Part shown: piece after piece, positions 1 through 64,000 of the stretch
Position numbering within the stretch: position 1 is the stretch's first letter
How the letters are laid out: every line of letters starts with the position of its first letter
Assembly (NCBI GenBank): GCA_008330645.1
Contig: VLTN01000022.1
Coordinates: 372,001-436,000 of the forward strand
DNA length: 64,000 nucleotides
Origin: Cafeteria roenbergensis
Taxonomy: Eukaryota; Sar; Bigyra; Bicosoecida; Cafeteriaceae
Direction of reading: 5' to 3'
Translations under genes and position numbers: made by a program
The notes under the pieces: generated by a model
What the model was told of the DNA's origin: nothing
The model's input: only the letters and a program-made list of their open reading frames with translations
Databases searched by the model: none

Positions 1-187
1 GGTCCGCCGGATCCTCCAGCTGTGCCGGCAGCGACGCCGCCTCGCTGGGCTCGTACGACTCCTCACTGCTGGCGTCCCGCAGGACCATGCGGCTGCGCTG
101 TGGCAATGGGCCGCCGTCGTGGCGGGCGCCGTGCCTGCTTGTGGTGGGCGCCGCCAGCGCGGCCCACCACGCCTCGCCGGACGCCAT
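1..187 (-). CDS. N-terminal fragment of an unknown protein (partial, runs off left edge)
   Basis: A minus-strand open frame begins with ATG at 187 and stays open to the window edge, giving about 62 residues that start MASGEAWWAALAAP and include an acidic Ser/Glu stretch (DASSEESYEPSEAAS). The composition looks coding: acidic and polar, unlike the Arg/Pro-rich frames on the other strand. No domain is visible in this short piece and I do not recognise it. It lies downstream of, and on the same strand as, the giant repeat gene, 747 bp from that gene's stop. The alternative is that one of the open plus-strand frames here is the last exon of a gene entering from the left. Confidence 0.45.
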   Translation of the reverse strand, partial: MASGEAWWAALAAPTTSRHGARHDGGPLPQRSRMVLRDASSEESYEPSEAASLPAQLEDPAD

Positions 188-933
188 GGGCGCGTTCCCG
201 AGGGCACGGGAACCCTGTTGGGTGAAGGCAGGCTGGGAGCCGCGAGCCCGGCAAGCGTGTGCGCCTCCCGGCCGGCGCGAGTTGCTGCAGCGCCGCTCAC
301 CGAGGCAAACGGTCGGTGTGGTAGAGCCGGTCGCGCCAAACCGCGACCAAGCGCCTCGATGCGATCCCGTCCCCGCCGCCTCCGCGGGACGTCCATGGCA
401 GCCGGGGCCGGGATGGGCCTCTGCTCGTGGCGTGCGTCGGGGGCGCCGTGGCTCGGTGTCGGGAGTCGACTTTGCGCCGATGTTTGGTTTCTGCTTCGTC
501 GAGCGGCGCGAGCGGTCGCTCACCGGCCGGTCCGTGGGCGCCATCTTGGTCTCCCACATGCGCGCGAAATCTCGTCTTGGCAGCGTGCAGGTTCGAGCGC
601 AGGGCTTGCATCGCGCGCGCGCAACCTCGTTTCTCGCTTGTCCGACGTTGCTGTGGGCCCAGGCTCCGCGCTGCCGAGCTTGCCACTCCGCAACAGAATC
701 CTAAATTGGCTGCGCGGCAGCAAGACAGGCGACACGCTGCGCAGCCCGATCGCACGGCCCGGGTCGGCCTTGCAGTGCGCAGTTGTCACCCGTTGCATCG
801 TCCGTTCGCACGCAGGCACGCACAAGCGCCGGTCTCGCGGCGCACGTGGAACACACAAAGCAAGACAAGCCGTCGCAGCGCCCGGGCAAGCGCGCTGAGC
901 AGCGCCCATCGCCATCGCTGGCAGACGCCGCAT
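188..933. other. intergenic region, no gene seen
   Basis: About 750 bp between the giant repeat gene (stop at 934 on the minus strand) and the left-edge gene start. It is GC-rich and open in several frames on both strands, but none has a recognisable domain or clear splice signals. It presumably holds the 3' UTR of the repeat gene and the promoter of the left-edge gene. Confidence 0.5.
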
Positions 934-3900
934 CTAGCGGCGGGCGTCCAGCGGCGCCATGCGGGCCGAGAAGGCGGCCTGGGGGCTCTCGACCGCCTTG
1001 GAGGCGGGCGAGCGGCGCGGCTGCGACCGGCCGAGCGAGTTGCCGGGAGGGGCGGGGCGGGGCGCCGTGCGGAACGGGCTGAGCACCACCGTGCGGCGCA
1101 CCGCCGTCACCGGGGACGGAACTGGGGCCGGGGCCGGGAGAACCCGTGCGGTGGGGGCTGGGCCCAGCTCCGTGGCTGCGCCCGGGCGCGATCGGGGGAT
1201 GGAGCCGGATCGCGGCGCGCGGGCGGGCGAGCCGCTGCTCCTGCCTGTGGTCGCCGCCTCAGCCGGCAGCCGCCTGCTCCGCTGGGCGGCGGAGCTGGAC
1301 TGGCTGAGGGTGCTCCGCATGTACCCCGGCAGCGACTCCTCCTGCGCCGCCTGCCGCTGAAGAGGACTGGACCGCGCAGCGCGCAGGCGCGCCGACGGGC
1401 TGGAGCCCTGACGCAGCCCAGACCGGGCGACCAGCGGCGACGTGACCGGCCCGCCACCGGCGCCTGCGCCGCCATTGTCAGGGCCGTTGCCAGCGCCCGA
1501 GCTGGCGCCCTGAACCATCGGCGACCCGGGTGCAGCAGCGCCGGCCCCGCGCGCCGCCGCCTTGGCCTCGCGCACCATCTCGCGCGCGGCGTTGACCCTC
1601 GCCAGAACGGCCGCCTGCGCCACGCTCTCCTCCGCCCGGGCTGCCGCCTCCGCCAAACGGCGCGAAACCGCTGCAGCGGCCGGCCCCTGCGCCCGAGCGC
1701 CGCCGTTGAGCGCAGCACCGCTCTCGCCCGCGCCGCTCTGCCCGCCCCCTGCCCCGCGCGACGCACCAGCCTCCGCCTCGGCCGCCGCGTCCGCCTCCTC
1801 CGGAACCACCTCGACGGGCGGCAGCGCCTGCAGCTTGTTCTCAAAGGCCGCCTGCGCGCTCGCCAGCCGCGACACGACGGCCCCGGCCGCCGCAGCAGCG
1901 CGCCACACGTCCCGCCGCAGCAGGGAGAACGGCAGCGTCTCGCCCTCCAGCCGCCGCAGGGCCGCCGCGGTGGCGGCCGGGGCAAGCTCCGCCTCGGCCG
2001 CTGCCCGCAGCACGGTCACCAGCGTGCCAGGCATGGGCAGCAGCAGGTCGGCAGCGCACGCGCTCAGCCACTCCTCCGGCAGAGCCACGAGCGAAGTGGG
2101 AGCTTCGATCGACGGCACGTCGGCGTCCTCGGCGTCGCCCTCACGGCCGGCCTCGTCCACCAGCCTGCGCGCCGGCAGCAGCGGCGCGATGGGCGAGGCC
2201 GCGAGCCCGCGGTGGTCGTGGGACAGCACTGCCGTTCCCGGGACGCGTGCCTCTGCCTGCACCTCCATGGACACCAGCTCTGCCGCCGAGGGCAGCGGCG
2301 TCGCCCCGTCCGATGCGGCGAAGCGGGCGGCCGCCTTGGAGAGGGCGCGCAGCGACGAGACGGTCGCCGCCAGACGCACGCGCGCGCGGTGGGCTGCCAC
2401 CGCCCGGCTCAGCAGAGCCCTGGTCACCGTTGCGGCGGTTTCGCGCGCGAGAGAGCGCGTCCACGCCAGCATGGAGGCGGCGGCGCGGCGCTGAGCCTCG
2501 GCGAGAGCGGCCGCCCGGGCCGCGAGGCTGGCCTCCTCCTCGGCGGCGCACAGCTGCTCCTCCTCCTTGGAGGCGGAGGCCAGCCTGCGGGCGAGGAGGG
2601 CCTGGGCCGCGCGGGCCACGGCCTCCTCGGGGGCCCCGCCCGCCGTGATGGCGCGCAGACTGGCCACTTCGGCCTTCATGCGGGTCCGAGTGGCCGCCCT
2701 GGCCTCCTCCTGGGAGCGCACGGCGCGAACGGCGGCCGCCATGTCGCGCTGGAGGGCGCTGAAGGCGGCCCTGCCGCGGGTGATGATGCGGTCGGCGGCG
2801 GCGATGCCGGCGCGGGCGCGCTCCTCCGTGGCGGCCCCGGCGCGCAGGCGTGCGCGGAGCGCGGCCGCCTCGGCGGCGCGGGCCTCGCGAGCGGCGCGGG
2901 CGGACGCAGTGCCCGGCACATCGGAGCGGTTGTCCAGCGGGGCGGCTGCCGCCCGCAGCAGGGTGGCGGCCCCAGGCCGCAGGGAGCGCGCGGTTGCTGC
3001 TGCTGCGGCGGCGGCGTCAGCGGCAGCCTGAGCGTCCACCACGCCGCCCGCCGCCGCCGCTGCCGCCGCCGCAGCAGACGGGTGCGGGGCGTCCCCGCCG
3101 GCGGGACCCCACCCCGACAGGCTGGCCAGGCGCTCGGCGCGGCGCTGCTTCTCCCTGGCCGCACGCCACGTCTCCAGCTGCACGGCGCAGCGCAGGGCGG
3201 CGGCGGCCTGCACGGAGGAGCGGACGCGGTCCGCGTGGCGGGTGCCCGACACGGTGTTGGCCTGCGCGCCCACAGAGCGCTCCCAGCCGCCGGCGGGATC
3301 GTGGGCAGCCTGCGCGGCGGCGGAGGTGTCGATGCCCGCCGCCTCCGCCGCGCGGGCTGCCGCGTCGACGGCCCGTGCCGCCGCCGCCTGCTCGGCCGCG
3401 TGGCAGCGCTGGACCGCCATCATGGCCAGCCGGCGCTCGTGGGCGACGGCCCGCTCGCACGCCACGCGGTCGCGGGCCAGCTCCGCGCGGGCGCGGGCGA
3501 GCATGCGACGCAGGAGGGCGGGGTCCGATGCCGACGCCGCCGCAGCGGCCGCCGCCGCCTCGGCTGACGCGGCGTCTGTAGACAGGGCGTCGAGGGGAGA
3601 GCGGCCGCCCTCCCCCGCCGCCGCTGAGCCCCCCGCCGCCCCCGCCATGTCGTCGGTGTGGAGGTGCGAAACCGCCGCCGCCGAGCCCTCCGGCGCCGGG
3701 TGCAGGGCGTGTCTGAGGGCGGCTCCCAGCGACGAGGCGCGCCCACGGCTGGCGGTGCCAGGGGCGGAGCCGGTGCTGGCGGCGTGGCGCCCGCCGCCGC
3801 TGGGAGAAAGCGCCCCGCCCAGCCAGGTGCCCTCTGCGTCGGCCGGGTCGCGGGAGGGGTCAAATGCCGCGTCCGACTCAAGGCCGAGCCCGTCGGCAGT

Positions 3901-6900
3901 CGGCGGCTCTGCCAGGGACTGGAGCACGGAGGCGGTTGCGGTCGAGGAGCGTGACGCCGGCAGCGCGGCTGGCGACCGCTTGGACGAGAAGGAGGTGGAG
4001 GCCGAGGAGGGGGGCGCGGGAGGCGCAGTGCCGCGGCGGGCCGCGCGGTCGCGGGGCGGGGACGCGCGGGCCGCTGCGGCAGGGGCTGCGGCAGGGGCTG
4101 CGGCGGGGGCTGCGGCGGGGGCTGCGGCGGGGGCTGCGGCAGGGGCTGCGGCGGGGGCTGCGGCGGGTAGGTGTGCCGGGGGGAGGTGTGCCGGGGGGAG
4201 GTGTGCGGCCGGGAGCCTCGGCTCGGGCGCTGGGGAGGCTGCAGGGGAGGCGGCTGGGGAGTGGTGGATCGACGACACGGTGGAGGTGCCGCTGGAGGAC
4301 CTGCCGCCGAGGAACATGGGAGTGTGCGGGGGCGGGGGGCCGGGGGGCGGCGGCGGGTTGGAGGGGCGGCTGAACCGCTGGGCTGAGGCCGTGTGGGGCG
4401 TGGGGGGTGCCTGGGAGGCGAGCAAAGGGGAGGCCACACCGGCGTCCGGGTTGTGGATCGGACTAGGAGCGGCAGCCAGTGCGGGCGATGGGCGGGTCAG
4501 GCGCGGCGGCCGGCCCGCGCTGGGTGACCCGTCCCCGCTGGCAGGCGCCGCGGGCTCTACCGGCTGGTTCGCAGAGGCCTCGGTGGGTCCGGCCGAGAGA
4601 TCAGCAGGACCGGACGCGGAGGGCCCGCCCGCAGCACCGGCGTCGGCGGGCGGCGCGCTGGGGACGGGTTCGCCGCCCGCCTGGGAATCGGACGCCGAAT
4701 CGTCCCGCACCTGCGCCACGGGGCGGCTGTCGCTCCCCCCATCAGGCAAGTTGGGCCCGGCAAGGTCCTCGACGTGGGCTTCGCGCGGTGCCTCCGCCGC
4801 TGGCTCCACGCCCGACTCGGGCGTCGCGTCGGCGGGGTGGGTCTCGGCCTTGGGCGAACTGGGCAGCTGCTCCACATCCCGCCCCGCCCCAGCGCCATCA
4901 GCGGCAGTCCCCGCCGCACGCGTCCCCGCGCCAGGCGAACCTGGTACCGCCTCGCCATGAGCTGCCGCGTCGTTGGAGCTGGGCTGCGCACGAGTCTCTG
5001 GTTCGCTCCCGGCCTTGGAAGCCGGAAGCTGCGTCTCAGGCGATGCTGCAGCAGCGGCAGACTGCGGAGAGGTCCTTGCGATGACCACCGCCTCGGCCTT
5101 CGACCGAGCCTCCTCCTCCTCCGCCTTCAACCGAGCCTCCTCCTCCTCCGCCTTCAAGCGAGCCTCCTCCTCCTCGGCCTTCAAGCGCACCTCCTCCTCC
5201 GCCTTCAAGCGCGCCTCCTCCTCCGCCTTCAAGCGCGCCTCCTCCTGCTCCGCCTTCAAGCGAGCCTCCTCCTCCTCCTCCGCCTTCAAGCGAGCCTCCT
5301 CCTGCTCCGCCTTCAAGCGAGCCTCCTCCTGCTCCGCCTTCAAGCGAGCCTCCTCTTCGGCCTTCAAGCGAGCCTCCTCCTGCTCCGCCTTCAAGCGAGC
5401 CTCCTCCTCGGCCTTCAAGCGCGCCTCCTCCTGCTCCGCCTTCAAGCGAGCCTCCTCCTGCTCCGCCTTCAAGCGCGCCTCCTCCTGCTCCGCCTTCAAG
5501 CGAGCCTCCTCCTGCTCCGCCTTCAAGCGAGCCTCCTCTTCGGCCTTCAAGCGAGCCTCCTCCTCCTCCGCCTTCAAGCGAGCCTCCTCCTGCTCCGCCT
5601 TCAACCGAGCCTCCTCTTCGGCCTTCAAGCGCGCCTCCTCCTTGACCTGTGCTGCATTCTGCACGGCCTTGCCCCCCAGCGACCTCGTCGGCGCAGTAGG
5701 CTTGGCCGGACCGTTTGGCTTGAGACCTGGCTTGGATCCGGGCTTGGGGCTGGGCTTGGAGCCACCCGGTGGCGAGGGTTTCGCCGGACCGCTGGGCTTG
5801 GGACCTGGCTTGGCTCCGGGCGGCGTGGGCTTGGCCGGCCCGCCAGGCTTGGCACCGGGGGGAGCGGGCTTGGCTGCGACCGGCGCAGTAGGCTTGGCCG
5901 GACCGCTGGGCTTGGAACTTCCCGGCGGAGACGGCTTGGCGCTCCCCGGTGGCGTGGGCTTGGAGGCAGTGGGCGGCGTCGGCTTGGGACCGGGCTTGGG
6001 GCTGGGCTTGGAGCCACCCGGCGGCGAGGGTTTCGCCGGACCGCTGGGCTTGGGACCTGGCTTGGCTCCGGGCGGCGTGGGCTTGGCCGGCCCGCCTGGC
6101 TTGGCACCCGGGGGCAGCGGGCTTGGCTGCGACCGGCGCAGTAGGCTTGGCCGGACCGCTGGGCTTGGAACTTCCCGGCGGAGACGGCTTGGCGCTCCCC
6201 GGTGGCGTGGGCTTGGAGGCAGTGGGCGGCGTCGGCTTGGGACCGGGCTTGGGGCTGGGCTTGGAGCCACCCGGCGGCGAGGGTTTCGCCGGACCGCTGG
6301 GCTTGGGACCTGGCTTGGCTCCGGGCGGCGTGGGCTTGGCCGGCCCGCCTGGCTTGGCACCGGGGGCAGCGGGCTTGGCTGCGACCGGCGCAGTAGGCTT
6401 GGCCGGACCGCTGGGCTTGGAACTTCCCGGCGGAGACGGCTTGGCGCTCCCCGGTGGCGTGGGCTTGGAGGCAGTGGGCGGCGTCGGCTTGGGACCGGGC
6501 TTGGGGCTGGGCTTGGAGCCACCCGGCGGCGAGGGTTTCGCCGGACCGCTGGGCTTGGGACCTGGCTTGGCTCCGGGCGGCGTGGGCTTGGCCGGCCCGC
6601 CTGGCTTGGCACCGGGGGCAGCGGGCTTGGCTGCGACCGGCGCAGTAGGCTTGGCCAGACCGCTGGGCTTGGAACTTCCCGGCGGAGACGGCTTGGCGCT
6701 CCCCGGTGGCGTGGGCTTGGAGGCAGTGGGCGGCATCGGCTTGGGACCGGGCTTGGGGCTGGGCTTGGAGCCACCCGGCGGCGAGGGTTTCGCCGGACCG
6801 CTGGGCTTGGGACCTGGCTTGGCTCCGGGCGGCGTGGGCTTGGCTGGCCCGCCTGGCTTGGCACCGGGCGGCGTGGGCTTCCTTGCGCCGCCTGTCGTGG

Positions 6901-7363
6901 GCGAACTCTTGGGAGACGGCAAGCGACCTGGCGGCCTCGGCTTGCCGGGTGGTCTGGGGCTAGACCCGCCGCTCCCCGGGCCGGTGGGTGATGCAGGAGG
7001 CGTTCCGGGAGGCCGGGCTTGGGGCCCAGTGGACGGGGACGTTGGCCGCTTGCCTGGGGGGGCCGGCTTTCTGTGGGCCGGCGGCGTTGGCTTTGCTGCT
7101 GCTGACGCTGTCGACGCGCCGTCATTCTTGGGCCCTGCGGGCTTTCCAGGGGGTGCGGTTGGGCGCATCGGCTGTCTGGGGCCGTTGGGCTTCGGCGAGG
7201 CGCCGGGCGGGCGCGGGCTGGGCTTGCTGCCGGGTGGGCGGGGCTTGCCAGCAGCCGGGGATGATCCCGGCGCGCGGCCAGGAGGACCAGCGGGCTTGGC
7301 GCCGGCCACCGAAGCGGGCGGATTGGGGCCGGCCGGCTTCGGCCCGGCTGGCTTGGGGGGCAT
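934..7363 (-). CDS. giant low-complexity protein with Lys-Pro-Gly repeats and a long EARLKAE coiled coil
   Basis: The start is ATG at 7363 (MPPKPAGPKP) and the stop TAG is at 934-936. The first ~750 residues are Pro/Lys/Gly-rich and include about 4.6 copies of an 84-residue repeat (252 bp; motifs such as GAKPGGPAKPTPPG and SKPSPKPG). Next come roughly 25 short EARLKAEEE/EARLKAEQE units predicting one long charged helix, then a Ser/Ala/Pro-rich region with Ala-Pro runs, then Ala-rich helical segments and a basic Ser-rich tail. One repeat copy carries an extra C at 6107-6109, which shifts frame; leaving out that base, the gene divides exactly into 2143 codons. An upstream in-frame ATG at 7432 is possible. 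The family is unknown; a structural or cytoskeletal role is only inferred from composition. Confidence 0.7.
4070..4206. repeat. 15-bp coding minisatellites (Ala-Pro and His-Leu-Pro units)
   Basis: On the plus strand a GGGGCTGCGGCAG-like 15-bp unit is repeated about seven times, coding AAAAP units on the minus strand. It is followed at about 4170-4206 by a 15-bp GTGTGCCGGGGGGAG unit coding PPAHL. The repeats are in frame inside the giant repeat gene. Confidence 0.75.
5090..5650. repeat. 21-27 bp tandem repeats coding the EARLKAE coiled coil
   Basis: Some 25 imperfect units of 21, 24 or 27 bp contain GCCTTCAAGCGAGCCTCCTC on the plus strand, read on the minus strand as EEARLKAE. Length differences between units are always whole codons, so the helix register slips but the reading frame does not. 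Confidence 0.85.
5700..6875. repeat. 252-bp tandem repeat (84-residue KPG unit), about 4.6 copies
   Basis: A 252-bp unit recurs with equivalent points near 5866, 6117, 6369 and 6621 and a partial copy on the 6.87-kb side. Copies are nearly identical, with single-base differences such as GTCGGC versus ATCGGC. One junction reads CACCCGGGGG where the other copies read CACCGGGGG, so that copy has one extra base. Confidence 0.85.
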
Positions 7364-7453
7364 CGGGCGCCACCTGGCCCTGGGAGGCACAGCCGATCTG
7401 CCGTGCGATCGCAAGCTGCAATCGCGCGTCATCAAAGCAGAGCCAGCTTGGCG

Positions 7454-8743
7454 ATGGACGAAAGGCCAACGTCCCGCGCATCGCCTGCCCCGCCGAGCCC
7501 CGAGGTGCCCCGGCCGGCCGGCCCACTCCTCCCGTTGCCAGGAGTCATGGCACTGGCCAAGGCGTCGCGATTCATTGATGTCGAGTCCGCCCTGAAGCGG
7601 CGGGTGATCGACCTCTTCCGCAGGTGCTGCCGCAAGGCTGCGGATGTCCAGGTGAGCAGCGTCGCGCCCTCGCTCCTGGCCGAGCCAGCCCGCTCGCGGC
7701 CGGCGGCCCCCGGGGAGGTCGTTGCATGGCCATCTTGCGCACGCGAGAGTTGCCCGCTTGCTTGCCGCCCCTCCTCCGGTGCTGCCTCGCAGGTGATGTA
7801 CGCCGTCGAGCTCACGCCGGCGCAGATGCGCCGACTGGTCAAGCTGCAGTTTGCGAAGAACAAGAGCCTCACGGATGCCCGCGTCATCGACATGCTCGTT
7901 GTCCAGGGCGAGATGGAGCTTGAGGAGACCATGAACCAGTGGAAGATGAAGCCGCACGTCATGGAAATGCTGGGCACGACCGAGGCCCTCCAGGCCAGCC
8001 CCAAGGCCCGCGACTTCGTCGACACCGTCTCGGGGCAGGAGTGGATGTACGACTTGACCCTTGCGGCGCAGATTGCGGCGGGGGTGCCCGCCGATGCGGA
8101 CATGGCGGAGCGCCTCAAGATGGCTGCCGCGGATCGCGCGCGCGGCAGCGCCGTGCCCCCCGGCTCGCAGGTTGTTCCCACTGTTGTCCCGGGCATGCAA
8201 GAGCTGTGGGACGACGTGACCACCACGGGCCGCACGCGGTTCCCAGACAAGGTGCAGACTGGCGAGAGCCCGGCGGAGGGCCGCACCCTCTACAGCCGGG
8301 ACCGCCCGATGAAGCTCGCGCCTGCGGTCTTGCAGCAGCTCCGCGACGACATCGACGCCGGCGTCATGTCCCCTGAAGTGGAGCAGATGACGGCCACCGC
8401 CTGGAAGCAGCGCTCGCTCATGGAGGCGGCTGGCGACGCAGACATGCCGTACGACGCGCCGGCGACTGTGCGCGCTGCGGCGAAGCTGCCTCCCTGGATG
8501 GCCGCCCGCACTCGCCAGCCGCACGCAGTGGGCGACGCGCTGACGGAAGAGCAGGAGGCGGCGCTGCGCGACCACGAGGTGCGCGCGGAGGGCGTCGCCC
8601 TCGACGGCGACAGCAAGGCCCTCGCCGACGCGTGGACTGCGCAGGCGGTGGAGGAGTTCCGCGCCATGCACGTGCAGTCCGACCGCGTCACTGCCATGTT
8701 TGCCGCCAAGCGCGCTGCCTACCTCTCCCCTGCTCGCGCTTAG
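7454..8743 (+). CDS. NDUFA6/B14-like LYR-family complex I subunit with long C-terminal extension
   Basis: Two exons, 7454-7651 and 7793-8743, give 382 residues. After a Pro-rich leader, the LYR-type segment (VIDLFRRCC, an LFR variant) is followed by the family's core VKLQFAKNKSLTDARVID, then MLVVQGEMELEETMNQWK. This matches mitochondrial complex I subunit NDUFA6, which sits in the matrix arm and binds acyl carrier protein. Typical members are about 130-150 residues; here about 245 extra residues follow, without a domain I know. The 141-bp intron is a multiple of three and has no stop, so an unspliced message would add 47 residues. The start could also be the Met at 7546. The gene is head-to-head with the giant repeat gene, 90 bp apart. 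Confidence 0.8.
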   Translation: MDERPTSRASPAPPSPEVPRPAGPLLPLPGVMALAKASRFIDVESALKRRVIDLFRRCCRKAADVQVSSVAPSLLAEPARSRPAAPGEVVAWPSCARESCPLACRPSSGAASQVMYAVELTPAQMRRLVKLQFAKNKSLTDARVIDMLVVQGEMELEETMNQWKMKPHVMEMLGTTEALQASPKARDFVDTVSGQEWMYDLTLAAQIAAGVPADADMAERLKMAAADRARGSAVPPGSQVVPTVVPGMQELWDDVTTTGRTRFPDKVQTGESPAEGRTLYSRDRPMKLAPAVLQQLRDDIDAGVMSPEVEQMTATAWKQRSLMEAAGDADMPYDAPATVRAAAKLPPWMAARTRQPHAVGDALTEEQEAALRDHEVRAEGVALDGDSKALADAWTAQAVEEFRAMHVQSDRVTAMFAAKRAAYLSPARA

Positions 8744-9057
8744 GCAGCAGCGCCCGCGACTCGAGCGCGCCGCTCGCCGCTGCCCCCACCAGCCCGCCCG
8801 CCCGTCCCCGCCCGGAAGCTCAGTGTGTAGAATGTCGTGTGCCCAGTAGGCGCGTGACTCGCTTAGCTCCCTGCGAGGTCGCTGGCGAGTGTGTGTGAGC
8901 CCGAAACGCGTGACTCTCACTGTGACAATTTTACGATCGACACTCGTCGCCCACCCGCCGCCCCCGCCCCGCGCCCAACGGCTTGCAATCACCGCACTTT
9001 GTTGGACGGGCACGCGATGGGCACCCCACCCCCCTCTCTGTCTCCCCCTTAGCGGCC
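8744..9057. other. convergent 3' intergenic region
   Basis: This lies between the stop of the NDUFA6-like gene and the stop of the membrane protein gene on the other strand. It contains AATGTCGTGTGC at 8831-8842 and a TG run (8888-8899), both on the plus strand, which I read as candidate 3'-end processing signals of the NDUFA6-like gene. Confidence 0.45.
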
Positions 9058-10650
9058 CTAAACGGCCCGAAACCCGCGGGGAAGCACATCCGCCAGCGCA
9101 GGGAGCTCCCCAAAGCGCCCACCATCGGCGCACCACTCCACGTCAACAGCATCTGCACCAGCCGCGCCCCCGCGCGCCGAGGCCATGTGCATCGCATCGA
9201 TCAGGTCCTGCCTGGCAAGGTCCACCAGCGGCGCCTCCCCGCCGTCCCCAGCCAGAGCCCGCGTCAGCTGCGGCCGCAGAGCAGGCACGCACACACGCTC
9301 AAGAAAAAATAGCGCTGGGAATGCCGCTGCGCCGCGATGGTGCAACTGGGCTCTCGGAGCCTGCCCGAACGATTCCTCCCGCGCGCGCCGCATGCAGAAG
9401 CCTGCGCGCGGCGCGGAGCAGCTGCAGCGTGGAACGCAAGGCCAGGGTTGGGGCCCGGGTCGGCCATGGCTGTCTCACCAGCGAACCCATGAAGCTGATC
9501 GGCGCCGCGCTGAACTGGAAGCTGAGAGCCGCACCTCCGGCGCAATCGCTCGGCCTCAGCGTCATGCGCGCCTCGTACTCCAGCAGCCAGCGGAAATTGC
9601 CGTTTCGCACTCGTGAAACCGCCACCTGCAACGGTCGAGCAAGGGGTCGTGGGGAAGAATCGAGCGCGAGTCAAGGCGGGGCCCCAGACGCAGGCCCGGG
9701 CGCGACGGCGAGGCAGCCTCAAGGGGCGCGGCTTGCAGGCCGTCGCGCGGCACACACACACAGGGAGAGGCTCTGCCCGCGCAAGGCATGGAGTCCGGTG
9801 GTATTTGGTACCGCTGCGGGCACGCAAGCTGCGGGAGCTGGGCCGTGGGCAGGCGCTGAGGGCGATGCAAGCTGCTCACGTTGGCGGCCCGGTCCACCAC
9901 GACGACCTCCTGCAGCTCCAGGAAGGACTCGCCGCTGATGAAGGGCTTGAGCATCGCAGACACGTCTTGCCACCCCGACCTGAACACCCGCCGCACGATC
10001 TGGAGTCGCTGGGGCGGGTGCGCAGCTCCGCCTGCAGTGCCGCAGTCAGACGCCGCCCCGGGCTCAGCAGCCTTGCTGGGCGCCCCCCCTGCGGGCTGCA
10101 AGCTTGACACGCGCTGGAGGAGCGACAAAAAGGAGCCTCCAGCGGAAGGGTCGGCCACGAACCGGCCCAGCAGGGCGTCCACCAGCTGGGCCGCCGGCTG
10201 GGTCATTTCCACGTCAGCGGCCTTCTCGACCGCACCGGGAATGCGCTTCAGGGGCAGGCACGCAAGAACATCCAAAGCATGCGGCACTGGCACGCTGGGC
10301 GCCGCAGCGCGAGGCTGGGGGGCGGCTCGCTGGTCCTTGCGGCGCTGAGTTTGGCGGTGTCGCCGCCTCGGTTTGGCTCGAGCCGCCGACCGGTTCTTGG
10401 CTGGAGGGGCCAGCAGACCCAGCGCCGCAAAGCTCCGTGCCAGCACTTCAGCTACCAGCCAGAGAGACACCACGAATGCTGAGAGCACGCACAGGTGTCC
10501 CACTCCACGCAGCACGCCGCGGCTTGCTAGCTCCTGCAGGCAGCTTGAAGCCCACGCGTCAATCCTCAGCGGCGTGAAGCTCGTGGCCGCCGCGAGCCAG
10601 CAAAAGGCAACCGCAGTACCGACCCGGCCGTCCTCAGCCAGCGATGCCAT
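9058..10650 (-). CDS. novel membrane protein with two N-terminal hydrophobic segments
   Basis: Three exons fit in phase 0: 10650-9880, 9625-9479 and 9267-9058, giving 375 residues. Donors are GTGAG and acceptors end TTGCAG and CCGCAG. Hydrophobic stretches lie near residues 10-25 and 45-70 (LCVLSAFVVSLWLVAEVLA), followed by a basic Arg/Lys/Gln-rich linker. The C-terminal half looks like a folded domain (FISGESFLELQEVVVVDRAA, then VAVSRVRNGNFRWLLEYEAR). I do not recognise the family. The exon joins are supported by uninterrupted, non-repetitive coding-like sequence across three introns. It is head-to-head with the ankyrin array gene, 115 bp between starts. Confidence 0.6.
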
Positions 10651-10765
10651 CGTGCCTGGGTGTGCTTGCCATGCACGCGTCCAATGAGGCGCGGCAGAGC
10701 TACATTGTTTCCGTGCTCGGCACTCTCCAGCCTGCGCACTCCCGACAGCCTGCGCAGTCGAGCCC
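10651..10765. promoter_or_regulatory. bidirectional promoter region between membrane protein and ankyrin gene
   Basis: Only 115 bp separate the two start codons, so both promoters and both 5' UTRs must share this interval or extend into the neighbouring coding regions. No TATA-like element is visible. Confidence 0.45.
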
Positions 10766-13100
10766 ATGGGTGCGGCCCCGATGAGTGCTGGTGGTGCGGG
10801 AGAAGTGCTATGGGAAGCCGCGAACGCGGGGAACACTGCCGAGGTGACAAGGCTTGTGGAATCGGGAGCGCCTGTGAACTGGGCAGGCAAGGGGGTGAGG
10901 ATCGTCGTTGCAGGGCTGGCAGTGGGCATGTCGCAGCTCTAGAGACCCAGCAGAGGAGGCTGAGCGAATTTTTCGGTTGTGCACTCTGGCTGCTGTGCGT
11001 TGTTACTCCGCAGCTCGGCCAAACGCCGCTCATGAGGGCAGCGGAAGAAGGGCATGTGGCGTCGATGCGAGTGCTGCTGGATCGCGGCGCCGACCCGAAT
11101 GCCAAGGACAAAGTCAGCCCATCGGATGCATAACGGTGCTGCTGGCCCATCGATGACGTCTGAGGCCGCGACGCCGCCAGCAGCGCTGCAAATCGTGCGT
11201 GGTTCGGGGCGCAGGCCATGCAGCCGCGAGGCGCGCATGGGGCCGCGACACGCTCGTGGCAAACGGCGGGGGAGTGGGGTGTCGTTGACAGAGCCTCTGT
11301 GGTAGGTGATGGGTGTGTTGGGTCGCTGGCTGGTATGCGCTGGGGGTCGCAGGATGGCCGGACAGCGTTGTTCATGGCTGCCGCGAATGACCGGGCAGAC
11401 GCTTCGGCAATGTTGCTCGACCACGGCGCGGACTCGGAGGCCAAGGACAATGTCAGCCCATCGGATGCACACTGGTGCTGCTGGCCCGTTGATGACGTCT
11501 GAGGTTGCGACGCCGCCAGCAGCGCTGCAGATCGTGCGCGGCGCGGGGCGCAGGCCATGCAGCCGCGAGGCGCGCATGGGGCCGCGGCACGCTCGTGACG
11601 AACGGCGGGGGAGTGGGGTGTCGTTGACAGAGCCTCTGTGGTGGGCGACGGGTGTGCTGGGTCGCCGGTTGTATGCGCTGGGGGCCGCAGGCGGGCTGGA
11701 CAGCGTTGATCACGGCTGCACACTGGAAACACGTGGACGTCATGTCGGTATTGCTGGACCACGGCGCGGATTCGGAGGCCAAGGACAATGTCAGCCCAGC
11801 AGATGCACAACGGTGCTGCTGGCCCGTTGAGGACGTCTGAGGCCGCGACGCCGCCAGCAGCGCTGCAGATCATGCGTGGTTCGGGGCGCAGGCCATGCAG
11901 CCGCGAGGCGCGCATGAGGCCACGGCACGCTCGTGGCAAACGGCGGGGGAGTGAGGTGTCGTTGACAGAGCCTCTGTGGTGGGTGATGGGTGTGCTGGGT
12001 CGCTGGCTGGTATGCGTTGCGCGCCGCAGGATGGCCGGACAGCGCTGGTCTTGGCTGCATACTGCGGCAGCAAGGACGCCATGTTGGTGTTGCTGGCCCA
12101 CGGCGCCGACCCGAATCCCAAGGACAATGTCAGCCCATCAGATGCACACCGGTGCTGCTGGCCCGTTGACGACGTCTGAGGCCGCGACGCCGCCAGCAGC
12201 GCTGCAGATCGTGCGTGGTTCGGGGCGCAGGCCATGCAGCCGCGAGGCGCGCATGGGGCCGCGGCACGCTCGTGGCAAACGGCGGGGGAGTGGGGTGTCG
12301 TTGACGAAGCCTCCGTGGTGGGCGACGGGTGTGTTGGGTCGCTGGCAGGTGTGCGCTGTGGGCCGCAGGATGGCCGGACAGCATTGTTCGCGGCCGCATA
12401 CTGCCACAACGTGGACACCATGTCGGTGTTGCTGGACCACGGCGCCGACCCGAATGCCAAGGACAAAGTCAGCCCATCGGATGCATAACGGTGCTGCTGG
12501 CCCATCGATGACGTCTGAGGCCGCGACGCCGCCAGCAGCGCTGCAGATCGTGCGTGGTTGGGGGCGCAGGCCATGCAGCCGCGAGGCGCGCATGGGGCCG
12601 CGGCACGCTCGTGGCAAACGGCGGGGGAGTGGGGTGTCGTTGACGAAGCCTCTGTGGTAGGTGATGGGTGTGCTGGTCCGCTGGCTGGTGTGCGTTGCGC
12701 GCCACAGGATGGCCGGACAGCGTTGTTCGTGGCCGCATACTGCGGCAACAAGGACGCCATGTTGGTGTTGCTGGCCCACGGCGCCGACCCGAATCCCAAG
12801 GACAATGTCAGCCCATCAGATGCACAACAGTGCTGCTGGCCCGTTGAGGACGTCTGGGGTCGCGACGCTGCCAGCAGCGCTGCAGATCGTGCGCGGCGCG
12901 GGGCGCAGGGCATGCAGCTGGGTGCACTCGCACAATTCACTGTAGCGTTGTTGTGTGGCTTTGCACTTGTGATGGCGCCGCAGGACGGCTGTGGCGTGGC
13001 CAGCGAGTGCAGCGACGTCGGCTGCAGAGCGTTGCTACTCAACGCGGAGCGCATGCAGCGCTGGCACCGTCGCCGGCGTTTGATACTGTGGCTTGTGTGA
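10766..13100 (+). CDS. ankyrin-repeat protein built from one-repeat-per-exon tandem array
   Basis: Exon 1 (10766-10894) encodes MGAAPMSAGG and a first ankyrin half-repeat. It is followed by six 99-bp exons, each exactly one 33-residue ankyrin repeat: 11014-11112, 11353-11451, 11691-11789, 12030-12128, 12369-12467 and 12708-12806. A last exon at 12984-13100 encodes a Cys/Arg-rich tail with a stop. All introns are phase 0. Introns between the six repeat exons are 239-240 bp, start GTCAGCCCA, end CAG and are very alike. Total 279 residues. Repeats follow the pattern DGRTALF-AAYC-DAM-VLL-HGADPN-KDN. Ankyrin repeats bind partner proteins; no effector domain is attached, so the partner is unknown. 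The last exon is the least certain part. Confidence 0.8.
11014..12983 (+). repeat. 339-bp tandem exon+intron units of the ankyrin array
   Basis: Five full 338-339 bp units (99-bp exon plus 239-240 bp intron) and a sixth exon with a shortened 177-bp intron. By eye the introns are about 91-93% identical between neighbours, while exons are 71% (second versus third) to 89% (fifth versus sixth) identical. The unit is 113 codons long and its introns are phase 0, so gain or loss of units keeps the reading frame. Confidence 0.85.
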
Positions 13101-13390
13101 GGCCGCATCTGTGGGGTGTGTCGCTAGGCTGTCGTTTGTGGGGCACGCTCACGTGCCCGTCGGCACGCAACAAGTCGCGCAGACGGGCAGGCAGCTGTCC
13201 GCCCGCCCTCTCGCCTGTCAGATGGTGGCGCCGCATCGGCCTGAAGGGCCCTGTGGCTGTGCCCCGGTCCTCGGATGGCGGGTGGGCCGGCCAGCAGCCG
13301 GCCAGACAGGGTGTGCGTGGCAGAGCATTCAGCGCAAGCAAATGGCACGCTGTTCCCCCGCCAAAGCGCGAGCGGTGGCGTGGTCGGGCA

Positions 13391-14305
13391 ATGGACGACC
13401 GAGTGGCCGAGTGCGTTCGAGCGCTGCACGGAGGGGATGCTGACGCGGTGGTTGAGCTGCTCTCGAAGCGGAGCAGCGACGCTGACGGTGCTGGCATGAC
13501 CGTGCTGCATCACTTGGCCCGGGTGTGGGACGCTATCGACCAGGATGTTGCCGAGCGGGCCCTTGGCGTGCTGTTGGAAGCGGGAGCAGACGTGGCGCTG
13601 CGGGACGGCTTGGGTCGCTGTCCCAGCGTGGTATCAGCCGCCCACCAGACGGGATTTGCTTCTGCGCTGTTGGCCGCGCACAAGGACGGAGGCTTGAGTT
13701 TGCCTTCCGACTGGCTCGGTCGTGGCCCGGGGGGCGCCTTGGCCGATGCGGATGGCAGGGGCCCCACCAGCCGGCCTGCAGAGGCCGAGCCTGTGCCAAG
13801 CCACAGCGAGGCGCAGTCCGCCGGCGCCGGCACAGAGCCTGCGGGGCGGCAGCTTGAGGCTGGTGGCGGCGGGCCCGATGAGCGCGCAGACGGCGGGGGG
13901 TCCGGCCGGGCGAGCAGTCAGGGCGAGCAGCGCGCAGAGGCGGTGTTGCGGCGGGGGACGCTCGCCGCCGAGCTGCTGCGTGAGCGGGTGCGGGCGTCTG
14001 GCGTGGGCCCCGCGGAGGCGTTTGCCGCGCTGGCGGGGTCTGAGGAGGAGGGTGCCGTTGTGACCGCGGAGAGCGCCGCCAGCGCAGCGACGGCACTCCG
14101 GCTCGACATCGAGGAGGAGGAGGCCGCGGTGCTTGTGGCGCTGATGGCGGGGGGGGCGGACAGACAGGCAACGGCTGATCGGCTGCAGGCGTCTGCGCGC
14201 CAGTGCGACGAGCAGGGCCGGGGCGTAGCCGCGTGGCTGTCCAGCGTCGGCCGGGCGGGCGGCGGGGCCGCTTCGCTGGACAGCTTCGCTCAGTTCTGCG
14301 CGTAG
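13391..14305 (+). CDS. second ankyrin-like protein with acidic Ala-rich C-terminus
   Basis: A single exon of 304 residues starts at ATG 13391 (MDDRVAECVRALHGG). The first ~110 residues read as degenerate ankyrin repeats: DADAVVELLSKR, MTVLHHLARV and VLLEAGADVALRDGLGR. A low-complexity Gly/Ala/Glu linker follows, then an Ala/Glu-rich helical end (ALRLDIEEEEAAVLVALMAGG) that may be a degenerate EF-hand-like fold. It lies 290 bp downstream of the ankyrin array gene on the same strand, suggesting local duplication and divergence. Its last 11 codons and stop are repeated in the minisatellite that follows. The family and function are unknown. Confidence 0.65.
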   Translation: MDDRVAECVRALHGGDADAVVELLSKRSSDADGAGMTVLHHLARVWDAIDQDVAERALGVLLEAGADVALRDGLGRCPSVVSAAHQTGFASALLAAHKDGGLSLPSDWLGRGPGGALADADGRGPTSRPAEAEPVPSHSEAQSAGAGTEPAGRQLEAGGGGPDERADGGGSGRASSQGEQRAEAVLRRGTLAAELLRERVRASGVGPAEAFAALAGSEEEGAVVTAESAASAATALRLDIEEEEAAVLVALMAGGADRQATADRLQASARQCDEQGRGVAAWLSSVGRAGGGAASLDSFAQFCA

Positions 14306-14630
14306 CAACCACGACCGCGCGCCTGGCCGCTTCGCTGGACAGCTTCGCTCAGTTCTGCGCGTAGCAACCACGACCGCGCGCCTGGCCGCTTCGCTGGACA
14401 GCTTCGCTCAGTTCTGCGCGTAGCAACCACGACCGCGCGCCTGGCCGCTTCGCTGGACAGCTTCGCTCAGTTCTGCGCGTAGCAACCACGACCGCGCGCC
14501 TGGCCGCTTCGCTGGACAGCTTCGCTCAGTTCTGCGCGTAGCAACCACGACCGCGCGCCTGGCCGCTTCGCTGGACAGCTTCGCTCAGTTCTGCGCGTAG
14601 CAACCACGACCGCGCGCCTGGCGGCTTCGC
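14266..14630. repeat. 59-bp minisatellite containing the stop codon of the upstream gene
   Basis: Six near-identical 59-bp units, with GCTTCGCTGGACAGC near 14270, 14329, 14388, 14447, 14506 and 14565, and a broken seventh at about 14624. The first unit overlaps the last 11 codons and TAG of the ankyrin-like gene; the others fall in its 3' flank. The period is not a multiple of three. Confidence 0.9.
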
Positions 14631-14837
14631 GTGAGGGCGAGCGGGCCAGCGCGACGGGTGGGCGGGAGAGTAGGCCGCTCCCCTCTGCGAGGAGGGAGCC
14701 GGCTCTCGTGACAGCCCTGCCGCTGACAACACCCTTGCCGCTGAATGGTCCGCGCGACCGGCAAACACAGACAGACGCCCTCTTCCTCGTCGCAATCGTG
14801 CTCACACACGCACACGCACACCGCACGGGCACCCGCG

Positions 14838-15803
14838 TCAGTACTTGCTCAGCCTGCGCCGCGCTGGCGGGGCCTCGCTGGCCGTGGCAGGCGGGGCCTG
14901 CGCGGGCGGCGCCTGCCGCGCCGCTGCCGGGGCCGCCTCGCTGACGAGCCCCCGAATGACGTCGTGCGGGTACGCGCGCTCGATCTGCTCCGGCAGGAGG
15001 TGCGTGAGCCCCGCCCCCAGCGCAGCCACCAGGTCTGCAAGCCGAAGGCGGTCGCTCTCCGACTGGACGTCGAGCCGGCGCATCAGGTCGTCAACGTCGT
15101 CGTCGGACAGGCTGGGGGCGGGGGCGCCGTCCACTGCGGTGCGCAGGGGCAGCTTGAGCAGCCGGCGCAGCTGGAAGCCTGGCAACAGCGCCTCGGCAGG
15201 CGCGCCGGGCAAGTGCCTGCTGCCTGCAGGGCTGGCCGACGCAGCGGCCGCTTCCGTTGCGAAGCGCTGGCCGTAGTCGGTTCCGCGCGCGCGCTGCCAC
15301 GAAGGGCTTGCCACCGGAGGGCTCGAACTGGCGCGCGGCGCCGCGTCTTGGTGCGCGAGCGCGGCCAGCTCGCGCAGCGAAGCCTCTCGGATCGGCTGCG
15401 TGCACGCAAACGCCTCAAGCGCGTTGAGGAACGTGTCGAAATCCACGCCACGGCCGCGCCACTCTTCCGGGCAGCTATCCTCCATGTGCCGCACCAGCAA
15501 GGAGGAGGGGGCGTGGCCAGCCGCCGCGATGGCTCGCGGCAACTCGCCCTCCACTTGGAGCAGGCCGTCCGCGTCGGCATCCAACACCTGCCAGCAGCGG
15601 GCCAGGTCGCGAATTCGCAGCTCCGAAAGCTCAACAAAGCCGCCCTTGGTGATGAGCGCCTGGGCGGTGCGGTCCGACTCGGCGCGGGCGCGGGGAGCGA
15701 CCCACTTGCGCGAGCGAGTCGCTCCGGGCGCGGCCACCGTGTCGAACTCCGGGAGCAGTGAGCCGCCTTCCGCCACAGTCGGCATGCCACCGAACGAGCT
15801 CAT
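14838..15803 (-). CDS. EF-hand-like calcium-binding protein
   Basis: A single exon of 321 residues starts at ATG 15803. Around residues 70-85 there is a near-canonical EF-hand loop, LDADADGLLQVEG, with Asp at loop positions 1, 3 and 5, Gly at 6 and a hydrophobic residue at 8, flanked by helices (LRIRDLARCWQV and ELPRAIAAAG). A following helix pair (GVDFDTFLNALEAF) resembles the second, non-binding hand of a pair. A weaker pair may lie near residues 225-270 (LSDDDVDDLMRRLDVQSESD). The Ala/Pro-rich tail is probably disordered. It may be a calcium sensor, but no enzyme domain is attached. It is head-to-head with the MORN gene, 115 bp apart. Confidence 0.65.
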   Translation of the reverse strand: MSSFGGMPTVAEGGSLLPEFDTVAAPGATRSRKWVAPRARAESDRTAQALITKGGFVELSELRIRDLARCWQVLDADADGLLQVEGELPRAIAAAGHAPSSLLVRHMEDSCPEEWRGRGVDFDTFLNALEAFACTQPIREASLRELAALAHQDAAPRASSSPPVASPSWQRARGTDYGQRFATEAAAASASPAGSRHLPGAPAEALLPGFQLRRLLKLPLRTAVDGAPAPSLSDDDVDDLMRRLDVQSESDRLRLADLVAALGAGLTHLLPEQIERAYPHDVIRGLVSEAAPAAARQAPPAQAPPATASEAPPARRRLSKY

Positions 15804-15918
15804 CGGGGGGGAGTCCTGGGGCGGCGGGGGTGGTGGGGCTCTGGGCGCTCGCGGCAGGGGAGTGGCTGGCGCGAGTGTCTGTTGGTTGCACCCGGCGGCA
15901 GAGTCGCCAGCGCGCGGG

Positions 15919-17907
15919 ATGGCCGGCAGCCGTCACTGCACAGCACGACGGCCTGCGGCGGAGGGGCTGCGGTGCATGGACCTCACGGCCACGCGGCGGT
16001 ACTCAGGCAGCCTGCAGGGCACGGTGCGAAGCGGGTTCGGGCGCTACCAGTACAGCACCTATTTTGCGTACGAGGGCGAGTTCGTGAACGGCAAGCGGCA
16101 CGGCCGCGGCCGCTTGCTGTTCGGCCAGGACGGAAAGGACGGGTTTCTTGAGGGGAACTGGGCAGACGGCGAGCTGAGCGGGCCGTGCGTGCGTGAGTGG
16201 GCGGACGGTAGGCGGTACGAGGGCGGCAGCCTCGGCGGTCAGTTACACGGCCACGGCCGCCTGACGCAAGGCGGGCATGTGATATACGAGGGCGAGTGGG
16301 CAGACAACGCCCGCCACGGCAAAGGCACCGAGACGGTCCGAGGCCCCAGCGGGGAGGCCGTGGAGGAGTTCGAAGGGACGTTTTCGGCGGGGCGGCGGCA
16401 CGGTCGCGGCACGCTGCGCGCAGCCGATGGCTCCCAGCTCGTTGGCGAGTGGGTGCGAGGCGAGCAAACCGGCTCGGCCACGATCCGCATCACTGGTGTC
16501 ACAGCGGACGGCGGTGCGTTCGAGGCCGAGCTGCGCGGGACGGCGGTGTCTGGGAAGCTTCACGGCCAGGGCTCTGCCGACATGTGGAGGCCTGGCCGCC
16601 GGCCGGTGTACGGAGATGAGCTGCAGAGTGGTGCTGAAGCAGCAGCGGCGGCTGCGGCAGAGGAGGGGAACGGTGCCCTGAGTGGGAGCGCTGACGCCGG
16701 CGCTGGCACTGACGCCGGCGCTGGCACTGACACGGGCGCTGGCGCTGGCACCGGCGCTGGCGCTGACGCCGGGAGTCCCAGCGGCAGTGATGCGACCACG
16801 CCGGCTGCTGCCGATGACGGCACGCCCCCTGTCGCAGGATCAGCTCTGCCGGGGCTGGCCGCCTCCGCAGCAGGCGACGCGGGCACGCCGTCCCAGGCAG
16901 CTGCCGTTGCCTCCGGCGCGGCTCCGACGGACCCCGTCCACAAGGCGTGGCGCTACAGCGGGGCCTGGCACCACGGCACCCCGACCCAGCTGTGCTCCGC
17001 CTGGTTGATCGTCAGTGGGGCGTGGTTGCCAGAGCCGACAGCGAAGGAGGATGACGAATCGGGAAAGGGCTCTGCCAAGCCGGCCACAAAGAGCTCTGCC
17101 AAGTCCAAGGGGAAGGCGACCGAGCCGCCGGCCCCATCGCCCACCCAGCTGCCAGACGGGGCCGTGCTTGGGGCTGGCTGGAAGGGCGTTGCGGTGGCGG
17201 ACGAAGCTCCCCTGCTGCCCTCGACGATCGACGAACGAGCCTCTGAGTGGCTCCATGACGCGGGGGTCACCAGCGCTGTGGCGGCTGCAGCGCAGGCGGA
17301 GCTGACTAGGAGGGCGATGGAACAGTGGTCGGCTGGCGACCGGTGGGCAGGCCACGTGGAGGCGGTGGTGTGGTCGCGGCCGGGAGCGGCGCTGCCAGAT
17401 CTGCAGCTCGTGCTGGCATGGGAGCCTGAGGGGCGGCTGGCTGCAGCTGCGGCGGAGATTGAGGCGAAAGCTTCCGAGGCGCGAGCCGCCGCAGACAAGG
17501 CGATCGAGGACGCTGAGGCGGCCCTTGGGAGCAAGAAGCGGCCCAAGCCGAAGAAGGGCGAGGAGGAACCCCACCTTGCAAGGCCCAAGCTCCGCGGCGA
17601 CGGGCTTGGCTGCATGCCCTGGCAAGAGCCGGCGGGTGCCGAGACGGGGCGCGTCGCGAAAATCTCGCTGGCAAGTGTCGCGTCGGGAGAAGCGGTGGCC
17701 TTCAGCCTCGCAGGGAAACAAACCTTGGCTCACGAGGTCTGGCTGAGGCCAGGAGAGGACGGTCGTGCGCCTCTTCCCCCGCTCGCCCTGCCAGCCGAGT
17801 GCCCTGTGGGAGACCTGGAGCTTGTCGTGGAGGATTGCTCGGCACTGCTGTGGCCAAGCGCACAGCTGATGCCAAGGCTTGCCTTGCCTATCCGGGTGTA
17901 CGAGTAG
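15919..17907 (+). CDS. MORN-repeat protein
   Basis: A single exon of 662 residues starts at ATG 15919; a second in-frame Met at 15976 is an alternative start. Residues ~25-230 carry about seven MORN repeats, seen as YEGEFVNGKRHGRGRL, YEGGSLGGQLHGHGRL and YEGEWADNARHGKGT. An Ala/Gly/Thr-rich low-complexity linker follows, with decapeptide-like DAGAGT repeats, then a further MORN-like turn (WRYSGAWHHGTPTQL). The C-terminal ~250 residues are unique and include a charged helix (AAAEIEAKASEARAAADKA) and an apparent beta-rich end. MORN proteins usually act as membrane- or cytoskeleton-associated scaffolds, often near basal bodies in protists; that role is inference here. Confidence 0.8.
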   Translation: MAGSRHCTARRPAAEGLRCMDLTATRRYSGSLQGTVRSGFGRYQYSTYFAYEGEFVNGKRHGRGRLLFGQDGKDGFLEGNWADGELSGPCVREWADGRRYEGGSLGGQLHGHGRLTQGGHVIYEGEWADNARHGKGTETVRGPSGEAVEEFEGTFSAGRRHGRGTLRAADGSQLVGEWVRGEQTGSATIRITGVTADGGAFEAELRGTAVSGKLHGQGSADMWRPGRRPVYGDELQSGAEAAAAAAAEEGNGALSGSADAGAGTDAGAGTDTGAGAGTGAGADAGSPSGSDATTPAAADDGTPPVAGSALPGLAASAAGDAGTPSQAAAVASGAAPTDPVHKAWRYSGAWHHGTPTQLCSAWLIVSGAWLPEPTAKEDDESGKGSAKPATKSSAKSKGKATEPPAPSPTQLPDGAVLGAGWKGVAVADEAPLLPSTIDERASEWLHDAGVTSAVAAAAQAELTRRAMEQWSAGDRWAGHVEAVVWSRPGAALPDLQLVLAWEPEGRLAAAAAEIEAKASEARAAADKAIEDAEAALGSKKRPKPKKGEEEPHLARPKLRGDGLGCMPWQEPAGAETGRVAKISLASVASGEAVAFSLAGKQTLAHEVWLRPGEDGRAPLPPLALPAECPVGDLELVVEDCSALLWPSAQLMPRLALPIRVYE

Positions 17908-20215
17908 CGATGTTTTGCATAGGAAGGGGCGGAGTGCTTTGCGCGCAAAGCTCGTGCTGGAGCAATGCGTGCGAATGCAGAAACCAGCAGTCACTGGGTG
18001 GCGCTTGTCATAGCGAAGCACATGAGACCCTTTGTCGCAAGAACTTGGACAATCACGTGATCCTCACAAGCGTGTTTGGCCGATCGCCGCAAAGCCAACC
18101 AACAGCACCCACTTGGCCAACTGACCTCTCGAGCACTCGAACAACCAAGAATGGAGGGCATACCCCACTGTTTCCCGCCCTGCAACCCAGGAGGGCTTTA
18201 CCATCGAGCGAAGCACTGCGAGTGCATGCTCAGCCCGGTGGGCGGCATCGTTTGTGGCTTGCCGAATCCTTGGCGTGCGCGTGCGTATCGAGGTTTCCGG
18301 CTCACATCTCCTTATAGGCTTGATCCCAGCCAGTGAGTCGTTGTTCCTCGTATAAACTGAGGCGCGGCACAGGAGCCGGAGATGACGTGTGAAAGCATCA
18401 CTTGTTGAAGCAAAGATTGCCTCACGTTCCTGGCCTGGCCGCCACAGCCAACCACAACACCTTCAAAAGCATGCACGTGCGTCACAACAGGTAGAGCACT
18501 GCCCAGCGCAAGCTGTGAGTGCGGGAAAAGCTATTGTCGCAGCCTGTGGAGATCATGGTTGACGCAGAGTCTACCCATATCGGGCTGCAACTTTATGTGC
18601 TGGCCCGATCTCTTGGAGTGAATTGTTCAGAGATCCACGGTCGTGTCCTCCAAGTCCTCGAGCGGAGCTTGACCATGCACCTGGGTGAGACGCACAAGGT
18701 GCACACGCAGATCATGAAAGCCGGAACAGCTGACTGGATCGACTCCAGACTGGGCGAACGCAGACAACTTGTCTAAATGGTTTGAGACGACTTAGACTTT
18801 CCCGGTGTTTACTCTGCCAGAGTGCTTGCGGTTCCAACAAATCAAAAGGATTCGCTTGCAGGTCGGACAGGACAGTGTGCCGAGGCGGTGCCTGAGTTGC
18901 ATGCCTGCCTCCGCAGCCAGCTACGTCGCTCAGGCTCGGGCACCTCTTGAATGTTGACCGAGCGCAACTTCTCAAGGAAGGGCTGCCCAAGAAAGTCTTG
19001 GTCTTTCCACAGCCGGACCTGGCTTGCTTCGACGGCAGAATGCTACTGAAATTTCACCTGTGGCAACGCTGTGCCATTTGTTGACACCAGGCACGACGAT
19101 GCGGGAGTTGGCCATTGCGCCAGTGGAGCAGCAAGAGCAGCTGGCAGCCCATTGCTTTCGGACAGCTCCGCATGGAGCCACATCGTGAAGTTTGCGTGAC
19201 TGTGAACTGCTTTGAGCCCCCACTCACTCTCCCACTGACTTGATTTTGCGATGGACAATCACCTCTAGGGTACATTTGAGGGAATCCTTGAAGCTTTACA
19301 GCATCGTCCAGGCAGAAAGGCCTGGCTCGGCTTGAATCACCTCGTGCCGGGCGCGTGCTGCACAGAGGTCTTTGACAGCGAGAGGCCAAGCATTTGGAGT
19401 TGGTCGTTCAACAATCCGCGCAATGCTTGCTGAATCCCAGACGACAGCTTCAAAAGCTCGCTGCTGCCGTTGAAGAATCAAGCGAACAGGTGGGCCCCGC
19501 TCTCCCGATGTCAACAGGCCGCCGGTGTGTTGTCCAGCCGGGGACGAGCTGAAGATTATCCCAGACAGGTACACGAAATCAAGTTCGAGAGTGACAAACC
19601 AAGGGGGTGAAATTGTGATACTCGCCACGCCAGCAAGTTTGTCAGCATGTTGTCCTGGACCTGATGTTGGAACTGTGCCAGTTAGCCGTCAAACTTCGTT
19701 GAGTTTCATTAATGCTCAAAACTAGAACGCCACGCGTGAGTGTGCCAGTGGCAGTTGTGCTGCCTACTCTGGTACTGAAGGCTGAATGTGCAGCGCGAAC
19801 AGCAGAACCTCCACGCCAATCAGCTGTCCATAGACGCCAACTGCGGTACGTTGCGCACCTGCACCAGTCCATTCAGCCAAGCGATTCTGTCTCTCGTCGC
19901 AACAGCAGAAGCGCGCGCAGCGAGCTGCGGCACAGACGCGCCTTGCACCTGAGCAAGGTTTGTGCTCACTTCTGGAGCCCACAATGTTGTTGTCGGGGAC
20001 TCTAGCCCTCGTGGCGGGCCGCTTGCACCCCACATCGGAATGGCAGGGCAGAAGCCCAAGGCTATAGCATGTCTACGATCGCTGCATTTGTAAACTATAG
20101 GTTGGCACTCAAAGCGCTTTGGGCGTGAGACAGCAATGTCGGGCCACACTCGCAAGGTGCGAAGTGCCGCCTCGCCGTGACAAGACAACACGCAGGGATC
20201 CTTCAAGCAGCAGGC
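17908..20215. other. 2.3-kb lower-GC gene-free stretch
   Basis: Base composition drops from about 70% GC or more to roughly 50-55%, and stop codons appear in all frames. Short open frames exist (for example 18519-18776 plus; 19296-19628 and 19820-20206 minus), but none shows a known domain or splice-supported extension. Their amino acid content is more balanced than chance frames in GC-rich DNA, so decayed coding sequence is possible. No terminal repeats or target-site duplications are visible. I make no gene call. Confidence 0.5.
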
Positions 20216-21235
20216 CTATGGCAGCACGGCCGTGCCTCCAGCGGTTTCTGACTGGAGTGGCGATGGCTGGTCGCACTCGAGGCCCGGGACTGTGAGCACG
20301 CCCGAGTCGGCCTCTGGGGCGGGCGCTGCGAGAATCGCCTGGTCCGATGCGGCTTCGCCAGCAGCAGAGGCCCTGCGCCGCCACTGCAGCCACAGCGTCG
20401 CAGGAACGGACGCAAGAGCAATGGCGATGCAGTAGGCCGCACCGAGCGCCGGCCACGTCCCAGCCGCAGGCTGGATGGCCGCGAAGCAGCATGCGAAGAG
20501 TGATACGGAGGTCGAGCCCAGCACCATTGGCCCGACAGCACCCACCGTCGTGTCCGCGCCCTGCGCGAGATAGACCGACACCATCGTGGTGAGAAATATG
20601 GCCGGGAACGCGGACACCAGCCCGCCCAGCGCCGGCGACGTTCGAGACACGAGCACGGCCGCGAAGATGGACACGCCCGCGCCCATGCCCCTGACAGCAA
20701 GGACGCGGCACGGCACTGGGTTACGGCCGGGGGGCGTGGGCGGCATTTGCCAAGTGGCAGCGACGCCCGCAGCTGCTGTGGCAGCTGTGGTCAGCGCCCC
20801 CGCCACGGTGACGGCCTCGGCCGTCGTCAGAACGAGAGACGTCAGCGCCCACACAGAAGCCGCGGGCAGGGCCCACACGGCCAGCGACAGCGCGGCCAGA
20901 GCGGCAGCGGTCGTCCCAGCAGGCCACGCCTGCGGCAGGCGCGACGGGAGCACTCGCCACGATGCCAGGAGCAGCACATCGCACGCCATCGCCATGGGCA
21001 CCGTGAACATGGCGATTGTGAGGTCGGCCTGCGATGCGGCCGCCGCGGCAATGCCCACTGCTGCCGGTAAGATGGTTGAAGGGGTGGTGCCGATGACTCC
21101 CCCGATCAGGCCGCCGCACCGCTCGATCAGGACGGTCACCGCCGTCGCGGCTAGTCCTGCAAGCAGACCCGAGAGGGCAGCCTGGCCCCACACGCTGCCC
21201 AGGAGCCCTTGCTCGGCAGCGGAGGCGCCGGCCAT
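20216..21235 (-). CDS. multi-pass membrane protein with internally duplicated halves
   Basis: A single exon of 339 residues; I choose the Met at 21235 (MAGASAAEQG) over the upstream one at 21325 because the hydrophobic domain starts just after it. Eight to ten hydrophobic helices are visible. Two Gly/Pro-containing segments look like duplicated half-motifs: GGLIGGVIGTTPSTILPAAV near residue 45 and LGGLVSAFPAIFLTTMVS near residue 220. This layout is typical of small transporters with two inverted halves. The tail is short and hydrophilic. I cannot name the family. It is co-oriented with the small membrane protein gene upstream. Confidence 0.7.
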   Translation of the reverse strand: MAGASAAEQGLLGSVWGQAALSGLLAGLAATAVTVLIERCGGLIGGVIGTTPSTILPAAVGIAAAAASQADLTIAMFTVPMAMACDVLLLASWRVLPSRLPQAWPAGTTAAALAALSLAVWALPAASVWALTSLVLTTAEAVTVAGALTTAATAAAGVAATWQMPPTPPGRNPVPCRVLAVRGMGAGVSIFAAVLVSRTSPALGGLVSAFPAIFLTTMVSVYLAQGADTTVGAVGPMVLGSTSVSLFACCFAAIQPAAGTWPALGAAYCIAIALASVPATLWLQWRRRASAAGEAASDQAILAAPAPEADSGVLTVPGLECDQPSPLQSETAGGTAVLP

Positions 21236-21606
21236 TTCTGACTTGCACTTTGGCCGAGCGCTCCGCACTTGCGCCTGAGGCGTGCCCCCCGAAGCCCTGG
21301 TGCACGACCGCGGCAAGCAAAGCAAAGGCCCGACGGTCCGATGCCCTCCCTACGCTGCGACGTTCGCCGCGCCCGGCGCGTGTGGAGGCAGCCCGGCGGC
21401 CCCATCGGTGCAAGCTCTGTCGAGTGACGTGCGTGTTGCGGCCGCGGCCTCGCTGTGGTCTCGGCCCTTTTCATGGCGCCATTGGCAGCCCACTGGCCGC
21501 AGACCCGATAAAGCACACACACACAAAAACGAAATATTTTCGGACGCAGAACGCACCGAAGCATGTGCAGCCTCGGGTAGCCTTGGGAGTTCGCGCGGAG
21601 CAGCGC
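21236..21606. other. intergenic region with CA/TG tract
   Basis: Lies between two minus-strand genes. On the minus strand a TGTGTGTGTGTGC tract (plus-strand CA run at 21514-21524) falls about 85 nt after the stop of the small membrane protein gene, fitting the 3' pattern seen at several other genes here. The remainder should hold the promoter of the multi-pass membrane protein. Confidence 0.4.
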
Positions 21607-22047
21607 CTAGGCTCGCTCGTCTCCGGGCGCGGCCGCCGTCTGCCGCTCGCTCGCGATGCGGATGCGCTCCCTGAGCGCGTCTAGGCGCTGCCTGTCGATG
21701 GGAGTCGCCGTCTCAGCCTTGGCCGAGCTCTCCAGCTTGGCGAGCGCTTTCGTTTCCTGCGGCGGAAGCACTCTCGCACAAGGGCAACGGGGGGCTTTGT
21801 GGCACTGCGCCTGCACGGCTCGGCTGCGTGGCAGCTCGCCACCGAGCGGCCCTGCCCTCACCAGGGTGCCCGCATTCTTGTCCATCTGCTCGAAGGTCCA
21901 CATCATCAGCCAAACCCCAAACGCCACCGGAATCGAAAAGTACACGAGCTTGGCGATTGGAATCGCCCAGCGCGGAAGCGGCATCCTCGCGCTGTGGATT
22001 CGGCGCTTCAGGCGCTCGTGGCCTTCGGATATGCGCTTCCAGTCCAT
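21607..22047 (-). CDS. small single-pass membrane protein, unknown family
   Basis: Two exons, 22047-21862 and 21756-21607, give 111 residues: a basic N-terminus (MDWKRISEGHERLKRRI), one transmembrane helix around residues 30-52 (IAKLVYFSIPVAFGVWLMMW), and a charged helical tail (RQRLDALRERIRIASERQTA). The 105-bp intron has a GTGAG donor and CCGCAG acceptor, is a multiple of three and has no stop. The layout resembles small mitochondrial inner-membrane assembly factors, but I see no family signature. It shares a divergent 351-bp promoter interval with triosephosphate isomerase. Confidence 0.65.
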   Translation of the reverse strand: MDWKRISEGHERLKRRIHSARMPLPRWAIPIAKLVYFSIPVAFGVWLMMWTFEQMDKNAGTLVRAGPLGGELPRSRAVQAQCHKAPRCPCARVLPPQETKALAKLESSAKAETATPIDRQRLDALRERIRIASERQTAAAPGDERA

Positions 22048-22398
22048 CTCTGCCCCCTGAGCGGAAGAACCCCGCACAGGCTGGGGCCACGGGCGGTGTT
22101 CCGCGGGCTCGTGCTCGCACAGAGCAGAGCCAGCTGGCACCTGCGCGCTGTTCCGCGCCCAGCTGGGCGCCGTTTGTCGGTCGCGCGCGCGTGGTGCGCC
22201 CGAAGCGCCCGCGCCGCGCAGTGTCGCAGCAGGGCCAGGCGCTGCACTTGCTCTCGCGTTGCTTGCGGGCCTCTGGTGGGGCGCCACGGCGCTTGGAGAG
22301 GCAGCAGAGCTGCCCGCTTCCGCGCTGGCCGCCGCAAATCGCGAGCGGGTCACAGCAGCGCAGATGCACTCTCGACCGCTTCGCTGCCGCTGACGACC
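22048..22398. promoter_or_regulatory. bidirectional promoter region, small membrane protein / TPI
   Basis: 351 bp between two divergent start codons. No TATA box is obvious. A GCAAATCGCGAG element lies about 65 bp upstream of the TPI start, loosely like the GCAAATATT seen at a similar distance upstream of ARP2. Confidence 0.4.
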
Positions 22399-23428
22399 AT
22401 GGCTGCCGCCGCACCGAGCTCCCGTCGCCCGTGGGTGGGCGGCAACTGGAAGGCGGTGAGCCCGGGCGCGGCGGTGGCCGGAGCGGAGGACGCGCGGCTC
22501 CCGCAGGCTGCGCTCCTCATGGCTGCTCCGCGACCCTCCGCCCCCGCGCTCTGTTGCGACCTTGCTCGCAGGCCGCGACCAAGGCCACGATCGGCCCCGT
22601 GGTGGAGGCACTGAACAAGTCGGGCGAGGGCTTCGCTGCCGGTGAGCATCGAGGGGTGACTCGCGCGACCTTGGCGCGTCGGCAACCCAGATCTCGCGAG
22701 TCGTGCTGTCCCCGCTTCGCCCTCACTCTGTGCGATGCGCTGCCCCCCTCTCCCATGTTGGGATTCCTTTTTCCGCAGAGGTGGTGATTTTCCCGTCGGC
22801 CATGCACCTCGAGTCGACCAAGGAGGCGCTCAAGGTGGACGCCAAGATCGGCGTGCAGAACATTCACTCGGCGGAAAAGCTCGGCGCCTTCACTGGCGAG
22901 CTCGTTGTGCCCCAGGTGCAGGACATGGGCCTGGAGTGGGTGATGGTGGGCCACTCGGAGCGCCGCCACCTGTTCGGCGAGGCCGACGCCGTCGTGGCCG
23001 AGAAGGCGCGCGTGGCCCTCGCGGCCGGCCTCAAGGTCGTGGTGTGCGTGGGGGAGAAGCTGGACGAGCGCGAGGCAGGCCAGTGCCGCGCCGTGGTTGT
23101 CCGGCAGCTGGACGCAGTGGCGGCCGTGGTGCCCGCCGAGAGCTGGGCCGCCTCCATCGTCGTCGCCTACGAGCCCGTTTGGGCCATCGGCACGGGCAAG
23201 GTGGCCTCAGCAGAGCAGGCGCAGGAGGCGCACAAGGACATCCGCGAGTGGCTCGAGGCGAAGATCGGCGCGGCCGCCTCCGCCGCCTGCCGCATCGTCT
23301 ACGGCGGCTCCGTGAAGCCGGGCAACTGCACGGGACTCGGCGCCCAGCCGGATATCGACGGCTTCCTCGTCGGCGGCGCCGCGCTCAAGCCCGAGTTCGT
23401 GGACATCATTCGCGGCGCACAGGCGTGA
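22399..23428 (+). CDS. TPI: triosephosphate isomerase
   Basis: Three exons (22399-22455, 22572-22641, 22779-23428) encode 258 residues, normal for this enzyme. It interconverts dihydroxyacetone phosphate and glyceraldehyde 3-phosphate in glycolysis. Active-site elements are present: Asn and Lys in GGNWK, His in VMVGHSERRH, Glu in AYEPVWAIGTGK with the flexible loop, and the phosphate-binding YGGSVKPGN and GFLVGGAALK segments. The usually conserved Asn-Gly just after the Lys (NWKxNG) is replaced by Ala-Ala at the first exon junction. I see no clear targeting peptide, so cytosolic location is likely. Introns have GTGAG donors and CGCAG acceptors. Confidence 0.95.
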
Positions 23429-23491
23429 CTCTCTCCTGGCCCTGCGTGCCCCACAGCCCACTGCTGCCCACCACCCAATATGTGCGACTGG

Positions 23492-23578
23492 CTTGCAATG
23501 CGGCGCCAGCAGCGCCGGCGTTTGCAATGCGGCGCCAGCAGCGCCGGCGTTTGCAATGCGGCGCCAGTAGCGCGAGCG
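23492..23578. repeat. 29-bp tandem repeat, about three copies
   Basis: TTGCAATGCGGCGCCAGCAG recurs with a 29-bp period three times just after the TPI stop codon, in the convergent 3' region shared with PAF1. Confidence 0.85.
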
Positions 23579-23681
23579 CCCATCGCCGCTTCTGCCCACG
23601 CTCGCGGCGCTCACACGACTTGACGCACCAACGCAGAGAGATGCACACACCACGCCGCCGCCCATCACGAGCCGCCGCGCC

Positions 23682-25767
23682 TCACGTGCCGTCGTCCTCG
23701 TCCTCGTCGGCGAAGAGCCCGCCCACGTCCGCAGCCAGCGCCCCCGCGGGCCTCGCTGCCGCCGCCGCGCTGCTCGAGCTCTGCTGGTGCGTGCCACCGC
23801 CGGCAGCCGCGGCCGCGGCACCTCCGGCCCCGCCGTACCCGGCTGCGATGTCTGCATCCTCGTCGTCGACGTCATCCCCGTCGTCGACGTCGTCGTCGTC
23901 ATCGTCCGCGACCCGGCGTGACGTTCTGGCAGCCGCTGCCCCGCCAGCGCTCGCAGCGGCGCGCCCAGCCGCCCAGCCCGCCTCCCAGCCCGCGGGCCCC
24001 GCGCCAGCGCTCGCCTGCAGCCGCTCCGCGGCCGCCCTCGCCGCCTCAGAGCGCCTCTGCGCGCGGCGCGCGTGCAGCCCCACCCGCTCCGTATCCGGGT
24101 CGGCTGACCAGAGGGCGAGCGACGCCTCCTCCCTCGCGTCCGCCTCCTCCACCTCGAGCGGTCGCCGCACCACCGCCATGACGTCACCGGGCGTGTGCAC
24201 CCCCTCCGGCCCGGGCCCGCCGGCCGCATTGAGGCGGCGCGGGTGGGCCCGCACGAGCTGCAGGGCCGCCGACACGGGGGCCCACGTGGCGACGCTGTGC
24301 CCGGCGCCGCTCGCCGGCTCGCCCTCCTCGCCGCCGGCTTGAGCGGCAGCCCCGGCAGCGCCGTCCGTTCCGCGGCCGGCGAAGATTGACTCTGCCCCGG
24401 CGATGAAGATATGCTCCTCCGCTGCGGGGAAGGGCGTGGGGCGGCCAATGCATGACTGGCCCAGCAACCACGCCTCGCCTCCGCTCGAGGTCTCCTCGTC
24501 GACGGCGTGCCGCACCATGGCCTGCATCATCAGGCTGTCGCGCGACACGTCCATGCCCCGCAGCGCCCACGCAGGCGCGGCGCGCACCAGCACGGGCCCG
24601 TCGCCCGTGGCCTGCTCCACCCCGCCAGCGGGGTTGGACTCAAAGAAGGCCGCCACCTGACGCTCCTCCCAGCGCGCCGCGTCCGGCAGCAGCGTGGTCA
24701 CCGACACGGCGGTGACCCCCCGCTTGGCCGCCGCCGGGTCCGGGTGCACCGCCTCCCCCAGCCTGCCCTCCGCCGCCAGCCGGTCCCACTCCTCCGCGGC
24801 CTTGAACGTGGCCTCCACCTGGTCGGCGGGAGAGCCGGCCAGCTGCGTCTCCTTGCGCACCTTGGCCAGCTTGGCCAGGAGCGCCCGCTGCGCCACCTCC
24901 GCGGGCTCCGCCTGCTTGTACACGGCGTCCATCATGTTGCTGTGGAACACGGAGGCCTGGTTGATCCAGTCGGTCCAGGCCATCTCGGGCCGCGCTCGGC
25001 CGGCCTGGTCGGCGGGGCGGGCGTGCCGGTCGCTCGTGATCTCGCGGTCCAGGTCGTCGAGCTGCGACTTGGCGGCGTCCACGGCCGCCTGCTGGGCGGC
25101 AGGCAGCTTGCCGCGACCGCCGCCGGACCCGAACAGGCCGACCGGCACTGGGACCACGCTCTCCTCCTCGTCCAGGCAGGCAAGCGGCAGCGGCAGCAGC
25201 GGGTCCGAGTAGAACTGGGGCGCGCGCACGGCCTCCGCGGACGAGCCCGTGAGCACGTTGTACCGGTGCGCGCGGTCGGGCGGGTGCGGGAACCGCACAA
25301 GCTTGGGCTCCGGCGGGATCTCTGGCAGCCTGCGGGCCGCACGCGGAAGCGGGAGGCTCAGGAAGCGCAGCAACCACGTCACGAGGGCCGCTTGCGGAGA
25401 CGGCAAGCGCGCGTGGGCCTGGTGGGCGATCTGGGGGGGGTGGGGAGGGGGGAGGGGGGCGCATGCATCCCCACCAGCCCGGGACGCGCCTCCCGGCCGC
25501 GCAGGCGGGCTGCACGCCGGGGGCGCATCGCGGGCCCAGGCAAGCGGTCCCCGGCTGCCCGCAGCGCAGCTGAGGGTCGCGCGCGGCCCGGCCTCACTTG
25601 TTGTCGAACTCGACGGGGCAGATGAAGACCATCTTTTTGTGCACGAGCTCCTTTTTGCTCTCCTTCTGGATGCGCCGCAGGACATCTTGCCGATGCTGTG
25701 CCACGCGCGCCTTCTTCTGCTCCTTGGTCTCGTCGCGCGGATCGGCGGAGGACGGGCGGTCGTCCAT
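23682..25767 (-). CDS. PAF1: PAF1, subunit of the RNA polymerase II-associated Paf1 complex
   Basis: Exon 1 (25767-25598) encodes MDDRPSSADPRDETKEQKK and a basic helix ending in FICPVEFDN. Exon 2 (25329-23682) continues LPEIPPEPKLVRFPHP. Joined, this reproduces the family's opening signature, equivalent to animal NNTLPDIPFDPKF. The middle holds the family landmarks LLPLPLACLDEEE and MAWTDWINQASVFHSN, and the C-terminus has acidic Asp/Glu runs and Ala-rich disorder typical of PAF1. Total 605 residues. The complex travels with Pol II and promotes histone modification and elongation in the nucleus. The 268-bp intron has a GTGAG donor and CCCGCAG acceptor. It is head-to-head with the coiled-coil/LRR gene. 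Confidence 0.85.
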
Positions 25768-26084
25768 TTCGCCCGCCGCTTGCCAACGAGTGCCCCATGC
25801 CGGGCCGCCGGTTTGGCTCGAGCCGACTTGCGAAAGGCCCGAGTAGTTATGGCAGAGTTGGACGCCCGCCAACTCTGCCCGCAGATTTGGAGCGCACGCT
25901 CTGCCCGTTGCGGCGGAGGGAGGGCGCAAGCCGTTGTTTGCGCTCGGCAGCTCACAGCGCCTGCCAGACCCGCTAGCCCAGCGAGGGGCGCGACAGGTCA
26001 GGTCTGTAGCTGCCCTGCGGCGGTCGTTGCGCAGCCCGCCGCCCGCAAGGGCCCGAGTTGCTGGCACAGCAGGAGAGAGGCGCC
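25768..26084. promoter_or_regulatory. bidirectional promoter region, PAF1 / coiled-coil-LRR gene
   Basis: 317 bp between divergent starts. It contains an imperfect inverted repeat around GGCAGAGTTGG...CCAACTCTGCC (25852-25882), with no other feature seen. Confidence 0.4.
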
Positions 26085-29000
26085 ATGGACCCGATGGCGT
26101 CAACCGGGGGCAGCGCCGCGGGCTCGCGCCTGCGTGCGCCGCCATCGTCGGCAGGTGGCGCGGGCGCTGGGTACGGGGACATGGGCCGCAGCAGCGCGTC
26201 CGCCCTTGGAGCCACTGGCGGCGCAAGCGCGGCGCCGCGCGAATCGCGCGCTGCCGAGGCGTTGCGGATGAAGGACGAGCAAATCCGCGTGCTGCAAGAG
26301 CAGAACTCCCACCTGCTCCGCTCGCTCGACCAGGTCGAGGAGGAAAGCAACCGGCTGCAGCTGGAGAAGCTGGCTGCCGAGGACGAGTCGAGGCGGCTGC
26401 GCGAGCAGAACTACGAGCTGCAGTCGCGCGCTCGAGCGGAGTCGTCCGCGCTCAAGAAGGCGCAGCAGCAGGCGTCTGACCGCGACAGGCAGCTGAAGAT
26501 CCTCACGGACCAGAACGCGGAGCTGCTGCGCCTGCTGGAGGGGGAGGAGAAGGGCGCGGGGGAGCTGGGCAAGGAGAACGGTCGGCTTCGCGAGGAGCTC
26601 GAGTCGCTGCGGTCGCAGTACGACTCGTTGCTGTCGTCCGCCAAGACCCAGGAGGAGCTGGCGGTGCAGGCTGCCCGTGAGGGCAAGCTCCGCGCCGAGG
26701 AGCTGCGCCTGCTGCGCGAGGAGGCCGAGTCGCTGCGGTCGTCGAACATGACGCTGCGGCGCAAGGCGCAGGTGGAGCTGGAGGCGCTGCAGGAGCAGCT
26801 TCGGGTGCGCAAGGAGAAGCAGTACGCGCTGCTGGAGAAGGCGCAGACGGCGGAGGAGGCGCAGCGGCGGGCGCAGGACGAGGCGGCCGCCCTGGAGGAG
26901 CGGCTGCGCGGACTGGCGGGCAAGGTGGTGGAGCTGGAGACGCAGCTGCAGGTGGAGGCCCGCGCCAAGGCGCAGCAGCAGGAGGCGAACAAGGAGCTCG
27001 CGAACGAGGAGGGCAACCTCCGCCGGGCCAACCTGGAGCTGCAGCGCAAGGTGGAGGCCGTGGAGAGCGAGCGCGTGCGCCTGGAGGCAGAGGCCAGGGA
27101 CGCCGGCGAGCAGCTGCGCGAGATGGCCGAGAAGGTGTTCCAGCTCCTCGAGCGCCTCAAGCTGGCCGAGCTGGGCAAGACCAAGGCGGTGGAGGCGGTG
27201 CGGACGCGGGAGGCGGAGCTGGCGGCCCTGCGGAAGAAGGCCGGCCGCCTGGTGAAGGAGAACGGCAAGGAGGGCCAGCTGCGGGTCAAGGCGGAGATGG
27301 CCCTGAAGGAGGTGGCGGACCAGATGCGCGCGCTGCGGCAGCACAACGGCCAGCTCGCCGCCCGCTCCAAGGAGGAGGTGCGCTCCAAGCTGCGGGAGCA
27401 CGAGGAGCGCAAGGGCGCCGAGGACAAGGTGCGCACGCTCAGCGGCCGCCTGACCTTCCTGCTCAACAAGATGCAGGCGGACGAGGAGGGCCGCGTCGCA
27501 CAGCGGGAGGAGATCAAGCGCCTCGAGGCGCAGCTGCGGGCGGCGTCGCAGCGCGCCGAGGAGCTGGCGGAGCAGCTGACGCGCGTCGGGGAGAGCAACA
27601 GGGTGGTGACCCAGGCGCTGCGGGACAAGACGCAGCGCCTGGCCGAGGCGGACGCCGAGCGGGAGGCGCTGCGCTCCAGGCTGGAGGCCGGCGAGGCGGC
27701 GGACAGGGCGGGCGACTGGGGCGCCGACCAAGGAGGCGGCGGCGGCGGCGGCGGGGCAGGCGGAGGAGCCGCGGCGGCGGCGGAGGCGGCTGCCGGCCAG
27801 GCCGAGCCGGACGACGAGGCGGTCAAGGCCTCCGGCGGCAAGGGCCGCTTCTACGTCGAGAGCCAGCGGGGCACCGGCCTGCTGTCGCTGCGGGCGGCGC
27901 GGCCTTCGGGCGGGGAGCTGCTCCGCCGCCTTGGCCTGAACGAGTGGCTGCGGCGCGCCCAGCGCAGCGGCGCGTTCAAGGAGCGCGCCGTGGAGCGCAT
28001 TGCCAACATGGCGGGACTGCTGCTGGTGGCGGAGGAGGAGGCGGCCGCCGCCGCCGACGGGCGGGCTGGCGCGCTGGAGGACGCCAGGCAGGCCTCAGAG
28101 GCGTCCCTGCGGGCGCAGCGCCGGCTGTCGGACGAGGAGGAGGCGCGGCGCCGAACGCTGCTCCGCTACGTGCACGCGGTGAGAGAGGCCGCCGCTGCCA
28201 CCGGGGACGGCGGCGCGGTGCTGCTGCCGGAGAGCTTCCTGGGCGACGAGGAGGCGCACGCCATGGCCGCGGCGCTGCGCGGGGCGGGCGCGGCGGTGAA
28301 GGAGCTGGGCCTCGGCGGGAACGACATCGGCGACGAGGGGGCGAGGGCGCTGGCGGCGCTGCTGGCCGCCGACGGGTGCCGCCTTCGCAGCGTGGACCTG
28401 CGGGGCAACCGCATCGGGCGCGAGGGGGTGACGGCCCTGGCCGAGGCGCTGGAGCGCCGCCGCGACGTGCGCCACGTGTACGTGCACGCCGGGGGGAAGA
28501 TCGAGGCCCTGGCCGCCACCGAGGGCTCCGCCCAGCAGGGCGACGGCGCGGACGCAGTGGTCACCGTCGACACGGTGTGCGTGGTGGACGTGCGCGAGAA
28601 CAGCCCCGGCAGGCCGGGCGCCGACGCCCCCTCCGCCCCCGCCACATCGGGGCTGGACCACCAGCCCCCCGGAAGGTCGCTGGCGGCGGGGGAGGCCTCC
28701 ACCGCCTCCGCCGGCCTCGGCCCGGGAGTCTTCACGGCCAGCGGCGCGGTGGCCGGCACCGCCAGCGGGCCGCCGCGCTCGGGCAGCTCTCGCGCCGGCA
28801 GAGCCGGGGCATCCTCCGCCAGCCGCCGCGGCCGCGGTCAGGCTGGCTCCGCCACCGCGGCGGCGCCGGCCGGCCGGTCACGAGCGAGGCCCACCTCGCG
28901 CGGCGGCGCCGCCGCCGCCCAGTCCGCGGTGGACGCCGACTCGAAGATGCTGGAGCGCGAGGCCGGCTGGCAGGGCCGCGCTGGCGGCATGGACATCGTG

Positions 29001-29093
29001 CCGGATGACGTCAGGCGCGCGCTCGGCCAGGTGCCGGAGATCGGGGCCAAGGCTGCCTCCAGCTCCGCCGACAAGCTCCCCCCGCTGCGCTAG
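26085..29093 (+). CDS. long coiled-coil protein with C-terminal leucine-rich repeats
   Basis: A single exon of 1002 residues; start at MDPMAS (26085), with an in-frame ATG nine codons upstream as an alternative. Residues ~60-545 form an almost continuous Glu/Lys/Arg/Leu-rich coiled coil. After a Gly/Ala linker, a conserved-looking block (GRFYVESQRGTGLLSLRAA and LGLNEWLRRAQRSGAFKERA) leads to two RI-type leucine-rich repeats near residues 735-790 (VKELGLGGNDIGDEGARAL and LRSVDLRGNRIGREGVTAL). The tail is disordered and rich in Ser/Gly/Arg. This layout occurs in centriolar, axonemal and linker proteins of protists, so a cytoskeletal scaffold role is inferred. I cannot assign a named family. Confidence 0.75.
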   Translation: MDPMASTGGSAAGSRLRAPPSSAGGAGAGYGDMGRSSASALGATGGASAAPRESRAAEALRMKDEQIRVLQEQNSHLLRSLDQVEEESNRLQLEKLAAEDESRRLREQNYELQSRARAESSALKKAQQQASDRDRQLKILTDQNAELLRLLEGEEKGAGELGKENGRLREELESLRSQYDSLLSSAKTQEELAVQAAREGKLRAEELRLLREEAESLRSSNMTLRRKAQVELEALQEQLRVRKEKQYALLEKAQTAEEAQRRAQDEAAALEERLRGLAGKVVELETQLQVEARAKAQQQEANKELANEEGNLRRANLELQRKVEAVESERVRLEAEARDAGEQLREMAEKVFQLLERLKLAELGKTKAVEAVRTREAELAALRKKAGRLVKENGKEGQLRVKAEMALKEVADQMRALRQHNGQLAARSKEEVRSKLREHEERKGAEDKVRTLSGRLTFLLNKMQADEEGRVAQREEIKRLEAQLRAASQRAEELAEQLTRVGESNRVVTQALRDKTQRLAEADAEREALRSRLEAGEAADRAGDWGADQGGGGGGGGAGGGAAAAAEAAAGQAEPDDEAVKASGGKGRFYVESQRGTGLLSLRAARPSGGELLRRLGLNEWLRRAQRSGAFKERAVERIANMAGLLLVAEEEAAAAADGRAGALEDARQASEASLRAQRRLSDEEEARRRTLLRYVHAVREAAAATGDGGAVLLPESFLGDEEAHAMAAALRGAGAAVKELGLGGNDIGDEGARALAALLAADGCRLRSVDLRGNRIGREGVTALAEALERRRDVRHVYVHAGGKIEALAATEGSAQQGDGADAVVTVDTVCVVDVRENSPGRPGADAPSAPATSGLDHQPPGRSLAAGEASTASAGLGPGVFTASGAVAGTASGPPRSGSSRAGRAGASSASRRGRGQAGSATAAAPAGRSRARPTSRGGAAAAQSAVDADSKMLEREAGWQGRAGGMDIVPDDVRRALGQVPEIGAKAASSSADKLPPLR

Positions 29094-29386
29094 ACTTGCT
29101 GCTTGCGCGCGCCGACTCGCGCGCGAGTGTTCGTGGTGCTCTGTGCAAATGCTGCCCGGCCTCCGGCTCGCGCCGGCCCGCTGCAACAACAATTCACGGC
29201 TGCCCTTGGTGCGCGATCCGCGCGCCAGTCCGACGCCGCGGCCCGTCCCGCCCCTCGCCCCCCTCAACCCACACACGCGCAAAAACACCCACCACCGCCC
29301 CCAGCTTTCACACGCGCAACTGCAATGAGCATGCGCGACAGACACGCACTGCTTTTGGAGAGCTCCCGGGGCCACGCTGCCCGACA

Positions 29387-31426
29387 TCACTGGCCGAACC
29401 CGTGACCGGCAGCGCCCACCACGCAGGCGGCAGTCAGCCACGCAGGCGGGGCCCGCGCGGCGCTCGCAACAGCGAAGGGGGCCACCTTGGACCACACGGC
29501 CGCAGCCGCAGCCTCCGTAGCCGCAGGCGGCGGCACGGGCGGCGGCGCGCCGCCCCCGGCCCCCGCCGGCACGCCCACGTCCCTCGGCGGTCCGGCCGCG
29601 ACGCCCGTGGCCCCGCGCAGCGCCGCACTCCCAGCCTCCGGCGGCGGCGGCGGCGGCGACGGCTGTCCTCCCCGCTGGCTGATGGTGGCCATCCGGGCCA
29701 CCGGCTCGGCCCCGCCCGCGGCCGCGCCGGGCCCCGCGGCCGCGCCCGGCAGCAGCGCCAGGTCGTCTGGCAGAGCCGGCCCCAGCCCGGGCGCCCGCCA
29801 CGGGGTGCCCCGCGGGGCGGCGGAGCCCACTGCCCGGTAGCGCATCGTCCCCGGCACCCCTGCCATGGCCAGCGCGGCCGCCGTCGCGCCGCCCAGGCCC
29901 CGCAGCTCCATCGCGCCCCGCAGCGCCGCGGAGGAGGGCCGCTGCTGCGGCGGGGGCGTGGCGAAGGCCGGGATTCCCAGCTCCAGGTCCGGCAGCACCG
30001 CGTTGGCGGGGCCCGGGACGGAGAAGGGCGGCGCCTCCGTGGGCCTGCCCGCCAGCGCGCCGTCCCCGGGCGACGCGTGACCGCCTGGCGACTCACGATG
30101 GGCCGCCGCTATGGAGTCAGCGTCGGAGGACCCTCGCCGGCGCCACCGCGACGCGGCCTTGGCATGCCCCTCGCCCAGCAGGTCGCGCGTGTCAGCCCGC
30201 CGCCTCTGCGGGCTTGCTGCGAAGGGCGTGGCGTCAGCGTCCCAGTCCTCGCCCCCCCCGAGCGCGCATCCAGCGTCCTCCTCGCGGGGGGCCTCGCCCG
30301 CCTCGTCCACCATCTCGTCCAGGGCAGGCAGAGACTGGAGGCTGGGCGCCACCTGCGGCTCCAGCTGCGGGCTCCAGCGAAGAGGCTCTGCCAGCCTGGA
30401 GGCAAGCTCTGCAGCCGTGGCGAGCGAGGCGCGAGCCGACGGCACGCCGCCTCCGCGGGGACGGGCGGCCCGGTCGGACGCAGGCGCGGCAGAGCCACCG
30501 GCGCGGCTAGCAGCAGAGCCCGCTGGCCCGGGCGCCGGCCCAGGCGCCGGCCCGGGCGCCGGCGCTGCGTGCGGGGGGTCGACTGGATGCGGGCTGCCAG
30601 GAGAAGCGGTCGCTGCGCCGGCCGCCGCCCCGCGGCCGCCGCCCAGCTCAGCCCACTCGCTCACTGCGCCCCCGCGCTCGGTGAACCACGCGTCTCTGAG
30701 GAGGGCGCTGAGGTTCTGGCCCGGCGCGTCGATCTTCGAGGGAGAGAGGGCGACAGGCCCGGCAGCGCTGCCCATGCCCGTGCGTATGTCCACGGTCACG
30801 ATGAGGGCGCCCAGCGACGAGCGCGACCCCTGCAGCTGATGCGACCGCACCATGGCGGCGTCGGGGAATGATGCCGCGTGGGGGCTCTCCCGCGACGGGT
30901 GCGACGCGAGCAGGCGATATGACACCTCCTCAGGGCTGTCAGGAGGGCCAGCCGGCTCGCCCATGGTCACGGCAATCGCAAACACGGACCTGAGAAGCAC
31001 GGACGCGGCCAGGTGGAACTTGCGCAGCTCAGAAATGAGCTGCTTGCCGGATGGCAACGCCATTTCCCGAGCATCGGCGGCGCCGCCCTGCTTGGACCTG
31101 GCAAACGCGAATACCCAGCGCTCCGAGAGCGACTGGCTCGGACCCGGCCCGATCGGGTCGGTGTGCCCACGGGGCCGCCGGTGCACCTCGAGGGTGAGCG
31201 GTCTGTCGGGCTCCTTGGCCCATGAGCTGGTGTCGGCGCGCAACTTGTCCAGCCGCGGCGTGGTCAGGCCGAACCGTGCGCTCTCGCTGCGGGTGTCGGT
31301 CCCGCGGCCGAGCCTTTCCAGGTGGGCGTCCTCGAGGCGGTGCAGCAGCACCCCCTCGATGCCCTTGAGAATGGTTTCCGAGGCGAGCTGGTTGACCTTG
31401 TCGTCTGCAACGTCCATCGCGGCCAT
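29387..31426 (-). CDS. ATG13: autophagy protein ATG13 (HORMA domain)
   Basis: A single exon of 679 residues; start at MAAMDVADD (31426), with an in-frame ATG at 31477 as an alternative. The N-terminal ~220 residues read as an ATG13 HORMA domain: VNQLASETILKGIEGVLLHR, then PLTLEVHRRP, SLSERWVFAFAR, LRKFHLAASVLLRSVFAIAV and a closing SSLGALIVTVDIRTG strand. The remainder is Pro/Ala/Gly/Ser-rich and disordered, as in the family, where it binds the ATG1/ULK kinase and ATG17/FIP200-type scaffolds. Function: regulatory subunit of the autophagy initiation kinase complex. The identification rests on pattern and order of motifs, with modest residue identity. It lies 233 bp downstream of the DUF2817 gene on the same strand. 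Confidence 0.7.
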   Translation of the reverse strand: MAAMDVADDKVNQLASETILKGIEGVLLHRLEDAHLERLGRGTDTRSESARFGLTTPRLDKLRADTSSWAKEPDRPLTLEVHRRPRGHTDPIGPGPSQSLSERWVFAFARSKQGGAADAREMALPSGKQLISELRKFHLAASVLLRSVFAIAVTMGEPAGPPDSPEEVSYRLLASHPSRESPHAASFPDAAMVRSHQLQGSRSSLGALIVTVDIRTGMGSAAGPVALSPSKIDAPGQNLSALLRDAWFTERGGAVSEWAELGGGRGAAAGAATASPGSPHPVDPPHAAPAPGPAPGPAPGPAGSAASRAGGSAAPASDRAARPRGGGVPSARASLATAAELASRLAEPLRWSPQLEPQVAPSLQSLPALDEMVDEAGEAPREEDAGCALGGGEDWDADATPFAASPQRRRADTRDLLGEGHAKAASRWRRRGSSDADSIAAAHRESPGGHASPGDGALAGRPTEAPPFSVPGPANAVLPDLELGIPAFATPPPQQRPSSAALRGAMELRGLGGATAAALAMAGVPGTMRYRAVGSAAPRGTPWRAPGLGPALPDDLALLPGAAAGPGAAAGGAEPVARMATISQRGGQPSPPPPPPEAGSAALRGATGVAAGPPRDVGVPAGAGGGAPPPVPPPAATEAAAAAVWSKVAPFAVASAARAPPAWLTAACVVGAAGHGFGQ

Positions 31427-31659
31427 TGCGGCGCCCCCGGTGCGTGCTCCGCACGGCTTGGGGGGCTGCGACAACACCCAGCAGAGGCTGCTCGGTGCCG
31501 CGCGTGCGCTCGCAGCGGGAAAGCGGCTCGGGTCCCGGCGCGGTCGGTGAGTGTTCGATTGGCTGATCGGCTTCGGGCGCTCAGTCGCAAATGGGCTAGT
31601 TCAGAGTCGCGCCAAGCTCTGCCAACTGCGCCGCAGAGTCAGGCGGCATCGGCTTCGAA

Positions 31660-33648
31660 TCACTCGGACGAGGCGCCGTCGTGAAACTCGTCGGCCATGG
31701 CAGAAAGCAGAGTGAGGCCGGAATCGAGCACGCTCAGGCGCCACTCAAGCGAAGGCGGGTTGAAGCAGCGGCGCACCTCCGCCCGGATCGGGTGCTCCCG
31801 CGGCACAACGCCGCCCCTCCCTGGCCCGGGAGGGAAGTGCCTCGAGAGAGCGCAGTCGGCCCGCAGCGCCTTGGCCACCGTCGTGGCCCGCACAGTGCCC
31901 ATCTCCTGAGACACCACCAGCCTGTCGCTCGGCGCCACCCCATCGAACGCCTGCGCCCGGGCCGCTGCCGCCCCGATCGCCTCGCCGGCCCCCTCGTGGC
32001 GAGGGTAGCCCTTGGGCCCCGGTAGGCACTGGTAGAGCTGCTTCATGTCCCCGATGATGCGGTAGGCCACCCCCGCACCCCCCGTCTCCTCGGGGCACTG
32101 CACCACCCGCTTGGTGCCGGGCAGCGCGACCTCGTCTGGCGACACCCCCAGCAGCGCCCTGGCTCTAGCGGCCGAGCGGGCATCGGCGACCAGGATGGAG
32201 TTCTGGGCGGGCGCCCCCAGCCCGGTGTGGCAGTCCACCATCACCACGCGCCGGGGACCCCTGCGCCCCATGAACAGCGCCGCCACGCCCACGGCGGCCT
32301 CCGGCGGCCAGCTCGGCTCGCCGCCGGCTCGCGCGCTCGCTCGGCCCGACTTGGAAGCGCCGGACGCCCCACCCGCAGCAGAGGCCGCCACCAGCGCCTG
32401 CTCGCCGCCACCGCCTCCAGCCGGCGCCGCCGTTGGCAGGGCCGCGGGTGGGGCCTTGGCGTCGCCCGGCGTCCCGTCGCCAGCCGCCGCCCCGGCCACG
32501 GCCACGTCCCCCGCCTCGGCGGGAGAGTCCTCCAGCGCTGCCAGTACGCCCACGGCCGCCAGCGCGTCGATGAGCGCGCGGCACGAGGGCTGCAGGCCTG
32601 CCCCGCCGTACTGCACGGTGTGTGGCTCCACGTAGTGCCCGGTCGCGAGCCCCTCCTTCACTTGCGAGAAGCCCTGGCAGCAGATGGTGCGGGCGATGCT
32701 GCGGCGGACGAAACCAGGAACAGCGAGACGCACGCGCAGTGAGCCACTAGCATAGCCGAAGGCTAAGCGGAGCTCCGGCATGAGCGCCGTCGGGAACGCG
32801 CGGCGGCGGCGGGTAGCACGCCTGCGCCTGCCGCACCGGCGCGCTGCGGCTCACGCGAGGTTGAGGCAAGACTGCTCGCAGCAGCCGTCCGACGGGAGGA
32901 AGGGAGGGTTCGCGATGTCGTACACTGTGCGGTACGCCCTTGGAATGCCTGCCGCGATCAGCTGACGGAACGCGTCCTCGTCGATCGCGGCCCTGTTCAG
33001 GTCAACGCCGAGCTCGTTGTACCGGCGGCCCATTGCCATGCCGAAGGGGTTGACGCAGTGCACGAACAGCACCATGTCACGGCGACCTGGCAGCAGGTGG
33101 GGCATGCGCCCGGCGGCGATGTTCCGCAGCGCGGCCGTCTGCACCGCGCTGCCGAAGAAGCCCTCGACCCCGTGCACGCCGCTCTGCAGCACGAGCAGGC
33201 TGTCTGGCACGGCGCCTGCGTCGAGATCGGCTCCTCGCCGGTATGCCAGCGAGATGTGCATGTGGCTCCTGCGACGACGGTGGGCGAGGTGGCACTGGGC
33301 GTGGTGGATCTTGGTGAAGCGAGTACGCCGAAGAAACTGGGAGCCGGCCAGCGACTTGCCACTTCAACTTGGCGTGAGCATGCGGTGGCAGCAGCGGTGG
33401 AGGCGAGAGCACCACCACCACCACCACCAGCAGTCTCAATGGAGTCTTCAGCCAGCTCACGCGAAGTCGGCGCTCTCCTCCCATTCGAGTGAGTCGCGGC
33501 TGTCCGTTGCCATCGGCAGCGGCTGCCTCATCACCGTGAAGCCAGCGTCCGATGCCGCCTTCTCGAACTTGTCCTTGGCCTCAATGAAGCTCTCGCTCCA
33601 CGCGGCAGCAGCCTCGATGGAGGTCATGTCGAGGTCATGAGACGCCAT
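31660..33648 (-). CDS. DUF2817 family protein, M14-like zinc carboxypeptidase fold
   Basis: Three exons, 33648-33461, 33268-32855 and 32698-31660, encode 546 residues with phases that close exactly. Exon 1 has the family's AWSESFIEAKDKFEKAA opening. Exon 2 has LLVLQSGVHGVEGFFGSAVQ, carrying the HxxE zinc pair, and VLFVHCVNPFGMAMGRRYNE followed by LGVDLNR. Exon 3 has GLATGHYVEPHTVQYGG and, after an Ala/Gly insertion, VVMVDCHTGLG with the third zinc His. Bacterial members resemble M14 metallocarboxypeptidases, but the substrate is not known. No signal peptide is seen, so the cytosol is likely. It is divergent from ARP2 across 506 bp. Confidence 0.8.
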
Positions 33649-34154
33649 GCTGGCTAGCTTCTCGCTTTCCCCGGCTGCGAGGAGTTCAGGCGACAAGACG
33701 CAAGCACGATGGTTGCCTTCGACGGCGCGGCAACCGACGCGACCTCGGCCGGACTTGCCACTGGCCAGCTCATTCGGGGCCTCCCCGCCCCCCCCCCCCA
33801 AGCTAGCCCCGCGCAGTGCGCGCCGGTGGCGGGCTCACCCCGGCTTCGCAGCGCGGCGATGTGCGGCTGGGCCGGCGCTGCCAGTGAACAGAGACAGAGC
33901 CAAGGATCGCGGCAGAGGCCGAGTTGCGGTTCGCAGGACGGGTGCGATGGGGGAGTCGCGCTGGGGCCGCAGCATGCCAAAAAGAACGGAACCAGCGTGC
34001 TGCCCCAGCCTGTGGCATCGAGCCCGGGCGCGCAGGCCGCGCGCTGCGCCGCAGGCCGCCGCGGCCTGCTCCCGTGAATGCTCGCCGAGCGCAAATATTC
34101 GACCGGCGATCGCCATTCGAGCCACTCAGTGCGTGGCCAGGGGATCCCTCGGGC
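33649..34154. promoter_or_regulatory. bidirectional promoter region, DUF2817 gene / ARP2
   Basis: 506 bp between divergent starts. It contains a run of 14 cytosines near 33786-33799 and a GCGCAAATATTCGACC element about 65 bp upstream of the ARP2 ATG; AATATTTGCCG occurs upstream of the PH-domain gene. No ORF or RNA gene is seen. Confidence 0.45.
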
Positions 34155-35750
34155 ATGGCTGCGGCTGCTGCAAGCGCCGACCCTGTGGTGGACACGGACG
34201 TCCTGGTGTGTGACAACGGAACTGGCGTGAGTGGCGACGCGCCCGGACCGAGGGCCCGCGCCAGCGCGCGCGTGGCTCGGGGCCGGCGCGCTTGATTCCG
34301 GATGCCCGCGCTCGCACGCCCGCGGTTGGCCTGGCTCGCCCTTTCGCCCTGCGCGGAGTGTTCACGGGATGTCTTCCCGCAGCGCCGTTGCCGAGGTGGG
34401 CCCGCTCGTGCTCCGCCGAGCGCCCTGTGGCGCGCCGGGCTGCGGCGGAGCGCGGCTTCAAGCAGGCAACCCGGCAGCGCACTCCCCGACTCGCGGCGCC
34501 GCCAAGGCCTGCGCTGCTGCAAGCTGCGAGCGCGCGCGTGGCAGGGCGTTGCAAGGCACACTGCGCCAGAGCCTGTGCCTCTCTTGGTGCTCCTGCGGCG
34601 TGGTTCGCAGTTTGTCAAGGCCGGCTTTGGCGGCGAAAACTTTCCTCGCCATGTGTTCCCGTCCATGATCGGCCGGCCTGTGCTGCGCGCCGAGGAGGAC
34701 CTGCTCGGCGACGTCGAGCTGAAGGACGTGATGGTGGGCCAGGAGGCGGCGGACATGCGGCGCGCGCTCGAGATCACGTACCCCGTGGAGAACGGCATCA
34801 TCACCAACTGGGACGACATGGAGCTCATCTGGGACCACGTGTTCCACGACCGCCTGGGCGTGGACCCGGCCGGGAAGAAGCTGATGCTGACCGAGGCGCC
34901 GATGAACCCTGAGCGCAACCGCAAGCGCATGGTGACGACGATGTTCGAGAAGTACGAGCTGGGCGCGGTGCAGATCTGGTGGCAGGCGCTGCTCACGCTC
35001 TACGGCCAGGGCATGGACACGGGCGTGGTGGTTGACAGCGGTGACGGCGTGTCGCACGTCGTGGCGGTGTACGACAACATGGTCATCCCTCACCTGACCC
35101 GCCGGCTCAACGTCGCCGGGCGCCACATCACCCGCTACTTCACGAAGCTGCTCCTGCTCCGGGGCTACTCCTTCAACCGCTCGGCCGACTTCCAGACCGT
35201 GCAGGAGATCAAGGAGAAGCTCGCCTTCGTGGCGCGCAACCCGGACGTGGAGCGCCGGCTGGCGGCCGAGACCACGGTGCTGATGGAGAACTACACGCTG
35301 CCCGACGGCCGCGAGATCAAGGTGGGGAGGGAGCGCTTCGAGGCCCCGGAGGCCCTCTTCCAGCCCGGCCTGGTGGACGTGGAGGGCGACGGGCTGTCGG
35401 ACATGGTCTTCAACATGATCCAGGACGCGGACATGGACCTGCGCCCCACCTTCTACAAGAGCATCGTGGTCTCGGGCGGGTCCACCATGTACCCCGGCCT
35501 GCCCTCCCGCCTGGAGTACGACATCCAGCAGCGGTACCTGAAGGAGATCGCGCGCGGGGACGAGAAGAAGCTCCGCCGCATGGGAATCAGCGTGCTGGAC
35601 CCGCCGCAGCGCAAGCACCTCGTCTTCGCCGGCGCGGCCTACATCTCCCACACCATGCGCAACAGCGACGCCTTCTGGATCACAAAGGCGGAGTACGAGG
35701 AGATGGGCGTGGACCGCTGCGTGGGCAAGGCCAACCGGGCCAGCAGCTAG
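34155..35750 (+). CDS. ARP2: actin-related protein 2 (Arp2/3 complex)
   Basis: Exon 1 (34155-34226) encodes MAAAAASADP and VLVCDNGTG. Exon 2 (34611-35750) resumes at FVKAGFGGENFPRHVFP. The join falls in the first nucleotide-phosphate loop, and the 384-bp intron has a GTGAGT donor and TTCGCAG acceptor. The 403-residue product matches ARP2 throughout: MVGQEAADMR, YPVENGIITNWDDME, LLTLYGQGMDTGVVVDSGDG, PHLTRRLNVAGRHITRY, LLLLRGYSFNRSADF, GSTMYPGLPSRLEYD. ARP2 pairs with ARP3 in the seven-subunit complex that nucleates branched actin filaments in the cytoplasm. Length and motifs are normal. Confidence 0.95.
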
Positions 35751-36026
35751 ATGGCTCCCCCGCCCCCCCCTCTCCCGCACCGCTCGACATTGCCTGAGCG
35801 ATCGGCTCGGCGCCAGCGAGGAGTTATGGCCCCGTCCCCCTCCCCCCCCCGCCCAGCGCGTAGTGCGTGCCCGCAGTGTACCAGGCCTAATTGCGTTCTC
35901 AATTTACGCCCCAGGCGCGAGAAAACCGCCCTCGGCTCGGTGCCCAGGGCGCCACTGGCGGCCGCGCGGCGCAGCGCGCGCGCACGCACGCGAACCCCAC
36001 TTGCACTCAACAGCACGCGCTCCCGC

Positions 36027-36575
36027 TCACTCCCACGCCGTGTCCTCGCCCGCTGCCTCCAGCTCCATGCGGGCGGCCCGCTCCTCGGCCAGCGCGTCCT
36101 CCAGCTCCACCACACGCTGCTGGAGCCACGCGAAGCTCGCGGCCTCGCCCTCGGCCCCGCGAGGTAGGGAAGCCTCGCCCGGGGCGCCCCCAGCGTGTGC
36201 GCGCGCCAGCTGCGCGTGCAGGTCGGCAATGGTCTGGCGCTGAGCGGCGACCTCGTCCTCGAGGCGCTCGTTGTCCTCGCGCAGCGAGTGCAGCGCCTCC
36301 GCCAGCGAGTGCTCGGTCCGGCTCCTCCGGTCGCTGCCCGGCTCGAGGACGCCCAGCTTGCCGCACCGGCACCCGTCGAGCTCGGCCTCGAGCTCCTTGA
36401 CGCGCCGGTGAGCTCGCACGAGCGCTGACGACAGCTCAGCAACCCCGTCAGCAACTGCTGCGGCTGCTCCCCGGCGGCTGAGCTGGGGCCGAGGCGGCGC
36501 GCGGCCGACCTCGGCCCGGGTGGGCGACCGCGGGTCTGCCACCGGGTGCGCGCCCGTGGTGCGGCGAGCAGGCAA
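36027..36575 (-). CDS. small coiled-coil protein
   Basis: A single exon of 182 residues starts at ATG 36575. The N-terminal 40 residues are Arg/Pro/Ala-rich; then two heptad-like coiled-coil blocks follow: LSSALVRAHRRVKELEAELD at about 48-67 and LHSLREDNERLEDEVAAQRQ at about 96-115, with a further helix near the end (VVELEDALAEERAARMELEA). There is a Cys pair (GCRCG). I recognise no family; such short coiled-coil proteins are often centrosomal, ciliary or vesicle-tethering factors. It is convergent with ARP2 (276 bp between stops) and divergent from PUM3. Confidence 0.6.
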   Translation of the reverse strand: MPARRTTGAHPVADPRSPTRAEVGRAPPRPQLSRRGAAAAVADGVAELSSALVRAHRRVKELEAELDGCRCGKLGVLEPGSDRRSRTEHSLAEALHSLREDNERLEDEVAAQRQTIADLHAQLARAHAGGAPGEASLPRGAEGEAASFAWLQQRVVELEDALAEERAARMELEAAGEDTAWE

Positions 36576-37124
36576 CGACTACCACGCGCCAGGTGCGCCC
36601 TGGCCCTGGCTGCTTGAACAGCAACACAACCGACTCGGCTCTGCAGGCGGCGTGCGCGCCAGACGGCGGACGAGCGCCACTGAGGGTGTTTCCACCCGCA
36701 CGCCCGCCGCCGGTGCCCAACGTGCCCGTTGGCGAGTGTTTCGTACCGATTCCAGAGCCAGCCCCTCGCGGCCAGCCGTCAAGCCCAGCCGGGGCGGGCG
36801 GCAGCCGGGGCCCTCGATTCACCCACCAGTCACACACGCAATGCGCGGCGCCCTGGCTCGCGAACGAACCACAGCGCGACCCTGCATTTACAAGGCCGCC
36901 CCGAACAGGCCTTGCGCGCTCGGTAGAGGCCTGAAGGGGGAGGGAATGGGGGCGCAAACAGCGCGGCCGCAACCACCCCTGTCAACTGCTCCTCCTGCAA
37001 CAAGCCCAGTGCAGAGCCCGTGCCGCCATTGCAAAGGTGCTCTGCCCAAGCAAAGGCTGCAGCGCGAGCTGCCGCGCCCCAAGCCCCGCACAGCCCTGCT
37101 CCTCGACCAGGAGACCGAGTCGAG
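36576..37124. promoter_or_regulatory. divergent promoter region, coiled-coil gene / PUM3
   Basis: 549 bp between divergent starts, with somewhat lower GC than the flanking coding DNA. I see no recognisable element and no coding exon. Confidence 0.4.
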
Positions 37125-39148
37125 ATGGCAGCCAAGCGCCCCAGGGATTCGGGGGCTGGCATGGACGGGCCTTCCAAGGCCCCGCGCGCGGCGGACGGCA
37201 GCCGCGGTCGCGGGCGCGGGCGCGGCGGTGCCTCAGGCCCGGGCCGCGGGCGCGGGCGCGGTGATGCAAGCGGCAGCAGCCGTGGCGGCGGCTTTTCTAG
37301 CCGCGGGGGCGGTTCGTCCCGCGGCGGGCGCGGCGGCGGCTTCGAGGGGGGCAGCCGGGGTCGTGGCGGCTCCTTCGGCGGGCGCGGGCGCGGTCGCGGC
37401 GGCTCCTTTGGCGGCGGCGACGGTGGGGGGCGCGGCCGGGGCGGCGGCTTTGCCAGCCGCGGTGGGCGGGGCGGCTCGTTCGGCGGCAAGCCTTCCGGCG
37501 CCAGCGGCGCGACGGCTCCCCAGCAGTTCCGGCGCGAGAAGGCCAACGCGTCGAGCGGCATCGGCGACCTCCTCACCCGCGCCAAGCGCATTTGGAACAT
37601 CCTCCGCGAGAAGAAGACCCCCGCGGACAAGCGCCGCGAGCTCGTGGCCCAGCTGGTGGAGCTCGTGGACGGCCACGTGAAGGACCTGGTGATGAAGCAC
37701 GACGCCTCCCGCGTGGTCCAGAGCGTCATCCGGCACGGCACCCCGCAGGCGCAGCTGGCGGTCGCCAAGGAGATGACCCGGGAGGGCATGATCCTGGACC
37801 TCGCCAAGGCCAAGTACGGCCACCAGCTGGTCGTGAAGATGCTTCGCTGGGGCGGCCCCGAGGCCCGCAACCTCGTCTTCAAGCAGCTGGAGGGCCACTT
37901 CGCCCGGCTCGTCACGCACGCCCAGGGCGCCGTCGTGGTGGAGATGGGGTGGATGCGCGGCTTCACCGGCGCCCAGCGCTGGCAGATGGAGCAGGAGCTC
38001 TTTGGCCCGGCGTTCCGCCACATCCAGGACGTTGCTCGCGGGGCCTCCGGGGCCCGCACGCTGGCCGACGTGCTCGCTAGCGAGCAGAGCCGCGCGGCCG
38101 CCACCGGCCCCGCCGAGGTGCAGAGCGCCAAGCGCGCCCGCGCCCGCGTGGCGTCGGCCCTCTTCGACACGGTGCAGCGCGCCGCCGACAAGGCCGTCCT
38201 CGGCCTCACGGTGCTCCACCGCGCCGCGGCCGACCTCTTCATCGCGTCCCACGGCGCGCTGCCCGGCCAGGCAGCCGCGGCGGCGCCGCTCCTGCGCGAG
38301 GCGGTCGTGGCCCTCGCCGGCTCCCGCGACGGCGGCCGCGCCGCCTGCGCCGCCCTCGGCTACGGCTCTGCCAAGGATCGCAAGGTCATGTGCCGCCGCA
38401 TCTCCGACCACGCCGCCGAGATGGCGGAGCACGAGGTGGGCGCGCTCATCATCGCCCGCGCCCTCGCCGTCACGGACGACACGAAGATGCTTGCCAGCAC
38501 CATCCTCAAGCCCCTCGGCCTCTCCGACACGGTCAACGCCCGGGCAGTGGCCGCGATGGCCAGGGACCGGGCGGGGCGCAAGGTGCTGCTGCAGCTGCTC
38601 GCGCCGCTCGGCAGCTGGCTCTCCCCCGCGGAGAAGGAGATGATGATCGAGTACTCCGTGCCCGTCAAGCAGCGCAAGGCCGACAAGGCGGCTGCCAAGG
38701 ACCCTGCCAAGGACGAGGCCGCCGCGGTGGCGGCATTTGACCGCGCCACGGGCGGCGCAGACGAGGCCGCAGCGGCTGCCGAGGAGGAGGCCGAGGCGGA
38801 GCTCGTCCCCACCTCGAAGAAGGACGCCGCCAAGCGCGCCGAGGAGCTGCTGGAGGTGGCCGGCCCCGCCATCGCGGACGCCTGTTGCCTCGCCGCGCCT
38901 CGCATGATCGTCAGCGGGCCCGGCATGGAGGTGCTTTCGGAGGCCGTGTGGGTGCTCGGCGTGGTTGGCGGCGACCAGCGCGTGCTGGAGGCAGCGGCGG
39001 AGGGCTGCTTGGCGGAGGGAGGCACCACAGACGCCGAGGAGGAGGCCGAGGCCGCGGCCGCCGCCGCAGCAGCTGCCGCCAGATCGTCGTCGACCTCGGC
39101 GGGGGCGGCGGCGGCAGCGTCGTCTGGAGATGCCGGGTCGGATTCTGA

Positions 39149-39191
<43 letters not shown>

Positions 39192-39674
39192 GACGAGCCT
39201 GCCAAGGCCGCCGGTGCCAGCGACGATGAAGAGGACGCCGGCCCCGGCCCTGGCAGCGACGCGGAGGACGACGACGACGAGGACGAGGACGACGCCGCTG
39301 CCGCGGAGGGCGGGCAGGAGGAGGAGGAAGAGGAGGAGGAGGAGGAGCCCGTGCCTGAGACGGCCAGCGCAATGCTGGAGCTGCCCAACACCGCCCTGTT
39401 CATCAAGAAGCTCCTCATCCGCGAGGGCAAGATGGAGGGCGGCGCGCCTGCCAAGGGCTTCGCCGCCGCTCTGCTGCGCGTGATGAAGGAGCACGGGCCT
39501 GAGGCGCTCGCTGCGGGCCTGGCGTCCAACCGCGGCGCATTCTCCGTGCTCGGCCTGTGCGAGCACGCGGCCGTCGGGCCGGACGCCCGCGCGTGGGTCA
39601 AGTCCAACATGGATGTCGTCAAGGCGGCGCCCAAGTGCAAGGGCAAGGCCATCCTGCTCAAGAAGCTCGCCTGA
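37125..39674 (+). CDS. PUM3: Pumilio-family nucleolar RNA-binding protein (PUM3/PUF6 type) with N-terminal RGG domain
   Basis: A single exon of 849 residues. After MAAKRPRDSG come ~100 residues of RG/RGG/FGG repeats like the GAR domains of fibrillarin and nucleolin. From ~145 the PUF/CPL body starts with the family signature (LLTRAKRIWNILREKKTPAD, VDGHVKDLVMKHDASRVVQS, YGHQLVVKMLRWG). A CPL-like region follows (MEVLSEAVWVLGVVGGD and TALFIKKLL). Between them lie acidic tracts, including a (Ser-Asp) run near residues 673-690 and Glu runs. PUM3/Puf6 proteins are nucleolar and act in 60S ribosome biogenesis and RNA binding. The GAR domain is not usual in the family. Confidence 0.85.
39139..39192 (+). 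repeat. GACAGC hexanucleotide repeat coding Ser-Asp
   Basis: About eight copies of a GACAGC unit in frame inside the PUM3 gene encode an alternating Ser-Asp tract, a likely casein-kinase-2-type phosphorylated acidic segment. Confidence 0.85.
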
Positions 39675-39994
39675 GCCACTGGCGGAGCCCGGCTGCGTGA
39701 ACGCGTGCGGCTCGCGCGCCCGCTGCGCGGCACCGGCCCCCTACGTCCCCCCTCCTCCCGCGCCCCACTCCCCTGCCAGCGAGCGAGCGACCGCAAATGT
39801 CGTGTGCATCCTGTGCGAATCCGCCGCTTGCGCTGCTCACACAGTCTGGAACAAAGGGCCCCGTGCAGCTGCTTGCGCTCTGAATGTCGCAAGCAGAGCG
39901 GAAGGCGCGGCGGCTGCATGCACCGGCACGCCTGCACACCCTTTCCGCCCCGCGCCTGCGCGCCCTCGCCGATCAAGAGCGGCGACCGCCTGCG
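39675..39994. other. intergenic region between two plus-strand genes
   Basis: 320 bp holding the 3' end of PUM3 and the promoter of the gamma-tubulin complex gene. AATGTCGTGTGC at 39796-39807, 122 nt past the PUM3 stop, is identical to the 12-mer found 88 nt past the NDUFA6-like stop. Confidence 0.45.
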
Positions 39995-42900
39995 ATGGAC
40001 GCGCTGGGGCGCGTCGAGGCGGCTTGCGAGGCCCTCGGCCCTCGGCTTGAGGACGGGTTTGCGGTTCAAATGCTGGCCGCGCTTCAGCACGAGCTCGCCG
40101 TCGCAAGTGCAACAGTCGCCGCTGTGGAGCGCCAGATGCGGGAGGCCCCGCACTTGCCGTCGGCGTGGCGGGACCACTGCCTGGGCCGCTTCCGGCCCCG
40201 GTGGGAGGCCGTTGCCGCGCTGGCGGACGACGTTCGAGCGGACGGCCGCCTGGCCGGCGCGCAGCTGCTGGATCTTGTGCGCTCGCACCTTGCGTGCGCG
40301 TGTGGCGATACCGTGGCCTCGGCGGGACTAGAGGGCGTGGTTGCCAGGCTGCAGGCCGCGGCAAGGCTCCAGCTTGCGCGCGCCGTTTCCGATCGCAGCG
40401 CGCTTGTTCGCCAGCCCGGCAAGGGTGCGATGGCGCCCGCGTGGCAAGACCCCGACGTGGTCCGTCGGCTGGGCGCCGTGGGCGAGGTTGCGCGCGTGCT
40501 TGAGGCCACGGGCAGAGGCGCGGCCGGCAGCGGGTCCGCGGCCGGACCGTGGGCCGATGCCGCCGACGCTGCGGCGCTGCGGCGCGCGGCGGAGGAGCTG
40601 GCAGCCGACCCCGGCGGCTCGGCTGTGGCTGCCATCGCCGCTCGCATGGAGGCGGTGGCGCAGGGTCGCCTGTGGGCGGTGGTGGCGCGGCCGCCCGGGC
40701 GGCCGTCGCTGCTGGCACTGCTGTCCCACCTGCGCGACTGGTGTGTGCTGGCGCGGGGGGACGTGTTCCGAGCGGCGCTGGGGGGTGGCGACAGCGCGGC
40801 CCACGCTGCCCGCCCGCTCCGCTGCGGCGTGCCATCCCTCATCCGCGCGCTCAGCGGCCCGACCGACGGGACGCGCGGCCGCGGTGGGGAGGCCGGGGCA
40901 GGCGCCGACGGCGGCGCGTCTGCCACTGTTGACGACGCGAGGCTGGACGCTGCTAGGCTGGGCGTGGCTTGGTCGAGCGCACTTGCCGCGGCTGCGTGCG
41001 ACGGTGCTGGCGGGGCCAACCTTGGCCCGCCAGCCGACGACGACGACGACGACGTTGACGAGCTCGTCGGCGACGATAGCGCTGGCGGCGGCGTCGGCGG
41101 CGGCGCCGATGCGGCCTGGGTCGGGTCCCGGCGCTGGCTCGCGCCCCCTAGCGTGCAGGCGCTGGCCCGGTGCCTCGGCGGGGCAGTCCCTCCCCTCCTC
41201 GGCCGGTCGCCCGCCGCCGTGGCCGCGATGGCCCCGCTGCAGGTGCACAGCGGCCCGGGCACGGGCCGCGCTGCCGCCGCCTCGCTGCTGCTTCGGGCGG
41301 CGCCGGACGCTGCCGGCGGGCCCTCACCCCTCGCGGGGGCATGTGCCGTCGTGTCACTGGTCGGCTGGCGACGCAGCGGGTCGGAGGGCGGCGCGGCCGG
41401 CGAGGAGGCGGCCGCAGCAGCCGCTTGCCGAGTCAGCCGCCGCGTCGCTGTGGCGCTAGCGGCGGAGGCAGCTGCCGTCGGGCTGGAGGAGCAGCGGGGC
41501 GCGGTTTCAGCCGCAGAGCTGGCCGAGGGGGCGGTCGAGCGCCTCCGCGCCGACACTGGGGGCGAGGACAGCGGCGGCAGCGGCGTCACGGGGCGCTCCC
41601 TCGGCGCGGAGGGAGCTCACGTCGCTGTGCTGCTGCTGGGGCCGGCGCGGCGCTCGGGGGGCGGGGGCGAGCAGACAGCAGGCAGCAGCAGCGGCAGCAG
41701 CGGCATTGGCAGCGGCATCGACACCGGCAGCGGCGCCGCCGCCGGCTGCGGCTGGAGAGTGTTGGTCGCCGCCTTGGGCGCCGCGCCAGCAGGCTCCGAT
41801 GCGGTGCCAAGGTGGGCCGTTGTTGGGGCCGGTGAGAGCGCTGCCGCGGCTGCGTGGCCTGCGGGGAGCGAGGTGGCGATCGACGTTTCTATGGAGGCTG
41901 GCGGCGAGCGCGATGGCGGCGCGACGGGCGGGCGGCGCTCGACCCCTGGCAGGCCGTCGCTGGTGGTGCGGGCGGGGTGGGAGGGGGGCGGGCGGATCGC
42001 GGTGCGGTGCCTGGTGAAGGCGGGCTGGTCGGGCTGGGGCGTCACGTGCTGCGCGCCGACCGCGTACCGCCTCGCAGGGGGCGGGGTTGGGGCCACTTCT
42101 GGCGCCCACCCGCTGCCGGGGATGGGGTGCGTGGCGCGACCAGTGGCCGCGGTCCTGGCGATCCGCTCCCAGAGGCCTGGGGCGGCAGCGGGGGAGGAGG
42201 AGGGTGCTGAGGCGGCTGGTGAGGCGGCGGCGGCAGCCGCGGCAGGAGCAGGCGGGGGCGGGGCAGTTCGGCTGCGGGGCGGGCGGCAGAGCACTTCGTG
42301 CGACCTGGTCACGGAGGGTGGGCCGGGCGGTGTCGGTATGGCGTGGGTGCAATGGCGGGGAGGGCGGGCAGCTGGCGAGCCGCCCGCCGCCGAGGTGGCT
42401 GACCTGTGGATGCGTGCCTCGGTAGAGGCGCGGGCCCCCTGGCCGCTGGACCTGGTGGTCGGGCGGGCCGAAGCCGCGGCATACGGCGCGCTGTCGAGGC
42501 ACTTGCTGCGGTCCAGGCGGGCCGCCCTGCTGCTGAGCGACACGTGGCTGCGGCTGCGGCAGCTGCAGTCTGCGGGGGCGCTGGCGCGGCCTCGACTGGA
42601 CGCCTCGGCAAAGCAGGCTGCCCACGCTAGGCGCCTGCTGCGATCGGCCGGGGGCGCTGCCCCGGTGGTGCCCGGTTTGCGGGAGTGGTGCGCCCGTGCT
42701 GCTCTGACGCTCTGGTCGCTGCGTGCGCTCGTTGCGGGCGTGGACGCTCTGTGGCACGGCAGCGTGTTGCTGCCGGCGTGGGAGCTGCTGCTGGACCGCG
42801 TGGCCAAGTCGCGAGACTTTCCAGCAGTGGTCGGGGCACACCGGGCATTCATTGCGTCCGGCGTGAGCGGCATGCTGGTGGCCAACGCAGAGGCGGCGCG

Positions 42901-43210
42901 GTGCGTTCTCGAGCTGCAGCAGGCCGCCTTGGCGTTGCATGCAGGGGTGCTGAGGGTTGCGCAGGCGGCCGAGCGCTGCAATGCTGGAGCCGATGCCGCG
43001 CATTTGCTCGCTGCGGCCAAGGCAGTGGACGGCGCTGCGCCGGTTCTGGCGTCGGCTGCTCGCTCCGCTGCGGCCAATGGCAGGGCGCTGGCCCTTGCAG
43101 CTGAGGCGCTGGCCGTGGCTGGCGGACCAGGGGCAGCGCGAGACGCCTGGGTCGACTTTGCTGCCTCTGTGGCGCGCCCCGCTGCTCAAGCCGCCCAGCG
43201 ATTGATATAA
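39995..43210 (+). CDS. gamma-tubulin complex component (GCP family), subfamily unresolved
   Basis: A single exon of 1071 residues starts at MDALGRVEAA (39995); an in-frame ATG at 39884 would add 37 residues. The N-terminal ~300 residues are helical (LLDLVRSHLACACGDTVAS, LLALLSHLRDWCVLARGD), fitting the GRIP1 half. A long Ala/Gly-rich stretch with an Asp run (near residue 350) and Gly/Ser repeats (near 565) interrupts the protein. The last ~260 residues match the GRIP2 half: PWPLDLVVGR, YGALSRHLLRSRRAALLLSD, then LWHGSVLLPAWELLLDRVAK and FPAVVGAHRAFIASG. GCP proteins build the ring that nucleates microtubules. The divergence suggests a GCP4-6-type member. Confidence 0.75.
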   Translation: MDALGRVEAACEALGPRLEDGFAVQMLAALQHELAVASATVAAVERQMREAPHLPSAWRDHCLGRFRPRWEAVAALADDVRADGRLAGAQLLDLVRSHLACACGDTVASAGLEGVVARLQAAARLQLARAVSDRSALVRQPGKGAMAPAWQDPDVVRRLGAVGEVARVLEATGRGAAGSGSAAGPWADAADAAALRRAAEELAADPGGSAVAAIAARMEAVAQGRLWAVVARPPGRPSLLALLSHLRDWCVLARGDVFRAALGGGDSAAHAARPLRCGVPSLIRALSGPTDGTRGRGGEAGAGADGGASATVDDARLDAARLGVAWSSALAAAACDGAGGANLGPPADDDDDDVDELVGDDSAGGGVGGGADAAWVGSRRWLAPPSVQALARCLGGAVPPLLGRSPAAVAAMAPLQVHSGPGTGRAAAASLLLRAAPDAAGGPSPLAGACAVVSLVGWRRSGSEGGAAGEEAAAAAACRVSRRVAVALAAEAAAVGLEEQRGAVSAAELAEGAVERLRADTGGEDSGGSGVTGRSLGAEGAHVAVLLLGPARRSGGGGEQTAGSSSGSSGIGSGIDTGSGAAAGCGWRVLVAALGAAPAGSDAVPRWAVVGAGESAAAAAWPAGSEVAIDVSMEAGGERDGGATGGRRSTPGRPSLVVRAGWEGGGRIAVRCLVKAGWSGWGVTCCAPTAYRLAGGGVGATSGAHPLPGMGCVARPVAAVLAIRSQRPGAAAGEEEGAEAAGEAAAAAAAGAGGGGAVRLRGGRQSTSCDLVTEGGPGGVGMAWVQWRGGRAAGEPPAAEVADLWMRASVEARAPWPLDLVVGRAEAAAYGALSRHLLRSRRAALLLSDTWLRLRQLQSAGALARPRLDASAKQAAHARRLLRSAGGAAPVVPGLREWCARAALTLWSLRALVAGVDALWHGSVLLPAWELLLDRVAKSRDFPAVVGAHRAFIASGVSGMLVANAEAARCVLELQQAALALHAGVLRVAQAAERCNAGADAAHLLAAAKAVDGAAPVLASAARSAAANGRALALAAEALAVAGGPGAARDAWVDFAASVARPAAQAAQRLI

Positions 43211-44346
43211 CTGTTCACCGCGCCTCGACAGGACGCGCTGACCGTGCTTCCCAGCCCGGAAGGGCCCCGGACCGTGGCTTGCAGTGGCTGACTGCGGCGG
43301 TCAGGGCATGGTCTCCGCCGCACAGTCGGTGAGATGGACTGGGCGCCGCCTGGCGCTGGTGTATGAGCCCCACGAGGTGGTGGTGACGCCCGCCCTCGCA
43401 CCGCCCTCGCCAAGCTGCCAGAAGTGCGTTGGACTTCCACAAATTCCAGGTCACGGCCTGGCGACATGCTGGGCGCAGCTTTGCGAGCTCTTTTCTCCCC
43501 ACAAGCACACACAGCTCCACCACTTCTTGCGCACCACGAACCGCCACGGGTCTCTCACTCGTGTCTCAGACCTCGACATGGTTTCGTGGCGCAGAACGAC
43601 CATGGGGAAGAAAGACCTTTCGTCAGCTGGGCACCGGGGAAGAGGAGTCTCCAAGGTGGCGGTAGCGAGGTCGAACAGTTCGCGCTGCGGTGCTGATCTA
43701 TACATCGACGGGAGGGCACAAAAACATTGTGCGGTTGCTGCTGGACTGTGGCGAGGACCCCCGGACTGATCGCAAGATCGTCCCGCGAGGTTCCGATGCA
43801 GAGCATACTAATCAGATATTGTGGCCAAAAGTCTGGCTCATCTTTGCGTTCGGGCTGGACGCATCAGTCCGGGGTACACGGCGCACGAGGCACGTGTTCG
43901 CGGGAGACTGGTTCTCATCGGATTTGCGTCGCCCTGAGCGAATTCAACACTTCTCGAGCAGGAAGCTCTCGATGCGACATCGTTCAAAGACTGCTGCACT
44001 GATGAATTGCTTCGCCCTTGATTGCCGTTGACCGCCCTGCAGGACGGCGAAGTCGCCCAGATGCCGTGCAAGTCCAGCACCTGTGCGGGGATGGTCCGAG
44101 GAGCTGAGCGACTCCAGCGATGGCACCGCCACAGGCGGCTGCCCAGGACTTGGGCACGCTCACCTGCCACGACTCTGGGGCACCCCCCACTGCGCAGACT
44201 CAGCGTACCTTGACCGACTGGCTGCAGGGCGCACGTGCGTGCGTTCTTGTGTGAAGGGTCGGTGGCACGGGGCCGGAGCAACGGTCGGTCTCGCGGCCAC
44301 GACCGGACGTGTGCATGCCGCAGGGTGTACAAATCGTTCCGCGCTC
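43211..44346. other. 1.1-kb lower-GC stretch between convergent genes
   Basis: GC content drops towards 55% and all frames are interrupted. Apart from the ankyrin-like fragment listed separately, no open frame shows a domain, and no RNA gene or terminal repeat is apparent. Confidence 0.5.
43669..43779 (+). pseudogene. isolated ankyrin-repeat fragment
   Basis: One frame reads GRT...VLIYTSTGGHKNIVRLL, then LDCGEDPRTDRK, close to the ankyrin consensus (GHxxIVxLLLDxGADP), and is followed directly by GT. The first helix has a small insertion relative to the consensus. No second repeat or plausible neighbouring exon was found within this stretch, so I read it as a lone exon or relic related in type to the ankyrin array 30 kb upstream. 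Confidence 0.45.
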
Positions 44347-45575
44347 TCACGTCTCGACAAACCTCGCACCCGACTTGACCATCACCGAGCGCCCGTTGAC
44401 AAACCGGAGCACGCGCTCCCCCTTTCGCGCCCGGTTGCGCTTCGCCTCGCGGCGAGCCTCGTTTGCGGTCATCTTCTTGTTGGCCTGGGTCGGCCGCTCC
44501 GCCATCTCGTCGAACCGCTCTACGACCCGCTTGCGGACGCCGGCAGCCCGCTCGGCTGCCACTCGAGCAGCGCGCATGCGAGCGGCCTCCCTTGCGCCGA
44601 TGGACTGCAGCGCAGCATCGTGCGCTGCAACGAGCGAGTCCTCACCCCCAGGCTCGCCAAGTGAGCGCGCATCCAGCGCACCCGCAATCCCTGCCCCGGC
44701 ACCAGGTCGGGCGGCAACGGCGGCGACCGTGCCTGCGCCCGCCGTGCCGGCTGCCGCCGCCGCAGGGTCAGCCGCCGTGGTCGCCCCCAGCGCCGCCGCT
44801 GGCCCCACAGGCAGCGCCATGACCTCGAGGAGCCACTCTCCGCACCTTCCGATGTCGCCACCGAACAGGGAGAGACACCTCGCCAGCACCTCGGGCGGCG
44901 CGCCAGGCGCCAGGGGCTCCAGAGCCTCTGCTCCGCTAGCCTCGGGCAGGCCCCGCTTGCCCAGGTCTCGCAGCGCCTCGGGGTCCCCCGCCTCGGCGGC
45001 AAGCAGCTGCATCGTGGCCGCGTCCGCCGGCTCGGCTTCGCTCGCCGCTGGAGCCGCCGTCGGCAGTGCGACTGCCTCAGCCGGCTCCTCACGAGCGCGC
45101 CTGTCGCGCCGGGAGCGCCGGCCGCCACCAGCTGCGCGTGCGCTCACGGGGGCGCTCGCAGCAGCGGTGACAGCAGCGGACGCCGCTGCGCCCGAGTTGC
45201 GGTGCGCCGTGATGCGGGCAGTCACCGCCGCAAGGTCGACCTCGCCGTCCAGGTGGGTGGCGATGAGCTCGGCTGCATCCTCAGCGCCGGCCGCGTCCTC
45301 GTCCGCGATGACCGCTGCGGTTCGGCAGTGACCGGCGGCGCAGCGGCGGCAAGCGGCCTGGGCGGCAAGCACTGGCCGAAAGGCCGCCCCTGTGCGCAGC
45401 GTGCTCACGCCTTGCCCCGGAGACGAGCACGTACCCCCCGCAATGCTGGTTGCCGGGCACGGTGCTGCCCTCTGCCGCTACGCGCGAGGCGCCGTTGCTG
45501 CTCACCGTCGAGGTACTCGATCACGTCAGGGTCCAGGGACGCCAGCTGCGAGGGTGACAGCACTGCCGCGGCCAT
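44347..45575 (-). CDS. protein with UBA/CUE-like domain and basic C-terminus
   Basis: Exon 1 (45575-45504) encodes MAAAVLSPSQ and LASLDPDVIEYLDG; exon 2 (45357-44347) continues with a Cys-rich AACRRCAAGHC and an acidic helical block (AAELIATHLDGEVDLAAVTA). Total 360 residues. Around residues 200-215 the sequence VLARCLSLFGGDIGRCGEWL has the three-helix UBA/CUE pattern. The C-terminus has a conserved-looking basic tail (RVVERFDEMAERPT, ARREAKRNRARKGERVLRF, VNGRSVMVKSGARF). UBA/CUE domains bind ubiquitin, so a ubiquitin-linked adaptor is possible. I cannot assign a named family. Confidence 0.6.
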
Positions 45576-46077
45576 AGGGCGGAGCCAGAGCAGCGAGCCT
45601 CCAGTCCGCAGGCGGCGGGAGCGCGAGGGGAGGCGGGCGACTTGTCGTGCGTCAGCCCCGGAGTGCCGCGAAAGCAAACAAAAACAACCAACCAAAAAAT
45701 TCCGTCGTGGAACTCTGGCCCCAGCCAACTCACGTTGGAGAGTTGCGCAAATTCAAACGGCAAGGTGCCATCGGCTTGCGGGCCAAGCGGCGCGCGCGCG
45801 TTCCTCCCCTCTCTTGCCGAGGCACGGGCTTCTCTCTGCACAAGCAGGTCCCTGCCCCCGAGCGCGTGCCCCGGGGGCGCTGGGCGAGCGGCGATGCGGG
45901 GACTGGCAGAGTCGTCGCTCCACACTCGCGACAGGCCAAGAAACAGCAATCGTCGCGACGAGAAGAGAGCCACGGTCCATGCAGAGCCGCAACGCGCCTC
46001 TGCCTCGGCAACGATGACACTCCTCAAACTGAATGGTTTGGCCAAGCGCCCAGCCCAGGAGTCCGTTCCCAGGAAAC
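45576..46077. promoter_or_regulatory. divergent promoter region, UBA/CUE-like gene / zuotin
   Basis: About 500 bp between the two starts, with an A-rich patch near 45668-45701. No coding exon with clear support is seen. The zuotin frame is open upstream to 46033. Confidence 0.4.
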
Positions 46078-48099
46078 ATGCTTTGCCTGTGCGACGCGAA
46101 CGCCGAGGAGCGCGGCGCCCTGCCGATGCAGGCGGCGAGCATCGCCGAGTTTTCGGCCCTTCGCCCTGAGCCGGCCGGAAAGGCGTTCGAACGTATGCTG
46201 CAGGAGCACGCTTCCACCGCCCCCAAGGTCGTCAAGCCCATGACCGTGGGCGAGCGCATTGCCGCCAAGCGCCGCGCAGCAGCTGCTGCCGAGGCGGCGG
46301 CCAAGGAGAAGGCAAAGGCCGCCGCCGAGGCTCGCGCTGCCGCGTACGCTGCTTCCAAGGCCAAGGCGGCCGCCGCCGCCGCCCTGGCCGCCGCTGCCGC
46401 GGCGGTCTCCGTCCCGGCCCCTGTTGCCAAGGCCAAGTCCGCTGCGGCTGCCGAGAAGGCCGCGCGCATCGAGGCCGCGGCGCTTCTGCCGCTCAAGGAG
46501 CGCAACCACTACGACGTTCTTGGCCTGAACGAGGAAGGCCCGGACGCCACCGTGGACCAGATCCGCCGCGCGTACCGCCGCCTCGTGCTCAAGTACCACC
46601 CGGACAAGCGTGCCACCTCGGGCGACGACGACCGCCACACGAACTCAGTCTTCCTGGCCATCAAGAAGGCCTTTGAGGTCCTGGGCGACGAGCACCACCG
46701 CCGCGAGTTTGACAGCCGCTTCGACTTTGACGACAGCATTCCCACGGGCAAGGAAACGTTCGACACGGACGAGGAGTTCTTTGACCTCTACCGGCCCGTC
46801 TTCCGCCGCAACGCGCGCTTCGCCAACGTGACGCCGGTGCCCGACATCGGGGACGCCTCCACGCCCATGGAGGACGTCGAGGCCTTCTACTCGTACTGGT
46901 TTAGCTTCAGCTCGTGGCGCGAGTTCAACGACAAGGACGAGCACGACCCGGAGATGGCCGACTCCCGTGACGAGCGCCGCTGGATGCAGCAGCAGAACGT
47001 GCGCGTCCGGGCCAAGCTCAAGGCCGCTGAGAACGACCGCGTGCAGAAGCTGGTCAAGCGCGCCAACGCCGCGGACCCCCGCATTCGCGCCGCCAAGCGT
47101 GCCGAGCGCGAGGAGAAGACTCGCGCGGCCAGGGAGCGCATCGCCCAGCGCGAGGCCGAGAAGGACGCGGCGGCCGAGCGCAAGCGGGCCGCCGAGCAGG
47201 CCGAGAAGGACGCCATCGAGGCCGAGAAGGCCGCCGCCGAGGCAGCGAAGATCCGCCTCCGGGACGCCCGCCGCGCCCTCCGCGCCATCTGCCTCCCCCT
47301 CACCGGCTCCGGCCGCGAGATTGACGTCGAGGTCGCGGGCGGCGGCACCACCAAGGCCACGCTCACCGGCGCCGACATGCGCATGCTGGCTGCTCGCCTG
47401 GACGCCGAGAACCTCGAGGCCCTCGTCGCGGAGGCCAATGAGGCCATGGGCCCCATGGAGGAGGGCGCCGCCCTCGACCCCGCGTCCGACGCCGGCGCCG
47501 CGGCCATGCTCGTGATGGTGAACCGCACCACGCTGGAGCGCGACCTCATGCTGGAGGAGGCCGCCGCGATGGAGGCCAAGCTCTCCGTGGCCAAGAACAA
47601 GGTCACCGGGCCCTCGTGGTCCTCGGAGGAGCTCTCTGCCCTCGCCAAGGCCATGAAGCGCTTCCCCGGCGGCATCAAGGGCCGCTGGGACGCCATCTCC
47701 CTCCACATCAACTCCCTCGGCCTGCCGTACAAGCGCTCCGCAAAGGACTGCATCGGCAAGGCGGAGGCCATCCGCTCCGGCGCCGCCGACGTGCCCAAGG
47801 AGAAGCCCGCCCCGGTGGCTGCGGCAGCTGCAGCCGAAGCCGACGCCGCGTCGGGTGCCGGCGACGACACCCCGTCCCCTGCTGCCAGCGAGAAGTGGAC
47901 CAAGGAGCAGCAGAAGGCCCTGGAGGAGGCCCTCCGCAAGCACCCCTCGTCCAAGTCCGTGCCCACCAAGGAGCGCTGGACCGCCGTGGCTGCCCTCGTG
48001 CCGGGCAAGTCCATGAAGGACTGCGCGGCCCGCTACAAGGAGCTCCGCGCCAAGCTCAAGGCCAAGGCCGCCGCCAAGGCTGCCAAGGCCGCCAAGTGA
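46078..48099 (+). CDS. DNAJC2: zuotin/DNAJC2-type ribosome-associated J-protein with two SANT domains
   Basis: A single exon of 673 residues; I choose MLCLCDANAE (46078) over an in-frame ATG at 46033. Residues ~30-45 (RPEPAGKAFERMLQEH) match the N-terminal zuotin motif. An Ala/Lys helix follows, then a J domain at ~140-215 (HYDVLGLNEEG, with HPD in LKYHPDKR). The zuotin homology region has EDVEAFYSYWFSFSSWREF and DERRWMQQQNVRVRAKL, then a charged ribosome-binding helix. Two SANT/Myb domains close the protein at ~514 (SWSSEELSALAKAMKRFPGG) and ~605 (KWTKEQQKALEEALRKHP). It pairs with an Hsp70 at the ribosomal exit tunnel; SANT-bearing forms also act in the nucleus. Confidence 0.92.
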   Translation: MLCLCDANAEERGALPMQAASIAEFSALRPEPAGKAFERMLQEHASTAPKVVKPMTVGERIAAKRRAAAAAEAAAKEKAKAAAEARAAAYAASKAKAAAAAALAAAAAAVSVPAPVAKAKSAAAAEKAARIEAAALLPLKERNHYDVLGLNEEGPDATVDQIRRAYRRLVLKYHPDKRATSGDDDRHTNSVFLAIKKAFEVLGDEHHRREFDSRFDFDDSIPTGKETFDTDEEFFDLYRPVFRRNARFANVTPVPDIGDASTPMEDVEAFYSYWFSFSSWREFNDKDEHDPEMADSRDERRWMQQQNVRVRAKLKAAENDRVQKLVKRANAADPRIRAAKRAEREEKTRAARERIAQREAEKDAAAERKRAAEQAEKDAIEAEKAAAEAAKIRLRDARRALRAICLPLTGSGREIDVEVAGGGTTKATLTGADMRMLAARLDAENLEALVAEANEAMGPMEEGAALDPASDAGAAAMLVMVNRTTLERDLMLEEAAAMEAKLSVAKNKVTGPSWSSEELSALAKAMKRFPGGIKGRWDAISLHINSLGLPYKRSAKDCIGKAEAIRSGAADVPKEKPAPVAAAAAAEADAASGAGDDTPSPAASEKWTKEQQKALEEALRKHPSSKSVPTKERWTAVAALVPGKSMKDCAARYKELRAKLKAKAAAKAAKAAK

Positions 48100-48747
48100 G
48101 CGACGACGCCCGACTTGGGATACGTGTGCCCCCGACCCCCCTTCGTGTGAGGAAGCTGCGACTCGCCGAGGCGGCCCGCGCTTTCGGCGCGGTTCCCCCG
48201 TGGCGAAGCGGCGGCCCGGTAGCCCCCCCCACCCCCCCTCCACCTTCCCAGCACCACCTCAGCTCAGTTGTCCCAGAGATATGTGCGGCTGTCGGGGCTA
48301 TTGCGACCTGGCTCACTAAGGCATGCGCCCTTGCGGGGCGCGGCACGGGTGCAAGGCTGGACGCATTCTGATTCCCTGCTGCTTCCCGTTGGCCCGGGCA
48401 GCAAAGCCAGCCTCGCGCACCCGCGCGCACTCCATGGAGTGCGCCAGTGAGCGTGCGTGTGAGTGTTTGTCAGTCTCGGCCGAGTGGTGCGTGTGCTCCT
48501 CTGCGTTGGCCGGCCGCTAGGCCGCGCCTCTTCTGCATCTCAACCACTCGTCCACTTGTCCGGTCACGGCCGGCATCGCACCACGACACTCGCCCGCCCA
48601 GCCACGCACCTGCCGCTCGCCGCGGGTGCGCGCGAACCTCGCCCAGAGCGCCGGCAGAGCTGCGCAGCGCCGACTTTGGCAGGCCGCCCTGTCGCCCCTG
48701 CTCACCGCGCTCCGACACTCGTTGGGCGAGAGGCAGCCGGAGAGCAC
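48100..48747. other. intergenic region between zuotin and PAM16
   Basis: 648 bp holding the 3' end of zuotin and the promoter of PAM16, both plus strand. TG-rich patches (GAGCGTGCGTGTGAGTGTTTG near 48448) may belong to the zuotin 3' end. Nothing else is recognised. Confidence 0.4.
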
Positions 48748-49488
48748 ATGGCACCATGGGGCGCGATCATCCGCGTCGCGATGCAGGTCGGCATGACGGC
48801 CTTGAACGCCATTCTCAAGGCGCTCCCTGAGGCTTACGCCGCAGGCCGGCAAGGTGAGGAATGCTCCTGCGCCAGCCCAGGCGCCCCCGAATGGCGGGCC
48901 TCCGACTTGGCAGCGAGTTAGCCCATCCGGGCTTGCTGCCCCTTGCGGGTGCGCCGAGGTGACGGTCACCGCCGCGCCCCGCTTGCGCCACGCTGGAGGC
49001 TGCGACGCACGTGTTCGCGGCGAAGGGCAGCGTTCCTGCGGAGGGCGCGCGTCACAGCTGTTGCCAGGCCGCCGCTCCCACCACCAGCCGCGCGGCACCG
49101 TGTTTTTATGTCCGGGAAACGTGCTTGCGCAGGTGCCAAGGGCGCTGCGGGGGCAGTGTCGGGAGCAAACAGGATTCCTATAACCCACGCTCGGCAGGTG
49201 CTGGGCTTCTCCGAGGGCCAGGCCGTGAAGGACTTGGACAAGGCCATGGTCATGGATGCCTACGCCAAGCTGTTTGCCCTGAACGACCCAGCGGACGGGG
49301 GCAGCCTGTACATCCAGGCCAAGGTGTACCACGCCAAGGAGGCGCTTCTGGAGGCGCTCGGCGTGCCGCACGAGGAGCGCGAGCTGCCGGACGACATGGA
49401 GGGGCAGGAGGAGAGCGGCGAGCCGGCCAAGCAGGGCGAGATCGGTAATGGCGGCGACGAAAAGGCCGACCGCGAGGAGCGCCGGTGA
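48748..49488 (+). CDS. PAM16: PAM16/TIM16 (Magmas), J-like subunit of the mitochondrial import motor
   Basis: Two exons, 48748-48853 and 49133-49488, encode 153 residues. The N-terminus (MAPWGAIIRVAMQVGMTALN) matches the family's membrane-proximal helix, followed by EAYAAGRQG. Exon 2 has the degenerate J domain: ITHARQVLGFSEGQAVKDL, YAKLFALNDPADGGSLYIQA, KVYHAKEALLEAL. As expected for PAM16, the HPD motif is missing (DP replaces it). PAM16 holds PAM14 at the TIM23 channel and restrains its stimulation of mitochondrial Hsp70. The tail is acidic and longer than in yeast. The 279-bp intron uses a GTGAGG donor and GCGCAG acceptor. Confidence 0.93.
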
Positions 49489-49971
49489 AGTGCGTCGCGC
49501 TGGGCGAGGTCCGCTCGCTTTTGTGTTTGTGTCTGAGACTGTGCGTAGCTGCATGCGAGCCAACGAGGGTGGCACCGTCAGGGTCTCACTGTCATGGGTG
49601 CGCGGCGGGTCACGTCGCTGTTGGGGTCCGCCAGTGGGGCGGGGTGCGGGGGGGGACGGCGCTCACTGGGCGGCGGGCTTGCGGCAGTCCGCGGTAACAG
49701 CCCGCCGCCCCATTTCCCCCCCAACCTCACAAACACACACACACACACCGCGCTGCGCTCTCCCATCACTGCCGCATATGCAGCCACGGAACGGACGGAA
49801 ACATATCAGCATGCATCACGCTCAGCTCGACGCTGAGCGACGGCTCGCGAGCACACCCGGTCTCGGAGCAGTGCCACGCCCGCGCGGCCAGACCAGGGGA
49901 GGGGGGGGGGGGGCATGCCGGGCGATCAAACTGTCTTTGAGCGGGGGCAGGGACAAGGCCGGCGGCGGGTG
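49489..49971. other. convergent 3' intergenic region with CA tract and poly-G
   Basis: Between the stops of PAM16 and the PX-AGC kinase. It contains TGTGTTTGTGTCTGAG about 35 nt past the PAM16 stop, a CACACACACACAC tract at 49733-49748 (TG-rich on the kinase strand) and a poly-G run near 49901-49913. Confidence 0.5.
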
Positions 49972-52042
49972 TCATTGGAAGCCGGCCGGTATCCTGTGCT
50001 CGCGCGCCGAAACCGTTGCGGCAGTCGCCACGGAAGACGATCCCGACTCAACAAACGTCCCCGCCGCACCCGCCGCAGCGTTTCCGGTGGCAGACGATGA
50101 CGACGACGACGACGACGACGACGCGAGGGAGGCGAGCTCAGAGCTGCCCACGGCTGAGCCAGCGCTGAGCGCGGCAGCAGCCAGTGCAGCAGCCCGTCCC
50201 GCCGCGGCCACGGCTGCCGGGAGGCCGGCGGCGAGGCCTGCCCTCTCCACCACGGAGGAGTCCCTCGCAACGAAGGAGAAGCCCCCCCAGTCGCCCGACG
50301 CGCTGGCTAGCTGGCCGGGGGCTGCGGCCGAGGTCCCCGGCGCGACGCCCACTGAGGCAATGTCGAGGCGGGTGAACTCGGGCGAGAAGAACGAGGTGTC
50401 GTCCGAGCCGCGCACGCCTGGGGTCCAAGGGGGCGGGATCTCCCGGCGGGCGAGGGCGGCCCAGTCGACGCCCGCGAAGAACGGGTGGCTCTTGATGTCC
50501 GAGGCGTCGGAGGTGAGGCAGCCGAGGCGGGAGCGGGGGTCCTTGTTCAGCAGCCGCTTGAGGATGTCGACCGCGGCGGGGGTGAGGTTGGACGTGTCGC
50601 TGAGGTCCAGCTTGGCCTCGCGGATCTTGGCGAAGAGCTCCTTCCGGTCGGAGCTGTAGAAGGGGGGCCAGCCGGTGAGCATCTCGAAGAGCAGCGCACC
50701 GAGGCTCCACCAGTCGACGGCGCGGCCGTGGCCAGAGCGGGCGAGAATCTCCGGGGCGAGGTACTCCGGGGTGCCGCAGAAGGAGTGCGCGCCCGTGTCG
50801 GCCTGGGTGACGCCCTCCTTGCTCAGGCCAAAGTCCGTGAGCTTGATGTTCCCCTTGGCGTCCAGCAGCACGTTCTCGGGCTTGAGGTCGCGGTAGACGA
50901 CGCCCTTGGAGTGGAGGTGCTCGAGCGCGAGGAGGATCTGCGCGGCGTAGAACTTGGCCCTGCCCTCGTGGAAGCGGCCTTCCTTGCCCAGGTGGAAGAA
51001 GAGCTCGCCCCCGGGGCAGTAGTCCATGACAAAGTAGAGCTTGTCCGCCGTCTGGAAGGCGTACTTGAGCCCGACGATGAAGGGGTGGGAGATCTTGCCC
51101 ATCACCGCGCGCTCCGTCACGGTGTGCTCCACCTGCTTGCGCGCCGCCACGGTGCGCTTGTGCAGCACCTTCATGGCGTAGACGCGACCGCTGTCCAGCT
51201 TGCGCGTCAGGAATACCTTGCCGAAGGAGCCCTTGCCGATCACCTTGACAAGCGAGAAATCGGCCAGGCTCACCTTGAGGCGGGCGGAGAGCGCGGCGTC
51301 AAGGCCGCGGTGCGGCCCGTCAGGGACACGCGGGGGCGCACCGGCTGCTGCCGCGCCCGCGCCTCCCGGCGCAGCGGCGTCCATGTCCGCGTCGTCGTCG
51401 TCGTCGGCGCCAGCAGCAGCAGCGCCTGCGCTGGCTGCGGCGGCCGCCGCTGCCCCTGCCTCTTCCGACGTGGGCCCGGCCCGGGCCGCAAGCTGGACGT
51501 CTTGCGGAGGCTTGTTGGCATTTTGCCGGAGGAAGTTGTGAAACACGGCGCTGCAGCAAACGCGCTCGTCGCGGGCCAGCTGCGCGAAGGAACACCAAGT
51601 GTCGAGCGAGAGGCGCTGGCATGCTCGCAAGCTGAGGCGGCAGCACATGAAACAGGCCGCGCGCCCCCGGGGAACACACCGCGAGCAAGACGTTCACCAA
51701 GGGCCGGGGCTCGTGTGGGATGGGGCTTGGAGGCTCATGGGAAAAGGGGCGGGGCAGTTGCGGGTGATTCCGCCTGCGGGCTTCGGGCCAGCCGCGGAGC
51801 GGGCTCACGTTGCGGATCCAGTGAAGGAGCGCGCGGCGCCGAATCTCCATGACATCGCGAGTGAGAGTGCCCCCCGGTGCCGGGTGCTTTGCGGGGCAGG
51901 CGGCCAAGTCCGCAATCGTGCGGCGAAGCAAGTCTTCGAGAGCTCGGAACTCGGAATAACGCCTGTACACTGTCCACGCGTACGGCCCGAGGCAGATGTA
52001 GATGGCAAACACCTGCGATCCGCCCAGGGGCACGCAGCACAT
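49972..52042 (-). CDS. PX-domain AGC-family protein kinase (SGK3-like)
   Basis: The PX exon (52012-51809, or 52042-51809 if MCCVPLGGSQ is the start) has VFAIYICLGPYAWTVYRRYS, the phosphoinositide-contacting RRYSEF core. After a 193-bp intron, the second exon (51615-49972) finishes the PX helices and carries an AGC kinase: VIGKGSFGKVFL, the ATP lysine in YAMKVLHK, VYRDLKPENVLL, KLTDFGLSKEG and the activation segment SFCGTPEYLAPE, where Ser replaces the usual Thr. WGGFSF near the C-terminus fits a hydrophobic motif. PX plus AGC kinase is the SGK3/CISK layout, implying endosomal PI3P-directed signalling. The 5' end is uncertain; an upstream exon may exist. Confidence 0.8.
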
Positions 52043-52965
52043 TCAGCGGGGAGCCGGTTAGGCGCAGCTGCAGGCGCGCGCGGTCGCGGCGGGCTGCCCG
52101 CGACATGAGAGCCCGCGCGACAAGCGCCCGTGGTTCGGCAAGAGCTGCAGTGGCGGGCTGGCCATGTCGCTCCCGGCGCCGCGCCGCAGCCGCACTGCCG
52201 GGCCCCGCAGCGCGAGCGGCCGCTGGCCTCGGTGCCGACGCGCGGCGAGGGCGCGTGCGGAGGGGCGCGCCGGCGCGCACCGCGGCGGCCAGAGCAACAA
52301 AGCGACCGCTGAGCACTCGTCGTCAACCACTCGGGCCGGGGCCGGCCTCGGTCAGGCAAGTGAGAGGAAAGGCGCCCCGCCCATCCGCCGCCATGGGCAA
52401 CCTCACGCCGCTGGGGCGCGCGGCCCGCCGCGGGGCGGGGCCGGCGCGGCTTGGGGCTGGCCCGCAGAATGGGAGCTCGTCAGTCCCCGGCCCTTCGGCC
52501 CAACCGACGCTCTTGCCTCGCGGCCACGCCCCTGCCCGGCGCCCCCCCAGCCCCACGAGCATTGTGCTCCATTCCCGATGGGCGGCGCCACGGGCCAGCC
52601 CCTCTTGCGTTGAGCGACCAAAGTTGCGGCGCGTTGTTCGTGCTCACCACAAATTCTCTGCCCTCGGCGTCCAGCGCCGTCATGCACCCCGTGATGTCAA
52701 TGGACACGCCGCTGGCAGCCATGGCCGTTCCGTCCGCCGCGCCTGGACGCGGGGCTGTGGGGTCTGGAGCGCGCGCGCGGGGGGCGGTCGGGCCGAAACG
52801 TGCGCGATTTCCGCCGTCTCATCGCCTGGCCAGCCCGACTTGCTCTGCCGCCAGCGCGGCCCGTCGCTCCAATATTTGCCGTTCGCCAGGCGTCCGCGCG
52901 CCATCTGAGGCCGGGCACAGGGAGCGCGCGCGCCAGGCAGCCGCCCGTCCAGCCAGCCCCGCGGC
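52043..52965. promoter_or_regulatory. divergent region, PX-AGC kinase / PH-domain gene
   Basis: 923 bp between the two best starts. It likely contains the true first exon of the kinase on the minus strand, which I cannot fix. AATATTTGCCG near 52871, about 95 bp upstream of the PH gene ATG, is the inverse of the GCAAATATT element upstream of ARP2. Confidence 0.4.
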
Positions 52966-54645
52966 ATGTCGGACACCGACGACAGCAAGGCCCCCGCTGC
53001 GGCCGCCCTGGGCGGCCCCGAGGCGTCCCCAGAGACGAGCGAGGCAAAGGAGCACGCCCTCGACCGCAAGGAGTCCTCCGACGACGAGGCGGACGAGGCT
53101 GAGGCCGGCAGCCCCGCCGAGCCCACCACAGACGCGGCGGCTGACGCACCGGCGTCGGAGACCCCGCCGCCGGCAGCGGCGGCCGCCGCCACAGCCGCCT
53201 CGGGGGCGGGGAGCAGCGCAGGCGCTGCTGCCGACGACGATGAGCCCGAGGACGCCGAGGACAAGCTGGCTGTGTACCGCACCGCCAGCACGGCGGGCCG
53301 CGGCTACGTCGTGTGCTATGGCTGGATGACGAAGCAGGTGAGCGCCCGCTCGCGCTGGGCCGGGTCCTGGCGACGGGCGTCGCGGCAAGGGAGAGCGCAA
53401 TCCCAGTTGCCGCTGCGTTGCGTGCTTGCGCCTTTGCGCCACGACCACCCCGCGGCCGTGCGCTCCCCGCCGCCGCGCCTTGCCCCCCTGCCCTCGCCCC
53501 CGCTGCCGACCCGCGTCCCCGCCCGATGTCTGTGTCGCCTGTTTCGTCACTGCCGCGCAGGGAGAGGGCGGCTTCTTGCGACGCAAGAGCTGGAAGCGCC
53601 GCTTTTTTGTGCTCTACAAGGTGCGACCTGCGCTGCCGACGCCGCGCCGGCCGCTGCGCGGGCACGCGCGCCCGCGGCAAGGAGCCGCGCCAAACGCGCG
53701 GGCATGCCCGCCTTGCTGCGCTACCCTGGTGCCCGCGCGGGTCCCTGAGCGGCGAGGCGGGCCGGAAACACGCAACCGCCCGACGGTCAGGAGTATCCGC
53801 GAGCTCCGCCGACCAGAATCTGCAGTGCGCGCGGCTGTGGTCCCACTGCCCCGCAAGCCGCAATCATGGTCGGCCGCCCACTGCCCGCGGCTGCGTCGTG
53901 CCCTGCGCTGTGCGTCGCGCAGGTGCCTCACGGATCCGTGCTCGTTTACTACAACACCAACAAGCCGGAGGCAGACAACATCATGGGCTACGTGGACCTG
54001 CGCCAGGTCACCTCGGTGTCCCTGACCCGCCAGACCATCGGGGGCTCGGAGCGAGACGTCATTGAGATCGTCACCGTGCCGCGCACCTACTACGTGTGCC
54101 CGGCTACCGTGCAGCGCAGCGTGACCTCCTCCCCGAGCGGCAGCTGCATCAACATCCTCGGCTGGCCGGTGTCGGAGCTCGAGGTGACGGCGCAGTACGA
54201 CGCCGAGAAGGAGGGCTTCGCCACGCAGCGGCGCGTCCTGCAGACGTGGCTCAAGAACCTCGAGGTGGCCTGCAAGTTCAAGCTGGCAACCATGCACGCG
54301 GAGGTCACCACCGAGACGGACAGCACCACCGTGCTCCCCGACAAGGTCTACATCATGATCACCCCGTCGGACGTTGTGCTGCTGGATGGCAGCGTCAAGG
54401 ACAAGGCCTACGCCTGCTGGCCCTACCGCGACCTGGCCTCGTGGCGCGCCGAGTCGCGCAAGAACCTGCAGATCAACGTGCGCTCCGTCTCCAGCACCAT
54501 TCGCTGCACCTTTAGCGTGGAGGAGAACGTCCCCCGCGACGCCGGCGGCCTTGTCTACGGCACCACAGCCTTTGAGCTCAAGAAGCGCATCGACGAGCAC
54601 ATCCAGGCCCTCGTCGAGCTGCGCAAGGCCGGCGAGAAGGTTTAA
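52966..54645 (+). CDS. PH-domain protein, unknown family
   Basis: Three exons, 52966-53337, 53561-53620 and 53923-54645, all phase 0, encode 384 residues. The first ~105 residues are acidic Asp/Glu/Ala/Ser-rich disorder. A pleckstrin-homology domain follows across the exon joins: YGWMTKQ, GEGGFLRRKSWKRRFFVLYK and VPHGSVLVYYNTNKPEADN, with GYVDLRQVTSV and the expected basic cluster for phosphoinositides. The C-terminal half contains what looks like a second beta-rich unit (VYIMITPSDVVLLDGSVKD) and a final helix (TAFELKKRIDEHIQALVELR), perhaps a second PH/PTB-type fold. The role is unknown; membrane or lipid signalling is inferred. Confidence 0.75.
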
Positions 54646-55369
54646 GCGCTCACCCGCTCCGTCGCCAGTGGGGAGACAGGCACGGGTCCGAGCAACTGGC
54701 GGTCAGGCAGGCTGTGCCTCGGCTGGCTGGCCCCCCTACCGAGGTTATGCTGCGAGGGGCGGCTGCTTGCCCCGCTGCCAAGCCGAGAGGTGCGCCCCCC
54801 CGCCCTCCTCCCCCAGCCCATCCGCACGCGTTCTGGCATCTGGGCTGCGCTTTGGCAGCTCAGGGTGCCTCCGGACCACGCGGCTCTGGCTTGGCCTGCT
54901 CGACAAGCCAAGCGTCCGCGGCGCCCCGTCCGCCCAACGCCTCTGCTCCTTTTGCGCTTGTCTGCCGCACGACTGCGACCCACCTTGGCTCGGGGCAGCC
55001 AGCGTGGGTTGGGAAAGCCGCTGCCGCAGCATCATGTGCCTGGGTCCCCGGCCGACAGCGTTGCGAATAGTGTGGTTGTCAACTGAGTGCATCGGCGCTC
55101 GCTAGTCAGCTTTTGATTGAATGCCGCGGACGCCGTTTTCAGCCCGCCCTCTCGCCGCACGCGAGTTTGCTCATGCCTGCGTGTCTGGTTCGTGAGGAGG
55201 GCAGCGAGGGTCTGTAGCCCGTGCGAGGCATTCCGTTGGAGAGGCGGAGGAACGGTAGTGAGGAGGGGTGTCGCCGACACACAACTAAACGCGCGCTGCG
55301 AGGGTTGCGCGGCCAAAGGGCGCCCTCACCCGCGCGCAACATTGCGTGTCCAAACAGCTCGAGGAACAC
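54646..55369. other. convergent 3' intergenic region, nothing recognised
   Basis: 724 bp between the stop of the PH-domain gene and the stop of uL30 on the other strand. Moderately GC-rich, no coding signature, repeat or RNA gene seen. Confidence 0.5.
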
Positions 55370-56456
55370 TCAGAGCATGCGCTGGACAAGCTTGTTGATG
55401 TGGGTCTCGCGGTTGCCGGCCTCGCCGCCCTCGTTGAAGTGCAGAAGCTTCTTGCTGAAGCCGCCAAGGGGGCTGGACAGCTTGAACGGCCACAGGAAGT
55501 TGTTGGCCTCCTTGAAGGCGGGGCCGACGGTGGCGATCTCGTGGATGAGGTCCTCGACGCAGATGATGTCGTGCTTGCCGAGCGCCTCCTCGACGACGGA
55601 GTTGTCGCTGAGGGGGATGCGCTGCTTGTTGATCTTGCCGAAGCCGCGCTTGTAGATGATCTCGCGCACGGTCTTGACGTTGGGGTAGCCCCAGGCAACG
55701 TACGGCACGACCATCTGCAGCATCTGGAGGGTGGCGCGGTTCAGGCGCACGAAGACGGCGTTGTTGATCTGGCGCAGGCGGAGGAGCTGCATGATCTTGC
55801 GCACCTTGGGGGAGACGCCCATGATACCGCGGATGCGGACCACCACGGCGAGCTTGGCCTCGGGCTCAACGAAGAAGGTGCCGGTGCTCTTGGCGGCGCG
55901 GCGCATCTGGATGAGCGAGCGCTCGCGAGCCTTGTACTCGGCGACGTACTTCTCGGCGCGCTTGAAGATGGCGGCGCGCTTGGTGCGGGCGTCCTTCTTG
56001 GCCTGGGCGCGGGCGGCGAGGGCCTCCTTGGCGGCGGCATCCTCGACCTTGCGCTTCAGGAGCACGGACTCCGGCACATGGCTGCAAGGAACAGGGGCAA
56101 AGGAGCAGGCGCGGATCGCAGAGGTGGCTGGAGGCTACACATCCGCACGGCGCAGGCGCCCGCTGGCGGAGGGCGGACACAAGCGCAAGCCGTGCCTGAG
56201 CAAAGCGAGCCCCTTTCAGCACCCGCCCGAGCCCGCTCCCTGCCGCTCCTTGGCACCAGACGCCCCTTTCGTGCACCCCCGACAAGCCCGCAGCGCCTGA
56301 AAGCCACAGGCCTGTTCTTCCCAGCCCCAGCCAGGCGCGGCAGTTCGCTCTGGCTTCGCTTTGCGCCTCTGCTCTGGAATGCGAGGCGTGCCTGCGCAGC
56401 CCTGAGGCTCACGTCGGCTTGGCGTCGAGCTCAGCAAGAGTGGGCACAGCGGCCAT
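55370..56456 (-). CDS. RPL7: cytosolic ribosomal protein uL30 (L7)
   Basis: A 44-bp first exon (56456-56413, [14 protein letters not shown]) joins in phase 2 to 56081-55370, giving [12 protein letters not shown] and a 251-residue protein. The sequence follows eukaryotic L7 throughout: basic N-terminal helix, [118 protein letters not shown]. It is a 60S subunit protein. The short first exon and 331-bp first intron are typical of ribosomal protein genes. It is divergent from the aldo-keto reductase gene, 394 bp apart. Confidence 0.96.
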
Positions 56457-56850
56457 AGTCTGCGGGGCCAGTCATCCGGCGAACGAGGGGCAGGGCTGTG
56501 AGCCAGGCGCGGCCACGAGCAGGTCGGAAGCAGACAGCCTTGCCCAGCACGGCGACGAGTTCCCCGGCCCGCGGGAGCGCCCAGCCCGGCGCGGCCCCCG
56601 TCGCCTCAAGGGCACAAAGGCCGTTCCACGACCGCGGCGGCCTCACGCTAAAACTCCCTCGGTCCTCCGCACGGGTGAGGCGGGCGAGGACACCGGCACG
56701 TTTTCACCGCACGACGTCGGCGACCGGAACTCGGCCGACGGCTCTGCCGGCAAGTGGTCTGCCTCTGCTTGCGCCTCTGCCTGATCCGCAAGGCCTTGCG
56801 GCGCCCAGGCGGGCGGCCTGCGGAGCGCACAGACCACTACCGTCAAGACA
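56457..56850. promoter_or_regulatory. bidirectional promoter region, RPL7 / aldo-keto reductase
   Basis: 394 bp between divergent starts; no TATA-like element or repeat is apparent. Confidence 0.4.
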
Positions 56851-58169
56851 ATGGCAGCAAGCGCCGCGCCTGCGGCAAGCGTGTCAGCTGGGGCGCCGCC
56901 GCAGGACTTGGGACTCCCGGGGGCAGTGGCGGCCAAGTGCGGCGGCCCCGCAATCAAGCTCAACTCCGGCCACATGATGCCGCTCGTGGGGTAAGTCACC
57001 TCAGCGGCCGGCGCAATCGCCGTGCGGGTGGCGCGAGGGGCCTGCTGCGGTCGGTACCTGCGTTGCGGGCACGGGGACCCGACCCAGAGCGTCGCACGTG
57101 CAAGACTCGTCTCGCTGGCGCACCCCGCTCGCTCCCGGCCGCAGCGTGGGCACATTCCGGGCCGATCCCGGAGTTGTTGGTGAGCACCGGCGATGGGTGC
57201 GCTTCTTGCATTGCGCTTGCTCTCTCGTGTGCTGTGGCAGTGGGCCACATGCGGCCCGCTGCGTTGCTGCCGGCGACCCTGGGAGGCGCCGCGCCGCCGT
57301 GCCTGCTCTGCGCAGGCGAGGCCGTGAAGGAGGCCATCGCCGTCGGCTACCGTCACATCGACTGCGCGGCCGTGTACGGCAACGAGAAGGAGGTGGGCGC
57401 CGCGTTGAAGGAGTGCATCGACTCCGGGTTCGTGGCGCGCGAGGACCTGTTCATCACCAGCAAGCTCTGGAACACCGACCACCACCGCGTGGAGGAGGCC
57501 TGCCGCCGCACGCTGGAGCACTTGCAGCTCGACTACCTCGACCTCTACCTCGTCCACTTCCCTTTGGCGTTCGACGGGAAGCCGGGCTGCGAGGCTCCCG
57601 GCTTCGAGGCTGACGAGGCCGGCAGAGCCAAGATGATGCCCAAGAGCCTGCAGGACACGTGGCGCGACATGGAGGCGCTGACGGACGCAGGCCTGGCCCG
57701 GTCCATCGGCGTGTCCAACTACGAGTTCCTGACGTTCAACGACTGCCTGGCGTACGCCCGCGTGCCGCCCGCCTGCAACCAGATCGAGGCGCACCCCTAC
57801 TTCGCCGTGGACTGGTTCGTGCAGTACTGCCGCTCCAAGGGCGTCGCTGTCGTCGCGCACACGCCGCTCGGCGGCGCCGCGGCCAACGCCGCGTGGCGCG
57901 GCGGAGCCTCCTCGCCCCTGGCCGACGACGCCATCAACGCCATCGCCAAGGCGCACGGCGTCTCGGCGGCGCAGGTGTGCCTGCGCTGGGCGCTGCAGCG
58001 CGGCACGGCCATCATCCCCAAGAGCACCAAGCGGCACCGTCTGGAGGAGAACTTCGCCCTGTTCGAGTTCGAGCTCTCCGCCGACGAAATGGCGGCTGTC
58101 GCGGCGGTGGACAAGGACCAGCGATCGAACAAGAGCGGCCGCAACTGGGGCATCGAGTTCAAGGCCTGA
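56851..58169 (+). CDS. aldo-keto reductase (plant-type aldose/sugar-phosphate reductase group)
   Basis: Three exons, 56851-56990, a 35-bp microexon 57145-57179 and 57316-58169, encode 342 residues. The microexon supplies VGTFRADPGVV and completes the family's LVGxGT motif; the join then gives VGEAVKEAIAVGYRHIDCAA. The catalytic tetrad is visible: Asp in RHIDCA, Tyr in VYGNEKEVG, Lys in SKLWNTDHH, His in LVHFP. The NADP-binding SIGVSNYEF and IPKSTKRHRLEENF are present. Motifs resemble mannose 6-phosphate / sorbitol 6-phosphate reductases, so NADPH reduction of a sugar or sugar phosphate is likely, but the substrate is unproven. A ~30-residue Ala-rich leader could be a weak targeting sequence. 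Confidence 0.93.
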
Positions 58170-58505
58170 GGCGGGCACGCCCCGCACCATCGCCTCGGCG
58201 GGACGGTGCTGGCCCGGCGCCCCAGCCTGCAAGCCCGCTGCAAGCCTGCAAGGGCGGCCGCGGTGCGAGGAGGCGCAGTCCCCCCAAGCTTCTGCGTGTG
58301 CGATCGAGCGATCGAGCGATCGGGCGTGTGGGCTTGGGGCGATGCACTGCCTGCGGCGCGAGCGAGCGTGTGGTCGCGGCGAGTTCCGCCCGATTCCAAG
58401 CGTTCGCCCGCAGCAACGGGCCCCCGAGCCTCGTTCTTCGCGCCGCCCCCCCCGCCCCCTCGCCCCCACACGCACATCGCTCGCGCGTGGGCGCGCAATC
58501 GCACG
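58170..58505. other. convergent 3' intergenic region
   Basis: 336 bp between the stops of the aldo-keto reductase and the debranching enzyme. It contains GTGTGCGATCGAGCGATCGA near 58296, an 8-bp CGATCGAG repeat of about three units, and a C-rich patch near 58445. Confidence 0.5.
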
Positions 58506-61500
58506 TCACGCCGTCTCAAACTCTGCCGCGTAGAGCGCGTCCAGCACGGTGGCCGAGGACCACGCCTGGACGACGCAGCTGGCCTCACACACGGCGCCCT
58601 CGGCGTTGGTGAGCTCGGGCAGGCCGCCGTGGGGGCTGCTCTCGATCCAGCGCCGGTGCTCGCGAAGCTGCGCCAGCACCCACCGGCGCGCCGCCGGCCT
58701 GGACCAGCGCGCGGACAGCAGGGACGGGCTGGGAGGCACGGTGCCGTCATCGACGCCGTCTTCGCTGCCTTCGCCGCCAAGGACGCCTGCGCCCCAGTCG
58801 TCGTCCCCTGGGCCACCCTCCTGCTCGCCCTCGGGAGTGGGGGAGATGCCTAGCGCGCCATCCAGGTCGGCCTCGGCCACGGCCCTGGCGGCCAGCGCAG
58901 CGGCTGACAACGGCTTTGCGGGCCTGCCGCCCTCGCTCGGAGCCCGGTCCGCAGCCGACTCGACCGCGCCGCGGCCCAGCGGGTCCGGCACGAGCGCGGC
59001 CACGGCAGCCCGCGGCGGGAAGTGCAGTCTGGCGCGCAGGTAGTAGCCGAAGGGCCACAGCCACTCGGGGCCCTGGTGGTAGTTCCAGCCCGCGGCCGTG
59101 GCTCTGTCGTCGCTCTCCTGGTTGGTGTACACGCCGCGGTAGGCCCAGTCTCCCGGGTCGAGGGTCTTCACTCCCATCTGGCCCGGGCTGTGGCCGAGCA
59201 GCTGCCGCTCCACTGCGGCCAGCGCCACTGCCGCGCGCCCCGGGCTGAAGAGCTCTGGCGCCACGGCCATGGCCACCAGAAAGTTCGGCCGCAGCTGGTA
59301 GTCCGCCCAGGCCGCCGACGCCCCCACGGTGTCCTTGTAGATCCCGCGGCCGTTCACGATGCTTGCGTCCACCTCGCAGTCGGCAGCGGGCGGCGCCGAA
59401 CGGCCGCGCAGCGCCTCCGGCTCCGCCTCCAGCGGCACCCAGTAGCGCCGCTCGAAGGCCCGCGCGACGTCGTCTCTCCACGCTGCCCACGTCAGCTGGT
59501 GGCCGCCGGGCAGCGACGCTGCGGCCTGCGGCAGCAGCCCCGCAGGCGCCGCCTCGGCGGCCCAGGCCAGCACCGAAAAGAGCAGCCCAGTGAGCTCCAC
59601 CGGCGCCCCGTCGCGCGGCGTGGCGGGCAGGCCGTCGGTGCCGTGCCGCGGGCTCTCTCCCATCTTGTCCATCCACGTGCCGCAGTTGAGGCCGTTGCCG
59701 CCCAGCAGGATGCCGGAGCGCTCGTCGCGCCGCACTTCCACGGTGAAACCGCCGTCGCGCATGTGCGCGTCAATGCCGCGGCCCGCGCGCCACTCCCGGA
59801 AGTGGATTCCCCGTGCGTGCGCGGCGAGCACCCCGCACACGATGCTGCCCAGCGAGCGCGGCCGCGCCAGCTCCGCCGGGCCCGTGAAGGCGCCGGTGGC
59901 GGGCGGGTCGTAGTCGCGCTCGTCGTCCGAGGGGAATCGCGGCGCCACAAGCTCGTCCAGGATGTGGGGGTGTTTCGGGTCGCGGGCGGCCCCGCCGCCG
60001 GCGTGGGCGGGAGCGATGCGCACAAAGTCGACCACGGCCTGCAGCCACCACCACGTGGCGTCCCGTGCGTTGTAGCGGGGGTTGCGGCCGCCGTCGAGGA
60101 GGTTTGGCACGAGCCCGTGCCGGACCACGGCCGCCAGCGACAGCAGCGTGCGCCTGGCCTCAGCAAACCGCCCGGTGAGCAGGAGCAGCCCGCGGAGGGA
60201 GATGCACGTGTCGCGGCCCCAGTTGCGCATGAAGCCTGTGCAGAAGTGGTCCACCCCGGCGCAGAGCGAGCCGCTGGCCGAGAAGGGGCCTGCGGCGTCG
60301 CCGCCAGCGCCGCTGCCGCCACCTGCGCCGCTGCCGCCGCCGGCGCAGTTTGCCACGCAGCTGTGGGGCGCATTGGCCTCGTCCGAGTCGGCCGGGGAGC
60401 GGCGCTGGAGCAGGCGGGGCGCAAGCAGCGGCGCGGACGGCGTCTGCGAGAAGAGCATGACCGAGGTCAGCGCGAGGGACACCACGAAGGGGGGCGAGGA
60501 GGACGGAGGCACGAACACCACCAGGCGGTCCCTGCCGCGCCCGGCGGGCGAGGCGTCCCCGGCGTCGGAAGCCAGGTCCACCAGAGCCGCCGGGTGGCTT
60601 CCCTTGCGGTGCAGGGCCGCCATGGTGGACAGCGCCCACTGGTCAGACGCGGACCCGTCGCCGGCAGGCCCGCTTGCGACGGCGGCTCCGCCCTGCGGGC
60701 CTGACGCCTGGGCGGCTGGCCGCCGACCCCCCGCCGCCGCCGCCGCCGCTGTGGCGGCCCCCGAGCGGGCGAGCGGGTCGCCGCCCAGCAGTGCGCTGCC
60801 GCTGGCCCGCATGTGGGCCACCGCGCAGGCCACGGCAGCGTTGTACGCTGCGGACACGACGCGGTCGAACCCCTGGGGCCGAAGCCCGGGCGGCATCCGC
60901 CGCAGCGCCGCGAAGTGGCTCTGCAGCCACCGGCGGACCCTGTCGAGCCCCGGCCTGCGGCGCAGCCGAGCGCACACGAAGTCCATTGCCCAGGAGCCCT
61001 GCCGCAGGTTCTCGCACAGCGGGTGGCCGAGGTCGTTGGAGCCGCGGGCGGCGCGGAGCACCGCCTCGAAGCCGGCGAGCCCCGCCCAGGGCAGCCTGCC
61101 CCAGCCCGGCACGTCGTACACGCCGCTCTCCCCCGCGGAGTCGTCCCGCTCCTCGGCGTCCACGCGGAACAGGAGCACGGCCAGGTCCGCGAGGGACGGG
61201 ACGCCCTCCGAGGCCCCCACGCCGGCGGCGGCCGCGCCCGCGGCACCCTCCTTTCCCGCCCGCAGGTCCGAGTAGAACCGTTCGATGGCGCCGTCCAGGC
61301 CCAGCGCAGCCTCCAGCTCTGCCAGCGGGGGCCCAAAGCCCGCCTTGAGCGCCGCTGCGCCGGCGGAGGGGGCGGGGAGGGCGGCCGCCTCGTCGCTGCC
61401 GCACCGCTCCGTGACGCACGCCGCGCCCTGCGACGGTGCCGCTTGGAGGGGGTGCGAGAACAGCCGCAGGGGCACCTGCGCGTTGCGCGGCGCGCTGACG

Positions 61501-62961
61501 CGAAGCACCAGGACTGAACCGGGCCGGAACGCCGGCGCCAGGTCGACCAGGGACACCGTCGGGCCGCCCTTGCCCGACGTCTCGACGCGCCAGGAGCCCA
61601 TGCCGAGCGGCAGGGAGCCGCAGCCGGCCGCGCCGTCGACGGCCGGGTCGCGGCCAAGCCCCGCGCTCTCGAGCTCGCACGGCACCCCTGTCACGAAGGC
61701 CGCGGCCAGCTGCTCGGCCGTGGCCCCGGCCCCCGCCCTGCGAGCCGCGGCGATGGCGGCCGCGGCCGCAGCGCGGCCCGAGGTGACCTCCGGCGCCGCC
61801 GCCAGCGCGCGCTCCACCGCCGCGGCGTCGGCCGACAGCCGGGCCGCCATGTCCACGCTCTCCACCACCCCCTCGATGCGCACGGGCGGCAGGCGGGCGC
61901 CGGCGGCCACGGCGGAGGAGGCCACGGCAGCCGAGAAGCTGCACCTGCACACGAACACCACGGTCTCCGACCGCGACGGGTGGCCTCGGGTGATCACCAG
62001 CAGGTCCCCCCCCTCCCGCACCGGCTCTCTGTGCACGTGGACCTCCACCATGCCCGTGGCGGCCAGCTCCAGCGACAGCGCGCTCAGCCGGCGCCTGGCC
62101 GGAAGGATCCCCTCAGGCACGGGGGGCGCTCCTGCCGGCGGTTGGTAGAGCCGGTAGTCGGTCACGACGCTGGGGTTGCGGGCGGCGAGGCGGTCAAAGC
62201 CGCGGACGGAGCCCGAGGCGCAGGCCGCTGCGGCCACCAGCGCCGCGGTCGGGAGGGTGTCGTGGGCGGAGCGGCGCGCGAGCAGCGAGGGGTTGTCGTG
62301 GGTCAGGTCGAAGAGGATCTGCGGGATGGCTGAGGGCAGGCACTCCTGCGCCAGCGACCGCGCGGGGCACCCGGGCGCCCCGATCCACGTGTCGGCGTGC
62401 CTGAGCGACCCGGACGGCGTGCCGCCCGCCGCGGAGGGGTGCAGGCTCGCCGCGAGCGCGGCCTCGTCGCCCGCGTGCACGGTTTCGCGGACGAGCGAGT
62501 TGATGCCCAGCATGCCAGCGTAGAGCACGTCGTCCTGCACGCTGTTGGTGAACAGCTCCGCGTTGACGTACAGCAGCGGCCGCTCCTCGCGGGCCGCGTC
62601 CAGCATCCTGCGGGCCACCCAGGGCGGCGTCCCGTGGGCGTTGTCGAGCCTGACCGCCTGGAACAGCCGGGCGGCGCGGCGGCTGTACTCCTCCATGCGC
62701 GCCCAGCTGGCTGGCGCGTCGGACGGCCGCAGGCCGTAGCGCATCTTCACGCAGTCGCCCCAGATGATCACCTCGCGCCGCACGTAGGGCGTGGAGGCCA
62801 GCACCAGCGGCACCGGGACCTCCGGCGGCAGCAGGCCCCACGCGCCCGGGGCACCCGGCTTGCGAGCCGGCGGCGCCTGCCAGGCAGACCGAGCTTCGGC
62901 CGCCGCCGGAGCCGCCGCCGGAGCCGCCGCCCCGCCGCTGGCCCCAACCCCCGCCGCTGCC

Positions 62962-63006
<45 letters not shown>

Positions 63007-64000
63007 GCAGCAGCCTCCGCCGATGCGCACTGGCCGCCGCCCGCCGGCGCGTCATCCACGCATGGCTGGTCCGCCAGGCGGAACGCCAGGTCGGCGTAGG
63101 CGTGGGCCGCGTCGGTGGGCAGGGTGAAGTCGATCTTGGGGTCGCCGCCCCACACGAACCCGTTGCAGGCGACGGCGTGCGGCCCCGCGCGCTCGAAGTA
63201 GGCCCACACGAAGGGGTGCTCTGCCGAGAGGCTGCACCGGCCGCGCCTCTCCGACAGCCACAGCTGCTTGGCTGCGGACTCCACGCCGCGGAGGGCCGCC
63301 GCGACGTCGCCGTCGTAGCGGTCGTACAGCGGGGCGTTCACGGCGTCCACGGCCGCCCCCACCGCCTGCAGCGCCCGGGCGCACGCCCGCGCCTCTGCCA
63401 TTCCCCCGTCGGGACTGCCCGCCGCCACGCGGCCCACGAGCTGCCAGAGGATGGGGCCCCCGGTGTCGTCAGCCGCGCCGTCCAGCGCTGCCGCCAGGGC
63501 GGCCGGCGCGATGCGCACCGGGAAGCGAGCACCCGTGCCCGCGTTCCACGCCCCTGCGCTCGCCAGGCGGGAGTCCGAGCCCGGACCGTCCGCGCACTTC
63601 CACCCCTCCCGGGGCGGCTCGGCCGCCATAAGGTCCCGCGCCACGGCAGAGGCGCTGGCTGCGCTCAGCGGGCGCGCCACCGGGCCAGCGCGGGCTGCCG
63701 CTGCCGCGATGCGGCCAGCCGCGCGCACGCACTCGGCGCTGGTCCACGCGTCGCCCGCGCCCAGAGTGGCCACGCGGATGGGCTTCTCGGCAGAGCCGGC
63801 AGAGGCCGCTGCCAGGGCGGCCAGAGTCGGGGCCGCATCGGCCTCGTCCGGCGCCCGCTCGCCGGTGGCCTCCTCGATGCTTGTGGCAGGGGCCGGAGCC
63901 GCGGCCGCGGCCGAGACGCCCGCCTTGCGACGCCACTCCGCGCCGGCCGCCCAGGCCGCCAGCGCCGCCAGCTGCGGCGCCGGAGCCGCCACATAGTACT
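58506..64000 (-). CDS. AGL: glycogen debranching enzyme (partial, N-terminus beyond right edge)
   Basis: One uninterrupted minus-strand frame of more than 1830 codons runs past the window edge. It matches the bifunctional eukaryotic enzyme. The 4-alpha-glucanotransferase part shows VIIWGDCVKMRYGLRPSDAP, the nucleophile Asp in VRLDNAHGTP, the acid/base Glu in LYVNAELFTNS and FDLTHDNPSLLARRSAHD. The amylo-1,6-glucosidase part shows WGRDTCISLRGLLLLTGRF, GLNCGTWMDKMGES, LPATPRDGAPVEL, ADYQLRPNFLVAMAVAPELF and YHQGPEWLWPFGYYLR. It removes glycogen branches in the cytosol. Several Ala/Gly-rich insertions, including a poly-Ala run from a GCT repeat, make it longer than the ~1530-residue animal enzyme. 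No introns are seen. Confidence 0.95.
62959..63007. repeat. CAG/GCT trinucleotide repeat coding poly-alanine
   Basis: About 15 uninterrupted CAG/GCA units on the plus strand, read as GCT/GCC alanine codons on the minus strand, within a stretch of more than 20 Ala residues in the debranching enzyme. Confidence 0.9.

Follow-up and report, generated by a model that had tools for sequence, protein, structure and literature searches.

Organization of the ankyrin gene

The window analyzed here is a stretch of 64,000 nucleotides from Cafeteria roenbergensis (contig VLTN01000022.1) with a GC content of 71.7%. An ankyrin gene lies on its forward strand at positions 10766-13100. Exon 0 (10766..10894) is open from an ATG to a GTGAGG donor and encodes an N-terminal capping ankyrin half-repeat (N-cap) of 43 amino acids; it is 68% identical to the N-cap query of the family described below and is among the 108 matches of that query in the genome. 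Intron 0 (10895..11013, GTGAGG...CAG) leads into six ankyrin exons at 11014..11112, 11353..11451, 11691..11789, 12030..12128, 12369..12467, and 12708..12806, each consisting of 99 nt between an AG and a GTCAGC. The first of them belongs to a distinct, TPL-type first-repeat class that recurs as the first exon across arrays and that was overlooked in the initial annotation. The five array introns (11113-11352, 11452-11690, 11790-12029, 12129-12368, and 12468-12707) measure 240, 239, 240, 240, and 240 bp, and the exon starts from 11014 to 12708 are spaced by 339, 338, 339, 339, and 339 bp. Thus, the array of six 99-bp, phase 0, one-repeat exons is as first described, except that one of its supposedly uniform 339-bp units is 338 bp long. 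Intron 6 (12807..12983) resembles the array introns by eye in its 5' part and then differs from them. The last exon (12984..13100) encodes a C-terminal cap (C-cap) of 38 amino acids followed by the stop codon, and homologous C-caps occur downstream of other arrays. Both outer limits originally assigned to the gene, the N-cap ATG at 10766 and the C-cap end at 13100, are backed by paralogues.

In-frame stops are present in all five array introns. The spliced product, as modeled with completion by family homology, is a protein of 279 amino acids made up of the N-cap, six repeats, and the C-cap. Curated 33-residue repeat models place it among the ankyrin repeat proteins: PF12796 scores 205.6 bits (cut-off 27.3), and PF00023 is found in six stretches. 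In this Pfam scan, ankyrin models alone matched the 279-residue protein, with no match to a ROC-COR GTPase, ZU5, or death domain. The term “receptor” in the initial annotation is therefore unsupported, the protein being ankyrin-only by Pfam.

The array introns of the window gene differ at 14-27 positions per pair over all pairs and at 21, 23, 18, and 19 positions between neighbors, in agreement with the 19-22 of 240 first counted by eye. The original exon counts were likewise reproduced: exons 2 and 3 differ at 28 of 99 sites, and exons 5 and 6 show 11 differences (10 replacements, 1 silent). Exons 1 and 6 are separated by 38 differences in 99 sites and introns 1 and 5 by only 14 in 240. When ankyrin exons 1 and 6 are omitted, the ratio of silent exon divergence to intron divergence (dS/K) in the window array is 4.2.

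A family of one-repeat exon arrays

A DNA search with the window locus gave 94 matches in the 36.3-Mb, 167-contig genome, and 28 stretches were taken around many of these; being selected for DNA similarity to the window, they are not a random sample. In these stretches, 245 open segments of 99 nt, with AG on one side and GT or GC on the other, score as ankyrin repeats in a search confined to 99-nt length and phase 0, at a similarity threshold of 60 that somewhat favors the conserved framework. The initial annotation had raised the matter of similar arrays elsewhere in the genome, and a large family was indeed found, with 36 arrays of at least three one-repeat exons. Unit spacing is mostly 329-354 bp and falls to 273-312 bp in the arrays C10, C12, C52, and C17:228509. 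A 40-residue N-cap query has 108 matches genome-wide, on 55 contigs; 32 of these are at least 68% identical to it, and the remainder form a second, more distant group, to which the same four arrays, the ones examined from that group, belong.

In 33 of the 36 arrays, the first scored exon has an N-cap upstream, and one of the exceptions has just 21 bp of upstream sequence covered. On the 3' side, a C-cap homologue follows 23 arrays, that of the window included, and a coiled-coil-like C-terminal exon takes its place in 7; the 6 that match neither motif include two with <200 bp covered downstream. The coiled-coil-like exons vary in internal repeat number in the four that were inspected.

Between the one-repeat exons lie 198 introns. 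The length of 133 is not a multiple of three, and in-frame stops interrupt 48 of the remaining 65, so that 181 of the 198 cannot be read through. The in-frame stops, together with the conserved splice sites, suggest that the exons are spliced together.

The genomic setting of the family was also noted. Of the 108 N-cap matches, 31 have a contig start no more than 20 kb away, compared with an expected value of at most 9% (contig starts only); a subtelomeric setting is not claimed, because the arrays can themselves end contigs. Other ankyrin genes occur on contigs C28, C46, C86, C126, and C162, where matches lie ∼102 bp apart in long open frames. Thus, this genome has ankyrin families with one exon per repeat alongside others that seem to lack introns. 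Searches for a chlorophyll a/b-binding protein, for an exact TTAGGG x4, and for an 18S pattern with one mismatch allowed all gave no match. A human-type glycogen debranching enzyme and an AKT/SGK-like AGC kinase encoded in the window would suit a eukaryote that does not photosynthesize, although this is no more than a hint.

Amino acid change at the surface codons

The six codons used to assess selection were fixed beforehand as the positions randomized in designed ankyrin proteins (DARPins), which we take to correspond to exon positions 33, 1, 3, 11, 12, and 31; the anchor for this mapping, and position 31 itself, are assumed. TPL-class first exons and last exons were left out. At least three usable internal exons remained in 25 of the 36 arrays, and 16 of these had an intron divergence (K) of <0.15 (low-K arrays). 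Rates were obtained from parsimony counts, a counting method and not PAML, with intervals from a bootstrap over arrays. The residue numbers underlying five of the test codons come from PMC3602593.

Amino acid change is in excess at the surface codons of the hairpin tip and first helix. In the 16 low-K arrays, 0.703 amino acid changes per site were counted at the six codons, compared with 0.295 silent changes per site over all codons and 0.146 changes per site in introns. The six-codon rate is thus 4.8 times the intron rate (95% interval 3.7-6.3) and 2.4 times the exon silent rate (1.7-3.6), these intervals being too narrow because the arrays are not independent but derive in part from one another by recent copying, several sharing stretches that are 90-98% identical. 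The ratio to the silent rate was 2.8, 2.5, 2.4, 2.2, and 1.9 at K cut-offs of 0.05, 0.10, 0.15, 0.30, and 1. It exceeded unity, taken against the silent rate of the same array, in all 16 low-K arrays and in 24 of the 25 arrays overall, and the six-codon rate was above the intron rate in 15 of the 16. Only 70 of 20000 random sets of six codons did as well. Within the six codons alone, the ratio of amino acid to silent change (N/S) was just 1.28, a value to which multiply changed codons can contribute inflated silent counts.

The codons were also ranked separately in two halves of the data. The nine most changed were 1, 3, 7, 8, 11, 12, 14, 17, and 32 in the first half and 1, 3, 7, 8, 11, 12, 14, 32, and 33 in the second, and the chosen codons, when scored on the opposite half, gave N/S values of 1.92 and 1.32. 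Four of the six DARPin-randomized positions are among the nine in the first half and five in the second (hypergeometric p = 0.0028). The correspondence with DARPins, which are a man-made library, is incomplete in that position 31 is not variable here, whereas codons 7, 8, 14, and 32 vary additionally. The initial proposal that changes gather at the hairpin tip and first helix over a conserved framework is therefore borne out across arrays, and dN/dS at the variable codons, on which that proposal had been made to depend, exceeded 1 in the counting test.

These data bear on the possibility that the arrays arose by recent tandem duplication and then came under relaxed constraint, such that the protein matters little and its exons drift. 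Some units do carry a stop or a frameshift, and amino acid change at the other 27 codons amounts to 0.87 (0.71-1.09) of the silent rate at K <0.15 and to 0.87-0.99 of it across the cut-offs of 0.15, 0.10, and 0.05. Relaxation cannot, however, push codons set in advance above the silent rate, as is seen in 24 of 25 arrays. Moreover, framework codons 5, 9, 21, 22, 25, and 26 change in amino acid at only 0-0.1 times the silent rate, albeit with a similarity threshold that favors the framework somewhat. Drift of this kind is consequently judged improbable.

Silent divergence and intron likeness

Silent exon sites also diverge more than introns, a feature overlooked in the initial annotation. In the 16 low-K arrays, exon silent divergence was 2.0 times intron divergence (95% interval 1.4-3.0), a ratio that is inflated by the selection of low-K arrays and stands at 1.62 over all 25. 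Selection on amino acids alone therefore fails to explain the contrast between exons and introns. The contrast first reported is real but is not due to exon selection alone, since silent divergence is higher in the exon core than in mid-intron in 11 of the 16 arrays (Wilcoxon p = 0.0063), although not in the other 5.

The distribution of silent divergence was followed at fourfold sites, restricted to codons in which neither the first nor the second base had changed, and is given as means of the 16 arrays. Within arrays, the values along the exon were 0.148 (codons 1-6) and 0.155 (codons 7-12), then 0.081, 0.068, and 0.048. From the splice site outward, the upstream intron gave 0.069, 0.124, 0.116, 0.074, and 0.058 and the downstream intron 0.091, 0.081, 0.062, 0.035, and 0.031, the last value of each series referring to 90-120 bp. 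The profile is not a smooth decay, given that the exon tail (0.048) lies below the start of the downstream intron (0.091). When pairs were pooled instead of arrays, codons 7-12 stood out (0.159), and codons 1-6 (0.082) were close to the near introns (0.075-0.088). The exon core exceeded the exon tail in 9 of the 16 arrays (p = 0.048), and tail and mid-intron showed no difference (p = 0.6). In the window array, the core (0.273), tail (0.345), and mid-intron (0.050) values are such that the tail is as high as the core.

A dedicated diversity mechanism operating on the exon core, be it targeted mutation or somatic rearrangement, would be expected to raise silent and amino acid change together, and both are elevated over the first half of the exon. 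Framework codons 5, 9, and 10 within this core are, however, nearly fixed in amino acid, as selection predicts and blind mutation does not, and such a mechanism is considered very improbable.

Comparison between arrays, with 29 representatives, places the likeness of introns in context. Introns differ by 0.22-0.32 between arrays and, in mid-intron, by 0.008-0.118 within the 16 low-K arrays; they therefore look homogenized within arrays and not generally constrained, in keeping with the homogenization of units initially proposed. These figures also weigh on the idea that the introns are functional, in splicing regulation or as RNA, and hence conserved around otherwise ordinary exons. The unit spacing, mostly 329-354 bp, could be viewed in this light, but low intron divergence is array-specific and no conserved block was seen among the 29 representatives, which makes this idea the least credible of those considered, with only a slight chance of being correct.

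Fourfold divergence along the exon between arrays was 0.234, 0.332, 0.146, 0.107, and 0.171 for the same 29 representatives. As a separate observation, exon codons 13-33 are slower at fourfold sites between arrays (0.11-0.17) than introns are (0.22-0.32). This slow exon tail may reflect codon constraint or a genome-wide homogenization of the block. Given that the tail is low between arrays too, codon constraint may add to the contrast between core and tail. The ratio of within-array to between-array divergence was ∼0.47-0.64 for codons 1-24 and 0.28 for codons 25-33; it went from 0.30 to 0.12-0.14 along the downstream intron and from 0.46 to 0.24 along the upstream intron, with a dip to 0.27 next to the splice site. 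The resulting maximum over the exon, falling off in both directions, fits the expectation from short exchanges combined with selection at the exon core.

First exons provide a further comparison. Against internal units of their own array, median divergence is 0.303 for exons and 0.087 for introns; against first exons elsewhere, the medians are 0.222 and 0.215. These medians agree in part with homogenized introns. Against this, the intron after the first exon has its nearest relative in its own array in only 15 of 34 cases, and the first exon itself in 6 of 34.

Possible exchange of units within and between arrays

Aligned unit orders of related arrays show insertions or losses of whole units beside near-identical shared units. 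Arrays C63:189800 and C78:11921 have 5 and 6 scored units and show 95.6% identity across 4.1 kb, a span that covers the bulk of the array plus sequence beyond it, and C63:179026 and C78:4868 carry the same set of four units; the C63 and C78 arrays could be alleles or duplicates. Scored units number 7 and 4 in C78:83418 and C78:94338 and 5 and 7 in C51:47333 and C139, counts that leave aside units below the score threshold or broken. C10 and C52 have 14 units each in differing sets, and C34 and C101 have 6 each, five of them aligned. Inspection of eight gaps between scored units revealed three that are open, one with a stop, two out of frame, and two without a unit. The gain and loss of units anticipated in the initial annotation is thus reflected in unit numbers that differ between related arrays.

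Traces of shorter exchanges were sought within arrays. Six exons proved to be exact mosaics, each composed of two other exons of the same array, and in three of the six the second parent contributes just the last 15 bases. In C88, one internal exon is very unlike its four near-identical neighbors, while the introns are 2.4% apart.

The latter exon, among near-identical neighbors, is of the kind expected if ectopic exchange carried exon cassettes in from other arrays (exon shuffling in the strict sense), which would make exons older than the introns around them. Such import could also account for silent divergence in exons twice that in introns (95% interval 1.4-3.0). Among 164 internal units, the nearest relative is in the same array for 117 introns and just 94 exons, again as import would predict, but these nearest-neighbor counts are affected by recent gene duplication. 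Furthermore, no donor exon was traced for the window exons, and the six mosaics were sought within arrays only. Cassette import overlaps with the explanation preferred below and, taken by itself, is possible but not the likely account.

Proposed mechanism and function

The evidence comes from one genome, one assembly, and sequence alone. On this basis, the explanation we favor, and hold to be probable, is that the window gene belongs to a large germline family in which introns are homogenized by exchange and selection diversifies the surface encoded by one-repeat exons. Members would be binding proteins, either ankyrin-only or ankyrin with a coiled coil, in which each 33-residue repeat corresponds to a phase 0 exon within a unit of ∼340 bp. 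Unequal exchange and short gene conversion would duplicate, delete, and overwrite units within an array, and the similar introns would serve as anchors for exchange and so stay alike. Selection would favor divergence between units at the concave surface for binding, formed by the hairpin tip and first helix. Because of this, conversion tracts crossing the exon core would not be retained, and silent differences linked to the surface codons would be kept as a consequence. The first and last repeats would act as capping exons under purifying selection. The exchange and surface diversification invoked in the initial annotation is well supported by the data. The exon anatomy, the family size, the excess of amino acid change at surface codons, the raised silent divergence of the exon core relative to mid-intron, the differing unit numbers, and the mosaic exons were observed directly, whereas splicing, the conversion process, and the ligand role are inferences.

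The simplest reading of the proteins is that they are intracellular binding proteins with fast-changing ligands. They likely form a repertoire for recognition inside the cell, in a setting of conflict or self-recognition, and immune, anti-viral, self-recognition, and symbiont-facing roles may each apply. The chance that the proteins serve in an arms race or in recognition is put at about even. A bolder version, in which a probably single-celled eukaryote has ∼100 ankyrin genes and replenishes their binding surfaces by exchanging one-repeat exons with the introns as anchors, perhaps also somatically, as a natural DARPin-like form of recognition, is rather doubtful.

Many exons of the vertebrate ankyrin genes ANK1 and ANK2 hold one repeat each, and the vertebrate ankyrins are conserved adaptor genes without diversifying arrays, with spectrin-binding ZU5 and death domains. 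The ankyrin fold is common to both, the top PDB sequence matches of the window protein being 4rlv and 7tw3; unlike ANK1-3, the window protein has no further domains by Pfam. Introns that are more alike than exons, through homogenization together with diversifying selection, are familiar from MHC class I and snake venom PLA2 genes. There the likeness is between genes or alleles, whereas in the window family it is between repeat units inside one gene.

The closest parallel is with the LRR-ROCO genes of brown algae, candidate immune receptors with a function that is proposed but not proven (Zambounis et al. 2012, as cited in PMC11378527). According to the portion of PMC11378527 drawn on here, these genes have one repeat per exon in a uniform intron phase, exon shuffling, and positive selection on concave, ligand-facing residues, with LRR exons that measure 72 bp, lie in phase 2, and are joined to a ROC-COR GTPase. 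The window family shares the arrangement of one repeat per exon in uniform phase (245 exons in 28 stretches) and, by the counting method, positive selection at ligand-facing positions. It differs in that the window gene has ankyrin exons of 99 bp in phase 0 and a 279-residue product in which Pfam finds no signaling domain. Intron homogenization, measured in the window family, is not reported for LRR-ROCO genes in that portion of PMC11378527. The combination of one-repeat-per-exon shuffling with ligand-facing selection is therefore already known from brown-algal LRR genes, and it is the scaffold, the phase, and the apparent lineage that differ here. No prior description of ankyrin arrays of this type turned up in a literature search of partial coverage.

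In a single genome, the family suggests a way in which repeat proteins can change their binding surface without altering the scaffold, with introns serving as homogenized anchors for recombination and diversity concentrated in islands at the exon cores. It would extend the logic of LRR diversification to ankyrin repeats in an apparently different lineage, largely at the positions that protein engineers randomize, and provides a system in which unit number, exon order, and surface codons are comparable between isolates and between cells.

Neighboring features in the window

The next ORF downstream of the ankyrin gene (ORF 12953-14305, forward strand) appears by eye to be divergent ankyrin-like over 13390-14305 and has no Pfam match. 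Its stop codon lies in a 59-bp tandem array at 14266-14630 (6.2 copies, 99% alike). Two further tandem arrays, at 5091-5642 (27 bp, 21 copies) and 5729-6880 (252 bp, 4.6 copies, 98% alike), are located inside a minus-strand ORF of 2063 amino acids that has no Pfam match. Also on the minus strand are an AKT/SGK-like AGC kinase (49972-51648) and a human-type glycogen debranching enzyme (58506-63992).
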